From Oscillospiraceae bacterium (GTDB taxonomy: Bacteria > Bacillota > Clostridia > Oscillospirales > Oscillospiraceae), in NCBI GenBank assembly GCA_017456645.1, contig JAFTIZ010000015.1:1-58252 (forward strand): DNA of 58,252 nt, in the 5' to 3' direction. The notes beneath the pieces are model-generated. The model was not told the origin of the DNA. It saw nothing but the letters and a program-made list of their open reading frames with translations, and did no database searches. The position numbers and the translations under genes were made by a program. Below, piece after piece: positions 1 to 58,252 of the stretch (positions within the stretch are counted from its first letter, which is position 1; the number at the start of each line of letters is the position of its first letter).

Positions 1-111
1 CCCAGCGTGGCTGTTTGCCCCAAGTGCGGTGAGCCCGTCATGCCCCACAGAGCTTGCAAGGCTTGCGGCTCCTACAATGGCCGTCAGGTCCTGGCCGCCA
101 AGGCTGACTAA
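1..111 (+). CDS. rpmF: 50S ribosomal protein L32, C-terminal part
   Basis: This is the 3' end of an open frame entering from the left edge; 36 codons precede the TAA at 109-111. The peptide carries the L32 zinc-ribbon signature, CPKCGEP followed by [15 protein letters not shown], with four cysteines in two CxxC pairs. L32 is a small protein of the large ribosomal subunit. In many Firmicutes rpmF sits next to plsX; here plsX lies about 14 kb downstream and der follows instead. A strong terminator follows the stop. The family is clear although only the C-terminal half is visible. Confidence 0.93.
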
Positions 112-131
112 GGCAGGAAAAGCGGAAACGC

Positions 132-160
132 AGAGGAAGGCAGTTTGCCTTCCTCTTTTT
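132..160 (+). terminator. Intrinsic terminator after rpmF
   Basis: An 11-bp perfect stem (132-142 with 146-156), a three-base loop and a run of T. It separates rpmF from the der promoter. Confidence 0.9.
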
Positions 161-196
161 CCTTGCTATAATGTTATGAGATTGGATACATTGTTG

Positions 197-225
197 TTGC
201 ATTTTAAACAAAAATGTGTCATAAT
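197..225 (+). promoter_or_regulatory. Promoter of der operon
   Basis: TTGCAT at 197-202 and CATAAT at 220-225 with a 17-bp spacer, in an AT-rich stretch after the rpmF terminator and 37 bp before the chosen der start. Confidence 0.6.
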
Positions 226-261
226 ATATAGATGAATTACCCAATGGAAGGAGTGATTTCC

Positions 262-1593
262 ATGGCTAAGCCTTTGGTGGCCATTGTGGGCCGCCCCAAT
301 GTAGGCAAATCCATGCTGTTCAATAAGCTGACCGGACACCGCACCTCCATCGTAGAGGATACCCCCGGCGTGACCCGTGACCGGATCTACGGGGACTGCG
401 AGTGGTGCAACCGTCACTTCAGCCTGGTGGATACCGGCGGTATCGAGCCCGGTACGGAAAACGATATGCTGAAATTCATGCGCCGTCAGGCGGAGATCGG
501 CATTGAGCTGGCGGATGCCATCATTATGGTCGTCGATGTGCGCTCCGGTGTTACCGCCGCGGATATGGATGTGGCTACCATGCTGCGCAAATCCCGTAAG
601 CCCGTGGCGCTGGCGGTGAACAAGTGCGACTCCATCGGCCATGTGAACCCTGATGTGTTTGAGTTCTACAGCCTTGGCATCGGTGACCTGTTCGAGACCT
701 CCGCGGTCCACGGTCACGGCACCGGCGATCTGCTGGACTGGGTGCTGGAGAATATTCCGGAGGAAGAAGAGGATGACGGCGAAAGCGAGATCATCAACGT
801 TGCCATCGTTGGTAAGCCCAATGTGGGCAAGTCCAGCCTCCTGAACCAGATCCTCGGCGAGGAGCGGGTCATCGTTTCCAATGTGGCCGGCACAACCCGT
901 GATGCCATCGACAGCTATTACGAAAACGAGACCGGCAAGTACTGCCTTATCGATACCGCCGGTATGCGCCGCAAGAGCAAGGTGGACGATATTATTGAGA
1001 AGTATTCCAATATGCGTACCATCAGTGCCATCGAGCGGGCGGATGTTTGCCTGATCCTCATTGATGCCAATGAAGGCGTTACGGAGCAGGATACCAAGAT
1101 CGCCGGACTTGTTCACGAGGCCGGCAAGGCCGCCATCATCGTTGTCAACAAGTGGGATGCGGTGGACAACAAGGAAACCAACACCATGCGTGACATGGAG
1201 CGCGATGTTCGGGAAGGTCTGAGCTATATGACCTACGCCCCCGTGGTGTTCCTGTCTGCGCTGACCGGCTCCCGTGTGGACAAGCTGTTCCCCATGATTC
1301 AGGAAGTCTACAAGCAGAATACCAGCCGCATCACCACCGGTGCGCTGAACTCCATTCTAGCAGAGGCCACCGCCCGTGTCCAGCCGCCCAGCGACAAGGG
1401 TCGCCGGTTGAAGATCTACTACATGACGCAGGCCGGCACTAAGCCGCCTCATTTCGTCATCTTCTGCAATGATGCGCGGCTGTTCCATTTCTCCTATCAG
1501 CGGTATCTGGAAAACCAGATTCGTGAAGTGTTCGGCTTGAAGGGCACTCCGGTGCGCATAACCATCCGCCAGAAGGGCGATAAGGAGGAGTAA
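262..1593 (+). CDS. der: Ribosome-assembly GTPase Der (EngA)
   Basis: Der is an essential GTPase with two G domains that acts in maturation of the 50S ribosomal subunit. The first G domain has its P-loop GRPNVGKS at residues 10-17, DTPG and NKCD; the second has GKPNVGKS, DTAGM and NKWD; a KH-like domain forms the last 80 or so residues. The longer frame from 232 is possible, but ATG 262 is preferred because AAGGAG lies just upstream and the protein then begins MAKPLVAIVG as in relatives. Length is 443 residues, normal for the family. The residue after the first P-loop serine is Met where Thr is usual; nucleotide-binding residues are intact. Only two bases separate it from plsY. Confidence 0.97.
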   Translation: MAKPLVAIVGRPNVGKSMLFNKLTGHRTSIVEDTPGVTRDRIYGDCEWCNRHFSLVDTGGIEPGTENDMLKFMRRQAEIGIELADAIIMVVDVRSGVTAADMDVATMLRKSRKPVALAVNKCDSIGHVNPDVFEFYSLGIGDLFETSAVHGHGTGDLLDWVLENIPEEEEDDGESEIINVAIVGKPNVGKSSLLNQILGEERVIVSNVAGTTRDAIDSYYENETGKYCLIDTAGMRRKSKVDDIIEKYSNMRTISAIERADVCLILIDANEGVTEQDTKIAGLVHEAGKAAIIVVNKWDAVDNKETNTMRDMERDVREGLSYMTYAPVVFLSALTGSRVDKLFPMIQEVYKQNTSRITTGALNSILAEATARVQPPSDKGRRLKIYYMTQAGTKPPHFVIFCNDARLFHFSYQRYLENQIREVFGLKGTPVRITIRQKGDKEE

Positions 1594-1595
1594 CC

Positions 1596-2222
1596 ATGTG
1601 GCTTCCTATTTTGATCACGGTGCTGGTGGGTTATCTGCTTGGTAATCTGAACGGTGCGGTGTGTATGTCTAATCTGGTCGCCCATGAGGACGTTCGTGAT
1701 CAGGGCAGCGGCAACGCAGGCCTGACCAACTTTATCCGCAATTACGGCGCGTCCAAAGGCTTGGCCGTGATCCTCATCGATGGCGGCAAGGCGGCTTTGG
1801 CCTGCCTCGCCGGCGGCCTGATGCTGCAGCCCTACGGAATGTGGCTGGAGGGTACCGCCATCGGCGGTTTGGCCGTCATGGTGGGTCATGATTTTCCGGC
1901 TCTGCTGGGCTTTAAGGGTGGCAAGGGCATCTTAAGCGGATGCATCATTGCCTTCACCATCGATTGGCGTGTGGGTCTGCTGATTCTGGGCGTGTTTGCG
2001 CTGGCGTATCTGCTGACTCAGTATGTGTCGCTGGGTTCTGTGCTGGCATCTGCCACCTTTGCTGTGGGCTTTGTTGTGTTCCACTATGATAATCCGGTGG
2101 TCATGATCTGCGGCATTGTGATGGGCGCTTTGGCGGTGTATATGCACCGGAGCAACATTGTGCGGCTGGTGCAGGGCAAGGAGCGCAAGACGAACCTCTT
2201 TGGGAAAGGAAAAAAAGGATGA
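1596..2222 (+). CDS. plsY: Acyl-phosphate:glycerol-3-phosphate acyltransferase PlsY
   Basis: PlsY is the integral membrane enzyme that moves an acyl group from acyl-phosphate to sn-glycerol 3-phosphate, giving lysophosphatidic acid. The 208-residue protein is very hydrophobic with five or six membrane segments. It contains the family motifs: GSGNAGLTN near residue 36, close to the usual SGNxGATN, and the glycine-rich GFKGGKG near residue 107 that binds phosphate. It follows der by two bases and its stop overlaps the gpsA start (ATGA). The enzyme that makes its co-substrate (gpsA) is thus encoded next door, and plsX, which makes acyl-phosphate, is at 14231. Confidence 0.95.
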   Translation: MWLPILITVLVGYLLGNLNGAVCMSNLVAHEDVRDQGSGNAGLTNFIRNYGASKGLAVILIDGGKAALACLAGGLMLQPYGMWLEGTAIGGLAVMVGHDFPALLGFKGGKGILSGCIIAFTIDWRVGLLILGVFALAYLLTQYVSLGSVLASATFAVGFVVFHYDNPVVMICGIVMGALAVYMHRSNIVRLVQGKERKTNLFGKGKKG

Positions 2223-3217
2223 AAGTTGCAGTTGTAGGCAGCGGCGCATGGGGCACGGCCCTGGCGATCCGTCTGTGTAAAAACGGTCACGATGTGACTA
2301 TGTGGACCTTTGAAACGGAACTCATCGAGGAAATGGAAACCACCCGCCGCAATCCCCGTTTGCCCGGTGCGGTGCTGCCAGAGGGCTTGAAGATCTCCGG
2401 CGATTATGCCTGCGTTTCCGGCTGCGCCATGGTGGTCGTGGCTGCCCCTTCGTTCCCCATTCGCTCTGTCAGCCGGGGGATCGCTCTCTATCTGGATGAG
2501 GATGCTGTGGTGGTTTCTGTCACCAAGGGCATCGAAAAGGGTACTCTGCTGCGTATGAGCGAGGTCGTTGCGCAGGAGACCGGCCGTGAAGTGGTGGTTC
2601 TGACCGGCCCCAGCCATGCCGAAGAGGTGGCTCTGGATGTACCCACCGCATGCCTGTCTGCCTGTGCTGACAGAGCAAAGGCGGAGTTTGTACAGGATGC
2701 GTTTATGGCGGATACCTTCCGCATTTATACCAGCCCCGATGCCATTGGCGCGGAGCTGGGCGCGGCGCTGAAGAACGTTATCGCTCTGTGCGCCGGTGTT
2801 TCTGACGGCCTGGGCTGCGGCGACAATACCAAGGCCATGCTGATGACTCGCGGCTTGACGGAAACGGCTCGTCTGGGCATTTCCATGGGCGCAAGCAAGG
2901 ATACCTTTGCCGGTCTTGCTGGCGTGGGCGATCTGATCGTCACTTGTACTTCTATGCACTCCCGTAACCGCCGTGCCGGTATCCTGATCGGTCAGGGTAT
3001 GGATGTGCAGACGGCCATGAAGGAAGTGGGCGCTGTGGTGGAAGGCTATTATGCGGCGGAATCCGCGTATGCGCTGTGCCAGAAGCAGGGCGTGGAAATG
3101 CCCATCGTAACGGCTGCCTACCGGGTGCTGTATGAGGGCGCAAGCGCCAAGGATGCCGTGCTGGAGCTGCTGCATCGCAGCAAGAAGTCCGAGCAGGAAG
3201 ACGCCGGCTGGCTGTAA
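2219..3217 (+). CDS. gpsA: Glycerol-3-phosphate dehydrogenase [NAD(P)+]
   Basis: GpsA reduces dihydroxyacetone phosphate to sn-glycerol 3-phosphate, the backbone for phospholipids. The 332-residue protein starts with a Rossmann motif GSGAWGTA at residues 7-14, has the substrate-binding segment around GPSHAEEV near residue 130, and the C-terminal family signature KNVIALCAGVSDGL near residue 185. The start overlaps the plsY stop by four bases, indicating translational coupling. A strong stem-loop terminator follows. Pairing with plsY places both steps of lysophosphatidate synthesis in one transcript. Confidence 0.97.
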   Translation: MKVAVVGSGAWGTALAIRLCKNGHDVTMWTFETELIEEMETTRRNPRLPGAVLPEGLKISGDYACVSGCAMVVVAAPSFPIRSVSRGIALYLDEDAVVVSVTKGIEKGTLLRMSEVVAQETGREVVVLTGPSHAEEVALDVPTACLSACADRAKAEFVQDAFMADTFRIYTSPDAIGAELGAALKNVIALCAGVSDGLGCGDNTKAMLMTRGLTETARLGISMGASKDTFAGLAGVGDLIVTCTSMHSRNRRAGILIGQGMDVQTAMKEVGAVVEGYYAAESAYALCQKQGVEMPIVTAAYRVLYEGASAKDAVLELLHRSKKSEQEDAGWL

Positions 3218-3228
3218 AAAAATAAGGA

Positions 3229-3259
3229 GCGAGCCTGCCGTTTGGCAGGCTCGCTTTTT
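3229..3259. terminator. Shared terminator between gpsA and nadE
   Basis: An 11-bp GC-rich stem (3229-3239 with 3244-3254) and a four-base loop with T5 on the plus side. Read on the minus strand it is followed by a T-rich run, so it can serve the convergent nadE gene too. Confidence 0.9.
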
Positions 3260-3265
3260 GTCATA

Positions 3266-5176
3266 TTATAGGCTTTCTGCTTCGTCTAGCCAGACTCTAG
3301 CGGAGGCATCGCTGGGCATTTGCCAGCCGCCCCGGGGGCCGAGAGTCACAGTACCAACGGTGACACCATCGGGCTGGCAGTTGCGCTTGAACTGCTGGGT
3401 GAAGAAACGGCGGTAGAAGCTCTTGAGCCATTTCTTAATGGTTCCGGCATCATAGTCGCCGGCAAACGCACGGCAGGCAAGGGCGTAGATCTTGGTGGGG
3501 GTGAAGCCGTAGCGCAGGGCGTAGTACAGGAAGAAATCATGGAGGGCGTAGGGGCCCACCAGATCCTCCGTCTTCTGGGCAATCTTGCCCTGGGCATCCG
3601 GAGGCAGCAGCTCGGGGCTGATGGGCGTGTCCAGAATGTCCATCAGAACATCCTTCGCAGGAGCGAAATCCGGAGTTTCGGCAACGGCTTCGATGATCCA
3701 GCGGATCAGGGTCTTGGGGATAGAGCCGTTGACACCGTACATGCTCATATGGTCGCCGTTGTAGGTGCACCAGCCCAGAGCCAGCTCACTGAGGTCGCCG
3801 GTGCCCACCACGATGCCGCCCACTACGCTGGCGTAATCCATGAGGATCTGGGTGCGTTCCCGAGCCTGAGCGTTCTCGTAGGTGGCGTTGTGGACGTTGA
3901 TGTCGTGGCCAATGTCCTCAAAATGTTGGGTAACGGCCTTTTTGATGGAGATTTCCTTAGCGGATATACCCAGCTTGCGCATCAGCTCCCAGGAATTATT
4001 GTAGGTGCGATCGGAAGTGCCGAAGCAGGGCATGGTCACGCCGTAGACATCTGTAAGGGGTCTGTCCAGCTGGCGCATGGCCTCCACGGCCACCAGCAGA
4101 GCAAGGGTAGAGTCAAGACCGCCGGAAATGCCGAGAACGGCACTGGTATTGATGGTAGCCAGCCGCTGTTTAAGACCAGCCACTTGAATGTTAAAGATTT
4201 CCTTGCACCGCTCGTTCCGGTCGGCCTTGGAAGAGGGAACAAAGGGGAGCTTGCGCAGGGGATAAAGAGTACCGTCGGAGCGGAGGGGTTGATTACAAGG
4301 TGCACAGTACGGGGTTTCGAAATACTGGCTGCGTCTGCGGTCGGAACGAATCTTTCCTAAATCACAGTCCTGAAACAACATATAGTCGGTAGCAATGGGG
4401 AATTCGTTTTCTGCGAGAACTGCTCCATTTTCCGCAATAAGGCTATGACCGGAATATACCAGATCGGACGTGGACTCCGTATTTCCGGCAGAGCAATAAG
4501 CGTAAACGCAATTGCAGGCTGCGGATTGCGCTTTGATCCGTTCTTTACGATATGTGCGCTTGCCGGCAAGCTCATTGGAGGCTGAGAGATTAAGGATGAT
4601 CTCAGCACCTTTTGTTGCAAGCTGTATCGACGGAGAAAGAGGAGCCATCAGATCCTCGCAGATTTCAATACCAGCGACGGCACCATCGCCTAATTCGATC
4701 AAGATGCGGGGGTCAATGGGGATACTCCAGCAATCTTCACAGGGAGCGACTCCCAAATTATCGGCCGGAATATATTCATCCAGATTTTCACCGGAAGAAA
4801 ACCAACGTTTTTCGTTGCCGGGAATGTGAGTTTTGGGCACCAGATATTCCAAGGAGCCATGCCGAATGACAGCACCGCAGTTATAGAGCTTTGTTCCAAG
4901 ACGAACCGGAGTGCCCACCACGGCAGTAATCTCCGGGTGCTTTGCAGAGCAATCCACGATCTGTTTCAGACCTTCCTTGACGGCGTTATGCAGGGCGTCC
5001 TGGAAGAACAGGTCACCGCAGGAGAAGCCTGTCAGGGCCAGCTCCGGGAACAGCACGATATCCGCCTTCTGCAGATCCGCCTTTTCAATATAGGCGCAGA
5101 TGTCGGCGGCATTCTTCTTAACGTCGCCCACCTTCACAGGCGGCACAGCACAGGCAATTCGAATAAAATCCAGCAT
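3266..5176 (-). CDS. nadE: Glutamine-dependent NAD+ synthetase
   Basis: This enzyme amidates nicotinate adenine dinucleotide to NAD+ using ammonia released from glutamine. The N-terminal half is a nitrilase-type glutaminase with the Glu (FPELALTGF, Glu45), Lys (LVPKTHIPG) and Cys (GIEICEDL) triad. The C-terminal half is the ATP-dependent synthetase with the PP-loop SGGLDSTLA near residue 350. At 636 residues it matches the long, glutamine-using class rather than the short ammonia-only NadE. It is a single gene on the minus strand, convergent with gpsA and divergent from the acyltransferase. GGAGG lies upstream of ATG 5176. Confidence 0.97.
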   Translation of the reverse strand: MLDFIRIACAVPPVKVGDVKKNAADICAYIEKADLQKADIVLFPELALTGFSCGDLFFQDALHNAVKEGLKQIVDCSAKHPEITAVVGTPVRLGTKLYNCGAVIRHGSLEYLVPKTHIPGNEKRWFSSGENLDEYIPADNLGVAPCEDCWSIPIDPRILIELGDGAVAGIEICEDLMAPLSPSIQLATKGAEIILNLSASNELAGKRTYRKERIKAQSAACNCVYAYCSAGNTESTSDLVYSGHSLIAENGAVLAENEFPIATDYMLFQDCDLGKIRSDRRRSQYFETPYCAPCNQPLRSDGTLYPLRKLPFVPSSKADRNERCKEIFNIQVAGLKQRLATINTSAVLGISGGLDSTLALLVAVEAMRQLDRPLTDVYGVTMPCFGTSDRTYNNSWELMRKLGISAKEISIKKAVTQHFEDIGHDINVHNATYENAQARERTQILMDYASVVGGIVVGTGDLSELALGWCTYNGDHMSMYGVNGSIPKTLIRWIIEAVAETPDFAPAKDVLMDILDTPISPELLPPDAQGKIAQKTEDLVGPYALHDFFLYYALRYGFTPTKIYALACRAFAGDYDAGTIKKWLKSFYRRFFTQQFKRNCQPDGVTVGTVTLGPRGGWQMPSDASARVWLDEAESL

Positions 5177-5208
5177 GGAAATTCCTCCATCCTTATTAAG
5201 ATAAGTCT

Positions 5209-5237
5209 ATCATAACAGGATTTCCGGAAAAATGCAA
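5209..5237 (-). promoter_or_regulatory. Promoter of nadE
   Basis: On the minus strand TTGCAT (5232-5237) and TATGAT (5209-5214) are 17 bp apart, about 33 bp upstream of the nadE start. Confidence 0.65.
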
Positions 5238-5262
5238 TGCTAATCCGGTCTGTGCAAAAAAT

Positions 5263-5291
5263 TTGACTTTTTATTCCTGCTTTGTTATAAT
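5263..5291 (+). promoter_or_regulatory. Promoter of the acyltransferase gene
   Basis: TTGACT (5263-5268) and a perfect TATAAT (5286-5291) with a 17-bp spacer, 30 bp before the start codon. Confidence 0.8.
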
Positions 5292-5320
5292 GTAGAAAAT
5301 AACGTAAAGGAGTGGGGCTT

Positions 5321-6469
5321 GTGCAGCAGCCGGCAACGCTTGCGTCTAAGCGGAAATACTATCTGGATATCGCCCGGGTCATTGCCATTGTTTCAATCTC
5401 GCTGAATCATGCGGTCAACCGCAGTTACCAGAATTACAACGGTCAAATGGCGGAGTTTTACAGTATTCCCTTATGGTCCACTCTGATCAAAACCGTGATC
5501 TCTGTGTTCAGCCGGATCGGCGTTCCGCTGTTTTTGATGATCACCGGCGTTCTGATTCTGAATAAGAAAATGGAAACGCAGGAGGATATCAAAAAGTTTT
5601 ACAAGCATAATCTGCTGAGCATGTTTATCACCACAGAGATCTGGTATGTAATCATCTACTGGTATCTTGTGCTGTTCGGCAGTTCGAACAACATTCTGGA
5701 AACGAAAGGCATCGCTGGAGCCATCGGCGGTATGTTCGAAACCATGCTGTTCCAGAATCAGGTCACCTTTGGAAGTATGTGGTACATGCCTATGATTCTG
5801 TGTTTGTACACCACGCTGCCGTTTGTGGTGATGGTCAAGGATAAGCTCACCGGAAGCAAGCTGTCGGCTGTGGTTTTCCTGCCGGCGATCATTCTGTACC
5901 TGAACAATATGGTGCTGCCGGCGGTCAATGCGTTCTTGCGTATGCACGATTTACCGGTATTCTCTTCTGAACTGCGGGAGATTGATCTGTTCTCTACGTA
6001 CTATTTGTATATCCTTGTGGGTTATTTCGTAGGAAAAGGTCTGCTGGAAAAGTGGAAGCTCTGGCTTGTGGCCGGTTTGGCGGCTTTGACCTTCGCCGTG
6101 TGCTGCGGCGTACAGCTCTATGCCTATTCGCAGCCCTATGATTATCTGGTGGCTTACTCGTTCCCACTGCTGCCGATCTGCGCCGGTTTGATTTTCGAGC
6201 TGGTGCGCCGGGGCGCCCACAGACTCAAGGCGGTGGAAAAGCCGGTTACATACCTCTCCCGTATTGCCTTCGGCATTTATTTTGTACATATCATGATCAT
6301 GACTGCGCTGAATGAGAAAGGTATTTCTAAGCTGCTGAATTATGCTGCGTGGGAGCCAGCGGTGAAGATGATCTTCCTTGAGGCGGTCAGCATTGCAGGC
6401 AGCATTGTGCTGATCTGGCTGTTGTCGAAAATCAAGCCCCTGAAGAAGTATCTATTCCTTATTAAATAA
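5321..6469 (+). CDS. Membrane acyltransferase, acyltransferase-3 family
   Basis: A 382-residue integral membrane protein with about ten hydrophobic segments. It has the family's opening pattern, LDIARVIAIVSISLNHAVN at residues 14-32, whose histidine corresponds to the conserved catalytic one. Members O-acetylate or O-acylate cell-surface polysaccharides, peptidoglycan or lipids using cytoplasmic acyl-CoA; the substrate cannot be read from the sequence. GTG 5321 is chosen because AAAGGAG ends 8-9 bases upstream; the GTG at 5312 would overlap that site. It is monocistronic, with its own consensus promoter and a terminator. Confidence 0.85.
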   Translation: MQQPATLASKRKYYLDIARVIAIVSISLNHAVNRSYQNYNGQMAEFYSIPLWSTLIKTVISVFSRIGVPLFLMITGVLILNKKMETQEDIKKFYKHNLLSMFITTEIWYVIIYWYLVLFGSSNNILETKGIAGAIGGMFETMLFQNQVTFGSMWYMPMILCLYTTLPFVVMVKDKLTGSKLSAVVFLPAIILYLNNMVLPAVNAFLRMHDLPVFSSELREIDLFSTYYLYILVGYFVGKGLLEKWKLWLVAGLAALTFAVCCGVQLYAYSQPYDYLVAYSFPLLPICAGLIFELVRRGAHRLKAVEKPVTYLSRIAFGIYFVHIMIMTALNEKGISKLLNYAAWEPAVKMIFLEAVSIAGSIVLIWLLSKIKPLKKYLFLIK

Positions 6470-6476
6470 GTAGATC

Positions 6477-6507
6477 TTGGCCGCTGCAAACGCAGCGGCC
6501 AAAGTTC
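6477..6507 (+). terminator. Terminator-like stem-loop after the acyltransferase
   Basis: An 11-bp perfect stem (6477-6487 with 6492-6502) and loop AAAC; the T-run behind it is weak. Confidence 0.75.
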
Positions 6508-6524
6508 GTTTTGCAGAAAAATTC

Positions 6525-6552
6525 TTGCAAAAGGAAAGATTCTTGTTATAAT
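6525..6552 (+). promoter_or_regulatory. Promoter of ktrB-ktrA
   Basis: TTGCAA (6525-6530) and a perfect TATAAT (6547-6552) with a 16-bp spacer, about 60 bp upstream of the ktrB start. Confidence 0.75.
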
Positions 6553-6611
6553 GGAAACCGTATTATCAGAAGTGTACCGTTTTTACGGTCCGATAAAGGA
6601 GGTGCGTCAGG

Positions 6612-7991
6612 TTGGCGTTCAAGGAAAAGCTGCTGCAGAGGGCTATCAGCAAGAAGCCCAGAGGGCTGAATGCTACGCAGATCATTGCCATTGCCTTTGC
6701 GGTTATTATTTTGCTGGGTACCCTGCTGCTGATGCTGCCGTGGGCTTCCCGCTCCGGCGTGTCCTGCGGTTTCCATCCGGCACTGTTCACTGCTACCTCT
6801 GCCACCTGTGTAACAGGTCTGGTGCTTTACGATACCTGGAGCCAATGGAGCGGCTTCGGACAGATAGTGATCATTTCCCTGATCCAGATCGGCGGCCTTG
6901 GCTTTATGAGTGTTGCGTCGCTGGTGGTGTTTCTGCTTCGCCGCAAGGTGGGGCTGAAGCAGCGGATGGTCATGGCGCAGGCATTGAGCCTGAATGATAT
7001 GGACGGTGTGGTGCGGCTGCAAAAATGGGTCATTTTCGGCAGCTTGTCCGTCGAAGCTGTGGCAGCGCTGATCCTGACATTGCGCTTTCTGCCGGAATAC
7101 GGCTTTGCTACAGCACTGAAATGGGGCGTGTTTCATTCCATCTCGGCGTTTTGTAATGCCGGATTTGATATTTTCGGATGCATAACCCCCGGTGCCAGTT
7201 TGATGGAATTCAATTCCGACCCCGTGGTGCTGCTGACCTTGGGGGCACTGGTGATCATTGGCGGTCTTGGCTTCCTCGTTTGGGAGGAAGTGGCTCGCAT
7301 TCACAAATTTAAAAAGCTGAGCGTGTATACCCGTCTGGTGCTGGTGACGACGCTGGCGCTGCTGCTAACGGGCACAGTTTGCTTTGCGGTGCTGGAGTGG
7401 AACAATCCGGCTACCATCGGCAACATGAGCGTGGGGGACAAGCTACTCAACAGCTTTTTCCAATCCGTTACGGTGCGCACCGCGGGCTTTGCGGCTGTGG
7501 ATCAGGCCGGTTTGACGGAGGCGGGTAAGGGCTTGTCCATTGCCCTGATGCTGGTGGGCGGTTCCTCAGGCTCCACCGCCGGCGGCGTAAAGACCGTTAC
7601 TATGATGGTGCTGCTGCTGTTTATCTGGGCAAGAGCCCGGGGAAAAAGCTCGGTTTGCGTATTCAAGCGCACGATTGCTTCCGGCCATGTGATGAATGCC
7701 ATGACCATTGTGTCGCTGCTGATCGGTCTGGCGGTATTTGGAAGCATTTTCATCTGCGCCACCTCGCCGGTGAGCTTTACGGATGCGCTGTACGAATCGG
7801 TCAGCGCTTTGGCCACGGTGGGCTTGACAGCCAGTGTTACTACAAAGCTGAGCCTTGCGGCACAGCTGCTGATGATCGTATTTATGTATTTCGGCCGTGT
7901 GGGCGTGCTGACGATCAGCCTTGGTTTCCTGATGGGCAGCGAGGCGGAGGAACGGTTCCGCTACGCACAGACGGATGTGTTGATCGGCTAA
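6612..7991 (+). CDS. ktrB: Potassium uptake channel subunit KtrB/TrkH type
   Basis: This is the ion-conducting membrane subunit of a Ktr/Trk potassium uptake system. The 459-residue protein has four membrane-pore-membrane repeats. Pore-loop signatures are visible: SATCVTGL near residue 63, CNAGFD near 180, VRTAGF near 290 and ALATVGLT near 398, with the selectivity-filter glycine in each. The start is TTG 6612, supported by AAAGGAGGTG seven bases upstream. ktrA follows after 12 bases, so membrane and regulatory subunits are made together. KtrB and TrkH are hard to separate by eye; the length and the single-RCK partner favour the Ktr type. Confidence 0.92.
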   Translation: MAFKEKLLQRAISKKPRGLNATQIIAIAFAVIILLGTLLLMLPWASRSGVSCGFHPALFTATSATCVTGLVLYDTWSQWSGFGQIVIISLIQIGGLGFMSVASLVVFLLRRKVGLKQRMVMAQALSLNDMDGVVRLQKWVIFGSLSVEAVAALILTLRFLPEYGFATALKWGVFHSISAFCNAGFDIFGCITPGASLMEFNSDPVVLLTLGALVIIGGLGFLVWEEVARIHKFKKLSVYTRLVLVTTLALLLTGTVCFAVLEWNNPATIGNMSVGDKLLNSFFQSVTVRTAGFAAVDQAGLTEAGKGLSIALMLVGGSSGSTAGGVKTVTMMVLLLFIWARARGKSSVCVFKRTIASGHVMNAMTIVSLLIGLAVFGSIFICATSPVSFTDALYESVSALATVGLTASVTTKLSLAAQLLMIVFMYFGRVGVLTISLGFLMGSEAEERFRYAQTDVLIG

Positions 7992-8003
7992 GGAGGAATA
8001 ACT

Positions 8004-8651
8004 ATGAAATCTTATATTGTGATCGGTCTGGGTCGTTTCGGCACCGGTGTTGCGCGGGAATTGTGCCGGCTGGGCTGCGAAGTCCTGGTCATGGATGTCA
8101 GCGCGGAGCTGGTCAGCCAGCTGTCTGCTGATGTGACCCATGCGGTGGTGGGCGATGCCCGCGATAAAGAAGTGCTTCGGGCGCTGGGTGCTGCGGATTT
8201 TGATTGCGCGGTGGTTGCCATCGGTGATGATCTGGCGGCTTCCGTTTTGTCGACTATGAACCTGAAGGAACTGGGGGTGCCGCAAATCGTTTGCAAGGCT
8301 CACGACGACACCCACAGAAGAGTGCTGGAAAAGCTGGGGGCAGATCAGGTGGTCATTCCGGAACTGGAACAGGCCGTCCGTCTGGCCAGAAGCCTCTCCA
8401 GCCCCAATGTGCTGGATTATATCGAGCTGTCGGATGAGTACGGAATTATTGAAGTGCCATCCCCGGACAGCTGGAGTGGAAAGAGCCTGAAGGATCTGAA
8501 TGTCCGTGCCAAGCTGGGCATTAATATTCTGGCTGTGCGGCGGGAGGAGAGCTTTAATGTTTCTCCCAGCGCGGATTTCACCTTCTTCAAAGGCGATGTG
8601 ATGGTGGTGCTGGGTGACAGCACTGCGTTGAAGAAGGTGCAGAAGCTGTGA
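8004..8651 (+). CDS. ktrA: Potassium uptake regulatory subunit KtrA/TrkA
   Basis: This cytoplasmic protein of 215 residues binds nucleotide and gates the KtrB channel as a ring. Residues 1-120 form the RCK-N Rossmann domain with GLGRFGTG at 8-15 and an acidic residue (VLVMD) ending strand two. The C-terminal third is an RCK-C domain. One RCK unit per chain fits KtrA; classical TrkA has two. The stop overlaps the GTG start of the next methyltransferase gene (GTGA), linking that gene to the same transcript. Confidence 0.93.
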   Translation: MKSYIVIGLGRFGTGVARELCRLGCEVLVMDVSAELVSQLSADVTHAVVGDARDKEVLRALGAADFDCAVVAIGDDLAASVLSTMNLKELGVPQIVCKAHDDTHRRVLEKLGADQVVIPELEQAVRLARSLSSPNVLDYIELSDEYGIIEVPSPDSWSGKSLKDLNVRAKLGINILAVRREESFNVSPSADFTFFKGDVMVVLGDSTALKKVQKL

Positions 8652-9400
8652 ATGAGATCAGAATAACCGGCCGAAAGAACCCCCTGCTTCGGCAGGTGCG
8701 ACGGCTCCTCAATTCCCGTCGGGAGCGGGCCGAGGCAGGCTTGTTCGTGGCAGATGGCACAAAGCTGCTGCAGGAAGCTGTGCGGCATTGGCCCGGTCTG
8801 GAAACGGTGATTTTGTCCGACGGGGTGGATGCACAGATTCCGGAGCAGTTACGCGTTGTGCGTGTGCCGGAGGATGTGATGGCGTCCATTTCTCCCATGC
8901 AGACACCGCAGGGGGCGTTGTTTCTGTGCCGCCTGCCGGAAAAGACGGAATTTGTGCCTCAGCGTGGAATGCTGATTCTGGATGGCATTCAGGATCCGGG
9001 TAATCTGGGCACGATTCTGCGTACCGCAGATGCGCTTCAGGTGCCGGTAGCGCTGCTGGAAGGCTGTGCGGATGCTTATAGCCACAAAACGGTTCGCGCA
9101 AGCATGGGCGCGGTATTTCGCACGCCGGTGGTCAGCACCACATGGCAGGAAGTGAAGGAAGCCTGCGGTAAGGCCGGCATTCCCATTGCGGTGACGGCGC
9201 TGACAGAGCGGGCGCAGGATCTGCGCAGCGCACAGCTGAAGCAGATGGCTGTGGTCATCGGCAGCGAGGGTCAAGGCGTGCGGCAGGAAATTCTGGATGA
9301 CACGGATGCGGAGCTGATCATTCCCATGAACCCGGAATGCGAATCGCTGAATGCGGCCATTGCCGCTGCCATCGTCATGTGGCAAATGAAGCAGATGTAA
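8648..9400 (+). CDS. SpoU/TrmH-family RNA 2'-O-methyltransferase
   Basis: A 250-residue SPOUT-class RNA methyltransferase that uses SAM to modify a ribose in rRNA or tRNA. An N-terminal substrate-binding domain (to about residue 95) is followed by the knotted SPOUT domain. The three motifs are present: LDGIQDPGNLGTILRTADA near residue 110, VVIGSEGQGV near 203 and IPMNPECESLNAAIAAAI near 225. The start is GTG 8648, overlapping the ktrA stop. The target could be 23S rRNA (RlmB-like) or tRNA; the sequence does not decide, so no symbol is given. Confidence 0.9.
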   Translation: MNEIRITGRKNPLLRQVRRLLNSRRERAEAGLFVADGTKLLQEAVRHWPGLETVILSDGVDAQIPEQLRVVRVPEDVMASISPMQTPQGALFLCRLPEKTEFVPQRGMLILDGIQDPGNLGTILRTADALQVPVALLEGCADAYSHKTVRASMGAVFRTPVVSTTWQEVKEACGKAGIPIAVTALTERAQDLRSAQLKQMAVVIGSEGQGVRQEILDDTDAELIIPMNPECESLNAAIAAAIVMWQMKQM

Positions 9401-9433
9401 TTTATTGACTACATAGAAAAGGAGGGCGTCGGG

Positions 9434-10681
9434 ATGCTGGTACATTGGATATGGCTTGCTATACGCAGCGGTATGAGCGATCGGGTAAAAGCAGCGGTTT
9501 TAGAGCATTTCGGTGACCCTGAGGATGCCTTCTATGCCGACAGAGGCGCATATAAAAACGTAGAGGGGCTGACCGTGGAGGACGCGGAGACGTTGGAGGA
9601 CAAATCCCTTGCGTCTGCTCAGAAAATTCTGGCACAATGCGTCGACAAGGATATCCACATACTTACTTATCGGGATGCGGCCTATCCTGCACGGCTTAAG
9701 AATATTTCCGATCCGCCGCTGGTACTCTATTACAAGGGACGGCTGCCGGATTTTGACGGACAACCTTTGATCGCCGTGGTGGGCACCCGAAAAGCCTCCG
9801 GCTACGGCCTGACCGCGGCCAAGCGCATGGGCTATCAGATCGCCCAATGCGGCGGCGTGGTGGTGTCCGGAATGGCCTTCGGCATCGATGGCGTTGCCAT
9901 GACCGGAGCGTTGAGCGCCGGCGGTACGGTGGTGGGTGTTCTGGGCTGCGGCGCGGATGTGGTGTATCCGCTGTCCAATCGGGCACTGTTTGCGGATACG
10001 GAGCGGCGGGGCTGCCTGTTGACGGAATTTCCTCCCGGAACACCGCCTAACAAATGGCATTTTCCCAAGCGCAACCGCATCATCAGCGGCCTGAGCTGCG
10101 GTGTGCTGGTAGTGGAAGCACCTAAGATCAGCGGTGCGCTGATCACCGCCCGACAGGCGGCGGATCAGGGCAGAGATGTTTTTGTGGTGCCGGGCAATAT
10201 CGATGTGGATACCTGCGAGGGCAGCAATGCGCTGCTGCGTGAGGGCGCGATTCTGGCTCGCACGGGCTGGGATATCCTCAGCGAGTATCAGGCCATTTAT
10301 CCGGAGCAGGTGCGGAAATTCGATCGCCCCGGCAAGCAAAGTGCCTATCCCGAGGAGCTGGAACGGCTGGCAGCGGAGGGGGAGAATAAGCCCCTTAAGG
10401 TGGCGCAAACGCCCCGTCTGCCGAATAAAAAGCCGGTTTGCGCAAAAAAAGACATTGACAACGGCTCGAAGCCGCTTTATAGTGACGTGGAAAAGAGCCT
10501 GCCCCGGTTGACCGCCGAGGAGCAGCAGATCGTAGATCAGTTGAAGCAGGGCCAGCGTCTGCGTGATGACGTGATCGCCCACACCGGCCTGAGTGCAGCG
10601 TCGGTGGCGGCCGCGTTGACCATGCTGGAAGTCAAGGGCGTGATTCGCCGGCTTCCCGGTAATATGCTGGAACTGAAGTAA
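9434..10681 (+). CDS. dprA: DNA-processing protein DprA (Smf)
   Basis: DprA binds incoming single-stranded DNA and loads RecA during natural transformation. Residues about 1-75 form a helical N-terminal region, followed by the extended Rossmann fold with VVGTRKASGYG near residue 115, SGMAFGIDGVAM and the FPKRNRIISGLS segment. The last 60 residues look like the Z-DNA-binding-type winged helix often found at the C terminus. Length 415 is at the long end but usual for Clostridia. AAAGGAGG lies nine bases before ATG 9434. The dprA-topA order is conserved widely in Firmicutes. Confidence 0.94.
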   Translation: MLVHWIWLAIRSGMSDRVKAAVLEHFGDPEDAFYADRGAYKNVEGLTVEDAETLEDKSLASAQKILAQCVDKDIHILTYRDAAYPARLKNISDPPLVLYYKGRLPDFDGQPLIAVVGTRKASGYGLTAAKRMGYQIAQCGGVVVSGMAFGIDGVAMTGALSAGGTVVGVLGCGADVVYPLSNRALFADTERRGCLLTEFPPGTPPNKWHFPKRNRIISGLSCGVLVVEAPKISGALITARQAADQGRDVFVVPGNIDVDTCEGSNALLREGAILARTGWDILSEYQAIYPEQVRKFDRPGKQSAYPEELERLAAEGENKPLKVAQTPRLPNKKPVCAKKDIDNGSKPLYSDVEKSLPRLTAEEQQIVDQLKQGQRLRDDVIAHTGLSAASVAAALTMLEVKGVIRRLPGNMLELK

Positions 10682-10698
10682 GGAAATGGAGTATCGTA

Positions 10699-12912
10699 AT
10701 GGCGAAAGCATCTAACTTGGTCATTGTGGAGTCACCCTCCAAAGCAAAGACCATCGGAAAATATCTGGGACCTGATTTTGTGGTCAAGGCCAGCATGGGT
10801 CACCTACGGGATCTGCCTAAGAGCACCATGGGTGTAGATCTGGACAGCTTTGATCCCCGCTACATCCCTGTGAAGGGTAAAGAGGATCTGATCAAGGAAC
10901 TGAAGGACGCGGCGGCGAAGGCCGACACCGTGTACCTCGCAACTGACCCGGACCGTGAAGGTGAAGCCATCTCCTGGCATCTGAAGGAGCTGCTGGGTCT
11001 TAGCGGTTCCAAGGCTCATCGGGTTACCTTTAATGAGATTACGCAGAAGGTAGTTACGGAGTCCATTGCCAATCCACGGGATATCGATTATACTCTGGTG
11101 GATGCCCAGCAGGCACGGCGGATTCTGGATCGAATTGTAGGCTATCAGCTCTCGCCGCTGCTGTGGAAAAAGGTACGGCGGGGTCTGTCCGCCGGCCGTG
11201 TTCAGAGTGTTGCCACCCGTCTGGTTGTGGATCGGGAAAACGAGATCCGCGCCTTCCAGCCCAAGGAATACTGGTCGCTGGATGTGATGCTGGATCGCAT
11301 CGGCAAGCCCGGCTCCTTTGTTGCCCACTACCATGGTGAGGATAAAAAGCGGGAGCTGGAAAACGAGGTTCAGGTTGACGAGATCATCCAAGACATCGAC
11401 GGCAAGGAATTTACTGTCACCAACGTGAAAAAGAGCGAGAAAAAGCGCTCTGCGGCACCTCCTTTTACCACTTCTACCTTGCAGCAAGAGGCTTCCCGGA
11501 AGTTGAATATGACCCCCAAGCGCACCATGGCCATCGCCCAGCAGCTGTATGAAGGTGTGGACGTGGCCGGCGAGGGTACGCTGGGTCTGATCACCTATAT
11601 GCGTACGGACTCTCTGCGACTTTCCGACGAGGCTATGGATGCCGCTGCGGCCTTTATCAAGAACCGCTACGGCGCAGCTTATTATTACGGCAAACACCAT
11701 GTGTTTAAGACCAAGGGCAACGCCCAGGATGCCCACGAGGCCATCCGTCCCACCCACGTGGAGCTGGATCCTGAGCGCATCGCCTCCAGCCTGACCCGCG
11801 AGCAGTATCGGCTTTACAAGCTGATCTGGAGCCGGTTCCTTGCCAGCCAGATGGCCAATGCGGTGTTTGACACGGTGTCTATCGATACGGAGTGCGCCGG
11901 CCATATTTTCCGTTCCAGCCATCAGAGTATGCGCTTCCCCGGCTTCATCGCCGTTTATGAGGAAGGTCGGGATGACGAGGGCGAGGCCACCGGTTCTCCG
12001 CTGCCGGATCTGGCGGTGGGGGATAAGGCTCTGTGCGTAGAGATCCGCAAGGAGCAGCATTTTACCCAGCCTCCGGCTCGCTACACCGAGGCTACGCTGG
12101 TCAAGGCCATGGAGGAAAAGGGCGTGGGCAGACCCTCGACCTATGCCTCCATCGTGTCCACCATTCAGGATCGTGAGTATGTCAACAAGGTTGACAAGCG
12201 GCTGGAGCCCACACCTCTGGGTGAGGTGGTCACGGGGCTGATGATGGAGCGGTTCAACGATATCATCGACGTGGAATTTACCGCTAATATGGAAAGCAAG
12301 CTGGACGAAGTCGAAGAGGGCAAGCGTCAATGGAAGGACGTTCTGGCAGACTTCTACGGCGACTTCAAGCAGGAGCTGGAGGAAGCGGAGGCTGCTCTTG
12401 AGGGCATTCGCCTGAAGGTGCCCGATGAGGTCACCGACGAGATCTGCGAGGTCTGCGGCAAGAATATGGTGGTCAAAATGGGTCGGTTCGGCAAGTTCCT
12501 TGCCTGCCCCGGTTTTCCTGAGTGCACCAACACCAAGCCCATCGTGGAGCGGATGCCCGGCCGCTGCCCCAAGTGCGGCAGCACCATCCTTAAGCGCAAG
12601 TCCAAAAAGGGCTACGCCTATTATGCCTGCGAGCGGGGCGCGGAATGCGGCTTTATGACCTGGGATGTACCCACGGCGGAGAATTGCCCCAAGTGCGGCT
12701 TTACCATGTTCAAGAAGTCCGGCCGGGGGCGCATGAAGCCCTTCTGCATCAATGAGACCTGCGAAAATTTCCTGCCCGAGGACAAGCGCGGCTACTATAA
12801 AAAAGCCGACAGCGCTGAAGCTGCCGAGGGAACAGCGAAGAAAAAGCCCGCCGCCAAGAAGAAAACCGCGGCGAAAAAGACTACCACCCGCAAGAAGGGG
12901 GCAGCAAAATGA
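10699..12912 (+). CDS. topA: DNA topoisomerase I
   Basis: Type IA topoisomerase relaxing negative supercoils. The TOPRIM domain opens the protein (IVESPSKAKTIGKYLG at residues 8-23; acidic triad DPDREGEA). The catalytic tyrosine lies in GLITYMRTDSLRLS near residue 300. After the core there are C-terminal zinc ribbons with several CxxC pairs between residues 575 and 700. The last 25 residues are a lysine/alanine-rich tail, a DNA-binding extension seen in some Clostridia and Actinobacteria. 737 residues is typical. The stop overlaps trmFO (ATGA). Confidence 0.97.
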   Translation: MAKASNLVIVESPSKAKTIGKYLGPDFVVKASMGHLRDLPKSTMGVDLDSFDPRYIPVKGKEDLIKELKDAAAKADTVYLATDPDREGEAISWHLKELLGLSGSKAHRVTFNEITQKVVTESIANPRDIDYTLVDAQQARRILDRIVGYQLSPLLWKKVRRGLSAGRVQSVATRLVVDRENEIRAFQPKEYWSLDVMLDRIGKPGSFVAHYHGEDKKRELENEVQVDEIIQDIDGKEFTVTNVKKSEKKRSAAPPFTTSTLQQEASRKLNMTPKRTMAIAQQLYEGVDVAGEGTLGLITYMRTDSLRLSDEAMDAAAAFIKNRYGAAYYYGKHHVFKTKGNAQDAHEAIRPTHVELDPERIASSLTREQYRLYKLIWSRFLASQMANAVFDTVSIDTECAGHIFRSSHQSMRFPGFIAVYEEGRDDEGEATGSPLPDLAVGDKALCVEIRKEQHFTQPPARYTEATLVKAMEEKGVGRPSTYASIVSTIQDREYVNKVDKRLEPTPLGEVVTGLMMERFNDIIDVEFTANMESKLDEVEEGKRQWKDVLADFYGDFKQELEEAEAALEGIRLKVPDEVTDEICEVCGKNMVVKMGRFGKFLACPGFPECTNTKPIVERMPGRCPKCGSTILKRKSKKGYAYYACERGAECGFMTWDVPTAENCPKCGFTMFKKSGRGRMKPFCINETCENFLPEDKRGYYKKADSAEAAEGTAKKKPAAKKKTAAKKTTTRKKGAAK

Positions 12913-14213
12913 ATAAAGTAAAAGTCATCGGTGCCGGTCTTGCCGGCTCCGAGGCCGCATGGCAGTTGGCTCAGCGGGGCATTCAGGTGGAACTCATTGA
13001 AATGAAGCCCCACAAAATGAGTCCTGCCCACCACAGCGAGAATTTCGGCGAGCTGGTATGCTCCAATTCTCTGCGTGGCGACCGGCTGGAAAATGCCGTG
13101 GGTCTGCTGAAAGAGGAGCTGCGCCGCATGGACAGCCTGATCATTGCCTGCGCCGACGCCACCCGTGTGGAGGCCGGCGGATGCCTGGCTGTGGATCGGG
13201 AAGGCTTTTCCGCGCTGATTACCGAAAAGCTGAAGAACCATCCCAATATCACAGTTACCGCTCAGGAGGTGACGGAGGTTCCCGAAGGCCCTGTGATTAT
13301 TGCCACGGGCCCACTGACCTCCGATGCCCTCAGCGAGGCCATCGGCAAGTATTTCGGCACTGAGTATCTGCATTTCTTCGATGCGGCGGCGCCGCTGGTC
13401 ACTGCCGAATCCATCGATATGAATGAGGCTTGGTGGCAGTCCCGCTATGATCGGGGCACGCCGGACTATATCAACTGCGCTATGAACAAGGAGCAGTACG
13501 AAGCCTTCATCACCGAGCTGGTGGCGGCGGAGGAAGCGCCGGTTCACGGCTTTGAGGACAAGAATGTGTTCGAAGGTTGTATGCCGGTGGAGGTCATGGC
13601 TCGCCGTGGCTTTGAGACGCTGCGTTATGGCCCTCTGAAGCCTGTGGGTCTGACGGATCCCAAGACCGGCAGAGAACCCTATGCCGTGGTGCAGCTTCGG
13701 CAGGACAATGCCGCCAAGAGTGTGTTTAATCTGGTGGGTTTCCAGACTCATCTGAAATTCGGCGAGCAGAAGCGGGTGTTTTCCATGATCCCCGCCCTGA
13801 AGGATGCGGAATTCGTCCGCTACGGCGTGATGCATCAGAACACCTTCCTGCAAAGCCCCAAGCTGCTGGATCGGTTCTACGCCGACCGGCGTAATCCGCT
13901 GGTGGCCTTTGCCGGCCAGATGACCGGCGTGGAGGGCTACGTGGAATCCGCCGCTTCCGGCTTCCTGGCAGCGGTGGCTATGGCCGCCAAGGTGCAGGGC
14001 AGGGAAGTGCCCCAGTTCCCCAGAACCACCGCCATCGGCGCGCTGGGTCTGTACATCAGCGACGAAAGCATTGAAAACTTCCAGCCCATGAATGTGAATT
14101 TCAGCATCATCCAGCCTCTGGAACAGCGGATTCGCAAAAAGGCGGAAAAGAATTTGGCCATTTCCAACTGCTCTCTGGCTGTCATCGATGAGATGATCGC
14201 CAAGGGCATCTAA
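12909..14213 (+). CDS. trmFO: Methylenetetrahydrofolate-tRNA (uracil-5-)-methyltransferase TrmFO
   Basis: TrmFO makes ribothymidine at position 54 of the tRNA T-loop using methylenetetrahydrofolate and FADH2. The 434-residue protein starts with a dinucleotide-binding motif, VIGAGLAGSEAAWQLAQRG (residues 5-23). It carries the family segments HSENFGELVCSNSLRG near residue 40 and GQMTGVEGYVESAASG near 335. Translationally coupled to topA by a four-base overlap, an order common in Firmicutes. Confidence 0.97.
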   Translation: MNKVKVIGAGLAGSEAAWQLAQRGIQVELIEMKPHKMSPAHHSENFGELVCSNSLRGDRLENAVGLLKEELRRMDSLIIACADATRVEAGGCLAVDREGFSALITEKLKNHPNITVTAQEVTEVPEGPVIIATGPLTSDALSEAIGKYFGTEYLHFFDAAAPLVTAESIDMNEAWWQSRYDRGTPDYINCAMNKEQYEAFITELVAAEEAPVHGFEDKNVFEGCMPVEVMARRGFETLRYGPLKPVGLTDPKTGREPYAVVQLRQDNAAKSVFNLVGFQTHLKFGEQKRVFSMIPALKDAEFVRYGVMHQNTFLQSPKLLDRFYADRRNPLVAFAGQMTGVEGYVESAASGFLAAVAMAAKVQGREVPQFPRTTAIGALGLYISDESIENFQPMNVNFSIIQPLEQRIRKKAEKNLAISNCSLAVIDEMIAKGI

Positions 14214-14230
14214 GAGAAAGAGGTGTACGT

Positions 14231-15265
14231 ATGAAGATCATTCTCGATGCTATGGGTGGCGACAATGCCCCTCTGGCGACTGTTATGGGCGCGGTGGATG
14301 CGGCCCGGGATTTCGGCGCGCAAATCACTTTGGTGGGTCGTGAGGCGGAGATCCTGAACGTTTTGAAGGAAAACGGCATTGATGCGCTGCCGGCTGGTGT
14401 TACGGTTGCCGATGCTCAGGAAATCGTGGATATGCACGATGATCCCGCTTCCGTATGTCGTAAGAAGAAAAATTCTTCCATGGTAGTGGGTCTGCGGATG
14501 CTGTCCGAGGATCAGGGCGATGCCTTTATCTCTGCCGGCTCCACCGGTGCGCTGCTGAGCGGTGCCACTCTGATCGTTAAGCGGGTCAAGGGCATCCGTC
14601 GGGCGGCTATGGGCCCCTGTATGCCCAATAAGGCCGGCGGCAAGACTGTGCTGCTGGATTGCGGTGCCAATGCCGAGTGCACCCCTGAATTTTTACTGCA
14701 GTTCGGTCTGGTGGGCACTTTGTATGCCCGTAAAAATCTGAACATCGAAAGCCCCAGAGTGGGTCTGCTGAACATCGGCTCCGAGGATACCAAGGGTACG
14801 CCCTTGCAGAAGGAAACTTACGCGCTGCTGACCGATGCCCATAACAAGGGTCTGCTGAACTTCATCGGCAACGTGGAAGGTCGGGATGTTCTTCTGGGCG
14901 GCGTGGACGTTGTGGTCTGCGACGGCTTTAGCGGCAATGTACTGCTGAAGTCCATTGAGGGAACGGCCATGTTCATGGGCAGCCTGATGAAGCACAAGAT
15001 CTTCAAGCGCAATGTTCTTTCCATGATCGGCTATCTGTTCTGCAAGAAGGGCGTGGACGAGGTCATGAAGATGATGGACTATCGTGAGATCGGCGGAACC
15101 CAGTTCCTGGGCATCAAGAAGCCGGTCATTAAGGCTCACGGCTCCTCCGACCGGCTGGCGTTCCGCAACGCGGTGCGGCAGGCTATGGAGGCGGCACGCA
15201 ATGACATGACCGCTGAGCTGGAGCAGAATCTGGCTGCTATGAAGGAGACCGGCGATGATCAGTGA
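14231..15265 (+). CDS. plsX: Phosphate acyltransferase PlsX
   Basis: PlsX converts acyl-ACP to acyl-phosphate, which PlsY (at 1596) then uses. The 344-residue protein begins with the hallmark DAMGGDNAP (residues 5-13). It contains SAGSTGALLSGA near residue 100 and CDGFSGNVLLKSIEG near 230, matching the family along its full length. In many Firmicutes plsX is followed by fab genes and acpP before rnc; here rnc overlaps directly by 11 bases and no acpP is present. AAAGAGGTG precedes the start. Confidence 0.96.
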   Translation: MKIILDAMGGDNAPLATVMGAVDAARDFGAQITLVGREAEILNVLKENGIDALPAGVTVADAQEIVDMHDDPASVCRKKKNSSMVVGLRMLSEDQGDAFISAGSTGALLSGATLIVKRVKGIRRAAMGPCMPNKAGGKTVLLDCGANAECTPEFLLQFGLVGTLYARKNLNIESPRVGLLNIGSEDTKGTPLQKETYALLTDAHNKGLLNFIGNVEGRDVLLGGVDVVVCDGFSGNVLLKSIEGTAMFMGSLMKHKIFKRNVLSMIGYLFCKKGVDEVMKMMDYREIGGTQFLGIKKPVIKAHGSSDRLAFRNAVRQAMEAARNDMTAELEQNLAAMKETGDDQ

Positions 15266-15938
15266 TCTGGAAACCGCCATCGGCTACCGGTTCAAAAATA
15301 TCTCCCTGCTGCAAAACGCGCTGACCCATTCGTCCTATGCCAATGAGCGCTGGCACAACAGCCTTATGAGCAACGAGCGGCTGGAGTTTCTGGGGGATTC
15401 CATTCTCGGTATGACCGTGGCGGATCATCTGTACCGCAATTTTCCCGATCGGCCGGAGGGTGAGCTGACCCGAATGCGGGCAGATATGGTATGCGAAAAG
15501 ACTTTGGCGGCGGTTGCTAATCGCATCGGGCTGGGGCAGCATTTGCTGCTGGGGCACGGTGAGGAACAGGGTGGTGGCCGCAGCCGCGAGTCCATTCTGG
15601 CGGATGCGGTGGAGTCGATCATCGCTGCCTGCTATCTGGACGGCGGCTTTGAAAGCGCTGCGGCGTTTATCCGCAGCTTTATTCTGTGCCATGTGCCGGT
15701 GAATCAGCTGAAAAACGTGGACTACAAGACCGGCCTGCAGGAGCTGGTGCAGCGCAAGAAAAATCAGGTGCTGACCTATGCGCTGGTGGGCGAGTCCGGG
15801 CCTGATCACGATAAGCAATTCGTGGTTGAGGTTTCCCTCAATGGCCAAGTTGTGGGGCAGGGCACGGGTCGCAGCAAAAAGCGAGCCGAGCAGGATGCCG
15901 CCCGGGCGGCTATGGAAAAGCTGTTTCCCAATGAATGA
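15255..15938 (+). CDS. rnc: Ribonuclease III
   Basis: RNase III cleaves double-stranded RNA in rRNA precursors and mRNAs. The 227-residue chain has the nuclease domain with the signature NERLEFLGDSILG near residue 40 (catalytic acidic residues), a second acidic site around ADAVESIIAA near 115, and a C-terminal double-stranded RNA-binding domain starting around DYKTGLQELVQ, residue 157. It overlaps plsX by 11 bases, so the two are probably co-translated. A 13-bp terminator follows. Confidence 0.97.
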   Translation: MISDLETAIGYRFKNISLLQNALTHSSYANERWHNSLMSNERLEFLGDSILGMTVADHLYRNFPDRPEGELTRMRADMVCEKTLAAVANRIGLGQHLLLGHGEEQGGGRSRESILADAVESIIAACYLDGGFESAAAFIRSFILCHVPVNQLKNVDYKTGLQELVQRKKNQVLTYALVGESGPDHDKQFVVEVSLNGQVVGQGTGRSKKRAEQDAARAAMEKLFPNE

Positions 15939-15940
15939 TA

Positions 15941-15974
15941 ACAAGGGCGTGCCAATGGCACGCCCTTGTTTGTT
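15941..15974. terminator. Bidirectional terminator between rnc and spmB
   Basis: A 13-bp perfect stem (15941-15953 with 15957-15969) and a three-base loop. T-rich sequence lies behind it on the plus side; it sits exactly between two convergent genes. Confidence 0.9.
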
Positions 15975-16485
15975 AATTGAAGAAGAGCCGGGCTGTTAAC
16001 GATGCCATAATGAAGCCGGTCAGGTCGGCCAGCAGGGCAGCGGCGGCGGTGTAGCGTGTCTTTCGGATGCCGGCGGCGCCGAAGTAGACGCTGATGGTAT
16101 AGAATGTGGTTTCTGTAGAGCCCAGCATGATGGCCACGGTGCGGCCGATGAGAGAGTCGGGGCCATGTTCTGCCATCAGTTCCGCCCCTACAGCCAGTGC
16201 GGCGCTGCCGCTTAAGGGACGAACCAGCACTAAAATGGCGGTTTCCGGTGGGATGCCAAAAAATTGAAAGACCGGTGCACAGAAGCGGCTGATCAGCTCA
16301 ATGCCGCCGGAGGCGCGGAGCATGGTCACTGCTGTCAGGAGCAGAACCAGCGGCGGTAGAATGGATGCCAGAAGATTTAGTCCATCGGCGGCTCCGTCCA
16401 GCATATGCCGGTAGGGGTCTTCTTTTTTACCCAGCGCAAGGGCGGCGGCCGCAAACAAAACCAGCGGTACAATGTAATCAGCCAT
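15973..16485 (-). CDS. spmB: Spore maturation protein B
   Basis: SpmB acts with SpmA in dehydration of the forespore core and spore heat resistance in Bacillus; the molecular activity is unproven. Starting at ATG 16485 gives 170 residues (MADYIVPLVLFAAAALALG), the normal family size. The frame stays open further upstream but would add an unrelated proline/arginine-rich extension inside spmA. Several hydrophobic segments and the conserved region GSTETTFYTISVYFGAAG near residue 120 identify the family. The start lies within the end of spmA (8-base overlap), so the pair is coupled. Confidence 0.93.
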   Translation of the reverse strand: MADYIVPLVLFAAAALALGKKEDPYRHMLDGAADGLNLLASILPPLVLLLTAVTMLRASGGIELISRFCAPVFQFFGIPPETAILVLVRPLSGSAALAVGAELMAEHGPDSLIGRTVAIMLGSTETTFYTISVYFGAAGIRKTRYTAAAALLADLTGFIMASLTARLFFN

Positions 16486-17062
16486 TTCGGCACAGCTTTC
16501 CCATGCACCACGCGGCGGTGAGCCCAACGGTGGCGGACGTGATACTGGTGAGCCATACGGCCGGCAGAATGTCGAAGGGTGCTGCGCAGCCAAGAGAAGC
16601 CCGAACCGCTGCCACGTTGGCAGGAATCAGCTGAATGGATGCGGTGTTGAGTACGATGAGCCGGCACATTTCGTCTGTTGCCATATGGGGTCGATGGGGC
16701 AGGCGCATCCCCTTGACGGCTTTGATGCCCATGGGTGTGGCGGCATTGCCGAGCCCGAGAATGTTGGCACAGATGTTGGCGCTGAGGTCTTTGCGAAGCT
16801 GGGGATCTTTTTTTGTGCCGGGGAAAAGCAAGTTTAGCAGCGGACGCAGGAGTTTTGCCAGAAGCCCTGTCAGACCGGTCTTGTCCATTAGGTTTCCCAC
16901 GCCGCTCCATAGGCAGATGGAGCCGGCGATGCCTATGGCGGCGGTGACACCGGCCTGCGCTCCGTGAGCCGTGGCCGCTGAGACCTCGTTTATCTTTCCT
17001 GTGAATACAGAGAATAGAATACTCAGGAATACGATCAGTGTCCAAATCCACCCCAATATCAT
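16478..17062 (-). CDS. spmA: Spore maturation protein A
   Basis: Partner of SpmB, a nucleoside-recognition-domain membrane protein needed for full spore core dehydration. ATG 17062 (MILGWIWTLIVFLSILFSV) gives 194 residues, close to the usual 196, with GGGGGT upstream; the frame is open further to 17161 but that extension matches nothing typical. Recognisable parts are NILGLGNAATPMGIKA near residue 100 and LNTASIQLIPANVAAVRASLG near 140. The presence of spmAB indicates an endospore-forming lineage. Confidence 0.93.
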   Translation of the reverse strand: MILGWIWTLIVFLSILFSVFTGKINEVSAATAHGAQAGVTAAIGIAGSICLWSGVGNLMDKTGLTGLLAKLLRPLLNLLFPGTKKDPQLRKDLSANICANILGLGNAATPMGIKAVKGMRLPHRPHMATDEMCRLIVLNTASIQLIPANVAAVRASLGCAAPFDILPAVWLTSITSATVGLTAAWCMGKLCRNG

Positions 17063-17154
17063 ATTGATACCCCCTTTGCTTGTACCATATGTTCCCAATC
17101 TTTGGTATATTCCGAAAAAAATGGGAAAAACCATACAAAAAAACAAAAAAACAT

Positions 17155-17183
17155 TTGACACGGATAAAAAGTCTGATTATAAT
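17155..17183 (+). promoter_or_regulatory. Consensus promoter of the AbrB-like gene
   Basis: Perfect TTGACA (17155-17160) and perfect TATAAT (17178-17183) with a 17-bp spacer. The leader to the start codon is about 80 nt. Confidence 0.9.
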
Positions 17184-17269
17184 AATGATATAAAAAATCA
17201 GGCGTTCGTATTCTCTGTGTGGACATATGCCCTGATTTTATTCTTTAGAGGAAAGGAGGGGCTGCTGTT

Positions 17270-17512
17270 ATGAAGTCAACGGGTATCATTCGCAAAGTGG
17301 ATGAGTTGGGCAGAATCGTGCTTCCGATCGAACTGAGACGTACCTTGGATATTGCGGAGCGGGATGAACTGGAGATCTACATGGAAAATGATCGAATCGT
17401 GCTCCAGAAGTTTGAGCCTTCCTGCGTATTTTGCGCTTCCTCATATGGGCTTGTTTCCTACCGCGGCAAGAACGTTTGTCGCGAGTGTGCACACAATATG
17501 AGCAAGGTTTGA
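17270..17512 (+). CDS. abrB: AbrB/SpoVT-family transition-state regulator with zinc-ribbon tail
   Basis: An 80-residue DNA-binding protein. Residues 1-48 are the swapped-hairpin AbrB domain (STGIIRKVDELGRIVLPIE, then a beta-rich EIYMENDRIVLQKF). The C-terminal part has two cysteine pairs, CVFC and CREC, predicted to bind zinc, as in many clostridial AbrB proteins. In Bacillus AbrB represses post-exponential genes until sporulation. It lies beside rsmI and a trmN6-like gene, the same neighbourhood as abrB in Bacillus, which supports orthology. Very strong promoter and GGAAAGGAGG upstream of ATG 17270. Confidence 0.9.
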   Translation: MKSTGIIRKVDELGRIVLPIELRRTLDIAERDELEIYMENDRIVLQKFEPSCVFCASSYGLVSYRGKNVCRECAHNMSKV

Positions 17513-17526
17513 TTCGCAAGAAAAGA

Positions 17527-17557
17527 CCGCGGCAGTAAATCTGCCGCGGCTTTTTTT
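17527..17557 (+). terminator. Intrinsic terminator after abrB
   Basis: A 9-bp GC-rich stem (17527-17535 with 17541-17549) followed by T7. Confidence 0.92.
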
Positions 17558-17605
17558 GCATAAAGAACACCCCTGGCGTAGCGGGTACGTCGGGGGTGTG
17601 AATGA

Positions 17606-18442
17606 TTATGCGTCAATAGTCAGAGCTGCATCGTAGACCACGTTTTTCGGCAGGTTCAGCTCCTTGGCGGTCTGCTTGATGGCATCCTTGCGGCTGATGC
17701 CGGTGTCCATCAGCGCCTTGACACGGGCGGCGGCATCGTCTGCAGTGGCGACCTCCTTGACCCGCTCGGGTGCGCCGGCGATGACCAGCACAAATTCGCC
17801 CTTGGGGGGCTGATCCGTATATTTGGCAATGGCTTCGACTAGGGTGGTGCGTACCACTTCCTCGTGGAGCTTGGTCAGCTCCCGACACAGGCTGATGGGG
17901 CGGTCACCGCCGAAGACTTCCGCCATATCCTCCAAGGTGGAAAGCAGTTTGTGGGGGGCTTCGTAAAAGATCATAGTTCGGGTTTCATTGACCAGCGCCT
18001 CCAGATGCTCCCGACGGCTCTTTTTTGCCGTGGAGAGGAAGCCTTCGAAGCAAAAACGGCCGGTGCTTTGCCCGGAGATGCTCAATGCGGTGATCACGGC
18101 GCAAGGGCCGGGGATGGCGCAGACCGTGATGCCGGCCGCGGCGCACTGCTTGACCAGATCCTCACCGGGGTCGGAAATGGCGGGGCTGCCGGCATCGGAA
18201 ACCAGCGCGCAGGTCTCGCCGGCTAAGATGCGATCCAAGATCACATTGCCTTTGAAATCCTTGTTATGCTCATAGTAGCTGACAAGGGGCTTCTTGATTC
18301 CCAGATGGTTCAGCAGCTTCAGGCTGACACGGGTATCCTCGGCGGCGATGAAATCCGCCTGCTCCAGAGTCTGGCGGCAGCGGATGGAGATGTCGCCCAG
18401 ATTGCCGATGGGTGTGGGGACGAGGTATAACATTCCGGCCAT
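17606..18442 (-). CDS. rsmI: 16S rRNA (cytidine-1402 2'-O)-methyltransferase
   Basis: RsmI methylates the ribose of C1402 in the decoding centre of 16S rRNA. The 278-residue protein has the tetrapyrrole-methylase fold: LVPTPIGNLGDIS at residues 6-18, AAEDTRVS near 33, SDAGSPAISDPGEDLV near 82 and the C-terminal TPPKGEFVLVIAG-like segment (QPPKGEFVLVIAG here). GGAGG precedes ATG 18442. It is the last gene of the minus-strand block after the trmN6-like and DUF6980-like genes. Confidence 0.95.
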   Translation of the reverse strand: MAGMLYLVPTPIGNLGDISIRCRQTLEQADFIAAEDTRVSLKLLNHLGIKKPLVSYYEHNKDFKGNVILDRILAGETCALVSDAGSPAISDPGEDLVKQCAAAGITVCAIPGPCAVITALSISGQSTGRFCFEGFLSTAKKSRREHLEALVNETRTMIFYEAPHKLLSTLEDMAEVFGGDRPISLCRELTKLHEEVVRTTLVEAIAKYTDQPPKGEFVLVIAGAPERVKEVATADDAAARVKALMDTGISRKDAIKQTAKELNLPKNVVYDAALTIDA

Positions 18443-18457
18443 ATATGACCTCCATTA

Positions 18458-18494
18458 TCGTTGATAATTAAGAATTACGAATTACAAATTATGG
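18458..18494. repeat. AT-rich degenerate direct-repeat stretch
   Basis: Between rsmI and the upstream gene lies a stretch made of near-repeats of AATTA/GAATTAC. It resembles short intergenic repeats common in gut Clostridia. No function is evident. Confidence 0.35.
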
Positions 18495-18496
18495 CG

Positions 18497-18769
18497 TTAT
18501 TCACGATCAGCACGCCATTTGGCGCATTGATATGCGGCTGGAAGATCGTTGCGCGAAAGAGGTTCGTCATAGCCCAGCTGTTCTAATTCCTCAAACCATT
18601 CGCCCCTTTTACTGTCCGGCAGTTTTCGACCGCACCAAGGGCAATATTGGATCAATAATACGGAGGCATCATCGTGGAAAGAAATGCCGTATTCGTCAAA
18701 TACATCGCTGTAATGAACCAGTTGAGTATCACGGATGTATTGCGCCATATCGTCGCAGCAAAAAGCCAT
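18497..18769 (-). CDS. Small cysteine-containing protein, DUF6980-like
   Basis: A 90-residue cytoplasmic protein beginning MAFCCDDM with ATG 18769 after GAAAGGAAA. It has a CC pair near the N terminus, a CPWCGRKLP motif in the middle and EWFEELEQLGYDEP behind it. This pattern is that of small uncharacterised proteins I recall as DUF6980; the cysteines probably hold a metal. The gene starts 11 bases after the trmN6-like gene, so it is co-transcribed. The longer open frame from 18856 overlaps the neighbour and is not favoured. Function unknown. Confidence 0.75.
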   Translation of the reverse strand: MAFCCDDMAQYIRDTQLVHYSDVFDEYGISFHDDASVLLIQYCPWCGRKLPDSKRGEWFEELEQLGYDEPLSRNDLPAAYQCAKWRADRE

Positions 18770-18780
18770 ACTATTTCCTT

Positions 18781-19473
18781 TCATTTCAGGTGGTAAAGTT
18801 CTTTGTAGTAGTCGGTCGGGGAGCCGTCGACGTGGTGCAGGGAGACTTCCTCCCACACAAGACCCGGCTTGCCACCCTTACGGCAGGAAAGCAGAATCAG
18901 ACTCACCGAGCCGCCCTCTTTGTGGCGAACCAGCCGCAGGCGCTTCGGCTCAAGACCGGATGCTGCAGCGCAGGCGCACAGCTGCGCCAGCCGCTCTGTC
19001 TTATGGACAAGAAAAAAGTCGCCGCCGTAGCGCAGCGCACGGGCGGCAGCGGCAAACAGCTCAGCCGGAGTGCAGGTGTCCTCCTTGCGAGCCAAGGGCG
19101 TGGACGCGCTGGCAGGGCCGCCGCTGAAATACGGGGGATTGGATACGCAACAGTGGAAAGCGCCCGGATCAAGCGATGCGTTCACGGCTCGCAGATCGGC
19201 GCATATACTGGTCATGCGGTCATCCAGCGCGTTTCGCCGGATATTCTCCAATGCGGCAAGGTGAGCCTTTTCATCCAGCTCTATGCCGGTGACGGCACAG
19301 GTTTCGTCCTTGGCGCACAGGAGCACACCCAGTGTGCCGCAGCCAGAGCCTAAGTCCAGCACCTTGGCGTGGGCGCACAGGCGCACGAAATCCGCCAGAA
19401 GAATGGAGTCGGTACTTAAGGGGAATACATGGTCGGGGTAATCAAGGGTAAAACCGCCGTGAAGGTGTTCCAT
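18781..19473 (-). CDS. TrmN6/YfiC-type adenine-N6 methyltransferase
   Basis: A 230-residue class I SAM methyltransferase. The SAM motif VLDLGSGCGTLGVLLCA lies near residue 38 and the catalytic N6-adenine motif NPPYF near 108. The family methylates A37 of tRNA-Val in E. coli (TrmN6); the Bacillus homologue is YabB. The order of this gene, a small gene, rsmI and abrB is the same in Bacillus, supporting that assignment. ATG 19473 is preferred; the open extension upstream runs through the ferredoxin terminator. The last codons lie just before the start of the DUF6980-like gene. Confidence 0.88.
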   Translation of the reverse strand: MEHLHGGFTLDYPDHVFPLSTDSILLADFVRLCAHAKVLDLGSGCGTLGVLLCAKDETCAVTGIELDEKAHLAALENIRRNALDDRMTSICADLRAVNASLDPGAFHCCVSNPPYFSGGPASASTPLARKEDTCTPAELFAAAARALRYGGDFFLVHKTERLAQLCACAAASGLEPKRLRLVRHKEGGSVSLILLSCRKGGKPGLVWEEVSLHHVDGSPTDYYKELYHLK

Positions 19474-19476
19474 ATG

Positions 19477-19514
19477 AAAAATAGGGCCTGTGCACTGGTC
19501 AGAGCGCACAGGCC
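19477..19514 (-). terminator. Terminator of the ferredoxin gene
   Basis: Minus-strand 9-bp stem (19506-19514 with 19485-19493) followed by CTATTTTT. It ends just in front of the methyltransferase start. Confidence 0.75.
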
Positions 19515-19523
19515 ACTTGAGGA

Positions 19524-19694
19524 TTAGCCTTCTTCGATTGCTTCGACGGGGCAGTTGTCGGCGCAAGCACCGCAGCTGACACAGACATCAGCATCGATGA
19601 CGTACTTCTCGTCGCCCTCAGAGATTGCCTCGACGGGGCAGTTGTCGGCACAAGAGCCGCACTTGACGCAAGCGTCAGTGATATTGTAAGCCAT
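19524..19694 (-). CDS. 2x[4Fe-4S] ferredoxin
   Basis: A 56-residue clostridial-type ferredoxin, a soluble low-potential electron carrier. Two identical-pattern clusters are visible, CVKCGSCADNCP at residues 9-20 and CVSCGACADNCP at 38-49, giving eight cysteines for two [4Fe-4S] centres. It begins MAYNITDAC and ends VEAIEEG. GGAGGGAAT precedes ATG 19694. It has its own promoter, a possible operator palindrome and a terminator, so it is probably made independently of the methyltransferase gene behind it. Confidence 0.97.
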   Translation of the reverse strand: MAYNITDACVKCGSCADNCPVEAISEGDEKYVIDADVCVSCGACADNCPVEAIEEG

Positions 19695-19720
19695 GATATT
19701 CCCTCCATGTATGTTTTTGC

Positions 19721-19740
19721 ACGTCAGGAATACCTGACGT
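19721..19740. promoter_or_regulatory. Perfect palindrome (candidate operator) in the ferredoxin promoter region
   Basis: ACGTCAGG, four bases, CCTGACGT: a perfect 8-bp inverted repeat. It begins 6 bp after the ferredoxin -10 box (minus strand), which puts it at the transcription start. Confidence 0.55.
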
Positions 19741-19746
19741 ATCTTT

Positions 19747-19774
19747 ATTCTAGCATGGAATTTTAAAAATGCAA
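19747..19774 (-). promoter_or_regulatory. Promoter of the ferredoxin gene
   Basis: Minus strand TTGCAT (19769-19774), 16-bp spacer, TAGAAT (19747-19752). Confidence 0.6.
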
Positions 19775-19848
19775 TTCCTTTTTTACATTTCCCTCGTTTA
19801 TTTTTCCAAGCTCTGGGGTAAAATGATCCGTTGTAAGGAGGGAGGCCT

Positions 19849-22173
19849 ATGCGCTACGACCCGCAGACTACGAATTTGATCCTGGCGGCCGGTCGCAGCG
19901 CCAGAGGAATGGGTCACAGCTGCGTGGACGGAATTCATCTGCTATTGGCGCTTTCTGAAGAGCCGGGAAGGCTGGGGCTGATCCTGCGCCAAAGCGGAGC
20001 GAAGCCGGAGCTGCTGCGGGGCTTGGCCGGTGTGCTCTACGGCGTGGGGACTCCGGATCTTCCGCTGCCCCAGGGGCTGAGTCCGGAAGCAAAGCGGATT
20101 CTGCAAGGGGCGGCAAAGGAAGCGAAGGCGCTCAACGCCCGCATCGTGGCTACGGGGCATGTGCTGCTGTCGCTGCTGCGGCTGGGCACGGACTCGGTGC
20201 ATGAGGTACTGGCGATTTGCGGCGTGGATGAAAATGAATTATTTACCGCGGGTCTTGCGTATTTGTCGGATCAGGGCGCGGATGGGACGAAACGGAAAAA
20301 GGAGGGGACGGCAACGAAATTACTGGATCAATTCAGCGTGGATCTGATCACGAAGGCGCAATCTTTGGAGCCGGTTATCGGACGGGAGCGGGAGATCGAC
20401 ATGGTCATCGGCATTTTGAGCCGGAAGAATAAGAATAATCCTGCGCTGATCGGCGAGCCCGGTGTGGGCAAGACCGCCATCGCAGAGGGGCTGGCTCAGC
20501 GGATGGCGGTGGGGAATGTGCCGCCGCAGCTGAAGGATAAACGGCTGATCAGCCTGAATATGGCCAATCTGGTGGCAGGGACAAAATATCGGGGCGAGTT
20601 TGAGGAGCGGCTTCGGGACGTGCTGCTGGAGATTCGCCGCAGCGGTGACGTGATTTTGTTTGTGGACGAGATGCACACCATCGTGGGCGCCGGCGCCGCG
20701 GAGGGGGCCATCGACGCGGCGAATATTTTTAAGCCTGCGCTGGGTCGGGGCGAATTGCAGATGCTGGGCGCAACCACCCTGACAGAATACCGCAAATACA
20801 TTGAAAAAGATCCGGCGCTGGAGCGGCGGTTTCGTCCGGTGATGGTGGAAGAGCCTGCCCACGAGGCGACTATGGCGATCCTGAAAGGGTTGAAGCCCGG
20901 TCTGGAGCGGCATCACCACATTCGCATTACCGACGAGGCGCTGAAGGAGGCGCTGCGGCTGTCGGTGCGGTATTTGCCGGATCTGTATCTGCCGGATAAG
21001 GCGATTGATTTGTTGGATGAGGGGGCGGCTCACGCCCGGATGGAGGAGCAACACAGCGGTCGTGGAAATGCCCGGCAGGATCTGGAGCAGGAGCTTCATG
21101 AAGCGGTGCGGGAGAGTCGCTATGAGCGGGCGGCAGAGCTGCGGGACAAAATGCAGAAGATCGTGGTTCGCGGCGGTGAAAGTCGCCGTCCGAGGACGGT
21201 GACCGGTGCGGATGTGGCGTGGGCGGTATCTGCCCGAACCGGCATTCCTGTGGGCAGGCTGACGGCCAATGAGCGGGAACGGCTTCTGAGCCTGGAGGAT
21301 ATTCTGTGCCGGCGCGTCATGGGGCAGACCAAAGCGGTAGCGGCGGTAGCGGAAGCTGTACGGCGGGGCTACAGCGGAGTTCGGGATGAGAACCGGCCTG
21401 TTGCGTCGCTGCTGTTTACAGGGCCAACCGGTGTTGGTAAGACGGAGCTGTGTCGGGTTTTGGCAGAGGAGCTTTACGGTAGCCGTGATGCCATGATCCG
21501 ACTGGATATGACGGAGTATATGGAAAAACAATCGGTTTCCAGACTCATCGGTGCCCCACCCGGTTATGTGGGCTATGAGGAGGGCGGCAAGCTTACTGAG
21601 GCAGTTCGGCGCAGACCCTACTGTTTGGTGCTGTTTGATGAGTTGGAAAAAGCCCATCGGGATGTGGCGGGCATTCTGCTGCAGATCATGGAGGAGGGGG
21701 TTCTGACGGACTCCACCGGCCGGCGTGTCAGCTTCAAAAATGCGGTGGTAGTCATGACCTCCAATGTGGGCGGCGAACTGAAGGGTGAGGGGCTGGGTTT
21801 TCGTCCTGCCGGTCGGGCAGGGGAAACGGATACAGCGCTGCGGCAGGCGTTTTCTCCGGAGTTTTTGGGACGCATTGACCGGACGGTGTATTTTGAACCC
21901 CTGACGGCACAGGCGTTGGGCGCAATCGCCGGCAAGTATTTGCAGGAGCTGGAAAAGCGGCTGGAGAATATGGGGGTGCAGCTTCATTTTCCTGAGGAGC
22001 TGGCGGCCAGTCTTGCGGGGCGGTGCTCCCAGAAGGAAGGCGCGCGGAACCTGCGCCGTCTGGTGCAGGAGGAGGTGGAAGGGCCACTGGCTACGGTGCT
22101 GCTGAAAAGCGGTAAAAAGCCGGGAAAGATCCGCGCGGCCTATAAAGAAGGAATGCTGCAATTTATTGGTTGA
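19849..22173 (+). CDS. clpC: ATP-dependent Clp protease ATPase subunit ClpC
   Basis: ClpC unfolds substrates and feeds them to ClpP. Domains in order: Clp N-terminal repeat domain (residues 1-145), first AAA module with GEPGVGKT near 205 and [11 protein letters not shown] near 270, a UVR-type coiled segment around 405-430, second AAA module with GPTGVGKT near 525 and LFDELEKAH near 600, and a C-terminal D2-small domain. 774 residues is slightly shorter than Bacillus ClpC. The usual ctsR-mcsA-mcsB partners are absent next to it. GTAAGGAGGGAGG precedes ATG 19849; TAAAAT at 19819 may be a -10 box but no good -35 is seen. Confidence 0.92.
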
Positions 22174-22189
22174 CGGCAGCGCCAATGAT

Positions 22190-22223
22190 CCGTAATTTTA
22201 GAACACACGTTCTAAAATTGCGG
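22190..22223. terminator. Long stem-loop after clpC containing GAAC-ACAC-GTTC
   Basis: A 15-bp stem (22190-22204 with 22209-22223) and loop ACAC, one mismatched pair. The T-run behind it is poor. The central GAACACACGTTC also matches the Gram-positive LexA core GAAC-N4-GTTC. Confidence 0.55.
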
Positions 22224-22271
22224 ATTTTCCGTATTTTGCAGAAAAAAAGCTAAAAATTGCGTAAAAAAGTG

Positions 22272-22300
22272 TTGCATTTTTTGGATGGAGGTATTATACT
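22272..22300 (+). promoter_or_regulatory. Promoter of the division and cell-wall cluster
   Basis: TTGCAT (22272-22277), 17-bp spacer, TATACT (22295-22300), ending 10 bp before the MraZ-type repeats. Confidence 0.75.
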
Positions 22301-22309
22301 GTCATTAAG

Positions 22310-22345
22310 TGGAGTGAAATGGAGTAAAAGTGGAGCAAAATGGAG
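22310..22345 (+). promoter_or_regulatory. Four TGGAG direct repeats, candidate MraZ operator
   Basis: TGGAG occurs at 22310, 22320, 22331 and 22341 with 5, 6 and 5-base A-rich spacers. MraZ is known to bind closely spaced TGGG/GTGG-type direct repeats upstream of its own gene. The last copy overlaps the mraZ ribosome-binding site. Confidence 0.75.
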
Positions 22346-22358
22346 GAGGTGAGGCCCT

Positions 22359-22787
22359 GTGATCGGTAAATATCCTGCAAAACTGGACGACAAGAACCGT
22401 CTGTTCGTTCCCGCTAAGCTGCGGGAGGAGCTGGGTAACGTGTTTTACGTGACCTATGGCTTTAACGGAAGTCACAAGTGCCTGACCGCTTACACCGAGG
22501 CCGATTGGAATGTGCTGACCGAGAACTTCAACAAGCTGTCTATCGCCCAGCGCTCCGGTGCTACCAGCCTGATCTTTATCAATGCTGCCGAATGCAGCCC
22601 GGACAAGCAGTTCCGCTTCGGCCTGACCCAGAACCTTCTGAACTACGCCGGCATCGAGCGGGAAGTGCTCATCGTTGGTCGCGCCGGTCAGGCGGAGATT
22701 TGGGACGCGGCAGAATATGAGGCATTCGAAAATGAGAACCTCAGCCCTGAAAAGCTGCTGGCTTCTCTGGAGGCCATTGGCCTATGA
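22359..22787 (+). CDS. mraZ: Transcriptional regulator MraZ
   Basis: MraZ is a ring-forming AbrB-fold regulator that controls the division cluster by binding direct repeats in its promoter. The 142-residue protein has two AbrB-like halves, the first at residues 1-50 (IGKYPAKLDDKNRLFVPAKLREEL) and the second around 80-125. The start is GTG 22359 after GGAGGAGGTG. The stop overlaps rsmH by four bases. It is the first gene of the cluster, and the repeats just upstream imply self-regulation. Confidence 0.95.
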   Translation: MIGKYPAKLDDKNRLFVPAKLREELGNVFYVTYGFNGSHKCLTAYTEADWNVLTENFNKLSIAQRSGATSLIFINAAECSPDKQFRFGLTQNLLNYAGIEREVLIVGRAGQAEIWDAAEYEAFENENLSPEKLLASLEAIGL

Positions 22788-23719
22788 GTGAGTTTTATCA
22801 CGTTTCCGTACTGTTGGATGAATGCATCGACGGCCTGAATATTCGGCCGGACGGCATTTATGTGGACGGTACCCTGGGGGGCGCCGGTCACTCCAGCCAG
22901 ATCGCCAAGCGATTGACCACCGGCCGGCTCATCGGCATCGATCGGGATCCCGTGGCGCTGAAGGCTGCATCGGAGCGGCTTGCGCCCTACATGGATCGGG
23001 TGACGCTGGTACACTCCAACTTTTGCGAGATCGCATCGGTTCTGAAGGAACTGAATATTGATGGCGTGGACGGCATTTTGCTGGATCTGGGCGTATCGTC
23101 GCCGCAATTGGATGACGGCGCCAGAGGTTTCTCCTACATGGCTGACGCGCCGCTGGATATGAGAATGAACAATGAGGATGCTCTTAGCGCCCACACGGTG
23201 GTCAACACCTGGTCTCAGGAGAAGCTGAAGCGGATCCTGTACGATTACGGCGAGGAGCGCTACGCGCCCCAGATCGCCGCAGCCATCTGCCGCCGGCGGG
23301 AAGAAAAGCCCATCGAAACGACGCTGGAACTGGTGGATGTGATCCGGAGCGCCATGCCTGCGGCGGCGCTTCGGGAAAAACAGCATCCTGCCAAGCGAAG
23401 CTTTCAGGCCATCCGCATTGCGGTCAATGATGAGCTGGGCAGCGTGGAAAAGGTCATGGGCGATGCCATTCCCTGCCTGAACAGGGGAGGTCGGCTGGCC
23501 ATCATCACCTTCCACTCGCTGGAGGATCGTATTGTAAAGACTGGCATGGTGGCTGCCTCAAAGGGTTGCACCTGTCCGCCTAATTTTCCGGTTTGCGTCT
23601 GCGGCAAGAAGCCTCAGGTGAAGCTGGTGAACAAAAAACCTATCGTTTCCAGCGATGAAGAGCTGGAACGCAATCCTCGCGCCCGAAGCGCAAAGCTTCG
23701 CGTGTGTGAGAAACTGTAA
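22784..23719 (+). CDS. rsmH: 16S rRNA (cytosine-1402 N4)-methyltransferase
   Basis: RsmH (MraW) methylates N4 of C1402 in 16S rRNA, the same base whose ribose is modified by RsmI, also in this window. Motifs: VYVDGTLGGAGHS-like SAM loop near residue 25, DGILLDLGVSSPQLD near 95, FQAIRIAVNDELG near 205 and a cysteine-rich C-terminal segment (CTCPPNFPVCVCG). 311 residues, normal length. It starts inside the mraZ stop (ATGA). Confidence 0.97.
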   Translation: MSEFYHVSVLLDECIDGLNIRPDGIYVDGTLGGAGHSSQIAKRLTTGRLIGIDRDPVALKAASERLAPYMDRVTLVHSNFCEIASVLKELNIDGVDGILLDLGVSSPQLDDGARGFSYMADAPLDMRMNNEDALSAHTVVNTWSQEKLKRILYDYGEERYAPQIAAAICRRREEKPIETTLELVDVIRSAMPAAALREKQHPAKRSFQAIRIAVNDELGSVEKVMGDAIPCLNRGGRLAIITFHSLEDRIVKTGMVAASKGCTCPPNFPVCVCGKKPQVKLVNKKPIVSSDEELERNPRARSAKLRVCEKL

Positions 23720-23753
23720 AAAGAACACAAAAATAGAAAGGGAGTTGAGATCA

Positions 23754-24236
23754 ATGGCACGTCAACCGGATATCCAGTATGTTCATTTTTACATTGACGG
23801 CAGCGCAGCGAAACAGCTGGAGCTGAAGCCCGAAAAGAAGAATACCAAAGTTTCGACTCCCAATCGCCCCCGTACACGCCGGCACAAGAAGACGGTGGTC
23901 TATGTCGATCCCGTTTCTATGTTCGCAGTGCTGGTTGCCGGCGTGATGCTGATCGCTATGGCGGTAGGCATGCTGCAGTTGGGCGCAATCAATGCCGAGA
24001 CCCAGCGGATGCAGGCCTATGTCAGTGAGCTTCGGATCGAGAACGCGCAGCTGCGCGCTGAGTACGAAGCCGGCTACGATCTGAAGGATGTGGAGCAGAA
24101 GGCACTGGAAATGGGCCTCGTCCCCATCGATCAGGTGGAGAAAGTCATCATTGAGGTACCTGAGATCGTGGAAGAACCGGAGCCTACCTTCTGGGAAAAC
24201 GTGGGTGCGTTCTTCGGTGAACTTTTCGGTGCATAA
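23754..24236 (+). CDS. ftsL: FtsL-like septum protein
   Basis: Small bitopic division protein that recruits FtsQ/DivIB, FtsW and PBP to the septum. The 160-residue chain has a basic cytoplasmic N terminus (to residue 48), one membrane helix (about 54-77) and an extracytoplasmic coiled-coil stretch (80-125) with the FtsL-type ending of ALEMGLVPID. Sequence similarity in this family is low, so position between rsmH and the PBP gene carries most of the weight. ATG 23754 follows AAAGGGAG; the open frame starting in rsmH is not used. Confidence 0.82.
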   Translation: MARQPDIQYVHFYIDGSAAKQLELKPEKKNTKVSTPNRPRTRRHKKTVVYVDPVSMFAVLVAGVMLIAMAVGMLQLGAINAETQRMQAYVSELRIENAQLRAEYEAGYDLKDVEQKALEMGLVPIDQVEKVIIEVPEIVEEPEPTFWENVGAFFGELFGA

Positions 24237-24257
24237 CATGGCCCCCGGCCAATAAGA

Positions 24258-24315
24258 TTAGGATAGAGCTGCATGGGCAGTAAGGGTTCCGCCCTTGCTG
24301 CCCATTTCATCCTAA
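24258..24315 (+). promoter_or_regulatory. Long stem-loop in front of the spoVD/pbpB gene
   Basis: Inner 14-bp stem (24273-24286 with 24292-24305, one G-U pair) enclosed by a 7-bp outer stem (24258-24264 with 24309-24315). It ends just before the ribosome-binding site and has no proper T-run. Confidence 0.6.
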
Positions 24316-24334
24316 ATGGAGGGGTTGGGGTCAA

Positions 24335-26665
24335 ATGGCTAAGCGCAAGAAGGAATACAGCCGCATTCGGGGGGATTCCGGCCAGCATCATCGGATTTTG
24401 GCGGTGACAGCGCTGCTGGGTGTTCTGGCGTTTGTCCCCACGGCGCTTCGGCTGTACCGGCTGATGGTCACGGAGTATGATTATTATTCTGGCCTTGCGC
24501 TGCGCAATCAGACCCGAACCACGGTGGTAGCCGCGGATCGGGGGATCATATACGATTGCAACATGAACGTGCTGGCCTGCTCCAAGGGTGTGGAGACCGT
24601 ATATCTGGATCCCCATGAACTGAAGCAATCCAAAGCGGATGTGGAGGATATTGCCTGTGTGCTGGGCGAGATTCTAGAGCTGGAGCCTGAGTGGATCAAA
24701 GCGCAGGCTACGGATATGAAAATGCGCTACAAGCAGCTCAAAGCGGCTGTGGAGCCGGATACGGCGGCAAAAATACGGCAATATATCAATGAAAAGCAGA
24801 TATCGGGGATCCATCTGGAGCCTGGCTCCAAGCGGTTTTATCCCTACAGTACGCTGGCGGCCCAGATCATCGGATTTACCAACGCCTCCGGCACCGGTTC
24901 AGAGGGCATCGAGGCCAGCTACAACCGCTATCTGGAGGGCACACCCGGTAAGGTCATCACCACCAAGGGCAATAATGAGATGGATATGCCCTTTTCCTAC
25001 GAAAACTATGTGGCCTCCGTTCCGGGCTGCGACGTGATCCTGACACTGGATGCCACGGTGCAGGCCTGTCTGGAAAACCGGATGCAGGAGGCAATCGAAA
25101 AATACGATGTGCAAAACGGCGCGTTCGGTCTGGTGATGAACGCCAAGACCGGCGAGATTTTGGCCATGGCTACACTTGGTAGTTATGATCCGAACAGTTA
25201 TTTGGAGATCGCTGACAGCGAAACCCTTTCCCAGATCGAAGATCTGAAGCAGAAATATCTTCAGCTGCCTCAGGGCAGCGAGCAATATGACGAAGCGCTG
25301 AGTGCCTACAAAAAAGCCCTCAGCGATGCACGGCTCAAGCAATGGCGCAATCGGGTGCTGTCCGACGGCTATGAGCCGGGGTCGACCTTTAAAGTACTGA
25401 CCATGGCGGCGGCGCTGGACAGCGGTGCAATTGATCTGAATACGAATTTTTATTGCAAGGGCGCGGAGCAGATTCCCGGCCGTTCTCAACTGCTGCATTG
25501 CTGGCGGTCTGCCGGCCATGGTGCGGAGAAAACGCCTCAGGCTCTGCAAAATTCCTGCAACATCGCCTTTGCGCATATCGCCCTGAAAATGGGCGGCGAG
25601 ACCTTCTATGACTATGTCCAGAGGTTCGGTATTCTGGAGAAGACCGGCATTGATCTGGCAGGGGAGAGTAAGGGAGTTTTCTTTGACAAGCAGCTGGTGA
25701 CCGATACGGATAAATGGGGCACGGCTTCCCTGACCTCCGGTTCTTTCGGTCAGACCTTTAAGATCACACCTCTGCAGCTGGTGCGAGCCATTTCCGCGGT
25801 GGCCAACGGCGGAAATCTGATGGAGCCGTACATCGTTTCCGAGGTGGTGGATGCCGACGGGAATACGGTGCTGAAAAATGAGCCAACTGTTGTGCGGCAG
25901 GTTATCAGCGAGGAGACTTCAAAGACCATGTGCACGCTGCTGGAAAGCGTTGTCACCGAGGGAACGGCAAAAAATGCGTCCGTCGCCGGCTTTTCCATCG
26001 GCGGCAAGACGGGAACCAGTGAAAAAATTGACGTTTTTGATGAGAATGGCCAGCGAGTGCTGGATAAAATCGTATCATTTGTGGGTATTGCGCCCATGGA
26101 TGATCCGGAGTATATTGTATTAGTAGCATTGGATACGCCATCAAGGCAGACGGGTATCTACATTTCTGGTGGCGTGATGGCTGCGCCCACTGTTGGTGCG
26201 GTCATGGGGGATATTCTGCCGTATCTGGGAGTGGAGCAGCAATTTGCCGAAGATGAGCTGGCAGGGAAAACTGTTGTGGTCGAGGATCTGACCGGTCTGA
26301 CCGCCAAGGAGGCGGAAAAGCTGCTGAAGGCGCAAGGGCTGGGCTGCAAGGCTGTGGGCACCGGCGAAACGGTGACCGCACAGATTCCGGCGGCAGGCAA
26401 GGCGGTTTCCGGCGGCAGCGAGGTGCTGCTGTACTTCGGCGAAACGCCCCCTGCGGATACGGTGAGTGTGCCTGATTTTTCGGGTATGAACCGCCAGCAG
26501 GCTGCGGACGCGGCAGCGGAAGCGGGGCTGTATTTATTGATCTCAGGAAACACTTCGCTGGAGCCAAAGGTGACGGCGGTTGCACAAAGCATTGCTGCCG
26601 GCACGGAGGTGCCGGTTGGAACAACGATAAAACTGGAATTTGTGGATACAAAAGCGGCCGATTAA
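24335..26665 (+). CDS. spoVD: Class B penicillin-binding protein, SpoVD/PBP2 type with PASTA domains
   Basis: Transpeptidase that cross-links peptidoglycan at the septum or in the spore cortex, working with the SEDS protein FtsW/SpoVE. Layout of the 776 residues: cytoplasmic start, membrane helix at about 24-42, dimerisation domain, transpeptidase with SxxK (GSTFK near 350), SCN (near 408) and KTGT (near 555), then two PASTA domains (about 645-705 and 710-770). PASTA tails on a class B PBP are typical of SpoVD and of Gram-positive FtsI. As the only class B PBP in the cluster it may serve vegetative division, sporulation or both. Start ATG 24335 after GGAGGGGTTGGGG. Confidence 0.93.
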   Translation: MAKRKKEYSRIRGDSGQHHRILAVTALLGVLAFVPTALRLYRLMVTEYDYYSGLALRNQTRTTVVAADRGIIYDCNMNVLACSKGVETVYLDPHELKQSKADVEDIACVLGEILELEPEWIKAQATDMKMRYKQLKAAVEPDTAAKIRQYINEKQISGIHLEPGSKRFYPYSTLAAQIIGFTNASGTGSEGIEASYNRYLEGTPGKVITTKGNNEMDMPFSYENYVASVPGCDVILTLDATVQACLENRMQEAIEKYDVQNGAFGLVMNAKTGEILAMATLGSYDPNSYLEIADSETLSQIEDLKQKYLQLPQGSEQYDEALSAYKKALSDARLKQWRNRVLSDGYEPGSTFKVLTMAAALDSGAIDLNTNFYCKGAEQIPGRSQLLHCWRSAGHGAEKTPQALQNSCNIAFAHIALKMGGETFYDYVQRFGILEKTGIDLAGESKGVFFDKQLVTDTDKWGTASLTSGSFGQTFKITPLQLVRAISAVANGGNLMEPYIVSEVVDADGNTVLKNEPTVVRQVISEETSKTMCTLLESVVTEGTAKNASVAGFSIGGKTGTSEKIDVFDENGQRVLDKIVSFVGIAPMDDPEYIVLVALDTPSRQTGIYISGGVMAAPTVGAVMGDILPYLGVEQQFAEDELAGKTVVVEDLTGLTAKEAEKLLKAQGLGCKAVGTGETVTAQIPAAGKAVSGGSEVLLYFGETPPADTVSVPDFSGMNRQQAADAAAEAGLYLLISGNTSLEPKVTAVAQSIAAGTEVPVGTTIKLEFVDTKAAD

Positions 26666-26688
26666 CGGCTAAAAAAGGGGTTTTGGAT

Positions 26689-28137
26689 ATGAAACTGCGT
26701 GAATTACTCAACGGTATCAAGGTGCTGCAGCTCCATGCGGATGTGGATATGGAGATCGCCAGCGTGGCTTACGACTCAAGAAAGGCGGCAGCGGGCTGTG
26801 CCTTTGTGGCTATCTCCGGCTTTGCCTCCGACGGCAACCGGTTCATTCCCATGGCTATGGAAAAGGGCGCAAGTGTTGTGATCACGGCGAAAACGCCCGA
26901 GGTGGATGTTCCTTATGTGCTGGTAGACAATGACCGGCTGGCGCTGGCATTGATCGGCTGCAATTTCTACGGCCATCCCGCCAAGAGTATGACTTTGATC
27001 GGTGTCACCGGCACCAACGGCAAGACCTCTACGACCCTGATTTTGAAGCAGGTGCTGGAAAAGCTCACCGGCTGCAAGGCCGGCCTCATCGGCACGATGG
27101 AAAACCGCATCGGCGATGAGGTGGTGCCTACCGAGCGCACCACGCCCGAGAGCTTTGAGCTGCAGGGGCTGTTTGCCCGGATGCGTGACGCAGGCTGCAG
27201 CTATGCCATTATGGAGGTATCCTCCCATGCCATCGCGCTGGACAGAGTAGGCGGCGTTCACTTTGATGTGGCGGCATTTACCAATCTGACGGAGGATCAT
27301 CTGGATTTCCACAAGACCATGGAGCACTACTGCGACACAAAGGCGGAGCTGTTTGCCCGTTGCGACGGCGCGGTGCTCAATCGGGATGATGAGTGGTTTA
27401 CGCGCATCGGTGCCAAGGCGGCTTGTCCCGTCGTTACTACCTCTGCCAAGGGCGAGGCCGGTGTATGGGCTAAGGATACGGAAATGATGTCCGAAGGCAT
27501 TCGCTTTACCGCGGTTTCTGACGGCGTGGAGATCCCCGTGGCGCTGCCCATTCCCGGACGGTTTACGGTTTACAATGTGCTGACGGTGCTGGGCATCCTG
27601 AAGGCGCTGGGGTTTGATCTGAAAGCAGCGGCAGCTGCTCTGAAGACTGTGGAAGGCGTAAAGGGTCGCATCGAGGTTGTACCTACTCCTGGCAAGGCGT
27701 ATACTGTGCTGATCGATTACGCACACACCCCTGATGGGTTGGAGAACGTGCTGCGTTCCGTACGGGATTTCTGCAAGGGCAGACTCATTGCGGTGTTCGG
27801 CTGCGGCGGCGATCGGGATCCCATCAAGCGGCCGATCATGGGTCGCATCGGTGTGGAGCTGGCGGATATTGCGGTGATTACCTCTGACAATCCCCGCACC
27901 GAAGAGCCTGCTGCCATTATCCGGGATATCGTGGTCGGGGCAGAATCTGCCTGCGGAACCTATAAAATTATTGAAAATCGTATCAAAGCCATTGAATATG
28001 CCATGGACATTGCCGAAAAAGATGATATAATTATACTGGCCGGAAAGGGTCATGAAACCTATCAGGAAATCAATGGTGTGAAGCATCATTTGGATGAGCG
28101 CGAGATCGTCGCGGATTACCTGCAGGAAAAGAGGTAA
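26689..28137 (+). CDS. murE: UDP-MurNAc-L-Ala-D-Glu:meso-diaminopimelate ligase
   Basis: Adds the third amino acid to the peptidoglycan precursor in the cytoplasm. Mur-ligase domains are clear: substrate-binding N domain, central ATPase with GVTGTNGKTSTT near residue 105, and C domain. The DNPRTEEP motif near residue 403 is the signature of meso-diaminopimelate specificity, so this organism should have DAP-type peptidoglycan. ATG 26689 (MKLRELLNG) has AAAAGGGG at good distance; the in-frame TTG at 26683 is too close. 482 residues. murF follows three bases later. Confidence 0.96.
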   Translation: MKLRELLNGIKVLQLHADVDMEIASVAYDSRKAAAGCAFVAISGFASDGNRFIPMAMEKGASVVITAKTPEVDVPYVLVDNDRLALALIGCNFYGHPAKSMTLIGVTGTNGKTSTTLILKQVLEKLTGCKAGLIGTMENRIGDEVVPTERTTPESFELQGLFARMRDAGCSYAIMEVSSHAIALDRVGGVHFDVAAFTNLTEDHLDFHKTMEHYCDTKAELFARCDGAVLNRDDEWFTRIGAKAACPVVTTSAKGEAGVWAKDTEMMSEGIRFTAVSDGVEIPVALPIPGRFTVYNVLTVLGILKALGFDLKAAAAALKTVEGVKGRIEVVPTPGKAYTVLIDYAHTPDGLENVLRSVRDFCKGRLIAVFGCGGDRDPIKRPIMGRIGVELADIAVITSDNPRTEEPAAIIRDIVVGAESACGTYKIIENRIKAIEYAMDIAEKDDIIILAGKGHETYQEINGVKHHLDEREIVADYLQEKR

Positions 28138-28140
28138 GTT

Positions 28141-29496
28141 ATGGGCATCATCACACTTCGGCAGGCGGCACAGTGGTGCGGCGGCCGAATCGATCCAAAA
28201 TACGCCGACGTCACCTTTTTAGGTGCCAATAACGACTCCCGGAAGATCGAGCCGGGACAACTGTTCATTGCCCTGCGGGGGGAGCGGGACGGACATGACT
28301 TTGTGCCCTCTGCCATGGAAAAGGGTGCGGCAGCGGTACTGTGCAGCCGTCCGGTGGGGGATATTCCCGCCATCGTGGTGGACGATACCCGTCTGGCTCT
28401 GGGCCAGATCGCCCGGGGAGAGCGGCAGCGCATCGGCATGAAAGTGGTGGGCGTTACCGGCTCCGTGGGCAAGAGTACTACAAAAGAAATGATCGCGGCG
28501 GTGCTTGCCAAGACCTATCGGGTCAGCAAGACCCCTGCCAATCACAACAATGACATCGGAATGCCCATGGCTGTGCTGGCCATGAGCGAGGATACGCAGG
28601 TGGCGGTGCTGGAAATGGGTATGAACCATTTCCGTGAGATCGCTTATCTTGCCTCCATTGCCCAGCCGGATGTGGCGGTGATCACCAACATCGGCACCAT
28701 GCACATCGAGTATCTCGGCTCGCAGGAGGGCATCCTGCAGGCTAAGCTGGAGATTTTGGAAGGCATGAAGGAAGGCGGCAAGGTTATCCTCAACGGCGAT
28801 GACGCGCTGCTGTGGAACCTGCATCGGCAGCAGAAACTGCACATCACATACTGCGGTGTTCAGAACCCCGATTGCGACTATCTGGGCAGCGAGATCGTTC
28901 AGGATCCCGGCCTGCTGCGCTTCCATGTAAAATACGGCACGCTGACCTTCCCGGTGGAGCTTTCGCTGGAGGGCGCTCATTTCGTGTCTGACGCCCTGCT
29001 GGCTGTGGGTGTCGGCGTGGAAATGGGAATGAATCCCGCTAAAATTCAGGAGGCTCTGTCCCAGTTCCGGAATATGGCCGGACGGCAGGAGATCTTTGAG
29101 GCTAAGGACTGCACCATCATCAAGGACTGCTACAACGCAGGCCCTGAATCCATGTCGGCAGCGTTGGCGGTGCTGGCAAACAGATCCGGCCGCCGTGTGG
29201 CGGTGCTGGGCGATATGCTGGAGCTGGGCGTTTGCACCCAGGCGGAGCATTACCGGGTCGGTCGCATCGCTGCGGAAAAGGCGGATCTGCTTCTGGCCTT
29301 CGGCCCTAACAGCAGCCGTATGATCAGCGGCGCGGTTACCGGCGGCATGGACAACAGCCGTGCCAAGGCCTTTGAAAACAGAGATGAGATCGTTGCGGCG
29401 ATGAAACGTATGATAAAGCCCGGTGACGTGATCCTGATCAAGGGCAGCCGGGGAATGCATATGGAACTGATTTTGGAGCAGTTCCTGAAAGATTAA
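28141..29496 (+). CDS. murF: UDP-MurNAc-tripeptide:D-Ala-D-Ala ligase
   Basis: Joins D-Ala-D-Ala to the UDP-MurNAc tripeptide, completing the soluble precursor. The 451-residue protein has the ATP loop GVTGSVGKSTTKEM near residue 103, the ANHNNDIGMPMAVL segment near 133, and EMGMNHFREI near 158, all typical of MurF. It lies between murE and mraY, in reaction order. The start is three bases after the murE stop. Confidence 0.96.
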   Translation: MGIITLRQAAQWCGGRIDPKYADVTFLGANNDSRKIEPGQLFIALRGERDGHDFVPSAMEKGAAAVLCSRPVGDIPAIVVDDTRLALGQIARGERQRIGMKVVGVTGSVGKSTTKEMIAAVLAKTYRVSKTPANHNNDIGMPMAVLAMSEDTQVAVLEMGMNHFREIAYLASIAQPDVAVITNIGTMHIEYLGSQEGILQAKLEILEGMKEGGKVILNGDDALLWNLHRQQKLHITYCGVQNPDCDYLGSEIVQDPGLLRFHVKYGTLTFPVELSLEGAHFVSDALLAVGVGVEMGMNPAKIQEALSQFRNMAGRQEIFEAKDCTIIKDCYNAGPESMSAALAVLANRSGRRVAVLGDMLELGVCTQAEHYRVGRIAAEKADLLLAFGPNSSRMISGAVTGGMDNSRAKAFENRDEIVAAMKRMIKPGDVILIKGSRGMHMELILEQFLKD

Positions 29497-29512
29497 TCGG
29501 AGGATATAGAGT

Positions 29513-30478
29513 ATGACAAGGATCATCATTACGGCGCTGATCGCCTGCGGCTTGACGATGGGTATCGGCTATCTGCTGCTGCCGGTGCTGCGGGCGCTGA
29601 AGGCGGGACAGTCCATTCGTGAAGTGGGCCCGACCTGGCACAATAACAAGGCCGGCACGCCTATGATGGGCGGCCTGATGTTCATTTTTGCTGCGGTGAT
29701 CTGCCTGCTGGTCAGCATTCCGGCTATGACGGATTTCTCCGTTTTCTATGTGCTGGCGCTGGCTCTGTGCTTTGGCCTTGTTGGCTTTCTGGATGATTTC
29801 TTCAAGGCGAAATTCAAGCGAAATCTGGGTCTGACTTCTATTCAGAAGGCACTGCTGCAGATGGCGGTTTCGGCTGTTTACCTGTATCTGCTGTATAAGC
29901 AGGGCATCCTTGTCAGCAGCATTTACATTCCCTTCGCGGATGTGAGCGTTGATATTCATCCGCTGCTGTACATCTTCTTTGCCATGTTCGTTATGGTGGG
30001 CTGTGTCAATGCCGTGAACCTGACTGATGGCGTGGATGGCCTGTGCGGCAGTGTTACCGTACCGGTGATGGTGTTCTTCACCGCCGCCGCGGTGCTCAAC
30101 AACAAGCTGGATGTGGCTCTGCTGCCGGCTTGCCTGGTGGGCGGCCTGATCTCTTATCTGTTCTACAACTGGCATCCGGCAAAGGTATTCATGGGCGACA
30201 CCGGCTCTCTGTTTTTGGGCGGTGTGATCTGCGGTCTGGCCTTTGCGCTGAATATGCCGTTGATCCTTGTTCTGATCGGCCTTGTGTACATCGTGGAGAC
30301 TCTGTCCGTTATCCTGCAGGTGAGCTATTTCAAGATCACCAAGGGCAAGCGGCTGTTTAAGATGTCGCCGATCCATCATCATTTTGAAATGTGCGGGTGG
30401 AAGGAAGTGAAGATCTGTCTGGTCTTCTCCGCTGTGTCCACTGCGATGTGCGTGATCGCCTGGCTGGGCATTATCTGA
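29513..30478 (+). CDS. mraY: Phospho-MurNAc-pentapeptide transferase
   Basis: MraY transfers phospho-MurNAc-pentapeptide to undecaprenyl phosphate, making lipid I at the membrane. The 321-residue polytopic protein has the family motifs FLDDFFKAKFKRNLGL near residue 85, NAVNLTDGVDGL near 165, MGDTGSLFLGG near 227 and SPIHHHFEMCGW near 284, which contain the catalytic aspartates and the histidine cluster. GGAGGATAT precedes ATG 29513. murD, the usual next gene, is absent; ftsW follows after 40 bases that include a small GCAA-loop hairpin. Confidence 0.97.
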   Translation: MTRIIITALIACGLTMGIGYLLLPVLRALKAGQSIREVGPTWHNNKAGTPMMGGLMFIFAAVICLLVSIPAMTDFSVFYVLALALCFGLVGFLDDFFKAKFKRNLGLTSIQKALLQMAVSAVYLYLLYKQGILVSSIYIPFADVSVDIHPLLYIFFAMFVMVGCVNAVNLTDGVDGLCGSVTVPVMVFFTAAAVLNNKLDVALLPACLVGGLISYLFYNWHPAKVFMGDTGSLFLGGVICGLAFALNMPLILVLIGLVYIVETLSVILQVSYFKITKGKRLFKMSPIHHHFEMCGWKEVKICLVFSAVSTAMCVIAWLGII

Positions 30479-30518
30479 TGCCTTCCCCCGCAAGGGGAGC
30501 CATTGAAAGGAGCTTCTT

Positions 30519-31682
30519 ATGGCAAGGGATAGAAAACCCTATGCCAAAGAGGACCGCCGCCCGAGGGCGGGGGAGAAGGTGGATATTCCGTTTCTGATCC
30601 TGATTCTGGCGCTGCTGGCTGTGGGGCTTGTGATGCTCTACTCCGCGAGCTTTGCCCAGAGTATGTATGATACGGGCTATGAGATCTCCACCAGGTATTT
30701 GCAAAAACAGGCGGTTTGCGCCGTGCTGGGGCTGCTGTGTATGTGGGGCTTCAGCCGCATTCCGTCACAATTCTGGATGAAAGCCGCTTGGCCGGTCTAC
30801 GGGCTCAGCATCGTGCTGCTGCTGAGCGTGCTGGTCATGGGCGAAAGCGTCAATGGTGCCAAGCGGTGGATCAACATCGCCGGCATCCAATTCCAACCTT
30901 CGGAGATCGCCAAATTTGCCATGATCGTGCTGTTTGCCCGATTGACACGGCTGTTTGGCTCCGACGCGAAGGATTTTCGCCACGGAGTGCTGGGATTTTC
31001 TCTGGCGCTGCTGGGCATTCTGGTGCCGCTGGCGCTGGAAAAGCACTTATCCGCTATCATGCTTATGGGCATGGTGGGGGTGAGTATGATGTTCGTGGCC
31101 GGGACAAGGCTGCGCTGGCTGGGTGCCGGGGCTGCCGCCGCGGCGATCTTTGTGGTCATTTACGTGACCTTTATGGGCTATGCCGGTGACCGGATCACGG
31201 CGTGGCTCCACCCGGAGCAGGATCCCGGTGACACCGGCTATCAGATCCTGCAATCTCTTTATGCTATCGGCTCCGGAGGCCTTTTTGGTCTGGGGCTGGG
31301 AAAAAGCAGACAGAAGTATTTGTATCTTCCGTTTCAATACAATGACTATATTTTCGCTGTGATCTGCGAGGAACTGGGGCTTATAGGAGCTTTGGGGATT
31401 ATCGCTCTGTTTGCGGCGGTGATTTGCCGGGGCTACTGGATCGCTCTGCGGGCAAGGGATCGGTTTTCTACGGTTCTTGCCGCGGGGCTTGTGACCCTAA
31501 TCGCCGTGCAGACGGCTCTCAATCTGGGAGTGGTGACCAACCTGCTGCCCTCCACCGGCATCGCGCTGCCCTTCTTTTCCTATGGAGGTACGGCGCTGGC
31601 GGTGAATCTGGGGGAGATGGGCGTGGTGCTCAGCATTTCCAGGCAGCGAAATCAGACAAAAATACAGGAGGATCTCCTATGA
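30519..31682 (+). CDS. ftsW: SEDS peptidoglycan glycosyltransferase FtsW/SpoVE
   Basis: Polymerises lipid II at the division septum with its class B PBP partner (SpoVD-like, same operon). The 387-residue protein has ten or so membrane helices after a charged 25-residue cytoplasmic start. SEDS motifs are visible: GAKRWINIAGIQFQPSE near residue 112, FGLGLGKSRQKYLYLPF near 253 and TGIALPFFSYGG near 345. AAAGGAG precedes ATG 30519. Its stop overlaps the murG start (ATGA). FtsW and SpoVE are not separable by eye. Confidence 0.95.
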   Translation: MARDRKPYAKEDRRPRAGEKVDIPFLILILALLAVGLVMLYSASFAQSMYDTGYEISTRYLQKQAVCAVLGLLCMWGFSRIPSQFWMKAAWPVYGLSIVLLLSVLVMGESVNGAKRWINIAGIQFQPSEIAKFAMIVLFARLTRLFGSDAKDFRHGVLGFSLALLGILVPLALEKHLSAIMLMGMVGVSMMFVAGTRLRWLGAGAAAAAIFVVIYVTFMGYAGDRITAWLHPEQDPGDTGYQILQSLYAIGSGGLFGLGLGKSRQKYLYLPFQYNDYIFAVICEELGLIGALGIIALFAAVICRGYWIALRARDRFSTVLAAGLVTLIAVQTALNLGVVTNLLPSTGIALPFFSYGGTALAVNLGEMGVVLSISRQRNQTKIQEDLL

Positions 31683-32812
31683 ACGTGATCTTTACCTGCG
31701 GCGGTACTGCCGGACACATCAATCCGGCCATCGCAGTAGCCAATATTTTGAAGGAACGCCATCCGGATGTGAACATCCTGTTCATCGGCGCAAAGGGGCA
31801 CATGGAAGAAAAGCTGGTGCCCAAGGCGGGCTATGAGCTGAAATGCCTGCCCGGCTCCGGTCTGAGCCGGTCGATCAGCTTTGCCGGCCTTAAGAAAAAT
31901 GTGAAGGCATTGAAAAATGTCCTTAGTGCTGTAGGTCAATGCAAGAAATTCATTCGTGAATTTCAGGCGGATGTGGTGGTGGGAACCGGCGGCTATGCCA
32001 GCTTCCCTGCGCTTCACGCCGCGTCCAAGTTAGGTATCCCCACCATCGTCCATGAGGCCAACGCCGTTCCCGGCCTGACGACCAAAATGGCAGCCAAGAC
32101 TGCTACCCGTGTGCTGGTGGCCTTCGAGGAAAGCGCCCAATACTACAAGAAGCCCGAAAAGGTTGAGGTAGTGGGCATGCCGGTGTGCAAGGAATTTGTG
32201 CTGACCGAGCGTGAGGCCGCCAGAAAAGAGCTGGGTCTGGACAGCCGTCCGCTGGTGGTGTCTGCCTTTGGTAGTTTGGGCGCACGGGCCATGAATTATG
32301 CCATGGCTGACTTTATGAAGCTGGAGCAGGCGGACGGAATGCCTTTCCAGCACATCCATGCCACCGGCTCTTACGGCTGGGCGTGGATGCCCGACCATCT
32401 GAAGGAGCAGGGCATCGACCACGAAAATTGCAGCGGTCTGGATATGCGCGAGTACATTTACAATATGCCCACGGTCATGGCAGCGGCGGATGTGATCATC
32501 AGCCGTGCCGGAGCCTCCACCCTCAATGAGATCGGAGCCTCCGGAACGCCCTGCATTCTGATTCCGTCCCCCAACGTGACCAATGACCATCAGACCAAGA
32601 ATGCAAAGGTTCTGGCGGATCGGGGCGGCGCGGTGCTGATTCCCGAAGGGGAGAACATGGGCAAACAGCTTTACGATACTGTGACGGAGCTGCTTGCTGA
32701 CCATGAGCGCAGAAGCCATATGTCCGCCCAGCTGCGGCAGCTGGTGGTGCTGGATTCTGCCCAGCGGATCTGCGATATGATCGAGGAACTTGCAGCCGGA
32801 GAGAATGGCTGA
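31679..32812 (+). CDS. murG: Lipid II synthase MurG
   Basis: Transfers GlcNAc from UDP-GlcNAc to lipid I at the inner membrane face. The protein begins MNVIFTCGGTAGHINPAIAVA, with the glycine-rich loop that binds the lipid phosphate. It has GTGGYASFPAL near residue 100 and the UDP-GlcNAc site SRAGASTLNEI near 277. ATG 31679 overlaps the ftsW stop; the same frame is open upstream inside ftsW but that part is not MurG. 377 residues. ftsQ follows after 11 bases. Confidence 0.96.
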   Translation: MNVIFTCGGTAGHINPAIAVANILKERHPDVNILFIGAKGHMEEKLVPKAGYELKCLPGSGLSRSISFAGLKKNVKALKNVLSAVGQCKKFIREFQADVVVGTGGYASFPALHAASKLGIPTIVHEANAVPGLTTKMAAKTATRVLVAFEESAQYYKKPEKVEVVGMPVCKEFVLTEREAARKELGLDSRPLVVSAFGSLGARAMNYAMADFMKLEQADGMPFQHIHATGSYGWAWMPDHLKEQGIDHENCSGLDMREYIYNMPTVMAAADVIISRAGASTLNEIGASGTPCILIPSPNVTNDHQTKNAKVLADRGGAVLIPEGENMGKQLYDTVTELLADHERRSHMSAQLRQLVVLDSAQRICDMIEELAAGENG

Positions 32813-32823
32813 GGAGGAACACA

Positions 32824-33777
32824 ATGGAAGACAAACGCAAAAGAAGACGGCCTTCTGCCGACGGGGAAAAGCGCCCTGCAAGAAAACGTGAGGGGAAAAA
32901 ACCCGAGGAAAGAAAACCTGAGCGTCAGAGCGAGCAGGAACGTGTGCCTGCGCAAGAGGTAGTCTACACGGCTCCCGAACCGCTGGATCGGAAGAAGCTG
33001 ATCCTTCGGCTCGTTACGGTGGCTGCGGTGGTACTGGCGCTGTTTATCGGCTGCTCCATCTTCTTTAAGGTGGATAAGATCGTGGTTTCCGGCAATGTGA
33101 AGTATGACGCCTGGACGGTGCTTGAGGCTTCCGGCATTCAGGAGGGCGAGAGCCTATTGACTCTGCCCAAGGCTAAGGCCTGCGGAAAGATCACCGAGGC
33201 GTTACCTTATGTTAAAATCGTGCGCATCGGCATTACGCTGCCCGGCACGGTGAATATCTATATTGAAGAACTGAATGTGGTCTATGCGGCGCAGGATGCC
33301 AACGACGGCTGGTGGCTGCTGACCTCCGATGGCAGGGTGGTGGAAAAGACCTCCGCCGCCAATGCAAAAGATAAAACGATCCTGAAGGGCTTCCGTCTGA
33401 GCGACCCCAAGGCGGGGGAGAAGGCTAAGGCGCTGGAGGTTCAGATTAAGACCGGCGACGGCGGACAGGATGTCCCTGTGACCATCACCAATCAGGATCG
33501 GCTGAATACGGCGCTTTCCATCGTTACGGAGCTGGAGCGCAGAGGCGTTCTTGGCAAGGTGGCCAGTGTGGACGTAACGGATATGGCAAACATTGAGTTG
33601 TGGTACGGCACCGACTATCAGGTAAAGCTGGGCGATGCCGGCGAGATGGAGGAAAAGCTGGGACTGATGGTCGGAACCATCCGACTCCATGAGAAGGAAG
33701 GCAGCTATCAGAGCGGCATTTTGGACATTACTTTTGAAATTTATCCCGATGCTGTGGGTTATGAACCCTTTAATTAA
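32824..33777 (+). CDS. ftsQ: Cell division protein FtsQ/DivIB
   Basis: Bitopic divisome protein linking FtsL to the septal synthase. The 317-residue chain has a highly charged 58-residue cytoplasmic segment rich in Lys, Arg and Glu, one membrane helix (about 60-79), then a POTRA domain (about 80-150: VDKIVVSGNVKYDAWTVLEASG) and a beta/gamma domain. This is the order expected of DivIB. Gene position after murG supports the call. The gene ends before a separate ftsZ promoter. Confidence 0.88.
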   Translation: MEDKRKRRRPSADGEKRPARKREGKKPEERKPERQSEQERVPAQEVVYTAPEPLDRKKLILRLVTVAAVVLALFIGCSIFFKVDKIVVSGNVKYDAWTVLEASGIQEGESLLTLPKAKACGKITEALPYVKIVRIGITLPGTVNIYIEELNVVYAAQDANDGWWLLTSDGRVVEKTSAANAKDKTILKGFRLSDPKAGEKAKALEVQIKTGDGGQDVPVTITNQDRLNTALSIVTELERRGVLGKVASVDVTDMANIELWYGTDYQVKLGDAGEMEEKLGLMVGTIRLHEKEGSYQSGILDITFEIYPDAVGYEPFN

Positions 33778-33819
33778 CAGGAAATTTTAAATTCTTCGCT
33801 GAAAAATCAATAATTTCTA

Positions 33820-33848
33820 TTGACCAAATCGATTTTTCGGGATACAAT
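33820..33848 (+). promoter_or_regulatory. Separate promoter of ftsZ
   Basis: TTGACC (33820-33825), 17-bp spacer, TACAAT (33843-33848), about 60 bp before the ftsZ start. It allows ftsZ expression independent of mraZ control. Confidence 0.75.
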
Positions 33849-33909
33849 AAATCAGTACGATTTTAAATATACGCAGCGAAACCGCTGCATACATAGGAGG
33901 AAAACTATA

Positions 33910-34971
33910 ATGTCTGAAGTATATCAGGATCGCGTAGTAAAAATTAAGGTGATCGGTGTCGGCGGTGCCGGCAACAATGTTATTAACCGCATGATCGAGT
34001 CCGGCGTGGACGGCGTTGACTTTGTTGTTGTCAACACCGATAAGCAGGATCTGAATAAGTCCATCTGCAAGAACAAGCTGCAGATCGGCGAGAAGCTGAC
34101 CAATGGTATGGGCGCCGGCTCCAAGCCCGAGGTGGGCAAGAAGTCCGCTGAGGAGTCCAGAGCCCTCATCGCCAAGTGCTTGGAAGGCACCGACATGGTA
34201 TTCATCACCGCCGGTATGGGCGGCGGTACCGGCACCGGTGCGGCTCCCATCGTGGCAGATCTGGCTCACGAGGCCGGCATTCTGACCGTCGGTGTTGTGA
34301 CCAAGCCCTTCAAGTTCGAGGGTGCCAACCGTATGCGTCAGGCTGAGCAGGGCATCGAGGCTCTGTCCGGCAAGGTCGACTCTCTGATCGTGATCCCCAA
34401 CGATCGTCTGAAGTATGTTACCGATCAGAAGATCACCTTCGCCAACGCCTTCGGTATCGCTGACGATGTGCTGAAGATGGCTGTTACCTCCATCTCCGGT
34501 CTGGTTGGCTACTCTGACCGCGTCATCATCAACCTGGACTTCGCTGACGTTTCCGCTGTCATGAAGGATGCCGGCCGTGCCCACATGGGTGTCGGCGTGG
34601 CTACCGGCCGCGAGAAGGCTGAGCAGGCTGCTATGGCCGCTGTCGCCAGCCCCCTGCTGGAGACCTCCATCAATGGCGCTACCGGCGTTCTGGTCAACGT
34701 CACCGGCTCTGCCGAGCTGACTCTGGACGACGTGGAGACCGCTGCCGGCATCGTGCAGGAGGCTGCTAACCCCGATGCAAACATTATCTTCGGTGCCACT
34801 TACTCCGAGGAGTTCGAGGATGAGATGCGTGTTACCGTTATCGCTACCGGTTTTGAGCAGAAAGCCCAGGCTTCCGCTCCTAAGGCTACCGGCAGCATTG
34901 CTTCCGCTCCCGCTGCCGCTTCCAAGGGCAACGAGGATATGGACGTTTTCCTGAACTTGTTCAAGAAATAA
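33910..34971 (+). CDS. ftsZ: Cell division GTPase FtsZ
   Basis: Tubulin-like GTPase forming the Z-ring. The GTP-binding elements are all present: GVGGAGNNVINRM near residue 17, the tubulin signature GMGGGTGTGAAP near 104, and NLDFADVSAVM near 208. ATG 33910 follows TAGGAGGAAAAC; the open frame before it runs through the promoter. At 353 residues it is short: the C-terminal linker is only about 35 residues and the tail is DMDVFLNLFKK instead of the usual D(I/V)PxFLR-type peptide. ftsA is absent here. Codon use is strongly biased to C-ending codons, as expected for high expression. A terminator follows. Confidence 0.97.
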   Translation: MSEVYQDRVVKIKVIGVGGAGNNVINRMIESGVDGVDFVVVNTDKQDLNKSICKNKLQIGEKLTNGMGAGSKPEVGKKSAEESRALIAKCLEGTDMVFITAGMGGGTGTGAAPIVADLAHEAGILTVGVVTKPFKFEGANRMRQAEQGIEALSGKVDSLIVIPNDRLKYVTDQKITFANAFGIADDVLKMAVTSISGLVGYSDRVIINLDFADVSAVMKDAGRAHMGVGVATGREKAEQAAMAAVASPLLETSINGATGVLVNVTGSAELTLDDVETAAGIVQEAANPDANIIFGATYSEEFEDEMRVTVIATGFEQKAQASAPKATGSIASAPAAASKGNEDMDVFLNLFKK

Positions 34972-34981
34972 GGAGTCTAAC

Positions 34982-35014
34982 AGCATCCCGGACCGAGCGT
35001 CCGGGATGCTTTTT
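34982..35014 (+). terminator. Intrinsic terminator after ftsZ
   Basis: A 12-bp perfect stem (34982-34993 with 34999-35010) followed by T5. It closes the division cluster. Confidence 0.93.
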
Positions 35015-35030
35015 GCCCATGGGAGGAATT

Positions 35031-35780
35031 ATGGACGCATATCATGCGCTTGCAAACAGTTATGACCGGCTGACCAACGATGTGAATTATGAGCAGACGG
35101 TGGAGTTTTATAAACAGATCCTTGTACGAGAAGGCTGCCAGCCGCGCACCGCGGTGGATCTGGCTTGCGGTACAGGTTCTGTGGCGCTGCTGCTGGCTCG
35201 CGACGGCTTGCAGGTCATCGGCGTGGATCTATCCGAGGAGATGCTGACAGTGGCCTTCCAGAAGGCTTGTGAGCAGGAAAATGCTCCGGTTTTTGTGTGC
35301 CAAAGTCTTCAGGAGCTGCGGCTGCCGCGGGGTGTAGATCTGGCGGTTTGCGCCCTGGACAGTCTTGACTATATCCTGAACCCCGATGATTGCCGTGAGG
35401 CGATCCGGCGGGTGTATCAGGTGCTGAACCCAGGCGGCATTTTTATATTTGATGTGAATTCGCCGGAAAAACTCCGCGCCATGGACGGACAGGTATTTCT
35501 GGACGAGGATGACGATGTGTACTGTGTCTGGCGGGGCGAATTTGACGAAGAAACAAATATTTGCTCTTACGGCATGGATCTGTTCCAGCGAGAGGGAAAG
35601 GTCTGGTATCGCAGCTTTGAGGAGCATCGGGAGTACGCCTATTCTGAAGCGCAGTTGACCGACTATCTGCGATCGGCGGGCTTTACCCGAATCCGGGTCT
35701 ATGGAGATCGAAAATTTGATAAGCCTGAACCGGGGGAGCAGCGGATTTATTTCAGTGCAAGAAAGGGAAGAATTAAATGA
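35031..35780 (+). CDS. Class I SAM-dependent methyltransferase
   Basis: A 249-residue protein with the SAM-binding pattern VDLACGTGSVALLLAR near residue 42, VIGVDLSEEML near 62 and NPGGIFIFDVNSPEKL near 130. It resembles small-molecule methyltransferases of the YqeM-like group often found next to division or competence genes. Its substrate is unknown. ATG 35031 follows GGGAGGAATT; the upstream in-frame codons fall in the ftsZ terminator. The stop overlaps the hslO start by four bases, so the two are co-translated. Confidence 0.85.
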   Translation: MDAYHALANSYDRLTNDVNYEQTVEFYKQILVREGCQPRTAVDLACGTGSVALLLARDGLQVIGVDLSEEMLTVAFQKACEQENAPVFVCQSLQELRLPRGVDLAVCALDSLDYILNPDDCREAIRRVYQVLNPGGIFIFDVNSPEKLRAMDGQVFLDEDDDVYCVWRGEFDEETNICSYGMDLFQREGKVWYRSFEEHREYAYSEAQLTDYLRSAGFTRIRVYGDRKFDKPEPGEQRIYFSARKGRIK

Positions 35781-36655
35781 ATGATTATCTTGTTCGAGGA
35801 ATGAGCATGGACGGCTTTGTAAAGGTCGTGGCCATCCGTTCTACCGAGATCGTTAAACGGGCAGCCGAGATCCACGGAACGACCCCCAACGCCACAGCGG
35901 CCCTTGGACGGGCTCTGACGGCGGCATCCATGATGGGCAATATGCAGAAGGTGGACAATGGCTCCATGACCCTGCAGATCCGCGGCGGCGGCCCTATCGG
36001 CACCATCACCTGCGTATCGGATGCGCAGGGGAATGTGCGGGGTTGCGTCACTGAGGCGAAGGTGCCGCTGGTGGAAAAGTTTCCGGGCAAGCTGGATGTG
36101 GGCGCAACTGTTGGTACTGACGGTGCGCTGACGGTTATTCGGGATCTGCAGATGAAAGAGCCCTATATCGGCTCTGTGCCGCTGATCTCCGGCGAGATCG
36201 GCGACGATGTGACGGCTTATTTTGCGCAAAGTGAGCAGACACCCACGGCTTGTGCGCTGGGCGTGCTTGTGGATCGGGATTGCTCTGTAAAGGTGGCCGG
36301 AGGCTATTTGCTGCAGCTGTTGCCCGGTGCGCCTGAGGAGACTATCGACGCACTGGAGAAGGGTATTCAGCGAGCCGGTGCTGTGACAGCAATGCTGGAG
36401 GCCGGTCTGACTCCGGAGGAGATCCTGGGTCAGGTCTGCGGCGATCTGGGTGTGGTGTTCATGGAAACGGCTGAGGTTGCGTATAAATGTTACTGCTCTC
36501 GTAAGCGGGTGACCTCTGCGCTGATCAGCCTCGGCAGGGAGGAACTGACGCAAATCATGCAGGATGATAAGCCCTTCCATGTGGATTGCCAGTTCTGCGA
36601 TACGGTTTACAGCTTCACGCCGGATGACATTCAAGAGATACTGAAAAAAGTTTAA
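35777..36655 (+). CDS. hslO: Redox-regulated chaperone Hsp33
   Basis: Hsp33 is a holdase that becomes active when its zinc site is oxidised. The 292-residue protein has the N-terminal chaperone domain (GRALTAASMMGNMQK near residue 50, IRGGGPIGTI near 70) and the C-terminal zinc module with CYC near residue 237 and CQFC near 270, the four redox cysteines. It starts in the stop codon of the preceding methyltransferase gene. A 12-bp hairpin without T-run follows at 36663-36692. Confidence 0.95.
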   Translation: MNDYLVRGMSMDGFVKVVAIRSTEIVKRAAEIHGTTPNATAALGRALTAASMMGNMQKVDNGSMTLQIRGGGPIGTITCVSDAQGNVRGCVTEAKVPLVEKFPGKLDVGATVGTDGALTVIRDLQMKEPYIGSVPLISGEIGDDVTAYFAQSEQTPTACALGVLVDRDCSVKVAGGYLLQLLPGAPEETIDALEKGIQRAGAVTAMLEAGLTPEEILGQVCGDLGVVFMETAEVAYKCYCSRKRVTSALISLGREELTQIMQDDKPFHVDCQFCDTVYSFTPDDIQEILKKV

Positions 36656-36662
36656 AATATTG

Positions 36663-36692
36663 TGGTTTCCGTGGGTAAAACCACGGAAACCA
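36663..36692. terminator. Stem-loop after hslO
   Basis: A 12-bp perfect stem (36663-36674 with 36681-36692) and a six-base loop. There is no T-run behind it, so factor-independent termination is uncertain. Confidence 0.5.
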
Positions 36693-36730
36693 AAGGCTTG
36701 AAATTCGACGAAAAAAATTAAAAAAAGTGC

Positions 36731-36759
36731 TTGACAAATGAGTGATCCATGTGTATAAT
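36731..36759 (+). promoter_or_regulatory. Consensus promoter of the tRNA cluster
   Basis: Perfect TTGACA (36731-36736) and perfect TATAAT (36754-36759) with a 17-bp spacer, 45 bp before tRNA-Val. Confidence 0.92.
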
Positions 36760-36804
36760 GTGTCATGTCGCTGAGGTGAGCGCCGCTCAACCGAAGTAAG
36801 ACAT

Positions 36805-36880
36805 GGGAGCATAGCTCAGCTGGGAGAGCACATGCCTTACAAGCATGGGGTCACAGGTTCGAGCCCTGTTGTTCCCACCA
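36805..36880 (+). tRNA. tRNA-Val (TAC)
   Basis: Complete cloverleaf of 76 nt with encoded CCA. Acceptor stem GGGAGCA with TGTTCCC, anticodon loop CTTACAA, T-loop TTCGAGC. Confidence 0.97.
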
Positions 36881-36888
36881 AATAACTT

Positions 36889-36965
36889 GGCCCGGTGGTG
36901 CAGTCGGTTAGCACGCCAGCCTGTCACGCTGGAGGTCGACGGTTCGAGTCCGTTCCGGGTCGCCA
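36889..36965 (+). tRNA. tRNA-Asp (GTC)
   Basis: Complete cloverleaf of 77 nt with encoded CCA. Acceptor stem GGCCCGG with CCGGGTC, anticodon loop CTGTCAC. Confidence 0.97.
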
Positions 36966-36976
36966 AATATTGCATC

Positions 36977-37000
36977 TGTGGAGAGCGTAAGCTCTCCACA
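36977..37000 (+). other. Hairpin with GTAA tetraloop between tRNA-Asp and tRNA-Phe
   Basis: A 10-bp perfect stem (36977-36986 with 36991-37000) closed by a GNRA-type loop, in the spacer of the tRNA transcript. It has no T-run and so is not a terminator; a processing or stability element is likely. Confidence 0.6.
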
Positions 37001-37004
37001 ATAT

Positions 37005-37080
<76 letters not shown>

Positions 37081-37083
37081 GAT

Positions 37084-37159
37084 GCGGGTGTAGCTCATCC
37101 GGTAGAGCGCCACCTTGCCAAGGTGGAGGTAGCGAGTTCGAGCCTCGTCACCCGCTCCA
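37084..37159 (+). tRNA. tRNA-Gly (GCC)
   Basis: Complete cloverleaf of 76 nt with encoded CCA. Acceptor stem GCGGGTG with CACCCGC, anticodon loop TTGCCAA. Its last 21 bases plus two following bases are repeated exactly at 37273-37295. Confidence 0.97.
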
Positions 37160-37180
37160 ATTTAATTTTCTTGAGCCATT

Positions 37181-37295
37181 GGCTCGAATGATTTGATCCA
37201 ATAGTCCGGTGGACTATTAATCGCGACGGCTCGACGGAGCGATACATTTATTTTGCGAAAGCAAAGTGCAAGCGAGCCTCGTCACCCGCTCCAAT
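37181..37295 (+). repeat. tRNA-linked structured repeat, copy A (after tRNA-Gly)
   Basis: Diverged single copy of the repeat family found after tRNA-Cys. It opens with GGCTCGAA, the reverse complement of the tRNA-Gly T-arm (TTCGAGCC), and ends with a 23-nt direct copy (37273-37295) of tRNA-Gly 37139-37161. The outer arms GGCTCG (37181-37186) and CGAGCC (37273-37278) can pair. Inside are three hairpins: 37200-37218 (8 bp, loop GGT), 37221-37242 (TCGC with GCGA) and 37252-37265 (TTTGC with GCAAA, loop GAAA). The hairpin sequences differ from the Cys-linked copies but the pairing is kept. Confidence 0.8.
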
Positions 37296-37305
37296 CAAAT
37301 AGAAT

Positions 37306-37331
37306 AGGAACGCAGTTGCGTTCCTGTTTTT
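37306..37331 (+). terminator. Intrinsic terminator of the Val-Asp-Phe-Gly tRNA transcript
   Basis: An 8-bp stem (37306-37313 with 37318-37325) followed by GTTTTT. It lies only about 8 bp before the next tRNA gene. Confidence 0.85.
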
Positions 37332-37338
37332 ATAAAAT

Positions 37339-37413
37339 GGTACCGTAGCCAAGTGGTAAGGCCCCGGTCTGCAAAACCGTTATTCGCCAGTTCAAATCTG
37401 GCCGGTACCTCCA
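37339..37413 (+). tRNA. tRNA-Cys (GCA)
   Basis: Cloverleaf of 75 nt with encoded CCA. Acceptor stem GGTACCG with CGGTACC, anticodon loop CTGCAAA, T-loop TTCAAAT. The outermost anticodon-stem pair (C with T) is mismatched. A terminator sits directly upstream and no clear promoter of its own is visible. Confidence 0.95.
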
Positions 37414-37449
37414 AAAAAAGACAGAACCCATTTGGGTTCTGTCTTTTTT
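37414..37449 (+). terminator. Terminator after tRNA-Cys, inside a longer palindrome
   Basis: Stem from AAAAAAGACAGAACCCA paired with its complement, ending in T6. The same hairpin recurs at the start of every repeat unit. With the tRNA 3' end it forms a palindrome of about 40 bp per arm. Confidence 0.88.
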
Positions 37450-37620
37450 GGAGATATAGGCCAAGATTTGAACCATTTGATGCAACTGTCCAGTGGACAG
37501 TTGCCGCCGACGGCTCGACGGAGGCGAACAATTATTTTCTCTCCGGAAGGAGAGAAAATGCAAACAAATCTGGCCGGTACCATTTTGAATTAAGAATATC
37601 TAAAGTGTCGCGGATCTTAT
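37419..37620 (+). repeat. Tandem repeat unit 1 (202 bp) with structured core
   Basis: The unit consists of the terminator hairpin, a short linker, the structured core and a 39-bp tail. The core opens with an inverted copy of the tRNA-Cys T-arm (37459-37470) and closes with a 17-nt direct copy of tRNA-Cys 37393-37409 (37565-37581). These arms pair (GGCC and AGATTTG with CAAATCT and GGCC, one bulged A). Inside: hairpin 1 at 37482-37504 (10 bp, loop AGT); hairpin 2 at 37505-37526 (CGCC with GGCG, GA/GA internal loop, CG with CG, loop GCTCGA); hairpin 3 at 37534-37559 (11 bp, GNRA loop GGAA). Overall a four-way junction. Confidence 0.85.
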
Positions 37621-37823
37621 AGACAGAACCCAAATGGGTTCTGTCTTTTTTTGGAGATATAGGCCAAGATTTGAACCATTTGATGCAACTGTCCAGTGGA
37701 CAGTTGCCGCCGACGGCTTGACGGAGGCGAACAATTATTTTCTCTCCGGAAGGAGAGAAAATGCAAACAAATCTGGCCGGTATCATTTTGAATTAAGAAT
37801 ATCTAAAGTGTCGCGGATCTTAT
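37621..37823 (+). repeat. Tandem repeat unit 2 (203 bp)
   Basis: Almost identical to unit 1, with one extra T after the terminator hairpin, a T in the tRNA-end copy (GGTATC), and the hairpin loop in opposite orientation (AAAT for ATTT). The structured core spans 37662-37778. Confidence 0.9.
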
Positions 37824-38025
37824 AGACAGAACCCATTTGGGTTCTGTCTTTTTTGGAGATATAGGCCAAGATTTGTACCATTTGATGCAACTGTCCAGTG
37901 GACAGTTGTCGCCGACGGCTCGACGGAGGCGAACAATTATTTTCTCTCCGGAAGGAGAGAAAATGCAAACAAATCTGGCCGGTACCATTTTGAATTAAGA
38001 ATATCTAAAGTGTCGCGAATCTTAT
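37824..38025 (+). repeat. Tandem repeat unit 3 (202 bp)
   Basis: Almost identical to unit 1. The few changes include a G-U closing pair in hairpin 1, which lets hairpin 2 gain a T-A pair. The structured core spans 37864-37980. Confidence 0.9.
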
Positions 38026-38184
38026 AGACAGAACCCATTTGGGTTCTGTCTTTTTTGGAGATATAGGCCAAGATTTGAACCATGTAAATGCAACACCCCA
38101 GTGGGGTGTTGCTCGCGAGGGCTTGACCGAGTGAAACAAATATTTATGCAGAAGGCAAAAATGCAAACAAATCTGGTCGGTACT
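38026..38184 (+). repeat. Tandem repeat unit 4, diverged
   Basis: Same terminator hairpin and inverted T-arm, but a diverged core (38066-38178). Hairpin 1 is GCAACACCCC with GGGGTGTTGC: three base pairs changed on both sides against unit 1. In hairpin 2 the inner CG with CG has become GG with CC. The tRNA-end copy (38168-38184) has two changes, one giving a G-U pair with the left arm. Confidence 0.85.
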
Positions 38185-38254
38185 TGCGCAACTTGATGAT
38201 ATGCAAGATGTGTGCAGAAATGTGGTGTTCTTGGATCGGATTATAGGTTTATTG

Positions 38255-38283
38255 TTGACTTTGCAGTGTCCTATTGATAAAAT
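38255..38283 (+). promoter_or_regulatory. Promoter of the GH25 gene
   Basis: TTGACT (38255-38260), 17-bp spacer, TAAAAT (38278-38283). The leader to ATG 38375 is about 85 nt. Confidence 0.7.
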
Positions 38284-38351
38284 ATGTATGTAAAGTTGCC
38301 CTGTATACTACCTTATATGTGAAATTTTCGAAAGGAGGGAGTCTGCGGCTT

Positions 38352-38378
38352 TTGGGCTGTGGATATTTCGGCTTATGA
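38352..38378 (+). CDS. Possible 8-codon leader peptide overlapping the GH25 start
   Basis: TTG 38352 reads MGCGYFGL and stops at TGA 38376-38378, which overlaps ATG 38375 of the GH25 gene (ATGA). The strong GGAGGGAG at 38334-38341 is 10 bases before this TTG but more than 30 before the GH25 start. This would explain the misplaced ribosome-binding site by translational coupling. It is inferred from spacing alone and is speculative. Confidence 0.3.
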   Translation: MGCGYFGL

Positions 38379-39943
38379 AACTTTGGAAAAAGATGCTTTG
38401 TGTTTTGGTAGCTTGTGTTTTGACCTTATCATTTATGATGGTGCCATGCTCTGCTGAGGCTGTGCAGACGGTCAGCGCGGACACGCCCGTATATAAGGGT
38501 GTGGACGTTTCTCAGTGGCAGGGCGATATTGATTGGTCAAAGGCCGCGGCTGAGATCGATTTTGCCATTCTCCGTGTTGGGTCATCAGGGCGGATCGACT
38601 CCTACTTCAATGATAATGTCCAAGGCTGCATAGAGAATGACATTCCTTACGGTGTATATTATTATTCCACCGCTACGGATGTCGACGCTGCGCTGAGTGA
38701 GGCGGAACTGGTTATTTCTGCGCTGGAGGGGCTGCAGCCTGACCTGCCGGTTTTCTTCGATGTGGAAGATGAACCGATGATGTGTTTGCCTACGGAGGAG
38801 CTGCAGGAAATCGTACTCACGTTCTGTCAGAGTATTGAAGCTGCGGGCTTTGTTCCGGGGTTGTATAGCTTCGTCAACTATATGGAAGATTTTTTCTCCG
38901 GCGAAGAGTTTGAGCATCTGATGAAGTGGATTGTCCAAGTGGATGAGGATGCGTGTACTTACTCCGGTGATTTTACAATCTGGCAGTATAGCTGGGCAGG
39001 TAGCGTTGGCGGCATTTCCGGTGATGTGGATCTGGACTATTATTACGGCGATCTGTTTGGTTCGAATGTCACCGAGGAATTTAAAATCAACAGCGCATCT
39101 TTGAAGCTGTCTAACGATATTAGTGTGCTTTACTATGTGACCGTTCCTACGGGATATTCGAATCCCAGAATGGTGTTTGATTTCATGGGCAAGCAGATCG
39201 AGGTGAGCGACTATACGATTTCCGACGATGGTCGTTACTGCTTCCGGTTTGAGAATATCAGACCCCAGTTTATGGGCGAGAATATCTGCGCAACGCTGTA
39301 CGCATCGATGGATGGTGCGCAGGTCAGCGATTGCGTAGAGAAATTCAGCATTCGGGATTATTGCGTATATCAGCTGGAGGCGTATTCTTCGGAAATCATG
39401 CAACAGCTACTGTCTGATATACTGGTTTACGGCGAAAAGGCCCAGTTCTACACCGGCTATGATGTGGAAAATCTGGTCACTGCAGGTTTGGAGCTTAGCC
39501 CCAGTACATTTAGCACTTTGGGAGAGGAACGTTTCAAGTTCCTGCTTACGGGTGAAAAGAATGAAACTGCCGATTTTACCAGCGTTTCTTTGATGTTGCT
39601 GAACAGTGTCGCGGTTCGCTTCTATATCTCTACAGAGGATGCTGCGCCCTATACCTACCGGATCAGCATAGATGGCATCGATTATGACTATACTTCCGAG
39701 GATCTGGTCTATAAGAATGGTCGGTACTACCTTGATTTCTGCAAGTTTGGTGCCACACGTTTCGATCAGGAGATCACGGCTGTGATCCTGCTGGATGGGC
39801 AGCAGATCGGCCGGTCGGTGACCTATTCGGTCAACAGCTATATTTATACCAATCAAAATGTTGCCGATGAAGTCATGCGAGAGCTTCTCCACGCAATGTA
39901 CAATTACGGATGCTCCGCGAATCTATATCAGACAAATAGATAA
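38375..39943 (+). CDS. Secreted GH25-family lysozyme-like protein
   Basis: A 522-residue exported protein predicted to cleave peptidoglycan. Residues 1-29 form a signal peptide ending near CSAEA. A GH25 muramidase domain spans about 38-230: GVDVSQWQGDIDW (Asp44), the catalytic DVE (Asp129, Glu131) and IWQYSW. Residues about 235-522 are a beta-rich region I do not recognise. Its final 50 residues resemble the end of the partial gene at 58100-58252, so this is a mobile C-terminal module. No sortase or choline-binding motif is seen. No ribosome-binding site lies at the usual distance from ATG 38375. Confidence 0.85.
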   Translation: MKLWKKMLCVLVACVLTLSFMMVPCSAEAVQTVSADTPVYKGVDVSQWQGDIDWSKAAAEIDFAILRVGSSGRIDSYFNDNVQGCIENDIPYGVYYYSTATDVDAALSEAELVISALEGLQPDLPVFFDVEDEPMMCLPTEELQEIVLTFCQSIEAAGFVPGLYSFVNYMEDFFSGEEFEHLMKWIVQVDEDACTYSGDFTIWQYSWAGSVGGISGDVDLDYYYGDLFGSNVTEEFKINSASLKLSNDISVLYYVTVPTGYSNPRMVFDFMGKQIEVSDYTISDDGRYCFRFENIRPQFMGENICATLYASMDGAQVSDCVEKFSIRDYCVYQLEAYSSEIMQQLLSDILVYGEKAQFYTGYDVENLVTAGLELSPSTFSTLGEERFKFLLTGEKNETADFTSVSLMLLNSVAVRFYISTEDAAPYTYRISIDGIDYDYTSEDLVYKNGRYYLDFCKFGATRFDQEITAVILLDGQQIGRSVTYSVNSYIYTNQNVADEVMRELLHAMYNYGCSANLYQTNR

Positions 39944-39944
39944 G

Positions 39945-39977
39945 AAAAATGGGCTGTCATTCAGACAGCCCATTTTT
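39945..39977. terminator. Bidirectional terminator between the GH25 gene and the HPr-kinase-like gene
   Basis: A 14-bp perfect stem (39945-39958 with 39964-39977), A-rich on the left arm and T-rich on the right. It lies between convergent genes. Confidence 0.92.
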
Positions 39978-40839
39978 ATGTCAGTGCGTCTTTTAGAATT
40001 GTAACTGCGCCTTGATCGGGTCGACAGGCGAGGGAATAGATTGGCACTTTGCTGATTAGATCCAGCAGAATTGCGCTTAATTCATCCGCGAAATCCGGAT
40101 CCCATGCGCAGACTGTGGACTCTTTGTACAGCTGCCGGAAGGCGACGGTAGGGGAGAGCCTGCTCAATGTGTTCTCTGCGGCCTGAGATAGGACAACGAT
40201 AGCCCGGATGGGAACAGAGTCGTTGCAAAATATACCGGATGTGCCGGCGTAGGGGGAGCCGTGAGCCCGGTATTCCCCTTGGTGACATCGGATGACGGCT
40301 CGATCACCATTGAGGATGCTGGCGCTCTCCAGCCGCTGCCAGAGGTCAGCCTGCGTGGACTTTCCGGTGCCTGATGGTGCAGTGAAGAGGATGCCGGATC
40401 CGTTCCAATCGATGACAGAGGAATGTAGGATCAATGCCTTGTGTTGCAGGAACAGCCGCTCCGGAAAGAAAAAGGCCGCAAGCCGGAGCCGGGGGATAAG
40501 CGTATCCAATTTTTGAGGTTGGAGGCAAATGGAATAGTTTTGAGGATCGTCCTGCCGGTGGCGCAAAAGTACATACAGATCTTTAGAGGCTACATTCCAG
40601 AAATAATAGCGGTGCTCTTCGCCTTGCCAGCGGTAGATGGCATTTTGCGGATCCTCAAGAATCTTCGTTCCGCGGATCTGCCATTCACTTGCCAGTATTT
40701 CGATGGTATATATGGCATCTGGCTGTGCGTAGGGATTGTATTCTTTTTGAAAATTCGTCAGCTCAAATAGCGACTCCACAGCGAAGGGGCTATTGACACG
40801 AACCAGCAGATCGGCAATGGCAAAATCATAATGATACAT
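39976..40839 (-). CDS. HPr-kinase-like / PEPCK-fold protein
   Basis: A 287-residue protein with a P-loop, PSGTGKST, at residues 155-162, preceded by LILHSSVIDWNGSGILFTA as in HPr kinase C-terminal domains and followed by ILNGDRAVI, the acidic second motif. The N-terminal 130 residues differ from true HPr kinase, and no phosphotransfer genes are nearby. Homologues of this type recur with PqqD-like proteins in peptide-modification clusters; in lasso-peptide clusters some phosphorylate the C-terminal serine of the precursor. The peptide gene upstream here ends in serine. ATG 40839 (MYHYDF) is chosen; upstream in-frame ATGs at 40878 and 40851 lie in or beside a hairpin. Last gene of the operon. 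Confidence 0.75.
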   Translation of the reverse strand: MYHYDFAIADLLVRVNSPFAVESLFELTNFQKEYNPYAQPDAIYTIEILASEWQIRGTKILEDPQNAIYRWQGEEHRYYFWNVASKDLYVLLRHRQDDPQNYSICLQPQKLDTLIPRLRLAAFFFPERLFLQHKALILHSSVIDWNGSGILFTAPSGTGKSTQADLWQRLESASILNGDRAVIRCHQGEYRAHGSPYAGTSGIFCNDSVPIRAIVVLSQAAENTLSRLSPTVAFRQLYKESTVCAWDPDFADELSAILLDLISKVPIYSLACRPDQGAVTILKDALT

Positions 40840-40856
40840 ATTTTCACCCATGAAGG

Positions 40857-40889
40857 AATACGGCGCTATGCAGAGCATAACGCCGTATT
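40857..40889 (-). terminator. Strong hairpin between the peptide gene and the kinase gene
   Basis: A 15-bp stem (40857-40871 with 40875-40889, one mismatch) and a three-base loop, without a T-run. Such a hairpin behind a precursor gene commonly stabilises its mRNA and lowers downstream expression. Confidence 0.6.
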
Positions 40890-40896
40890 TTCAGCA

Positions 40897-41181
40897 TTAA
40901 GAAGTAAATAACGGGCTGGTGGAGGTATGGTAGCACAGAGTGTCCGCGTCCTCGTCTGCGTGATTGGTGCAGTTTACCGGCTCTGCGAACTGATTTGTGT
41001 TCGAGATCACAGTATAGTGGAAAAAGCTGTAAACCATTAATTCCTCCATCCAAGCTTCCTTTGATTTGTTTCTTGTCTTGATGGCGCAAGACGCAATGAA
41101 TTGGTTCAAAGTAAAATCCTCGACAGCGATCATGGGCTTGGCGTAAGCCTTGCGAGGTTTCTTGATGCTCTCTTTGCTCAT
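40897..41181 (-). CDS. 94-residue candidate modified-peptide precursor
   Basis: A small protein encoded between the giant secreted protein and the kinase. Residues 1-31 form a basic, conserved-looking N-terminal segment, KAYAKPMIAVEDFTLNQFIA, of the YxKPxxxxExFxLxQF type seen at the front of many small clostridial peptides. Behind it the chain has three cysteines (32, 71, 83), many Thr, Asn and His, and ends SPLFTS. There is no signal peptide or membrane helix. Together with the radical SAM and PqqD-like genes of the same operon this suggests a leader-plus-core precursor, but it could also be a small structural protein. ATG 41181 is nine bases after AAAGG; ATG 41190 is too close to it. Confidence 0.65.
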   Translation of the reverse strand: MSKESIKKPRKAYAKPMIAVEDFTLNQFIASCAIKTRNKSKEAWMEELMVYSFFHYTVISNTNQFAEPVNCTNHADEDADTLCYHTSTSPLFTS

Positions 41182-41270
41182 GTGAATCATCCTTTCCCTT
41201 TTGATTTCAGTCAAATATATTTGGTTGGTAGGGCAGGGGGCAATGTCTGCCCCCCCGCCGCGAATGGTCA

Positions 41271-44200
41271 TTAGCTGAGTGTAATTGACGAATGCTTGAC
41301 TGTCGTCAGGGATACGAATTCGTTGGTTGCATGGGTGGAGTTGCTGATAATGATGATGTCGTAGGCGCTGCCCACGGAGCTGTAGCTGCCCAGATAGTCG
41401 GTCAGATCGTAGTACATATCTGTGGCGCTGGACAAGGTGATGGTGGCAACGGGTTCGTAGGTGCCCTTGCCGCTGGTGCGGGCGTAGACTGTAATGGACT
41501 TGGCAGTGCCGTCGGCACTGACGGCCTTGGCACCAAGCTGAAGTGTCCAATCGGCACTATTAACCTTGTAGCTGAAGGAAATGCCGAAGTTGGTGGGCAG
41601 ATACATCTCGTTGTTGGGGCCATACATGTAGATGCTGTCCACGTCGGCGGCGGTCAGGATTTCATCGCCATCCATGTCCTCAATGATGGAGGCGTTCTTC
41701 AGAGCCTGCTCAACAATACTCTGTTTGCCCAGGCCGGAGAAAACATAACTGTTGTTGGCATCTCCGGTGCGGCCAGCCAGATGAACGATTTCCTTCTCAC
41801 CGTAGAGCACACGCAACTCATCAACAGTGGTGTTTTGCTCGGCGGTCAGGGGATAGTCGGCATTGCTGCCCAGCGGGTTATAGATCCGGATGGCGTCAAT
41901 GGAAACGGTCTTACGCTGGGGGGCAGTGTTAAGCGCCTGGATGTATACGGTGTATTGACGATAGCTGCTCAGTCGTACACTGACCACGGGAACCTGATAC
42001 AAATCGCCATTGTTGTAATAGGTATCAACAAAGACCAGATCTGCAGGAGTGGCACCGGAGAAGGTGGTCATGTAATTGATGTACTCATCCTTATGGGAAT
42101 CGGTAAAGACATACACAGCGAAGCCGGCAGATGCGGCATTGGTCTGGGAGATCAGATCAAAGCCGGTGCCGGTGAAGGTGAAGTAAGCATAATCACCGTC
42201 GACGATCACGGCTTCACCTTTATCATTTTCCTCGGCATAGGTGCAATTGAGGGTGGTGGCGGAGCCGGCACTCTGGGCATAGGCATTGTAGCCATCACGG
42301 TGAATATAGGCTTCATCATAGCCGTAGTTCAGGCTCTGGTCATTGCTCTGGGTCAGAGTGGGGTTGGTGCTGGGGGCGTTGCCGGAGAAGATGATCTTGT
42401 TAGCGGCGTCATTGCTGCCGGTGGCGTTGAAGTTATCTTCATAGTACACGGCGTTGGCAGGCATGACCTTGATGGTGCCGGTGAGGGTAGTACCGGTTTC
42501 GGGATCGCCTGCAACAAAGGTCTTGCCGTTGGCAGTGATCTGCACGGTGTAGGTGTAGGTCTCCACCTTGCTCATAAAGGCTACGGGCTGGAAGGTAACG
42601 GCGTAGCTTGCGCCATAGGCGGTAACGGCCTTATTCAGCGTAGCGGTGATGGTGGTCTGGACATTGCCATTTCCGGTAAGGGTTTTCAAAATAGCGCTTT
42701 CACCGGAAACAGAGGTATTGTCGAAGCAGCCGCCTTGGAACAGACCGTCGCCGTTGGTGTTGGTAATTGCCAAATTGGAACTGAGGCCGAAGTCAAAGAC
42801 GTAGACCTTATTGGTGGCCGCGAAGGTGTACACGGTAATGGTGCCGGTAACGATCTCGCTATTACTCAAACGGCCGGTGTATTTAACGGTATATGCCTTG
42901 TTGGCTTCCGCACCGGTGGCTGTAATGGAAGAGCCGTTATAGCTGACGGTCAAACCGTCGGATACGTTGGACACACCGGTGAAGGTGAAGGTGCTGCCGT
43001 TGTACAGGGGAGTATAAGCGGTAGCCTTGCCGGCCTCCACATAGATGACCTTGTCCATGGTGTTGGACTTGACGGTGTTGGTGAAAGTAGCGGTCTGAGT
43101 GCCGTTGGTGGTGATGGTACCGGTGGCGTTGCTGGAGGAGGTCAGGGTCCAGGGATCATCTTCGGATACGACTTCAACCACGCGATAGGTTGCGCCGGCG
43201 GGAATGCCGGAGATGGTAGCGGTCTGACCGCCCTTGATGGTAATGGTGCCATCGTTGGATGTGATGGGTGTACCACCGTCGACACTGTATACCAGCTTGC
43301 TGTACAGCTGTTCGGTGAAATTGGACTTGCTGCCGTCCAGATCCAGATAGACCTGGAAGACGAATTGTGTATCTGCCAGGGCGGAGTCATTGAATATCTT
43401 GCTGATTTGCAGTGAACCAAGCTCCATGGTGTTGGTGAATGTAACAGCATAGCTGTAAGCGGTATTGTCGTCGGCACTGCCCATGGTAAAGGTGGCGGTC
43501 GAACCGGTACCGGTTCCGTTGGTTATGGGCTGATAACCGTTTTTGGCATCGTATACTGCCCATTTTGTTCCGCTGTACTGGAAAATGCTGTTGGTGCTTT
43601 CCTCAATAGTGAAGGCGGTGCCGGGGATGAACGCGTGTTCACCGGCAGAGGTAAAGAAACTGTGTGCGTAGGTGTAGTTGGTGATGCCGGTGATCGTTGC
43701 AGTGTATTTTCTGCCGCTGGTGGAGCCTTTGGGGGTCATAACAGTAGCCATACCGGTATTCTTCTCGGTCAGAGTGAAGTTCTGGAAGGCCACACTGGTG
43801 GTGGAGCTGGGGCTGGTGGCGGACAGAATAAAATTGTAATCGGATACGCCGCTGATCTCATCCAAAAGACCGGCGTTGATATCGGCGCTATTGAGTTCCT
43901 TGCTCAGAGTAAGACCGGAGGGGACGGGAACCATGGTGAACTCCATGGAGAAGTTGGATTCAACCATGCCTCGCTCCACATAGAAAACGGTCATGGTGTG
44001 AATAGCACTGTAATCAAAGTCGCTCAGACCAAGGCTCTCAAAACTCTTAACGCTCTCAGCGGATGCCACGGCAGCACGTTCTTCGGTGGCAACGCCATTG
44101 GTGTAGTTATACAGATAGCTGTAGCTCTTGCCTGCGTAAGCACTGGCGGAATAGGAATCGCCGGAAGTCAGCGCGCCGGTGCTGCTGATGGTATAGGCGT

Positions 44201-47200
44201 CATTGACAGTTGCGGTCTTCTCAGCGAAGTTGATACGACCGCTGGCCTTGGCGTGGGCACCGCCCATGTCCAGAACCAGAACGCCGTCAATGAAGACCCA
44301 TACGTCATCGTCACCGGTGAAGTCAAAGGCCACGGGTTGGCCGTTTGCCAGAAGGCCGTCCTCACTCACGGTGAAGTCGATACTGAACTTGACACCGAAG
44401 CCGTTGTTGACTTCGTTATCTTGGTCATCAGGCTCGTTGAGGGGATAGAAGCCGTAATCGGAGCTGCTGGAATTGCCGTCATTCACACTGTCGAGAATGT
44501 GCGTATCGCTGGCGTAAAGCTGATTGTTGGTGTAATCGTAGTAGACTGCGTAATCGCTGGCGGAGTCGTAGGAATAGGTCGTAACACGGTTTTCGGCATC
44601 ATAGGTCATTTTGAAGGGGAATTTCAAATTCTCGTAATATGCCATAACCGGGTACTGACCACCCTGGTTGGTCCAGCTGTCGGCAGCTTCCTTATTAAAA
44701 TAGAGGAGCGTGCTGCCGGTGGCGGGGTCCACCAGATTTCCATCTACCAGACGATTGCCTACCAGACCCTGAACAGCGGCATCGGTGTTGATGGTGCCAT
44801 TGCCGTCATTGGCGGCCATCGCGGTGTTGATAGCAGAATGCCATTTTCCAAGGGCATAAGTGGTTTCACTGCCGACGATGCGGCTGTAACGGGATGCGAT
44901 ATAGTTCAGAGGACCGAAGTACATGGGGTAGGTGTAGTGCCCGTAGTAGGCCTGCTGGGAGATCAGGTCATTTAAGTAGGAGTAGGGGGAATCGCCGTTG
45001 GAGTTCCAGATGCCCTGGTTGTTGGTGTAGTAGCCTTTAACCTGATTGTTGCCAACACGCTCGTCGTTCAGGTAGTCAACGATATCCACATCAGCATAGA
45101 AGGTGCTGTCAGCAGATAGCGTCTTCTCATCCATCCGGTCGTACTGCTCGGGAATGGCCAGCTTTTCGATGGAAACAGAGCCGGTACCGGTGGAGGGATC
45201 GTAGGTGATGGTGACGTTGCTGGGCAGAGTCAGATCCAGCACATAGTTCTCAGCGGGCCACAGCCAATCGCCGTTCTTGGTGACCTTAAATTCATAGGAG
45301 CCGGCGGGGACGGTGCTGTAAACGATGGTATAGGTGCCGTCGGCATTCTTGGTCATTTGGTTGTTGGTATCGGTGGTGCTCCAGCTGCTGCCGGTCAGAC
45401 CTTCGGAGCCGGCGATGATATAGCTGTCTTCCACGCCCTCCGCGGTAATGGTGATGTTGCCGGTGATCTGGGCAGCGGGAATGGTGAGCTTACCGGTGGC
45501 GCTGTCATAGGTGTAGCTGGAGGTGCTCAGGGTGCTGGAGCCACGCTTGACAGTGATGGTTTCAGGCAGCTGGTAGCCGTTTGCAGGGGTCAGGGTCGCG
45601 GTATAGTCCGCTGCGTTGGAGGCAGTAGAAGCACCGTTGCTGGTGACGTTGGTGCCGTTAAAGGTCACAGTGCGGGATACGACGCCGGTGGCGGAGATCA
45701 CGATATCTCCGGTGATGGCACTGCCGCTGATGACCACCTTGCCGGTGCTTCTGTCATAGGTGTAGCCGGAGGTGACGGTGGTGCCGTTGATGGTGACCGT
45801 AACGGAGGCAGGAAGTTCATAGCCGCTCTTTTTGGTCAGAGTTGCGGTATAGTCGGATCCTGCTGTGGCGGTGGAGTTACCGCTGATGGTTACGTTGGTT
45901 CCGTTGAGCGTGACCTTGACGCTGGCAGTGGAGGTAGTTATGGTTACCGTGTGATTGGAAAGGTTCAAGGTAACCGTTACGTTGCTCATGGCACTGATGG
46001 TAAAGCTCTTATTGCCGGAGCTGGGCCACTGACCGGCATCGTAGCTGCCGTTTTTGATACATTTAAGCTCATAGGTACCGGCAGGTACGTTGGTGTAAGT
46101 GATGGAGTAGGTGCCGTCGCTGTTTTTGGTCATCACATTGTCCAGATCGGTAGTGTCCCAATTGGAGCCTGCGATGCCGGATTCGCCGACGACCATATAA
46201 TAGTCTTCCTCACCCACGGCGGTGATGGTGATATTGCCGGTGATGGCACTGCCGGTGATGGTGACGACACCGGTAGAGCTGTCATAGCTGTAGTAGCTGG
46301 TGGAGAGGGTGGTGCTGCCGCGCTTGACGGTGATGGACGCGGGCAGGTGGTAGCCGCTGGCGGCGGTCAGCGTGGCGGTATAGGCAACACCGTTATAGGC
46401 CTTGGAGTCGCCGCTGCCGGTAACATTGGTGCAGGAGAAGGTGACGGTATAGCTGGCCACCAGTTCCTCATACTCTACGCTAATGGACCCGGTGCTGGGG
46501 TTAAAGGTGATGGTGACATCGCTCTTGACGGACAGGGTGAACTCGTAATTGCCGTCTGTGCCGCTGCCGCCCCAGCTGTTGGCCCAGCTGCCATCGGTGA
46601 CCTTGAAGCTGTGATTGCCGGCGGGAACGTTGGAGAAGGTGATGGAGTAGGTTCCGTCAGAATTGAGGGTCATGGGGTTCTGGGTGGGATCCCATGCGGT
46701 GTTGCACAGGTCGGCGGTACCGGCGACGGTGTAGATCTTCACACCGGCGGCGGTGATGGTCAGCGCACCGGTGGTGGCGCTGGCGGCGATGGTCAGCGCA
46801 CCGGTGGAGCTGTTATAGGTATAGTCGGTGCCGCTGGTCAAAGTGGTGGAGCCCCGCTTGACCGTAATGGATGCGGGAAGGGAATAGCCGGAGGCACCAG
46901 CCAGAGTAGCGGAATAGCTGCTGCCGTGAGAGACAGTGGTTGCACCGCTGGACTTGGTCACGTTGGTCAAAGAGTAGGTGACGGCGTAGGTGTTCAGGGT
47001 GCCACTGGCGGTGATGGTGATATTGCCGGTGATATAGGTTCCGGTGATGGTAACAGTACCGCTGCTGTAGGTATAATGTGTGCCCTTTGTCAGGGTGGTG
47101 GTGCCGCACTTGACGGTGATGGAACTGGGCAGGGTGTATCCGGTGTTCGCCGTGAATTTGGCGGTATAGTTGGTGCCGTAGGTGGCGGTGGAGTTACCGC

Positions 47201-48455
47201 TGGATTTGGTTAGATTGGTCAAACTGAAGGTGACATTGTAGCTGTTGGCAGTCGCGTTGGCAGTGATGGTAATATTGCCGGTGACATAGGCGGCGTAAAT
47301 GGTCAGCGCGCCGGTGGAGCTGTTGTAGGAATAGCCGGTGCCGCTTTTCAGGGTAGTAGAGCCTGCCTTGACGGTAATGGAGGAAGGCAGAGAATAGCCG
47401 GTATCTGCACTCAGAGTGGTGGTATACTGTGTGCTTTCGGTCACAGTAGAGGCACCGGTCATGCTGACCCCGGTACCGCTGAGAGTGACGGAGTATGTGC
47501 TGGCGGGGATCTCTTCGCCGGCGGCGGTAATGGTGATGGCACCGGTGACGGAAGCGGCCTTGATGGTGATGCTACCGGTGGAACTGCTGTAGGTATAGTT
47601 GCTGGTGCTCAGGGTGGAGTTGCCGACCTTGACGGTAATGGAGGTGGGCAGCGTATAGCCGGAGGAAGCAGCCAGCTTTGCTGTATAGGAAGTGCCATGG
47701 GTGGCGGTGGCATTACCACTGGACTTGGTCACATTGGTCAGGGAGAAAGTGACATTATAGGTCTTGGCGACACCGGAGCCGGAAATGGTAATGTCTCCAG
47801 TGACAGAGGTGCCATAAATCGTCAGCGCACCGGTGGAACTGCTGTAGGTATAATCGGTGCCGCTGGTCAATGTGGTGGAGCCCACCTTGACGGTGATGGA
47901 GGAGGGCAGGGTGTAGCCGGTGGAGGCGGTCAGAGTGGCAGAATATGCGCTGCCGGAGGTGGCTGTGGTACTGCCGTTTGAGGTGATGTTGGTCAAACCG
48001 CTGAAGCTGACGCTGTGGGTCTGGGTGGACCAGGAGCCGTTACAATATTCGTTGGAGGTCCAACCAGTGATGGTGTAACAGTTGTTAGAACCAATGGTCA
48101 AATCGTAGGTTCTGTTCCAGCAGTTCCAGTCGTCAGATGTGGAACTCGGGTCTTTGCGAAGGAAGATGATGTTGTTAACGGTTGTAGGGACGGTAAACTC
48201 ATAGATGCCGTCGCTGTTAGAATCGGTGCCTTTATACCAAGAGCCGCTACCGTTGTCAGGCCACGCCCAGGCAGAGAACCATGCGTTAGCCTGGTTCCAC
48301 ATACTGGAACCGCCGGTGTTCAGGTAGATGATTCTGTCCGTAGCGGCAGCGTGGGTGTTGACATCCATGTAGTTGCCCACGGGTGCGGCACTCAGCAGCA
48401 ACGCGAGGGCAAGTAGGATACTCAGCACTTTTTTCCATGTTCTTGTTGTGTTCAT
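41271..48455 (-). CDS. Giant secreted modular beta-repeat protein with fibro-slime, starch-binding-like and Cna-B-like domains
   Basis: A 2394-residue Ser/Thr/Gly/Asn-rich exported protein. A signal peptide (1-37) is followed by a carbohydrate-binding-like module (about 40-145). Five beta-repeats of about 80 residues follow (147-571), each with GY(T/S)LPxSITVK and a final TGxITI. A starch-binding (X25-like) module (574-663), repeat 6 (668-748), a second X25-like module (751-845), repeats 7 and 8 (847-1007) and a third X25-like module (1010-1097) come next. Further on are a fibro-slime region with FTGDDDVWVFIDGVLVLDMGG (about 1370-1400), a Cna-B/SpaA-like domain and further beta-rich parts. 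No LPxTG or C-terminal helix is seen, so surface attachment is unclear. AAAGGGG precedes ATG 48455. Confidence 0.85.
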   Translation of the reverse strand: MNTTRTWKKVLSILLALALLLSAAPVGNYMDVNTHAAATDRIIYLNTGGSSMWNQANAWFSAWAWPDNGSGSWYKGTDSNSDGIYEFTVPTTVNNIIFLRKDPSSTSDDWNCWNRTYDLTIGSNNCYTITGWTSNEYCNGSWSTQTHSVSFSGLTNITSNGSTTATSGSAYSATLTASTGYTLPSSITVKVGSTTLTSGTDYTYSSSTGALTIYGTSVTGDITISGSGVAKTYNVTFSLTNVTKSSGNATATHGTSYTAKLAASSGYTLPTSITVKVGNSTLSTSNYTYSSSTGSITIKAASVTGAITITAAGEEIPASTYSVTLSGTGVSMTGASTVTESTQYTTTLSADTGYSLPSSITVKAGSTTLKSGTGYSYNSSTGALTIYAAYVTGNITITANATANSYNVTFSLTNLTKSSGNSTATYGTNYTAKFTANTGYTLPSSITVKCGTTTLTKGTHYTYSSGTVTITGTYITGNITITASGTLNTYAVTYSLTNVTKSSGATTVSHGSSYSATLAGASGYSLPASITVKRGSTTLTSGTDYTYNSSTGALTIAASATTGALTITAAGVKIYTVAGTADLCNTAWDPTQNPMTLNSDGTYSITFSNVPAGNHSFKVTDGSWANSWGGSGTDGNYEFTLSVKSDVTITFNPSTGSISVEYEELVASYTVTFSCTNVTGSGDSKAYNGVAYTATLTAASGYHLPASITVKRGSTTLSTSYYSYDSSTGVVTITGSAITGNITITAVGEEDYYMVVGESGIAGSNWDTTDLDNVMTKNSDGTYSITYTNVPAGTYELKCIKNGSYDAGQWPSSGNKSFTISAMSNVTVTLNLSNHTVTITTSTASVKVTLNGTNVTISGNSTATAGSDYTATLTKKSGYELPASVTVTINGTTVTSGYTYDRSTGKVVISGSAITGDIVISATGVVSRTVTFNGTNVTSNGASTASNAADYTATLTPANGYQLPETITVKRGSSTLSTSSYTYDSATGKLTIPAAQITGNITITAEGVEDSYIIAGSEGLTGSSWSTTDTNNQMTKNADGTYTIVYSTVPAGSYEFKVTKNGDWLWPAENYVLDLTLPSNVTITYDPSTGTGSVSIEKLAIPEQYDRMDEKTLSADSTFYADVDIVDYLNDERVGNNQVKGYYTNNQGIWNSNGDSPYSYLNDLISQQAYYGHYTYPMYFGPLNYIASRYSRIVGSETTYALGKWHSAINTAMAANDGNGTINTDAAVQGLVGNRLVDGNLVDPATGSTLLYFNKEAADSWTNQGGQYPVMAYYENLKFPFKMTYDAENRVTTYSYDSASDYAVYYDYTNNQLYASDTHILDSVNDGNSSSSDYGFYPLNEPDDQDNEVNNGFGVKFSIDFTVSEDGLLANGQPVAFDFTGDDDVWVFIDGVLVLDMGGAHAKASGRINFAEKTATVNDAYTISSTGALTSGDSYSASAYAGKSYSYLYNYTNGVATEERAAVASAESVKSFESLGLSDFDYSAIHTMTVFYVERGMVESNFSMEFTMVPVPSGLTLSKELNSADINAGLLDEISGVSDYNFILSATSPSSTTSVAFQNFTLTEKNTGMATVMTPKGSTSGRKYTATITGITNYTYAHSFFTSAGEHAFIPGTAFTIEESTNSIFQYSGTKWAVYDAKNGYQPITNGTGTGSTATFTMGSADDNTAYSYAVTFTNTMELGSLQISKIFNDSALADTQFVFQVYLDLDGSKSNFTEQLYSKLVYSVDGGTPITSNDGTITIKGGQTATISGIPAGATYRVVEVVSEDDPWTLTSSSNATGTITTNGTQTATFTNTVKSNTMDKVIYVEAGKATAYTPLYNGSTFTFTGVSNVSDGLTVSYNGSSITATGAEANKAYTVKYTGRLSNSEIVTGTITVYTFAATNKVYVFDFGLSSNLAITNTNGDGLFQGGCFDNTSVSGESAILKTLTGNGNVQTTITATLNKAVTAYGASYAVTFQPVAFMSKVETYTYTVQITANGKTFVAGDPETGTTLTGTIKVMPANAVYYEDNFNATGSNDAANKIIFSGNAPSTNPTLTQSNDQSLNYGYDEAYIHRDGYNAYAQSAGSATTLNCTYAEENDKGEAVIVDGDYAYFTFTGTGFDLISQTNAASAGFAVYVFTDSHKDEYINYMTTFSGATPADLVFVDTYYNNGDLYQVPVVSVRLSSYRQYTVYIQALNTAPQRKTVSIDAIRIYNPLGSNADYPLTAEQNTTVDELRVLYGEKEIVHLAGRTGDANNSYVFSGLGKQSIVEQALKNASIIEDMDGDEILTAADVDSIYMYGPNNEMYLPTNFGISFSYKVNSADWTLQLGAKAVSADGTAKSITVYARTSGKGTYEPVATITLSSATDMYYDLTDYLGSYSSVGSAYDIIIISNSTHATNEFVSLTTVKHSSITLS

Positions 48456-48502
48456 ATGCGTTTTCCCCTTTCATTTTCTCGAAAAAAGTACAAGGCATTG
48501 GA

Positions 48503-48769
48503 TCATTCTGAAAGTATTTTGCAATGCCTAAGGATATTTAGAAAGTCTTTTACATCCGCCTGAGCGGTCAGGCGGTCGGTTTCGTATTCTTCCAGCAGGG
48601 CATCCACCAGATGCTCCTCGGTGGTCTCAGACAACAGCTGCTGCCACAAAAACGCGCCCTGTTCATTTACTGTGATCATGCCGTTGAATTCCAAAGCGGT
48701 TTTGCCCGTGGGAATGATCACATAGTCATCGGCGATCTGCCGCAGGAGGTATGGTTTATCGATAATCAT
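48503..48769 (-). CDS. PqqD-like peptide-recognition protein
   Basis: An 88-residue protein with the PqqD/RRE pattern: an N-terminal beta region (YLLRQIADDYVIIPTG), then LNEXGAxLWxxL-like (VNEQGAFLWQQLLSE) and a helical end (DVKDFLNILRHCKILSE). Proteins of this winged-helix fold bind the leader peptide of precursor peptides and present it to a radical SAM enzyme. It lies three bases after the radical SAM gene, so the pair is co-translated. The giant-protein gene follows after 47 bases. Confidence 0.85.
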   Translation of the reverse strand: MIIDKPYLLRQIADDYVIIPTGKTALEFNGMITVNEQGAFLWQQLLSETTEEHLVDALLEEYETDRLTAQADVKDFLNILRHCKILSE

Positions 48770-48772
48770 GGT

Positions 48773-49915
48773 TCAGCCTCCGCAAATTTGCTGATATGCG
48801 TTTTCCATCTCATTTAGATATGATTTGGTTTGCCGGCACAGATAGTCCGGCTTGGTGGAGGTGCTGCCGGTCTCTGCCGCGCACAGCGCACCGCAGACGG
48901 TGCAGGCCTTGCGCATGGAGCAGTTAGAGCAGGCGGAAGGGAGGGTGAGCTTGCCGGTTTGACCGATGATCGATTGCCATGCGGCTTCAAAACCGGTTTC
49001 AAAGGGATATGCTACCGGCTGGTTCATCATGCCGCAGGGGGTCATGCGGCCGTCCCATGTGACCCAGAAGGAGGCACGGCCGGCCATGCAGCCCATTTTT
49101 TCGTCGGCTGTGCGCTCGCACTCATCCTCCGAAGGGGCAGACTCGGCGCAGCCGTGATGGAGGCTGTGAAGCCGTTTTTTCAATAATTCAGAATCAGCGG
49201 TCAGAATCTCGAAACGCGCTCTGGCGATGCCGGCTTCCTCGGCGGTAAAACGGGCGGCTTCATCGCAGACACCGTCCCGGCTGCTGCGCACTGGCGGGAA
49301 CATATAGGTGGCGGCGCTGACCTGAAGTCCGCGGCTGCGGGCAAAGGTGACAATGGACTCCATATCTTCGGCGTTATATCGGGTATAGCTGGAATTGATA
49401 TGCACCAGAATACCGGCTTCCTTCAGCATATCCACTGCGCGTGTGGCGGCACCAAAGCCGGAGGGGTGGCCGCACAGACGGCGGTAGGTATCGTTGCTGC
49501 CGCCGTAAAGCGTTACGCTGACCTTGGCAGGTGCGTCCTCGCTGAGCCAGCGGACGGTGGCTTCGTCGATCAGGGTGGCGTTGGTGTTAATGGAGATCAT
49601 TAGACCCAGTTTTTTCAGCTCGGTATAGATCTCTCGGAAATCGGCTCGCAAAAAGGGCTCGCCGCCGGTGAGCAGAAGGAACAGCATTCCTCGGTCAACG
49701 CAGGCTTTGCCAAGTTCGATCCATTCGTTCGCGGTGCGTTCCCGACCTCGCTGCTTCAGTTCGGACTCGGACATCCGGATATAGCACATCCGGCAGTTCA
49801 TATTGCAGCGGGGCGTCAGCTCAAAGGTTCCGCTGATGGGCAGAGCGGTGGCGGCGGCCTTCTGGTAAAAGTACCGGCGCAGCTGCGATTGCATGAGGGG
49901 ATCCTGTTGTGCCAT
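48773..49915 (-). CDS. Radical SAM/SPASM-domain protein
   Basis: A 380-residue enzyme with the radical SAM cluster motif CNMNCRMC (Cys37, Cys41, Cys44) in a TIM-barrel core containing TGGEPFLRADF near residue 83. A C-terminal SPASM-type region (about 265-360) holds many cysteines, including CGMM, CSNCSMRKAC and TVCGALC, expected to bind auxiliary iron-sulfur clusters. Such enzymes crosslink or epimerise residues in ribosomal peptides (PqqE, ranthipeptide or sactipeptide type) or mature other proteins. The PqqD-like neighbour favours a peptide substrate. First gene of a five-gene minus-strand operon; the target is not known. Confidence 0.88.
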   Translation of the reverse strand: MAQQDPLMQSQLRRYFYQKAAATALPISGTFELTPRCNMNCRMCYIRMSESELKQRGRERTANEWIELGKACVDRGMLFLLLTGGEPFLRADFREIYTELKKLGLMISINTNATLIDEATVRWLSEDAPAKVSVTLYGGSNDTYRRLCGHPSGFGAATRAVDMLKEAGILVHINSSYTRYNAEDMESIVTFARSRGLQVSAATYMFPPVRSSRDGVCDEAARFTAEEAGIARARFEILTADSELLKKRLHSLHHGCAESAPSEDECERTADEKMGCMAGRASFWVTWDGRMTPCGMMNQPVAYPFETGFEAAWQSIIGQTGKLTLPSACSNCSMRKACTVCGALCAAETGSTSTKPDYLCRQTKSYLNEMENAYQQICGG

Positions 49916-50052
49916 AAGCTCGCCTCTTCCGTTCCTGAAATTCCCAGTTCTGTGTGATAAAAAAGTTAATATTTTTGTTGATTTATCAACAAAATAACTA
50001 TGTTTTTGAGCCTTGATCTCAAAAAATTAAATTCAAACCCAACTTAAACATA
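49916..50052 (-). other. Long structured leader of the radical SAM operon
   Basis: About 130 nt between the predicted start of transcription and ATG 49915, AT-rich and without a gene. It holds two inverted repeats: 49973-49994 (9-bp arms, TTTTGTTGA) and 50003-50025 (8-bp arms, TTTTTGAG). Between 50082 and the divergent nrdG promoter no further gene is evident; a small antisense open frame there is not convincing. Confidence 0.5.
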
Positions 50053-50081
50053 AGTATAGCACTCTGGGAAAAGGAATGCAA
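50053..50081 (-). promoter_or_regulatory. Promoter of the radical SAM operon
   Basis: Minus strand TTGCAT (50076-50081), 17-bp spacer, TATACT (50053-50058). Confidence 0.7.
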
Positions 50082-50325
50082 CATTACGATTGAAAGATTC
50101 TTGAACGAAACAGAAAAATTGTATGAAATATCAAACTTGATATGGTGAAATTGTATATATTAACGAGAAGACTACACCATTTCTCGAAGAAAAAGCGAAT
50201 GTTTTTGAAACGGAGGTGTTCAGTGGTATCATTATAGTTCGGTCGGGCTGGTTTTTGATGGTTATGATGCTTGTTGTTTTCATGTACAAAAAATATACCT
50301 TGTAGCCGTTTTTATCTTTTGAGCC

Positions 50326-50353
50326 TTGCGCCGGAAGAAATATATGGTATAAT
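50326..50353 (+). promoter_or_regulatory. Promoter of nrdG
   Basis: TTGCGC (50326-50331), 16-bp spacer, perfect TATAAT (50348-50353), 28 bp before the start codon. Confidence 0.6.
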
Positions 50354-50381
50354 AAAGCAATCAAATCCCAAGGAGTATGGT

Positions 50382-51089
50382 ATGAGAATCGTAGGATTGC
50401 AAAAGCTGACGCTGCTGGACTATCCCGGTCGGGTGGCTTGCACTGTGTTTCTGGGGGGCTGCAATTTCCGCTGTCCCTTCTGCCACAACAGCCAGTTGCT
50501 AGAGGGGGATGTCCCTGCGGCAGCGGAGGTAGATGAACTGCTGGCGTTTCTAAATAAGCGTAAGGGCATCCTCGATGGCGTGTGCATCACCGGCGGTGAG
50601 CCGACGATCCACCCTCAGCTGCCGGATCTGCTGCGGCAGATCAAGGCCATGGGTTATTCCGTCAAGCTGGATACCAACGGCTATCGCCCTGATGTGCTGC
50701 AAGCTGTGGTAGGGGAGGGGTTGGTGGATTATGTGGCTATGGATGTAAAGAATGGGCCGGAGGCCTATGGGACTACTGTGGGTCTGGCCGCGCCCGATCT
50801 TGAGAAGCTCGAAATGAGTATCCGCTATCTCGTGGAAGGCAATGTGGATTACGAGCTGCGCACCACGGTGGCGACTCCGCTACACGATGAAGGCTCCGTT
50901 GAGGCCATGGGACAATGGCTGTGCAAACTGAGCGGCGGACACAAGATACGGCGGCTGTTTGTGCAGCCCTTTGTAGACCGGGAAACGGTTGCTGTAGCGG
51001 GGTTGGCGGCACCAAATTCGGAAATGCTGGAAAGATTCGTCGAAATCCTGCGTCCGTGCGCGGAAAAAGTTGAACTTCGTGGAATTTAA
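50382..51089 (+). CDS. nrdG: Anaerobic ribonucleotide reductase activating protein (radical SAM)
   Basis: A 235-residue radical SAM activase expected to install the glycyl radical on NrdD, encoded just downstream. It begins MRIVGLQKLTLLDYPGRVACTVFLGGC with the cluster motif CNFRCPFC at residues 27-34 and GGEPTIHPQLPDLLR near 77. This is the longer activase form common in Clostridia and Archaea. ATG 50382 follows AAGGAG; an upstream in-frame ATG at 50271 lies before the promoter. A palindromic hairpin (51090-51113) follows, then the separate nrdD promoter. Confidence 0.88.
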   Translation: MRIVGLQKLTLLDYPGRVACTVFLGGCNFRCPFCHNSQLLEGDVPAAAEVDELLAFLNKRKGILDGVCITGGEPTIHPQLPDLLRQIKAMGYSVKLDTNGYRPDVLQAVVGEGLVDYVAMDVKNGPEAYGTTVGLAAPDLEKLEMSIRYLVEGNVDYELRTTVATPLHDEGSVEAMGQWLCKLSGGHKIRRLFVQPFVDRETVAVAGLAAPNSEMLERFVEILRPCAEKVELRGI

Positions 51090-51113
51090 CCAAACGCAAC
51101 ATGTTGTGTTTGG
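51090..51113 (+). terminator. Palindromic hairpin after nrdG
   Basis: CCAAACGCAACA against TGTTGTGTTTGG: a 24-bp palindrome with one G-U pair. It is followed by TGGTTATTTT, a weak termination signal, and could also be a regulator site. Confidence 0.5.
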
Positions 51114-51136
51114 TGGTTATTTTAGGGCACTAGATA

Positions 51137-51165
51137 TTGACTTTCGATTTTTTGTGATATATAAT
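51137..51165 (+). promoter_or_regulatory. Promoter of nrdD
   Basis: TTGACT (51137-51142), 17-bp spacer, perfect TATAAT (51160-51165). The transcript should start near 51171. Confidence 0.82.
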
Positions 51166-51168
51166 ACG

Positions 51169-51211
51169 GTCGATGCGCGCCAAAACCGGCGCCGCATCGA
51201 CTTCGTTTTTT
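51169..51211 (+). terminator. Terminator-like stem-loop at the 5' end of the nrdD transcript
   Basis: Outer 9-bp stem (51169-51177 with 51193-51201), inner 4-bp stem (51178-51181 with 51188-51191), loop AAAACC, then TTCG and T6. It sits between promoter and ribosome-binding site, so it could attenuate nrdD. Confidence 0.7.
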
Positions 51212-51226
51212 ATGGAGGGGTAGAAT

Positions 51227-53614
51227 ATGTATCAGGTGTCGAAACGCGACGGCTCTACCGTCGAATTTGATATTTCCAAAATTGCTGCAGCCATGGTAAA
51301 GGCCTTCGAGGCTCAGGGCAGAAACCACCATCCCACGGTGATCAATATGCTGGCACTGCAGGTGGCCGCGGATTTTGAGAAGAAGATCAAGGATGGCGTT
51401 GTATCCGTTGAGGATATTCAGGACAGCGTGGAAAAGGTTCTGTCCGAGTCCGGCTATGCCGATGTGGCCAAGGCCTACATTCTGTACCGCAAGCAGCGTG
51501 AGAAGATCCGCAATGTCAACTCCGCTCTGCTGAACTACAAGGATCTGGTGGACAATTATCTGCAGATCAATGACTGGCGTGTTAAGGAAAACTCCACCGT
51601 TACATATTCCGTTGGCGGTCTGATTCTTTCCAACTCCGGTGCCATCACCGCCAACTACTGGCTCAGCGAGATCTACGACGAGGAAGTGGCAGAGGCGCAC
51701 CGCAGCGCGGCTATGCACATTCACGATCTTTCCATGCTCACCGGCTACTGCGCCGGCTGGAGCCTGAAGCAGCTGATTCAGGAAGGCCTGGGCGGCGTTG
51801 TGGGTAAGATCACCTCTTCTCCTGCCGGTCACCTGTCCACTCTGTGCAACCAGATGGTCAACTTCCTGGGTATTATGCAGAATGAATGGGCAGGCGCTCA
51901 GGCGTTCTCCTCCTTCGATACCTATCTTGCTCCCTTTGTCAAGGTGGACAACCTTTCCCAGAAGGAAGTCAAGCAGTGCGTCCAGTCCTTCATTTACGGC
52001 GTGAACACCCCCTCCCGCTGGGGCACGCAGGCGCCCTTCTCCAACATTACGCTGGACTGGGTTTGCCCTCCTGACCTGAAGGATCTGCCTGCCATTGTTG
52101 GCGGCAAGGAGATGGACTTCACCTACGGTGATTGCAAGAAGGAAATGGATATGGTCAACAAGGCCTTCATCGAGATCATGATCGAAGGCGATGCCAATGG
52201 CCGTGGCTTCCAGTATCCCATCCCCACCTACTCCATCACCCGTGACTTCGACTGGAGCGAGACCGAGAACAACAAGCTGCTGTTCGAGATGACCGCCAAG
52301 TACGGCACTCCTTATTTCTCCAACTACATCAACTCCGATATGGAGCCCTCCGATGTGCGCTCCATGTGCTGCCGTCTGCGCCTGGATCTGCGTGAGCTGC
52401 GCAAGAAGTCCGGCGGCTTCTTCGGCTCCGGCGAGTCTACCGGTTCCATCGGCGTTGTTACTATCAACCTACCCCGGATCGCCTATCTGGCCGAAGACGA
52501 GCAGGACTTCTACAAGCGTCTGGATAAGCTGATGGACATCGCTGCCCGCAGCCTGAAGACCAAGCGCACCGTTATCACCCAGCTTATGGAGAACGGTCTG
52601 TATCCCTACACCAAGCGTTACTTGGGTACCTTCTCCAACCACTTCTCCACCATCGGCCTCATCGGCATGAACGAGGTGGGTCTGAATGCCAAGTGGATCC
52701 AGGCTGATCTGACCAACGAAAAGACCCAGCAGTTTGCCAAGGAAGTTCTGGATCATATGCGTGAGCGGCTGTCCGATTATCAGGAGGTCTACGGCGATCT
52801 GTACAATCTGGAGGCTACTCCCGCTGAGTCCACCACCTACCGCTTCGCCAAGCACGATAAGAGCAAATATCCTGAGATTATCACTGCCAACGAAAACGGT
52901 ACGCCTTACTACACCAACTCCTCCCATCTGCCCGTGGGCTACACCGAGGATATCTTCTCTGCTCTGGCCATTCAGGACGAGCTGCAGACCCGCTATACCT
53001 CCGGCACTGTTTTCCACGCCTTCCTGGGTGAGAAGCTGCCGGATTGGAAGGCTGCTGCCTCTCTGGTTCGTAAGATCGCGGAGAATCATAAGCTGCCTTA
53101 TTACACCATGTCTCCCACTTATTCCGTCTGCGCCGATCACGGTTACCTCGTCGGTGAGCAGTACACCTGCCCCCACTGCGGCAAGAAGACCGAAGTCTAC
53201 AGCCGTATCACCGGCTACTATCGCCCGGTGCAGAACTGGAACGACGGTAAGAGCCAGGAGTACAAGGATCGCAAGGTCTACAACATCGGCAATTCTGTGC
53301 TGAAAAAGTCCGCCCCTGATGATCTTGAGCCCCAGTGCGTCTGCGTGACGGAAGCTGCCGCGGCAGCACCTGTTGCAGCCGCTGGCGCTAAGGCCATTCT
53401 GATCTCCCGTGTTACCTGTCCCAACTGCCGTGTGGCTGAGGGTCTGCTGACCAAGGCCGGTGTGGATTTCGAGAAGAAGATCGCTGAGGAGAATCTGGAG
53501 CAGTGCCGCCAGTACGGTGTCAAGGGCGCACCCACTCTGATCATCACCGACGGTGAGGCGTATCAGAGCTACTACAGCGTTCCTGAGATCAAGAAGTATC
53601 TGGCATCCCTGTAA
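51227..53614 (+). CDS. nrdD: Anaerobic ribonucleoside-triphosphate reductase with fused glutaredoxin-like domain
   Basis: Class III reductase that makes dNTPs without oxygen. An ATP-cone (about residues 1-90) precedes the ten-stranded barrel. The zinc motif CPHC (648-651) lies before the glycyl-radical loop RITGYY (Gly663), and a second cysteine pair CVC (704-706) follows. Residues about 721-795 form an additional glutaredoxin/thioredoxin-like domain with CPNC (731-734) and GVKGAPTLIITDG. The fusion and the TrxB-like gene next door suggest a redoxin rather than formate as reductant. 795 residues. Highly biased codon use. GGAGGGG precedes ATG 51227. Confidence 0.94.
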   Translation: MYQVSKRDGSTVEFDISKIAAAMVKAFEAQGRNHHPTVINMLALQVAADFEKKIKDGVVSVEDIQDSVEKVLSESGYADVAKAYILYRKQREKIRNVNSALLNYKDLVDNYLQINDWRVKENSTVTYSVGGLILSNSGAITANYWLSEIYDEEVAEAHRSAAMHIHDLSMLTGYCAGWSLKQLIQEGLGGVVGKITSSPAGHLSTLCNQMVNFLGIMQNEWAGAQAFSSFDTYLAPFVKVDNLSQKEVKQCVQSFIYGVNTPSRWGTQAPFSNITLDWVCPPDLKDLPAIVGGKEMDFTYGDCKKEMDMVNKAFIEIMIEGDANGRGFQYPIPTYSITRDFDWSETENNKLLFEMTAKYGTPYFSNYINSDMEPSDVRSMCCRLRLDLRELRKKSGGFFGSGESTGSIGVVTINLPRIAYLAEDEQDFYKRLDKLMDIAARSLKTKRTVITQLMENGLYPYTKRYLGTFSNHFSTIGLIGMNEVGLNAKWIQADLTNEKTQQFAKEVLDHMRERLSDYQEVYGDLYNLEATPAESTTYRFAKHDKSKYPEIITANENGTPYYTNSSHLPVGYTEDIFSALAIQDELQTRYTSGTVFHAFLGEKLPDWKAAASLVRKIAENHKLPYYTMSPTYSVCADHGYLVGEQYTCPHCGKKTEVYSRITGYYRPVQNWNDGKSQEYKDRKVYNIGNSVLKKSAPDDLEPQCVCVTEAAAAAPVAAAGAKAILISRVTCPNCRVAEGLLTKAGVDFEKKIAEENLEQCRQYGVKGAPTLIITDGEAYQSYYSVPEIKKYLASL

Positions 53615-53620
53615 AATAGA

Positions 53621-53647
53621 AAGGGCCGGGCACTGCCCGGTCCTTTT
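53621..53647 (+). terminator. Intrinsic terminator after nrdD
   Basis: An 11-bp stem (53621-53631 with 53635-53645, one G-U pair) with T4. It is close before the next gene, so partial read-through is possible. Confidence 0.8.
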
Positions 53648-53662
53648 CATGGAGGAAAAAAT

Positions 53663-54577
53663 ATGTATGATATCGTGATCGTCGGCGGCGGTCCTGCGGG
53701 ATTGACAGCTGCCGTGTACGCCCTGCGGGGCGGTAAAAATGTGGTCGTCATCGAGAAAAACGGCTTTGGCGGCCAGATCGCATATTCTCCAAAGGTGGAG
53801 AATATTCCCGGCACCATCCAGATCAGCGGTGCGGAATTTGCCGATAAACTGGTGGAGCAGGCTATGAATCTGGGCGCGGATATGGAGCTGGAAACCGTCA
53901 CCGGCATTGAAAAGACTGATTTTGGCTTCCGGGTCAACACCGAAGAAGGAAATGCCTTTGAGGGTAAGACCGTGATTCTGGCGTTGGGCGTGAAGCACCG
54001 CACTCTGGGTCTGCCCGGCGAGGAGGAGCTGGTCGGCAACGGCATTTCCTTCTGCGCTGTCTGCGATGGCGCGTTCTATACCGGTCAGAATGTGGCCATG
54101 ATCGGCGGCGGCAACTCCGCTTTGCAGGAGGCGCTGCTGCTTAGCGAGGTGTGCAATCAGGTGACGGTTGTGCAAAACCTTGGGGATTTCACCGGCGAGA
54201 AAAAGCTTGCTGAGGCGCTGGTGCAGAAGGAAAACGTGAAGGTTCTCTTCAATACCGTGGTCGATGGCTATCTTACGGAAGATGGTTCCCTGACGGGCCT
54301 GCGGCTGAACAATCAGCAGACCGGTGAGGTGTCGCAGATTGCTGTGGACGGCGCGTTTCTGGCAGTGGGTCTGCTTCCGGAGAATGATGCTTTTGCGGAA
54401 TTTGCAAAGCTGAACGATTGGGGTTACTTCGACTCCGCTGAGGATTGCCGCACCGGCACCCCCGGCCTGTTTGTGGCAGGTGATTGCCGCAGCAAGCGCA
54501 TCCGTCAGGTGGTGACCGCGGCTTCCGACGGTGCTATCGCCGCCACTGCGGCTTGTATGTATCTGGATCAGAATTGA
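53663..54577 (+). CDS. trxB: Thioredoxin-disulfide reductase-like flavoprotein
   Basis: A 304-residue FAD/NAD(P)H disulfide reductase of the low-molecular-weight TrxB type. FAD site VGGGPAGLTAAVYALRGG at residues 7-24, redox-active CAVC at 131-134, NAD(P) site IGGGNSALQEALLLSE near 152 and the C-terminal FAD motif FVAGDCRSKRIRQVVTAASDG. It lies 49 bases behind nrdD, whose C-terminal domain has a CPNC redox centre, so it may keep that domain reduced. ATG 53663 follows GGAGGAAAAA. Confidence 0.9.
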   Translation: MYDIVIVGGGPAGLTAAVYALRGGKNVVVIEKNGFGGQIAYSPKVENIPGTIQISGAEFADKLVEQAMNLGADMELETVTGIEKTDFGFRVNTEEGNAFEGKTVILALGVKHRTLGLPGEEELVGNGISFCAVCDGAFYTGQNVAMIGGGNSALQEALLLSEVCNQVTVVQNLGDFTGEKKLAEALVQKENVKVLFNTVVDGYLTEDGSLTGLRLNNQQTGEVSQIAVDGAFLAVGLLPENDAFAEFAKLNDWGYFDSAEDCRTGTPGLFVAGDCRSKRIRQVVTAASDGAIAATAACMYLDQN

Positions 54578-54596
54578 TATTGTCCCAAAATTGTAT

Positions 54597-54626
54597 CCCC
54601 CCACCGGGCTTGTAACCGGCGGGGGG
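54597..54626. other. GC-rich stem-loop overlapping the ABC operon promoter
   Basis: C6 with G6 outer stem (54597-54602 with 54621-54626) and CCGG with CCGG inner stem. It lies across the -35 box and spacer of the promoter below and may also act as the end signal of trxB. Confidence 0.5.
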
Positions 54627-54638
54627 ATTCGGTATAAT
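54610..54638 (+). promoter_or_regulatory. Promoter of the metal ABC transporter operon
   Basis: TTGTAA (54610-54615), 17-bp spacer, perfect TATAAT (54633-54638). Confidence 0.6.
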
Positions 54639-54668
54639 GTGACAAAAGTCAATGTTTGAGGTTTTGCT

Positions 54669-55748
54669 ATGAAAAAGATCGTATCATTATGTCTGGCGGC
54701 GGTTTTGTGCTTGAGCTTGTTTGCCGGCTGCAGTTTATCTCCCGCTTCCGGCGGCGAGCGCGTCATCACCGATGCCAAGGGGCGGCAGGTGGAAGTGCCG
54801 GAAACCGTCGAGTCCATCGTTTGCGTGGGCGTGGGTGCTTTGCGCTACACCTGCTACATGGGCGCGGCTGATCTGGTGGTGGGTGTGGAGGATTGCGAGG
54901 TTGAGCCGGTGATCTCCCGCCTCTATAACTATGTGAATATCGATAAATTCAAGGATCTGCCTGTCATCGGTACCAATGGAAATCCCTTCCACGAGGAGAT
55001 CATTAAGGTAGCTCCGCAGGTCATCGTCATGAGCCAGTACGCCTCTGTGGACGCGGACGATCTGCAGGCTAAGACCGGCACGCCGGTTGTGGTTGTGTCC
55101 GGCAGTGATACCATGCTGGATGATGCCGCCTTTGAGACGATCCGCATTCTTGGCGAGCTTTACGGCAAGCAAACCCGTTCCGCCGAACTGACCGACTACC
55201 TGAAAGGACTTCAAAAGGATCTGCAGGATCGAACCAAAGATATCCCCGACAGCGAAAAGCCCTCTGTCTATGTGGGCGGCGTGTCCTACAAGGGTCACCA
55301 CGGATTTGAGGGAACAGAAGCCGGCTACGGCCCCTTTGCTCTGATCGGTGCGAAGAATCTGGCGGATACCACCGGTCAGACCGGTGCGTTCAACATCGAT
55401 TTAGAGCAGGTTCTGGCATGGGATCCGGATGTGATCTTTCTGGATTTCAATGGCATGAATCTCATCAAGGAAGACTATGCCAAGAACCCCGATTACTACA
55501 ACTCCCTGACCGCCGTGAAGGAGGGAAAGGTATGCTCCCAGATTTCCTTCCGTTCCAACGCATCTAATTTGGAAACCGCTCTGGCGGATGCCTACTATGC
55601 CGCCTACGTCCTATATCCGGCGCAGTTCAAGGACATTGACCCGGTGGAAAAAGCGGGAGAAATCTTTAAGATGCTGCTGGGAACGAACCCCTATAGGGAT
55701 TTGAAGGAGGCCGGTTATGAATTCCGTCTCATCGAACTTGGAAAATAA
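54669..55748 (+). CDS. Iron/siderophore/cobalamin-type ABC transporter substrate-binding lipoprotein
   Basis: A 359-residue lipoprotein that captures an extracellular metal chelate and hands it to the permease. The signal peptide ends in lipobox LFAGC with Cys21. The mature part has the two-lobe periplasmic-binding fold of the FhuD/BtuF class: RVITDAKGRQVEVPETVESIV near residue 30 and HEEIIKVAPQVIVMSQYA near 100. The ligand (ferric siderophore, heme, cobalamin or other) cannot be read. The end overlaps the permease gene by 32 bases. Confidence 0.88.
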   Translation: MKKIVSLCLAAVLCLSLFAGCSLSPASGGERVITDAKGRQVEVPETVESIVCVGVGALRYTCYMGAADLVVGVEDCEVEPVISRLYNYVNIDKFKDLPVIGTNGNPFHEEIIKVAPQVIVMSQYASVDADDLQAKTGTPVVVVSGSDTMLDDAAFETIRILGELYGKQTRSAELTDYLKGLQKDLQDRTKDIPDSEKPSVYVGGVSYKGHHGFEGTEAGYGPFALIGAKNLADTTGQTGAFNIDLEQVLAWDPDVIFLDFNGMNLIKEDYAKNPDYYNSLTAVKEGKVCSQISFRSNASNLETALADAYYAAYVLYPAQFKDIDPVEKAGEIFKMLLGTNPYRDLKEAGYEFRLIELGK

Positions 55749-56772
55749 CAATCTGGACGCGCTTTACAGAAAGAATAAGGTAAAAAGCATCAGCTTTCTG
55801 ATCTTCCTGGGCGGTTTGCTGCTGGGAACGGTTCTGCTGAGTTTGTGTTCCGGCTCCTATGATACCCCCCTGTGGGAGCTGATCAAGGGTATTTTCGGTC
55901 AGGCCTCCGACCGTCGGGTCAATCTGGTGGTGCAGAATATGCGCCTGCCTCGAATTTGCACGGCGCTGCTTGCCGGTGGCGGGTTGGGTCTTGTGGGCTG
56001 TGTTTTGCAGGCGGTTTTGCGCAATCCGCTGGCCTCTGCGTCCACCTTGGGTGTGTCTCAGGGCGCAACCTTTGGTGCGGCCTTTGCCATTGTGGTTCTT
56101 GGCATGGGCAGTACCACCGGCTTTGGTATTCCTTTGTGCGCGTTTTTAGGCTCGATCGCTGTAGCACTTGTGATTTTGGGTTTGTCCCGGTTCCGTCAGG
56201 TGTCTCCGGAGGGAATCGTGCTGGCGGGCGTTGCCATCAGCTCCATGTTCACGGGAGCCACCACCCTGATCCAGTATTTTGCCGATGAGGTGGAGCTTTC
56301 GGCGCTGGTGTTCTGGACATTCGGCGATCTGGGAAGCACCGGGTGGAAGGATATTGGGATCATGGGCATCGTCGTAGCGGTGCTGTGCGTTTATTGCATT
56401 TGTCACCGCTGGGATTACAATGCCCTCTTGAGCGGTGAGGAAACGGCAGTCAGCCTAGGTATTAACGTCAAGGGGCTGATTCTGGTGAACATGGTGCTGT
56501 GCTGCCTGACCAGCTCTGTCATTGTGTCCCATGTGGGTCTGATCAGCTTTATCGGTCTGGTAGCGCCCCATATTGTGCGGATGGTGGTGGGCAACAACCA
56601 TGTGTATCTGATTCCCGGCTCTATTTTGGGCGGCGCGGCGCTGCTGCTTCTTGGTGATCTCTTCGCCCGAACTGTTATTAGCCCGGTGATTTTGCCCATC
56701 GGTGCCATTACCTCCTTCCTTGGCGGGCCCCTTTTCCTCTATCTTTTGTTCAAAGGAGGGAAACGGCAATGA
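55717..56772 (+). CDS. FecCD-family ABC transporter permease
   Basis: A 351-residue membrane protein with about ten helices that forms the channel of the importer. Family segments are MRLPRICTALLAGGGLGLVG near residue 69, NPLASASTLGVSQGATFGA near 102 and GLISFIGLVAPHIVRM near 272, which contacts the ATPase. The start ATG 55717 lies within the preceding gene after GAAGGAGG; the stop overlaps the ATPase start (ATGA). Confidence 0.93.
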   Translation: MNSVSSNLENNNLDALYRKNKVKSISFLIFLGGLLLGTVLLSLCSGSYDTPLWELIKGIFGQASDRRVNLVVQNMRLPRICTALLAGGGLGLVGCVLQAVLRNPLASASTLGVSQGATFGAAFAIVVLGMGSTTGFGIPLCAFLGSIAVALVILGLSRFRQVSPEGIVLAGVAISSMFTGATTLIQYFADEVELSALVFWTFGDLGSTGWKDIGIMGIVVAVLCVYCICHRWDYNALLSGEETAVSLGINVKGLILVNMVLCCLTSSVIVSHVGLISFIGLVAPHIVRMVVGNNHVYLIPGSILGGAALLLLGDLFARTVISPVILPIGAITSFLGGPLFLYLLFKGGKRQ

Positions 56773-57524
56773 TGCAGATCAAACGGTTGTGTTATCATTA
56801 CAAGGGCGATCGGGAGCTGCTGAAAGATGTTTCCTTCGATATCGAGCCGGGGAAATTCCTTGCCATTCTGGGCAACAACGGCGTGGGCAAAAGCACCCTG
56901 CTCAAGTGCTTTAACCAAATTCTGAAGCCGGATTCCGGCGAAGTGCTTCTCGATGGCGAGAACTTGTTGACTATGTCTGCACGGGAGGTAGCGAAGCGGG
57001 TGGCATTTGTGTCCCAATCCGTTCCCGATACCCAGCTGACCGTACATGATATGGTAATGCTGGGTCGCAGACCTTACATGAACTGGGGCTTTACGGAGGC
57101 TGACCACGCCATCGTCCACGATGCCATGCACCGGCTGGATGTGGAGGATATGAGAGGCCGTTTCCTGAGCCAGCTGTCCGGCGGCGAAAAGCAGAAGGTC
57201 ATGCTGGCCAGAGCTTTGGCGCAGCAGCCCAAGGTGTTGCTGCTGGATGAGCCAACCAGCGCTTTGGACATTCAGAATCAGTATCAGGTGCTGAATATGG
57301 TTCGCCAAATTTGCCATCAGGATCAAATGATCGCGGTGGTGGTCATCCATGACCTGAACCTTGCTCTGCGATTCTGCGATCGCTTTTTGCTGATGAAGGA
57401 CGGTCAGGTCTACCGCTACGGCGACCACACCATTCTCGACAGCATAGCGTTGAAGGAGGTCTACGGCGTAGAAGCCAAGGTGGTAGAAATTGAGAACCGG
57501 CGCATGGTGCTGGTGGAGGAATAA
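56769..57524 (+). CDS. ABC transporter ATPase of the FepC/BtuD class
   Basis: A 251-residue ATPase that powers the importer. Walker A GNNGVGKST near residue 36, signature LSGGEKQKVMLARALAQQP near 137, Walker B VLLLDEPTSALD near 157, and the switch histidine VVIHDLN near 195. ATG 56769 overlaps the permease stop. The FmdE-like gene begins two bases after its stop. Confidence 0.94.
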   Translation: MMQIKRLCYHYKGDRELLKDVSFDIEPGKFLAILGNNGVGKSTLLKCFNQILKPDSGEVLLDGENLLTMSAREVAKRVAFVSQSVPDTQLTVHDMVMLGRRPYMNWGFTEADHAIVHDAMHRLDVEDMRGRFLSQLSGGEKQKVMLARALAQQPKVLLLDEPTSALDIQNQYQVLNMVRQICHQDQMIAVVVIHDLNLALRFCDRFLLMKDGQVYRYGDHTILDSIALKEVYGVEAKVVEIENRRMVLVEE

Positions 57525-57526
57525 GC

Positions 57527-58045
57527 ATGAAAACATGGAATGATTGCGTGGCCTTTCACGGTCACGAATGCGGCGGCTTGACCATCGGTTACAAGGCCAG
57601 CTTGTATGCAATTGAACTGCTGAATTTGGAATTTTCCGCGGATGAACAGGTGGTCTGCATCGCAGAGAATGATGCTTGCGGCGTGGATGCCATTCAGGTC
57701 ATGCTGGGCTGCAGCATTGGCAAGGGCAATCTGCTGTTTCATATGCGGGGAAAATCTGCCTATTCCTTCTACAATCGCAAGACCGGTGAGTCCGTCCGGC
57801 TGGTGCTCAAGCCCCGGCAGGGAATGACAAAAGAGGAAAGCTTTGCTTACTATCAGGCATGCAGACCGGAGGAAATGTTTGAGGTGAAGGAAACTACCAT
57901 ATCCTTGCCGGAAAAGGCACAGTTGTTTGCGTCTTACGTTTGCGATTGCTGCGGCGAGGTCACCGGTGCTAACTGGATCCGCCTTGCAGGGGAGAAAAAG
58001 CTGTGCTTTGATTGCTGGCAAGTGTATAATCGATTTGATATTTGA
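57527..58045 (+). CDS. FmdE-family protein
   Basis: A 172-residue cytoplasmic protein with the FmdE pattern: FHGHECGGLTIGYKAS near residue 9, ENDACGVDAIQVMLGCSIGKGN near 47, and a C-terminal zinc ribbon (CDCCGE, then CFDC). FmdE was named after a subunit of a molybdenum formylmethanofuran dehydrogenase, but isolated FmdE proteins occur widely in anaerobes beside metal importers, with unproven function. Here it closes an iron/siderophore-type ABC operon, so a role in handling the imported metal or cofactor is likely. The conserved Cys and His may bind metal. Confidence 0.88.
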   Translation: MKTWNDCVAFHGHECGGLTIGYKASLYAIELLNLEFSADEQVVCIAENDACGVDAIQVMLGCSIGKGNLLFHMRGKSAYSFYNRKTGESVRLVLKPRQGMTKEESFAYYQACRPEEMFEVKETTISLPEKAQLFASYVCDCCGEVTGANWIRLAGEKKLCFDCWQVYNRFDI

Positions 58046-58052
58046 GAGCGTG

Positions 58053-58088
58053 AAAAAATGCGCCGTCCGAAAGGACGGCGCATTTTTT
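58053..58088. terminator. Bidirectional terminator after the FmdE gene
   Basis: A 16-bp perfect stem (58053-58068 with 58073-58088) and a GAAA tetraloop, A6 on one side and T6 on the other. It lies between convergent genes. Confidence 0.95.
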
Positions 58089-58099
58089 GTTGAAAGAGA

Positions 58100-58252
58100 T
58101 CAGACGTTCTTAGCGGACTCGCCGTACAGGTAGATCGCCTGCAGCAGCTCCTTCAGAGCCACATCGCTGGTATTCTGGTTCTGATAGACGTAGGTGTAAA
58201 CGCTGTACTGGATCGCACGGCTGATCTGGACACCGTCCTGCTCGATGGTAGC
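58100..58252 (-). CDS. C-terminal end of a protein sharing the GH25 tail module
   Basis: An open frame entering from the right edge on the minus strand; 50 codons then TGA at 58102-58100. The peptide (QDGVQISRAIQYSVYTYVYQNQ, then LKELLQAIYLYGESAKNV in a later part) matches the last 50 residues of the GH25 protein at 38375 (DGQQIGRSVTYSVNSYIY, then MRELLHAMYNYGCSAN). It is therefore probably another secreted protein with the same C-terminal domain. Nothing more of it is visible. Confidence 0.75.
   Translation of the reverse strand, partial: ATIEQDGVQISRAIQYSVYTYVYQNQNTSDVALKELLQAIYLYGESAKNV

Follow-up and report, generated by a model that had tools for sequence, protein, structure and literature searches.

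Hairpin repeats at tRNA 3' ends in Oscillospiraceae and relatives, with a downstream arm that follows the neighbouring tRNA

How does a repeat that lies behind two different tRNA genes come to end, in each case, in a copy of the 3' end of the very tRNA that it follows? The locus raising this question belongs to a window (the whole stretch of DNA analysed: 58,252 nucleotides, one contig) taken from an incomplete source genome of 1.15 Mb, 53% complete. Here, a tRNA cluster of the order Val-Asp-Phe-Gly-Cys ends at 37413 (tRNA annotation of the window), with one copy of the element behind tRNA-Gly and an array of four behind tRNA-Cys.

The element and its place behind tRNA genes

From upstream to downstream, each element consists of an 'R' arm, the reverse complement of the T-loop plus part of the T-stem; a 'core' of hairpins; and a 'D' arm, a copy of the tRNA 3' end (R-core-D). 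Its parts are placed in the window as follows:

37084–37159, plus strand: tRNA-Gly(gcc), host of the first copy, with D0 at 37139–37159 (tRNA search and repeat comparison)
37181–37188, plus strand: R arm of the Gly copy, reverse complement of the T-loop side, GGCTCGAA (sequence; covariance-model match 37179–37280)
37189–37272, plus strand: core of the Gly copy, hairpins H1, H2 and H3 (folding and covariance-model match)
37273–37295, plus strand: D1 of the Gly copy, a 23-nt copy of the tRNA-Gly 3' end (direct repeat)
37339–37413, plus strand: tRNA-Cys(gca), host of the array, with D0 at ~37393–37413 (tRNA search and direct repeat)
37414–37449, plus strand: terminator hairpin 3' of tRNA-Cys (inverted repeats; copies near 37621, 37824 and 38026)
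37459–37581, plus strand: Cys copy 1, with R at ~37459–37474, core, and D1 at 37565–37581 (repeats, fold, covariance-model match 37463–37572, 111 bits)
37662–37784, plus strand: Cys copy 2, D at 37768–37784 (repeats, covariance-model match 37666–37775, 111.1 bits)
37864–37986, plus strand: Cys copy 3, D at 37970–37986 (repeats, covariance-model match 37868–37977, 104.3 bits)
38066–38184, plus strand: Cys copy 4, core diverged with compensated stems, D at 38168–38184 (repeats, covariance-model match 38070–38175, 88.6 bits)

In the Gly copy, 37273–37295 (23 nt) is identical to 37139–37161 and falls within a 28-nt repeat of 93%; behind tRNA-Cys, 17-nt copies of 37393–37409 begin at 37565, 37768, 37970 and 38168 (100, 94, 100 and 88%, respectively), with the inverted T-arm of unit 1 found again in units 2–4. 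The first-pass annotation had described just this arrangement—one element in five copies sharing a core, bounded in the Gly copy by the inverted T-loop side and an exact 23-nt tRNA end, and in the Cys copies by an inverted T-arm and 17-nt copies of the tRNA 3' part—and it is upheld by register-matched repeats and covariance-model matches for all five.

The Cys array has a period of 202 bp, repeated 3.8 times, with the terminator hairpin inside the period; as this hairpin sits between tRNA-Cys and R, the tRNA 3' end, terminator and R together make up one imperfect palindrome. The stretch with Cys unit 1 is predicted to fold at -60.3 kcal/mol (z -7.9; none of 200 shuffles as good), an outer R:D stem enclosing three hairpins, and that with the Gly copy at z -5.1 (again 0/200). 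The D arms of the window are specific, 16–18 of 18 positions matching their own tRNA; the R arms alone are not, that of the Gly copy being matched equally well by 30 of 70 other tRNAs. At gathering level Rfam gave only tRNAs, and its sub-threshold matches in this region, which look like terminator and palindrome noise, were set aside. Elsewhere in the window, a 2394-aa reading frame runs along the minus strand at 41271–48455, the longest among the window frames listed.

An exact 30-base pattern of the family was found at seven loci; where the records carry a name, they are metagenome-derived genomes of Oscillospiraceae, including one from roe deer colon. When 60 relatives were searched at the DNA level, 21 had matches, every one in the window's own genus; two of these 21 are accounted for by L024 and L026, rejected as coding false positives by eye. 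With a covariance model built from 25 elements (R1), matches were obtained in at least 119 of 136 genomes of the genus and at least 15 of 295 in an order-wide draw; outside the genus, a tRNA lies nearby in 16 of the 18 matched loci (the exceptions being L070 and L074), and many show, by eye, a second core type in which H1 is nested within a longer stem. A model of this second type (R2, 13 sequences) matches at least 90 of the 295 order genomes (44 of 148 genera; E 0.01), with best E values up to 0.001 in 81 genomes, as well as some type-1 copies (G000:C37 and C5); phylum-wide at E 0.001, it matches at least one of 398 genomes, the window's own, in a set of which six came from the order. These counts are lower bounds, because 28 (R1, genus), 13 (R1, order), 15 (R2, order) and 11 (R2, phylum) candidates were scored per genome. 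Both models include arm columns and so lean towards tRNA-like ends. In each of six genomes, 16–34 matches were found (E 0.1). The element family is real, strong and widespread in one order.

Two IMG/VR viral contigs (L244, L245) each hold an element, that of L245 beside a tRNA-Thr-like 3' remnant; these are possibly the ends of integrated prophages. We also saw another repeat, with a CGACAAGTTTCGA..AAACTTGTCG hairpin, directly 3' of tRNA genes or elements (L007 after 1620, L019 after the Tyr element, L046 at 242–330, and L154).

Position was counted over all tRNAs and all elements up to E 0.1 in three near-complete genomes. In line with the expectation of the first-pass annotation that hits would have a tRNA gene upstream, 49 of the 61 elements lie within 700 bp 3' of a same-strand tRNA, 39 of them within 80 bp; among the remaining 12, three are 3' of tmRNA (one in L183, two in L184), and others are located where a contig ends or downstream of inserted genes. 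The units are found alone, in tandem arrays and between the tRNAs of an operon, and 10/33, 14/32 and 15/31 of the last-in-cluster tRNAs are occupied in the three genomes. Pairs of matches 1–3 kb apart were considered as gene cassettes and discarded, since such a pair in L096, L097 and L098 comes from two tRNAs that have an element apiece. In L230 (1253–2950), a tRNA-Val(gac) has two elements, after which come a small gene, the truncated remnant of a tyrosine recombinase and a partial third element; this tRNA or its end is a recurrent crowded site (L179, L188, L238).

Arms, edges and fold

To what extent do the arms follow the tRNA? We compared 79 distinct elements, located at most 700 bp behind 27 tRNA/tmRNA types, with their own tRNA and with 70 other tRNA ends, leaving out 29 elements without a same-strand upstream tRNA in the fetched DNA and three beyond 700 bp. 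On average D agrees with its own tRNA at 16.7 of 18 positions and with others at 9.8, the own tRNA being strictly best in 68 of 79; for R, the means are 10.5 of 12 and 8.3, with the own tRNA strictly best in just 13 of 79, because T-arms are common to many tRNAs. With the R2 loci included (37 elements, five left out), D scores 16.1 against 9.9 and is strictly best in 29/37, R in 4/37. The elements in which D is not strictly best (11/79 and 8/37) include one from a sister genus (L067), the second copies of L023, L030 and L013, and L071 and L086 amongst the R2 loci. The host specificity that had been proposed for both arms, and the expected match between terminal arms and neighbouring tRNA, therefore hold for D; R fits its tRNA, but in a form common to many. 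At the orthologous Cys site, D follows variants of tRNA-Cys in L120, L151 and L055, with a mismatch to the own tRNA in L146 and L152.

The edges of both arms were located in 73 non-tandem elements, after removal from 163 aligned elements of 67 with no tRNA within 70 bp, three duplicates, five with D below 14/18, and 15 in tandem. Between C56 and position 69, D is 97–100% identical to the tRNA; on one side of this stretch identity is 16% at T55 and 1% at T54, and on the other it drops to 70% for the final A of CCA and 42% immediately past it. R (72 elements) is 97–99% identical over its first eight positions, counted from T54, then 94% and 79% at positions nine and ten, and 40% at G53. Selection of the elements by D and R score inflates these heights, though not the outer edges. 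The D arm therefore starts between T55 and C56, and the R arm at T54, regardless of the tRNA; judged by sequence, R is the reverse complement of T54 to around position 62. Two bases of R match the tRNA (T54–T55) yet cannot pair with D1.

In an alignment of 111 distinct rows, 97.6% of cells are paired and both sides of a pair have changed in 640 cells, compared with one side in 39; double changes are seen in 26 of the 30 pairs, with slid and shuffled controls far lower, in an alignment that was itself fitted to the model and with shuffles that leave relatedness uncontrolled. Some copies are without H3 and have H2 replaced. G-T pairs are scarce, at 1.4% (1.1% in H1–H3; 0.9% in type 2). In 81 tRNAs their share is 6.2% for acceptor stems and 11.9% for T stems, and 86 terminator hairpins have 2.7%. 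We read this as pointing to a constraint at the level of DNA, rather than as proof; selection on both strands could be another source of the same scarcity.

Movement and origin of the ends

An indication of movement comes from a Gln-Lys operon, where one locus is empty (L262: tRNA-Gln, a few bases, tRNA-Lys) and another is the same save for a 114-bp insert of spacer-R-core-D (L275), whose D occupies the native place before tRNA-Lys; this is the one clean pair in which direct repeats of the tRNA 3' end flank an insert and an empty site exists elsewhere. No excision product or fresh insertion was observed. Of 30 Cys loci fetched, 24 have enough sequence past the tRNA to be scored by eye, six occupied and 18 empty; an empty locus (L153) and an occupied one (L146) have the first terminator type in common, such that entry behind the terminator fits better than entry at D. 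A further comparison at this site, of L154 with L007, counts little, because the common flank recurs behind other tRNAs; L154 reaches just 96 bp past the tRNA.

A tree of cores (65 elements, 96 columns, 30 of 62 inner branches open) unites Tyr/Gly, Ser/Pro, Gln/Glu, Cys/Pro, Thr/Ser and Pro/Trp in supported clades; cores behind different tRNAs thus cluster together while most D arms match each their own tRNA. Mapped onto this tree, the amino acid requires 39 changes against 44.8 when shuffled (0/300), a weak but significant link, so that some copies are inherited in place; the genome label carries no signal on the same tree (33 changes against 34.4; 77/300). As D follows tRNA identity and both occupied and empty sites exist, the proposal of the first-pass annotation that the ends are taken from the local tRNA is supported, the comparison of occupied with empty sites that it called for having found both at the Cys loci and in the Gln-Lys operon; insertion into tRNA 3' ends and copying primed at them, the routes it named, are candidates.

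Our first choice, at about even confidence, is a small, mobile, non-autonomous DNA unit that inserts at the 3' ends of tRNA genes and derives its own ends from the target. The unit would comprise a spacer or terminator followed by R-core-D, at the 3' end of a tRNA or tmRNA, and would enter at the T-loop such that an intact tRNA 3' end flanks the insert on each side, as is the case for integrative elements at tRNA genes. It may work as folded single-stranded DNA that does not carry its ends along but acquires them from the target, either during insertion or afterwards, and a recombinase or copying enzyme would act in trans.

Candidates for such an enzyme were sought among the genomes and loci at hand, and none proved to be the mover. 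A resident REP/RAYT-type mover is not supported, the Y1 transposase being absent in four of six element-rich genomes (G147, G076, G066, G011), and present in the other two (G018, G019) and in three of six element-free genomes. Tyrosine recombinases (the general family PF00589) were rejected as a marker, as they also occur in all four element-free genomes of the eight compared and fail to separate rich from free. Large serine recombinase genes end at a tRNA 3' remnant in three loci (L095, 2790–4385, and L188, 835–2388, by Pfam; L182, ~3850–4250 on the minus strand, by eye), and integrase genes lie close to some tRNAs. At the three serine recombinase junctions the order, by eye, is gene end, tRNA 3' remnant, terminator, R-core-D; the genes therefore end upstream of the unit and look like later guests in the tRNA, for which reason they were dismissed as the mover. 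Serine-recombinase elements of this kind do seem to integrate in tRNA 3' ends in the genus.

The strongest rival, a real if minority possibility, is that the element is a structured RNA kept by selection and made by read-through of the tRNA terminator, in the manner of the tRNA-linked repeat (TLR) or RtT small RNAs of other bacteria or of a tRNA 3' trailer; the R:D1 pairing would then hide an anti-T-loop sequence otherwise able to invade the tRNA. The strong fold (seen also for type 2 and for the proK repeat of Escherichia coli), the strong covariation and the position on the tRNA's strand all agree with an RNA, as do the two R bases complementary to T54–T55 that cannot pair with D1. There are precedents too: the E. 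coli TLRs rrA, rrB and rrF give rise to transcripts that bind Hfq and CsrA (PMC8144298), and two RtT RNAs are expressed in A. pleuropneumoniae (PMC4986893). Set against this, G-U pairs are rare, H3 and the usual H2 are missing from some copies, and arms that merely pair with each other need no match to the tRNA up to CCA; copies behind the last tRNA of a cluster sit, in most loci inspected, beyond a terminator-like hairpin, and only 10/33, 14/32 and 15/31 of last-in-cluster tRNAs have an element at all.

It is also conceivable, though we consider it unlikely, that no mobile unit is involved: template switching during replication at the terminator hairpin would create R by snap-back and unequal recombination would duplicate D, with gene conversion and palindrome correction keeping up the likeness. 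Such a route would account for the single palindrome of tRNA end, terminator and R (the R match extends over 26 nt in L021), for the window array, which is a plain tandem duplication with the terminator included, and for the three loci in which D follows tRNA-Cys variants; it leaves unexplained a core common to 27 tRNA types, the fixed edges at T54 and C56, and the units inside tRNA operons, whose R has no terminator ahead of it.

A fourth reading, which we judge distinctly unlikely, would make of these loci a tRNA-anchored cassette system, with R-core-D a single-strand recombination site whose outer stem rebuilds a T-loop half-site, and tRNA 3' ends the platform at which cassettes (gene, terminator, R-core-D) are inserted or exchanged. 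It is prompted by loci where a gene and a terminator-like hairpin precede R-core-D: L099 (TIR, PF13676), L101 (XRE, PF01381), L180 (LCM methyltransferase, PF04072) and, by eye, L179 (XRE). Most units inspected carry no gene. Were this reading true, the TLRs of E. coli would represent what is left, in a different phylum, of one common principle. The TIR-domain gene of L099 (5388–6209, between tRNA-Ser and the element) is possibly one of defence, and in L105 a BlaR1/BlaI-type operon of opposite orientation separates tmRNA from the element.

Lastly, that the repeats are remnants of the attachment sites at which ordinary integrative elements (ICEs, prophages) use tRNA 3' ends is highly improbable: direct repeats of the tRNA 3' end do flank the insert, serine recombinase genes do end at tRNA remnants in L095, L182 and L188, and integrases lie near some tRNAs, but hundreds of matches share one folded core, a 114-bp unit sits inside a tRNA operon, and the three serine-recombinase genes end upstream of terminator-R-core-D, suggesting their later arrival.

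Comparison with known systems

The mobile, non-autonomous unit that we favour has its closest likeness in the TLRs of E. coli, first described in 1978, of which K-12 has 22 in ten loci, all ending in 18–19 bp of the upstream tRNA or rRNA and, by 2021, with no known function besides that proposed for three (PMC8144298). The rule obeyed by D was thus already known, and the first-pass remark that no described family was known to behave in this way fails for this end. The word 'inverted' is absent from the main text of PMC8144298.

The same rule can be seen directly in K-12. In the rttR repeats behind tyrV, D recurs at intervals of 178 bp and each core is preceded by an inverted segment, GGGGAAGGAT. 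The RtT copies that follow lysV (47 bits) and proK (101 bits) terminate with the 3' ends of tRNA-Lys and tRNA-Pro, and a sub-threshold copy between argV and argY (29 bits) with that of tRNA-Arg, with no RtT match at the proM and leuV loci. At lysV the two arms fold locally into a hairpin instead of forming an outer stem (z -1.8 on folding).

The K-12 RtT-like repeats at proK (L255, 649–782), lysV (L254, 660–785) and argV-argY (L258, 340–450) are missing from the feature table, and two other E. coli records label copies as 'processed from tyrT transcript', though one (L253) follows tRNA-Lys and the other (L252) lies by dppA. In rrnB (L287, 245–262 and ~414–431), a 5S-linked repeat copies 18 bp that run beyond the annotated 5S end (257); its core holds GGATTTGAAC, which is anti-T-arm-like though 5S has no T arm, and was possibly moved from a tRNA.

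The two groups agree in lying behind a tRNA (for TLRs, rttR and Rfam RtT RF00391 included, a tRNA or 5S rRNA) on its own strand, in an end that copies the 3' end of the upstream gene (18–19 bp in TLRs; PMC8144298), and in tandem copies. Correspondingly, 49/61 Oscillospiraceae elements are within 700 bp 3' of a tRNA, D averages 16.7/18 (thinning out towards CCA), and four copies stand in tandem at tRNA-Cys. By eye, the inverted T-arm segment before a hairpin-rich core is also present at tyrV, proK and argV, with another arrangement at lysV. They differ in where D starts (~A58 in E. coli, C56 here), and the Oscillospiraceae lineage belongs to another phylum, with 16–34 matches per genome (six genomes, E 0.1). 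RtT (RF00391) is not amongst the 33 matches up to E 5 for 37160–38210, and R1 has no match up to E 10 in five enterobacterial loci (L243, L250, L254, L255, L258). With no core homology to E. coli found, the likeness is one of anatomy, common descent not being supported by these searches.

Integrative elements at tRNA genes, moved by a tyrosine or serine integrase, likewise have the tRNA 3' end on both sides of the insert, leave the tRNA intact and form arrays; the present unit differs in having no integrase, a length of ~80–200 bp, one core family for 27 tRNA types and the inverted arm R. Integron cassettes share with it a hairpin site (the folded attC) whose ends pair with each other, and a few copies have a gene and terminator before R-core-D. 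In attC, the inverted core sites read RYYYAAC ... GTTRRRY; here R ends in GAA(C), D1 has no TT, and D is without the GTT of the attC core site (T54 1%, T55 16%), most units moreover being geneless. REP/BIME palindromes, which are linked to RAYT transposases, are also short, non-autonomous, intergenic hairpin elements, from which our family is set apart by the absence of Y1 in four of six element-rich genomes and by ends that depend on the adjacent tRNA.

In the open-licence PMC literature we found no relevant report of such repeats in Clostridia or Oscillospiraceae, nor of integron-like tRNA repeats; the term 'tRNA-linked repeat' itself appears there in two papers. Loci of this kind can pass for tRNA remnants, attachment sites or small RNAs, a point of caution for annotation. 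Going by sequence and predicted fold, the repeats of Oscillospiraceae and relatives are a new TLR-like lineage, the cores of which are unrelated to those of E. coli as far as tested. Their occurrence in a group so distant from E. coli makes the mode of spread testable, and a second lineage, with other cores, sharp T-loop edges, compensated hairpins and an empty site, turns the copying of tRNA ends into a question open to comparison and experiment alike.
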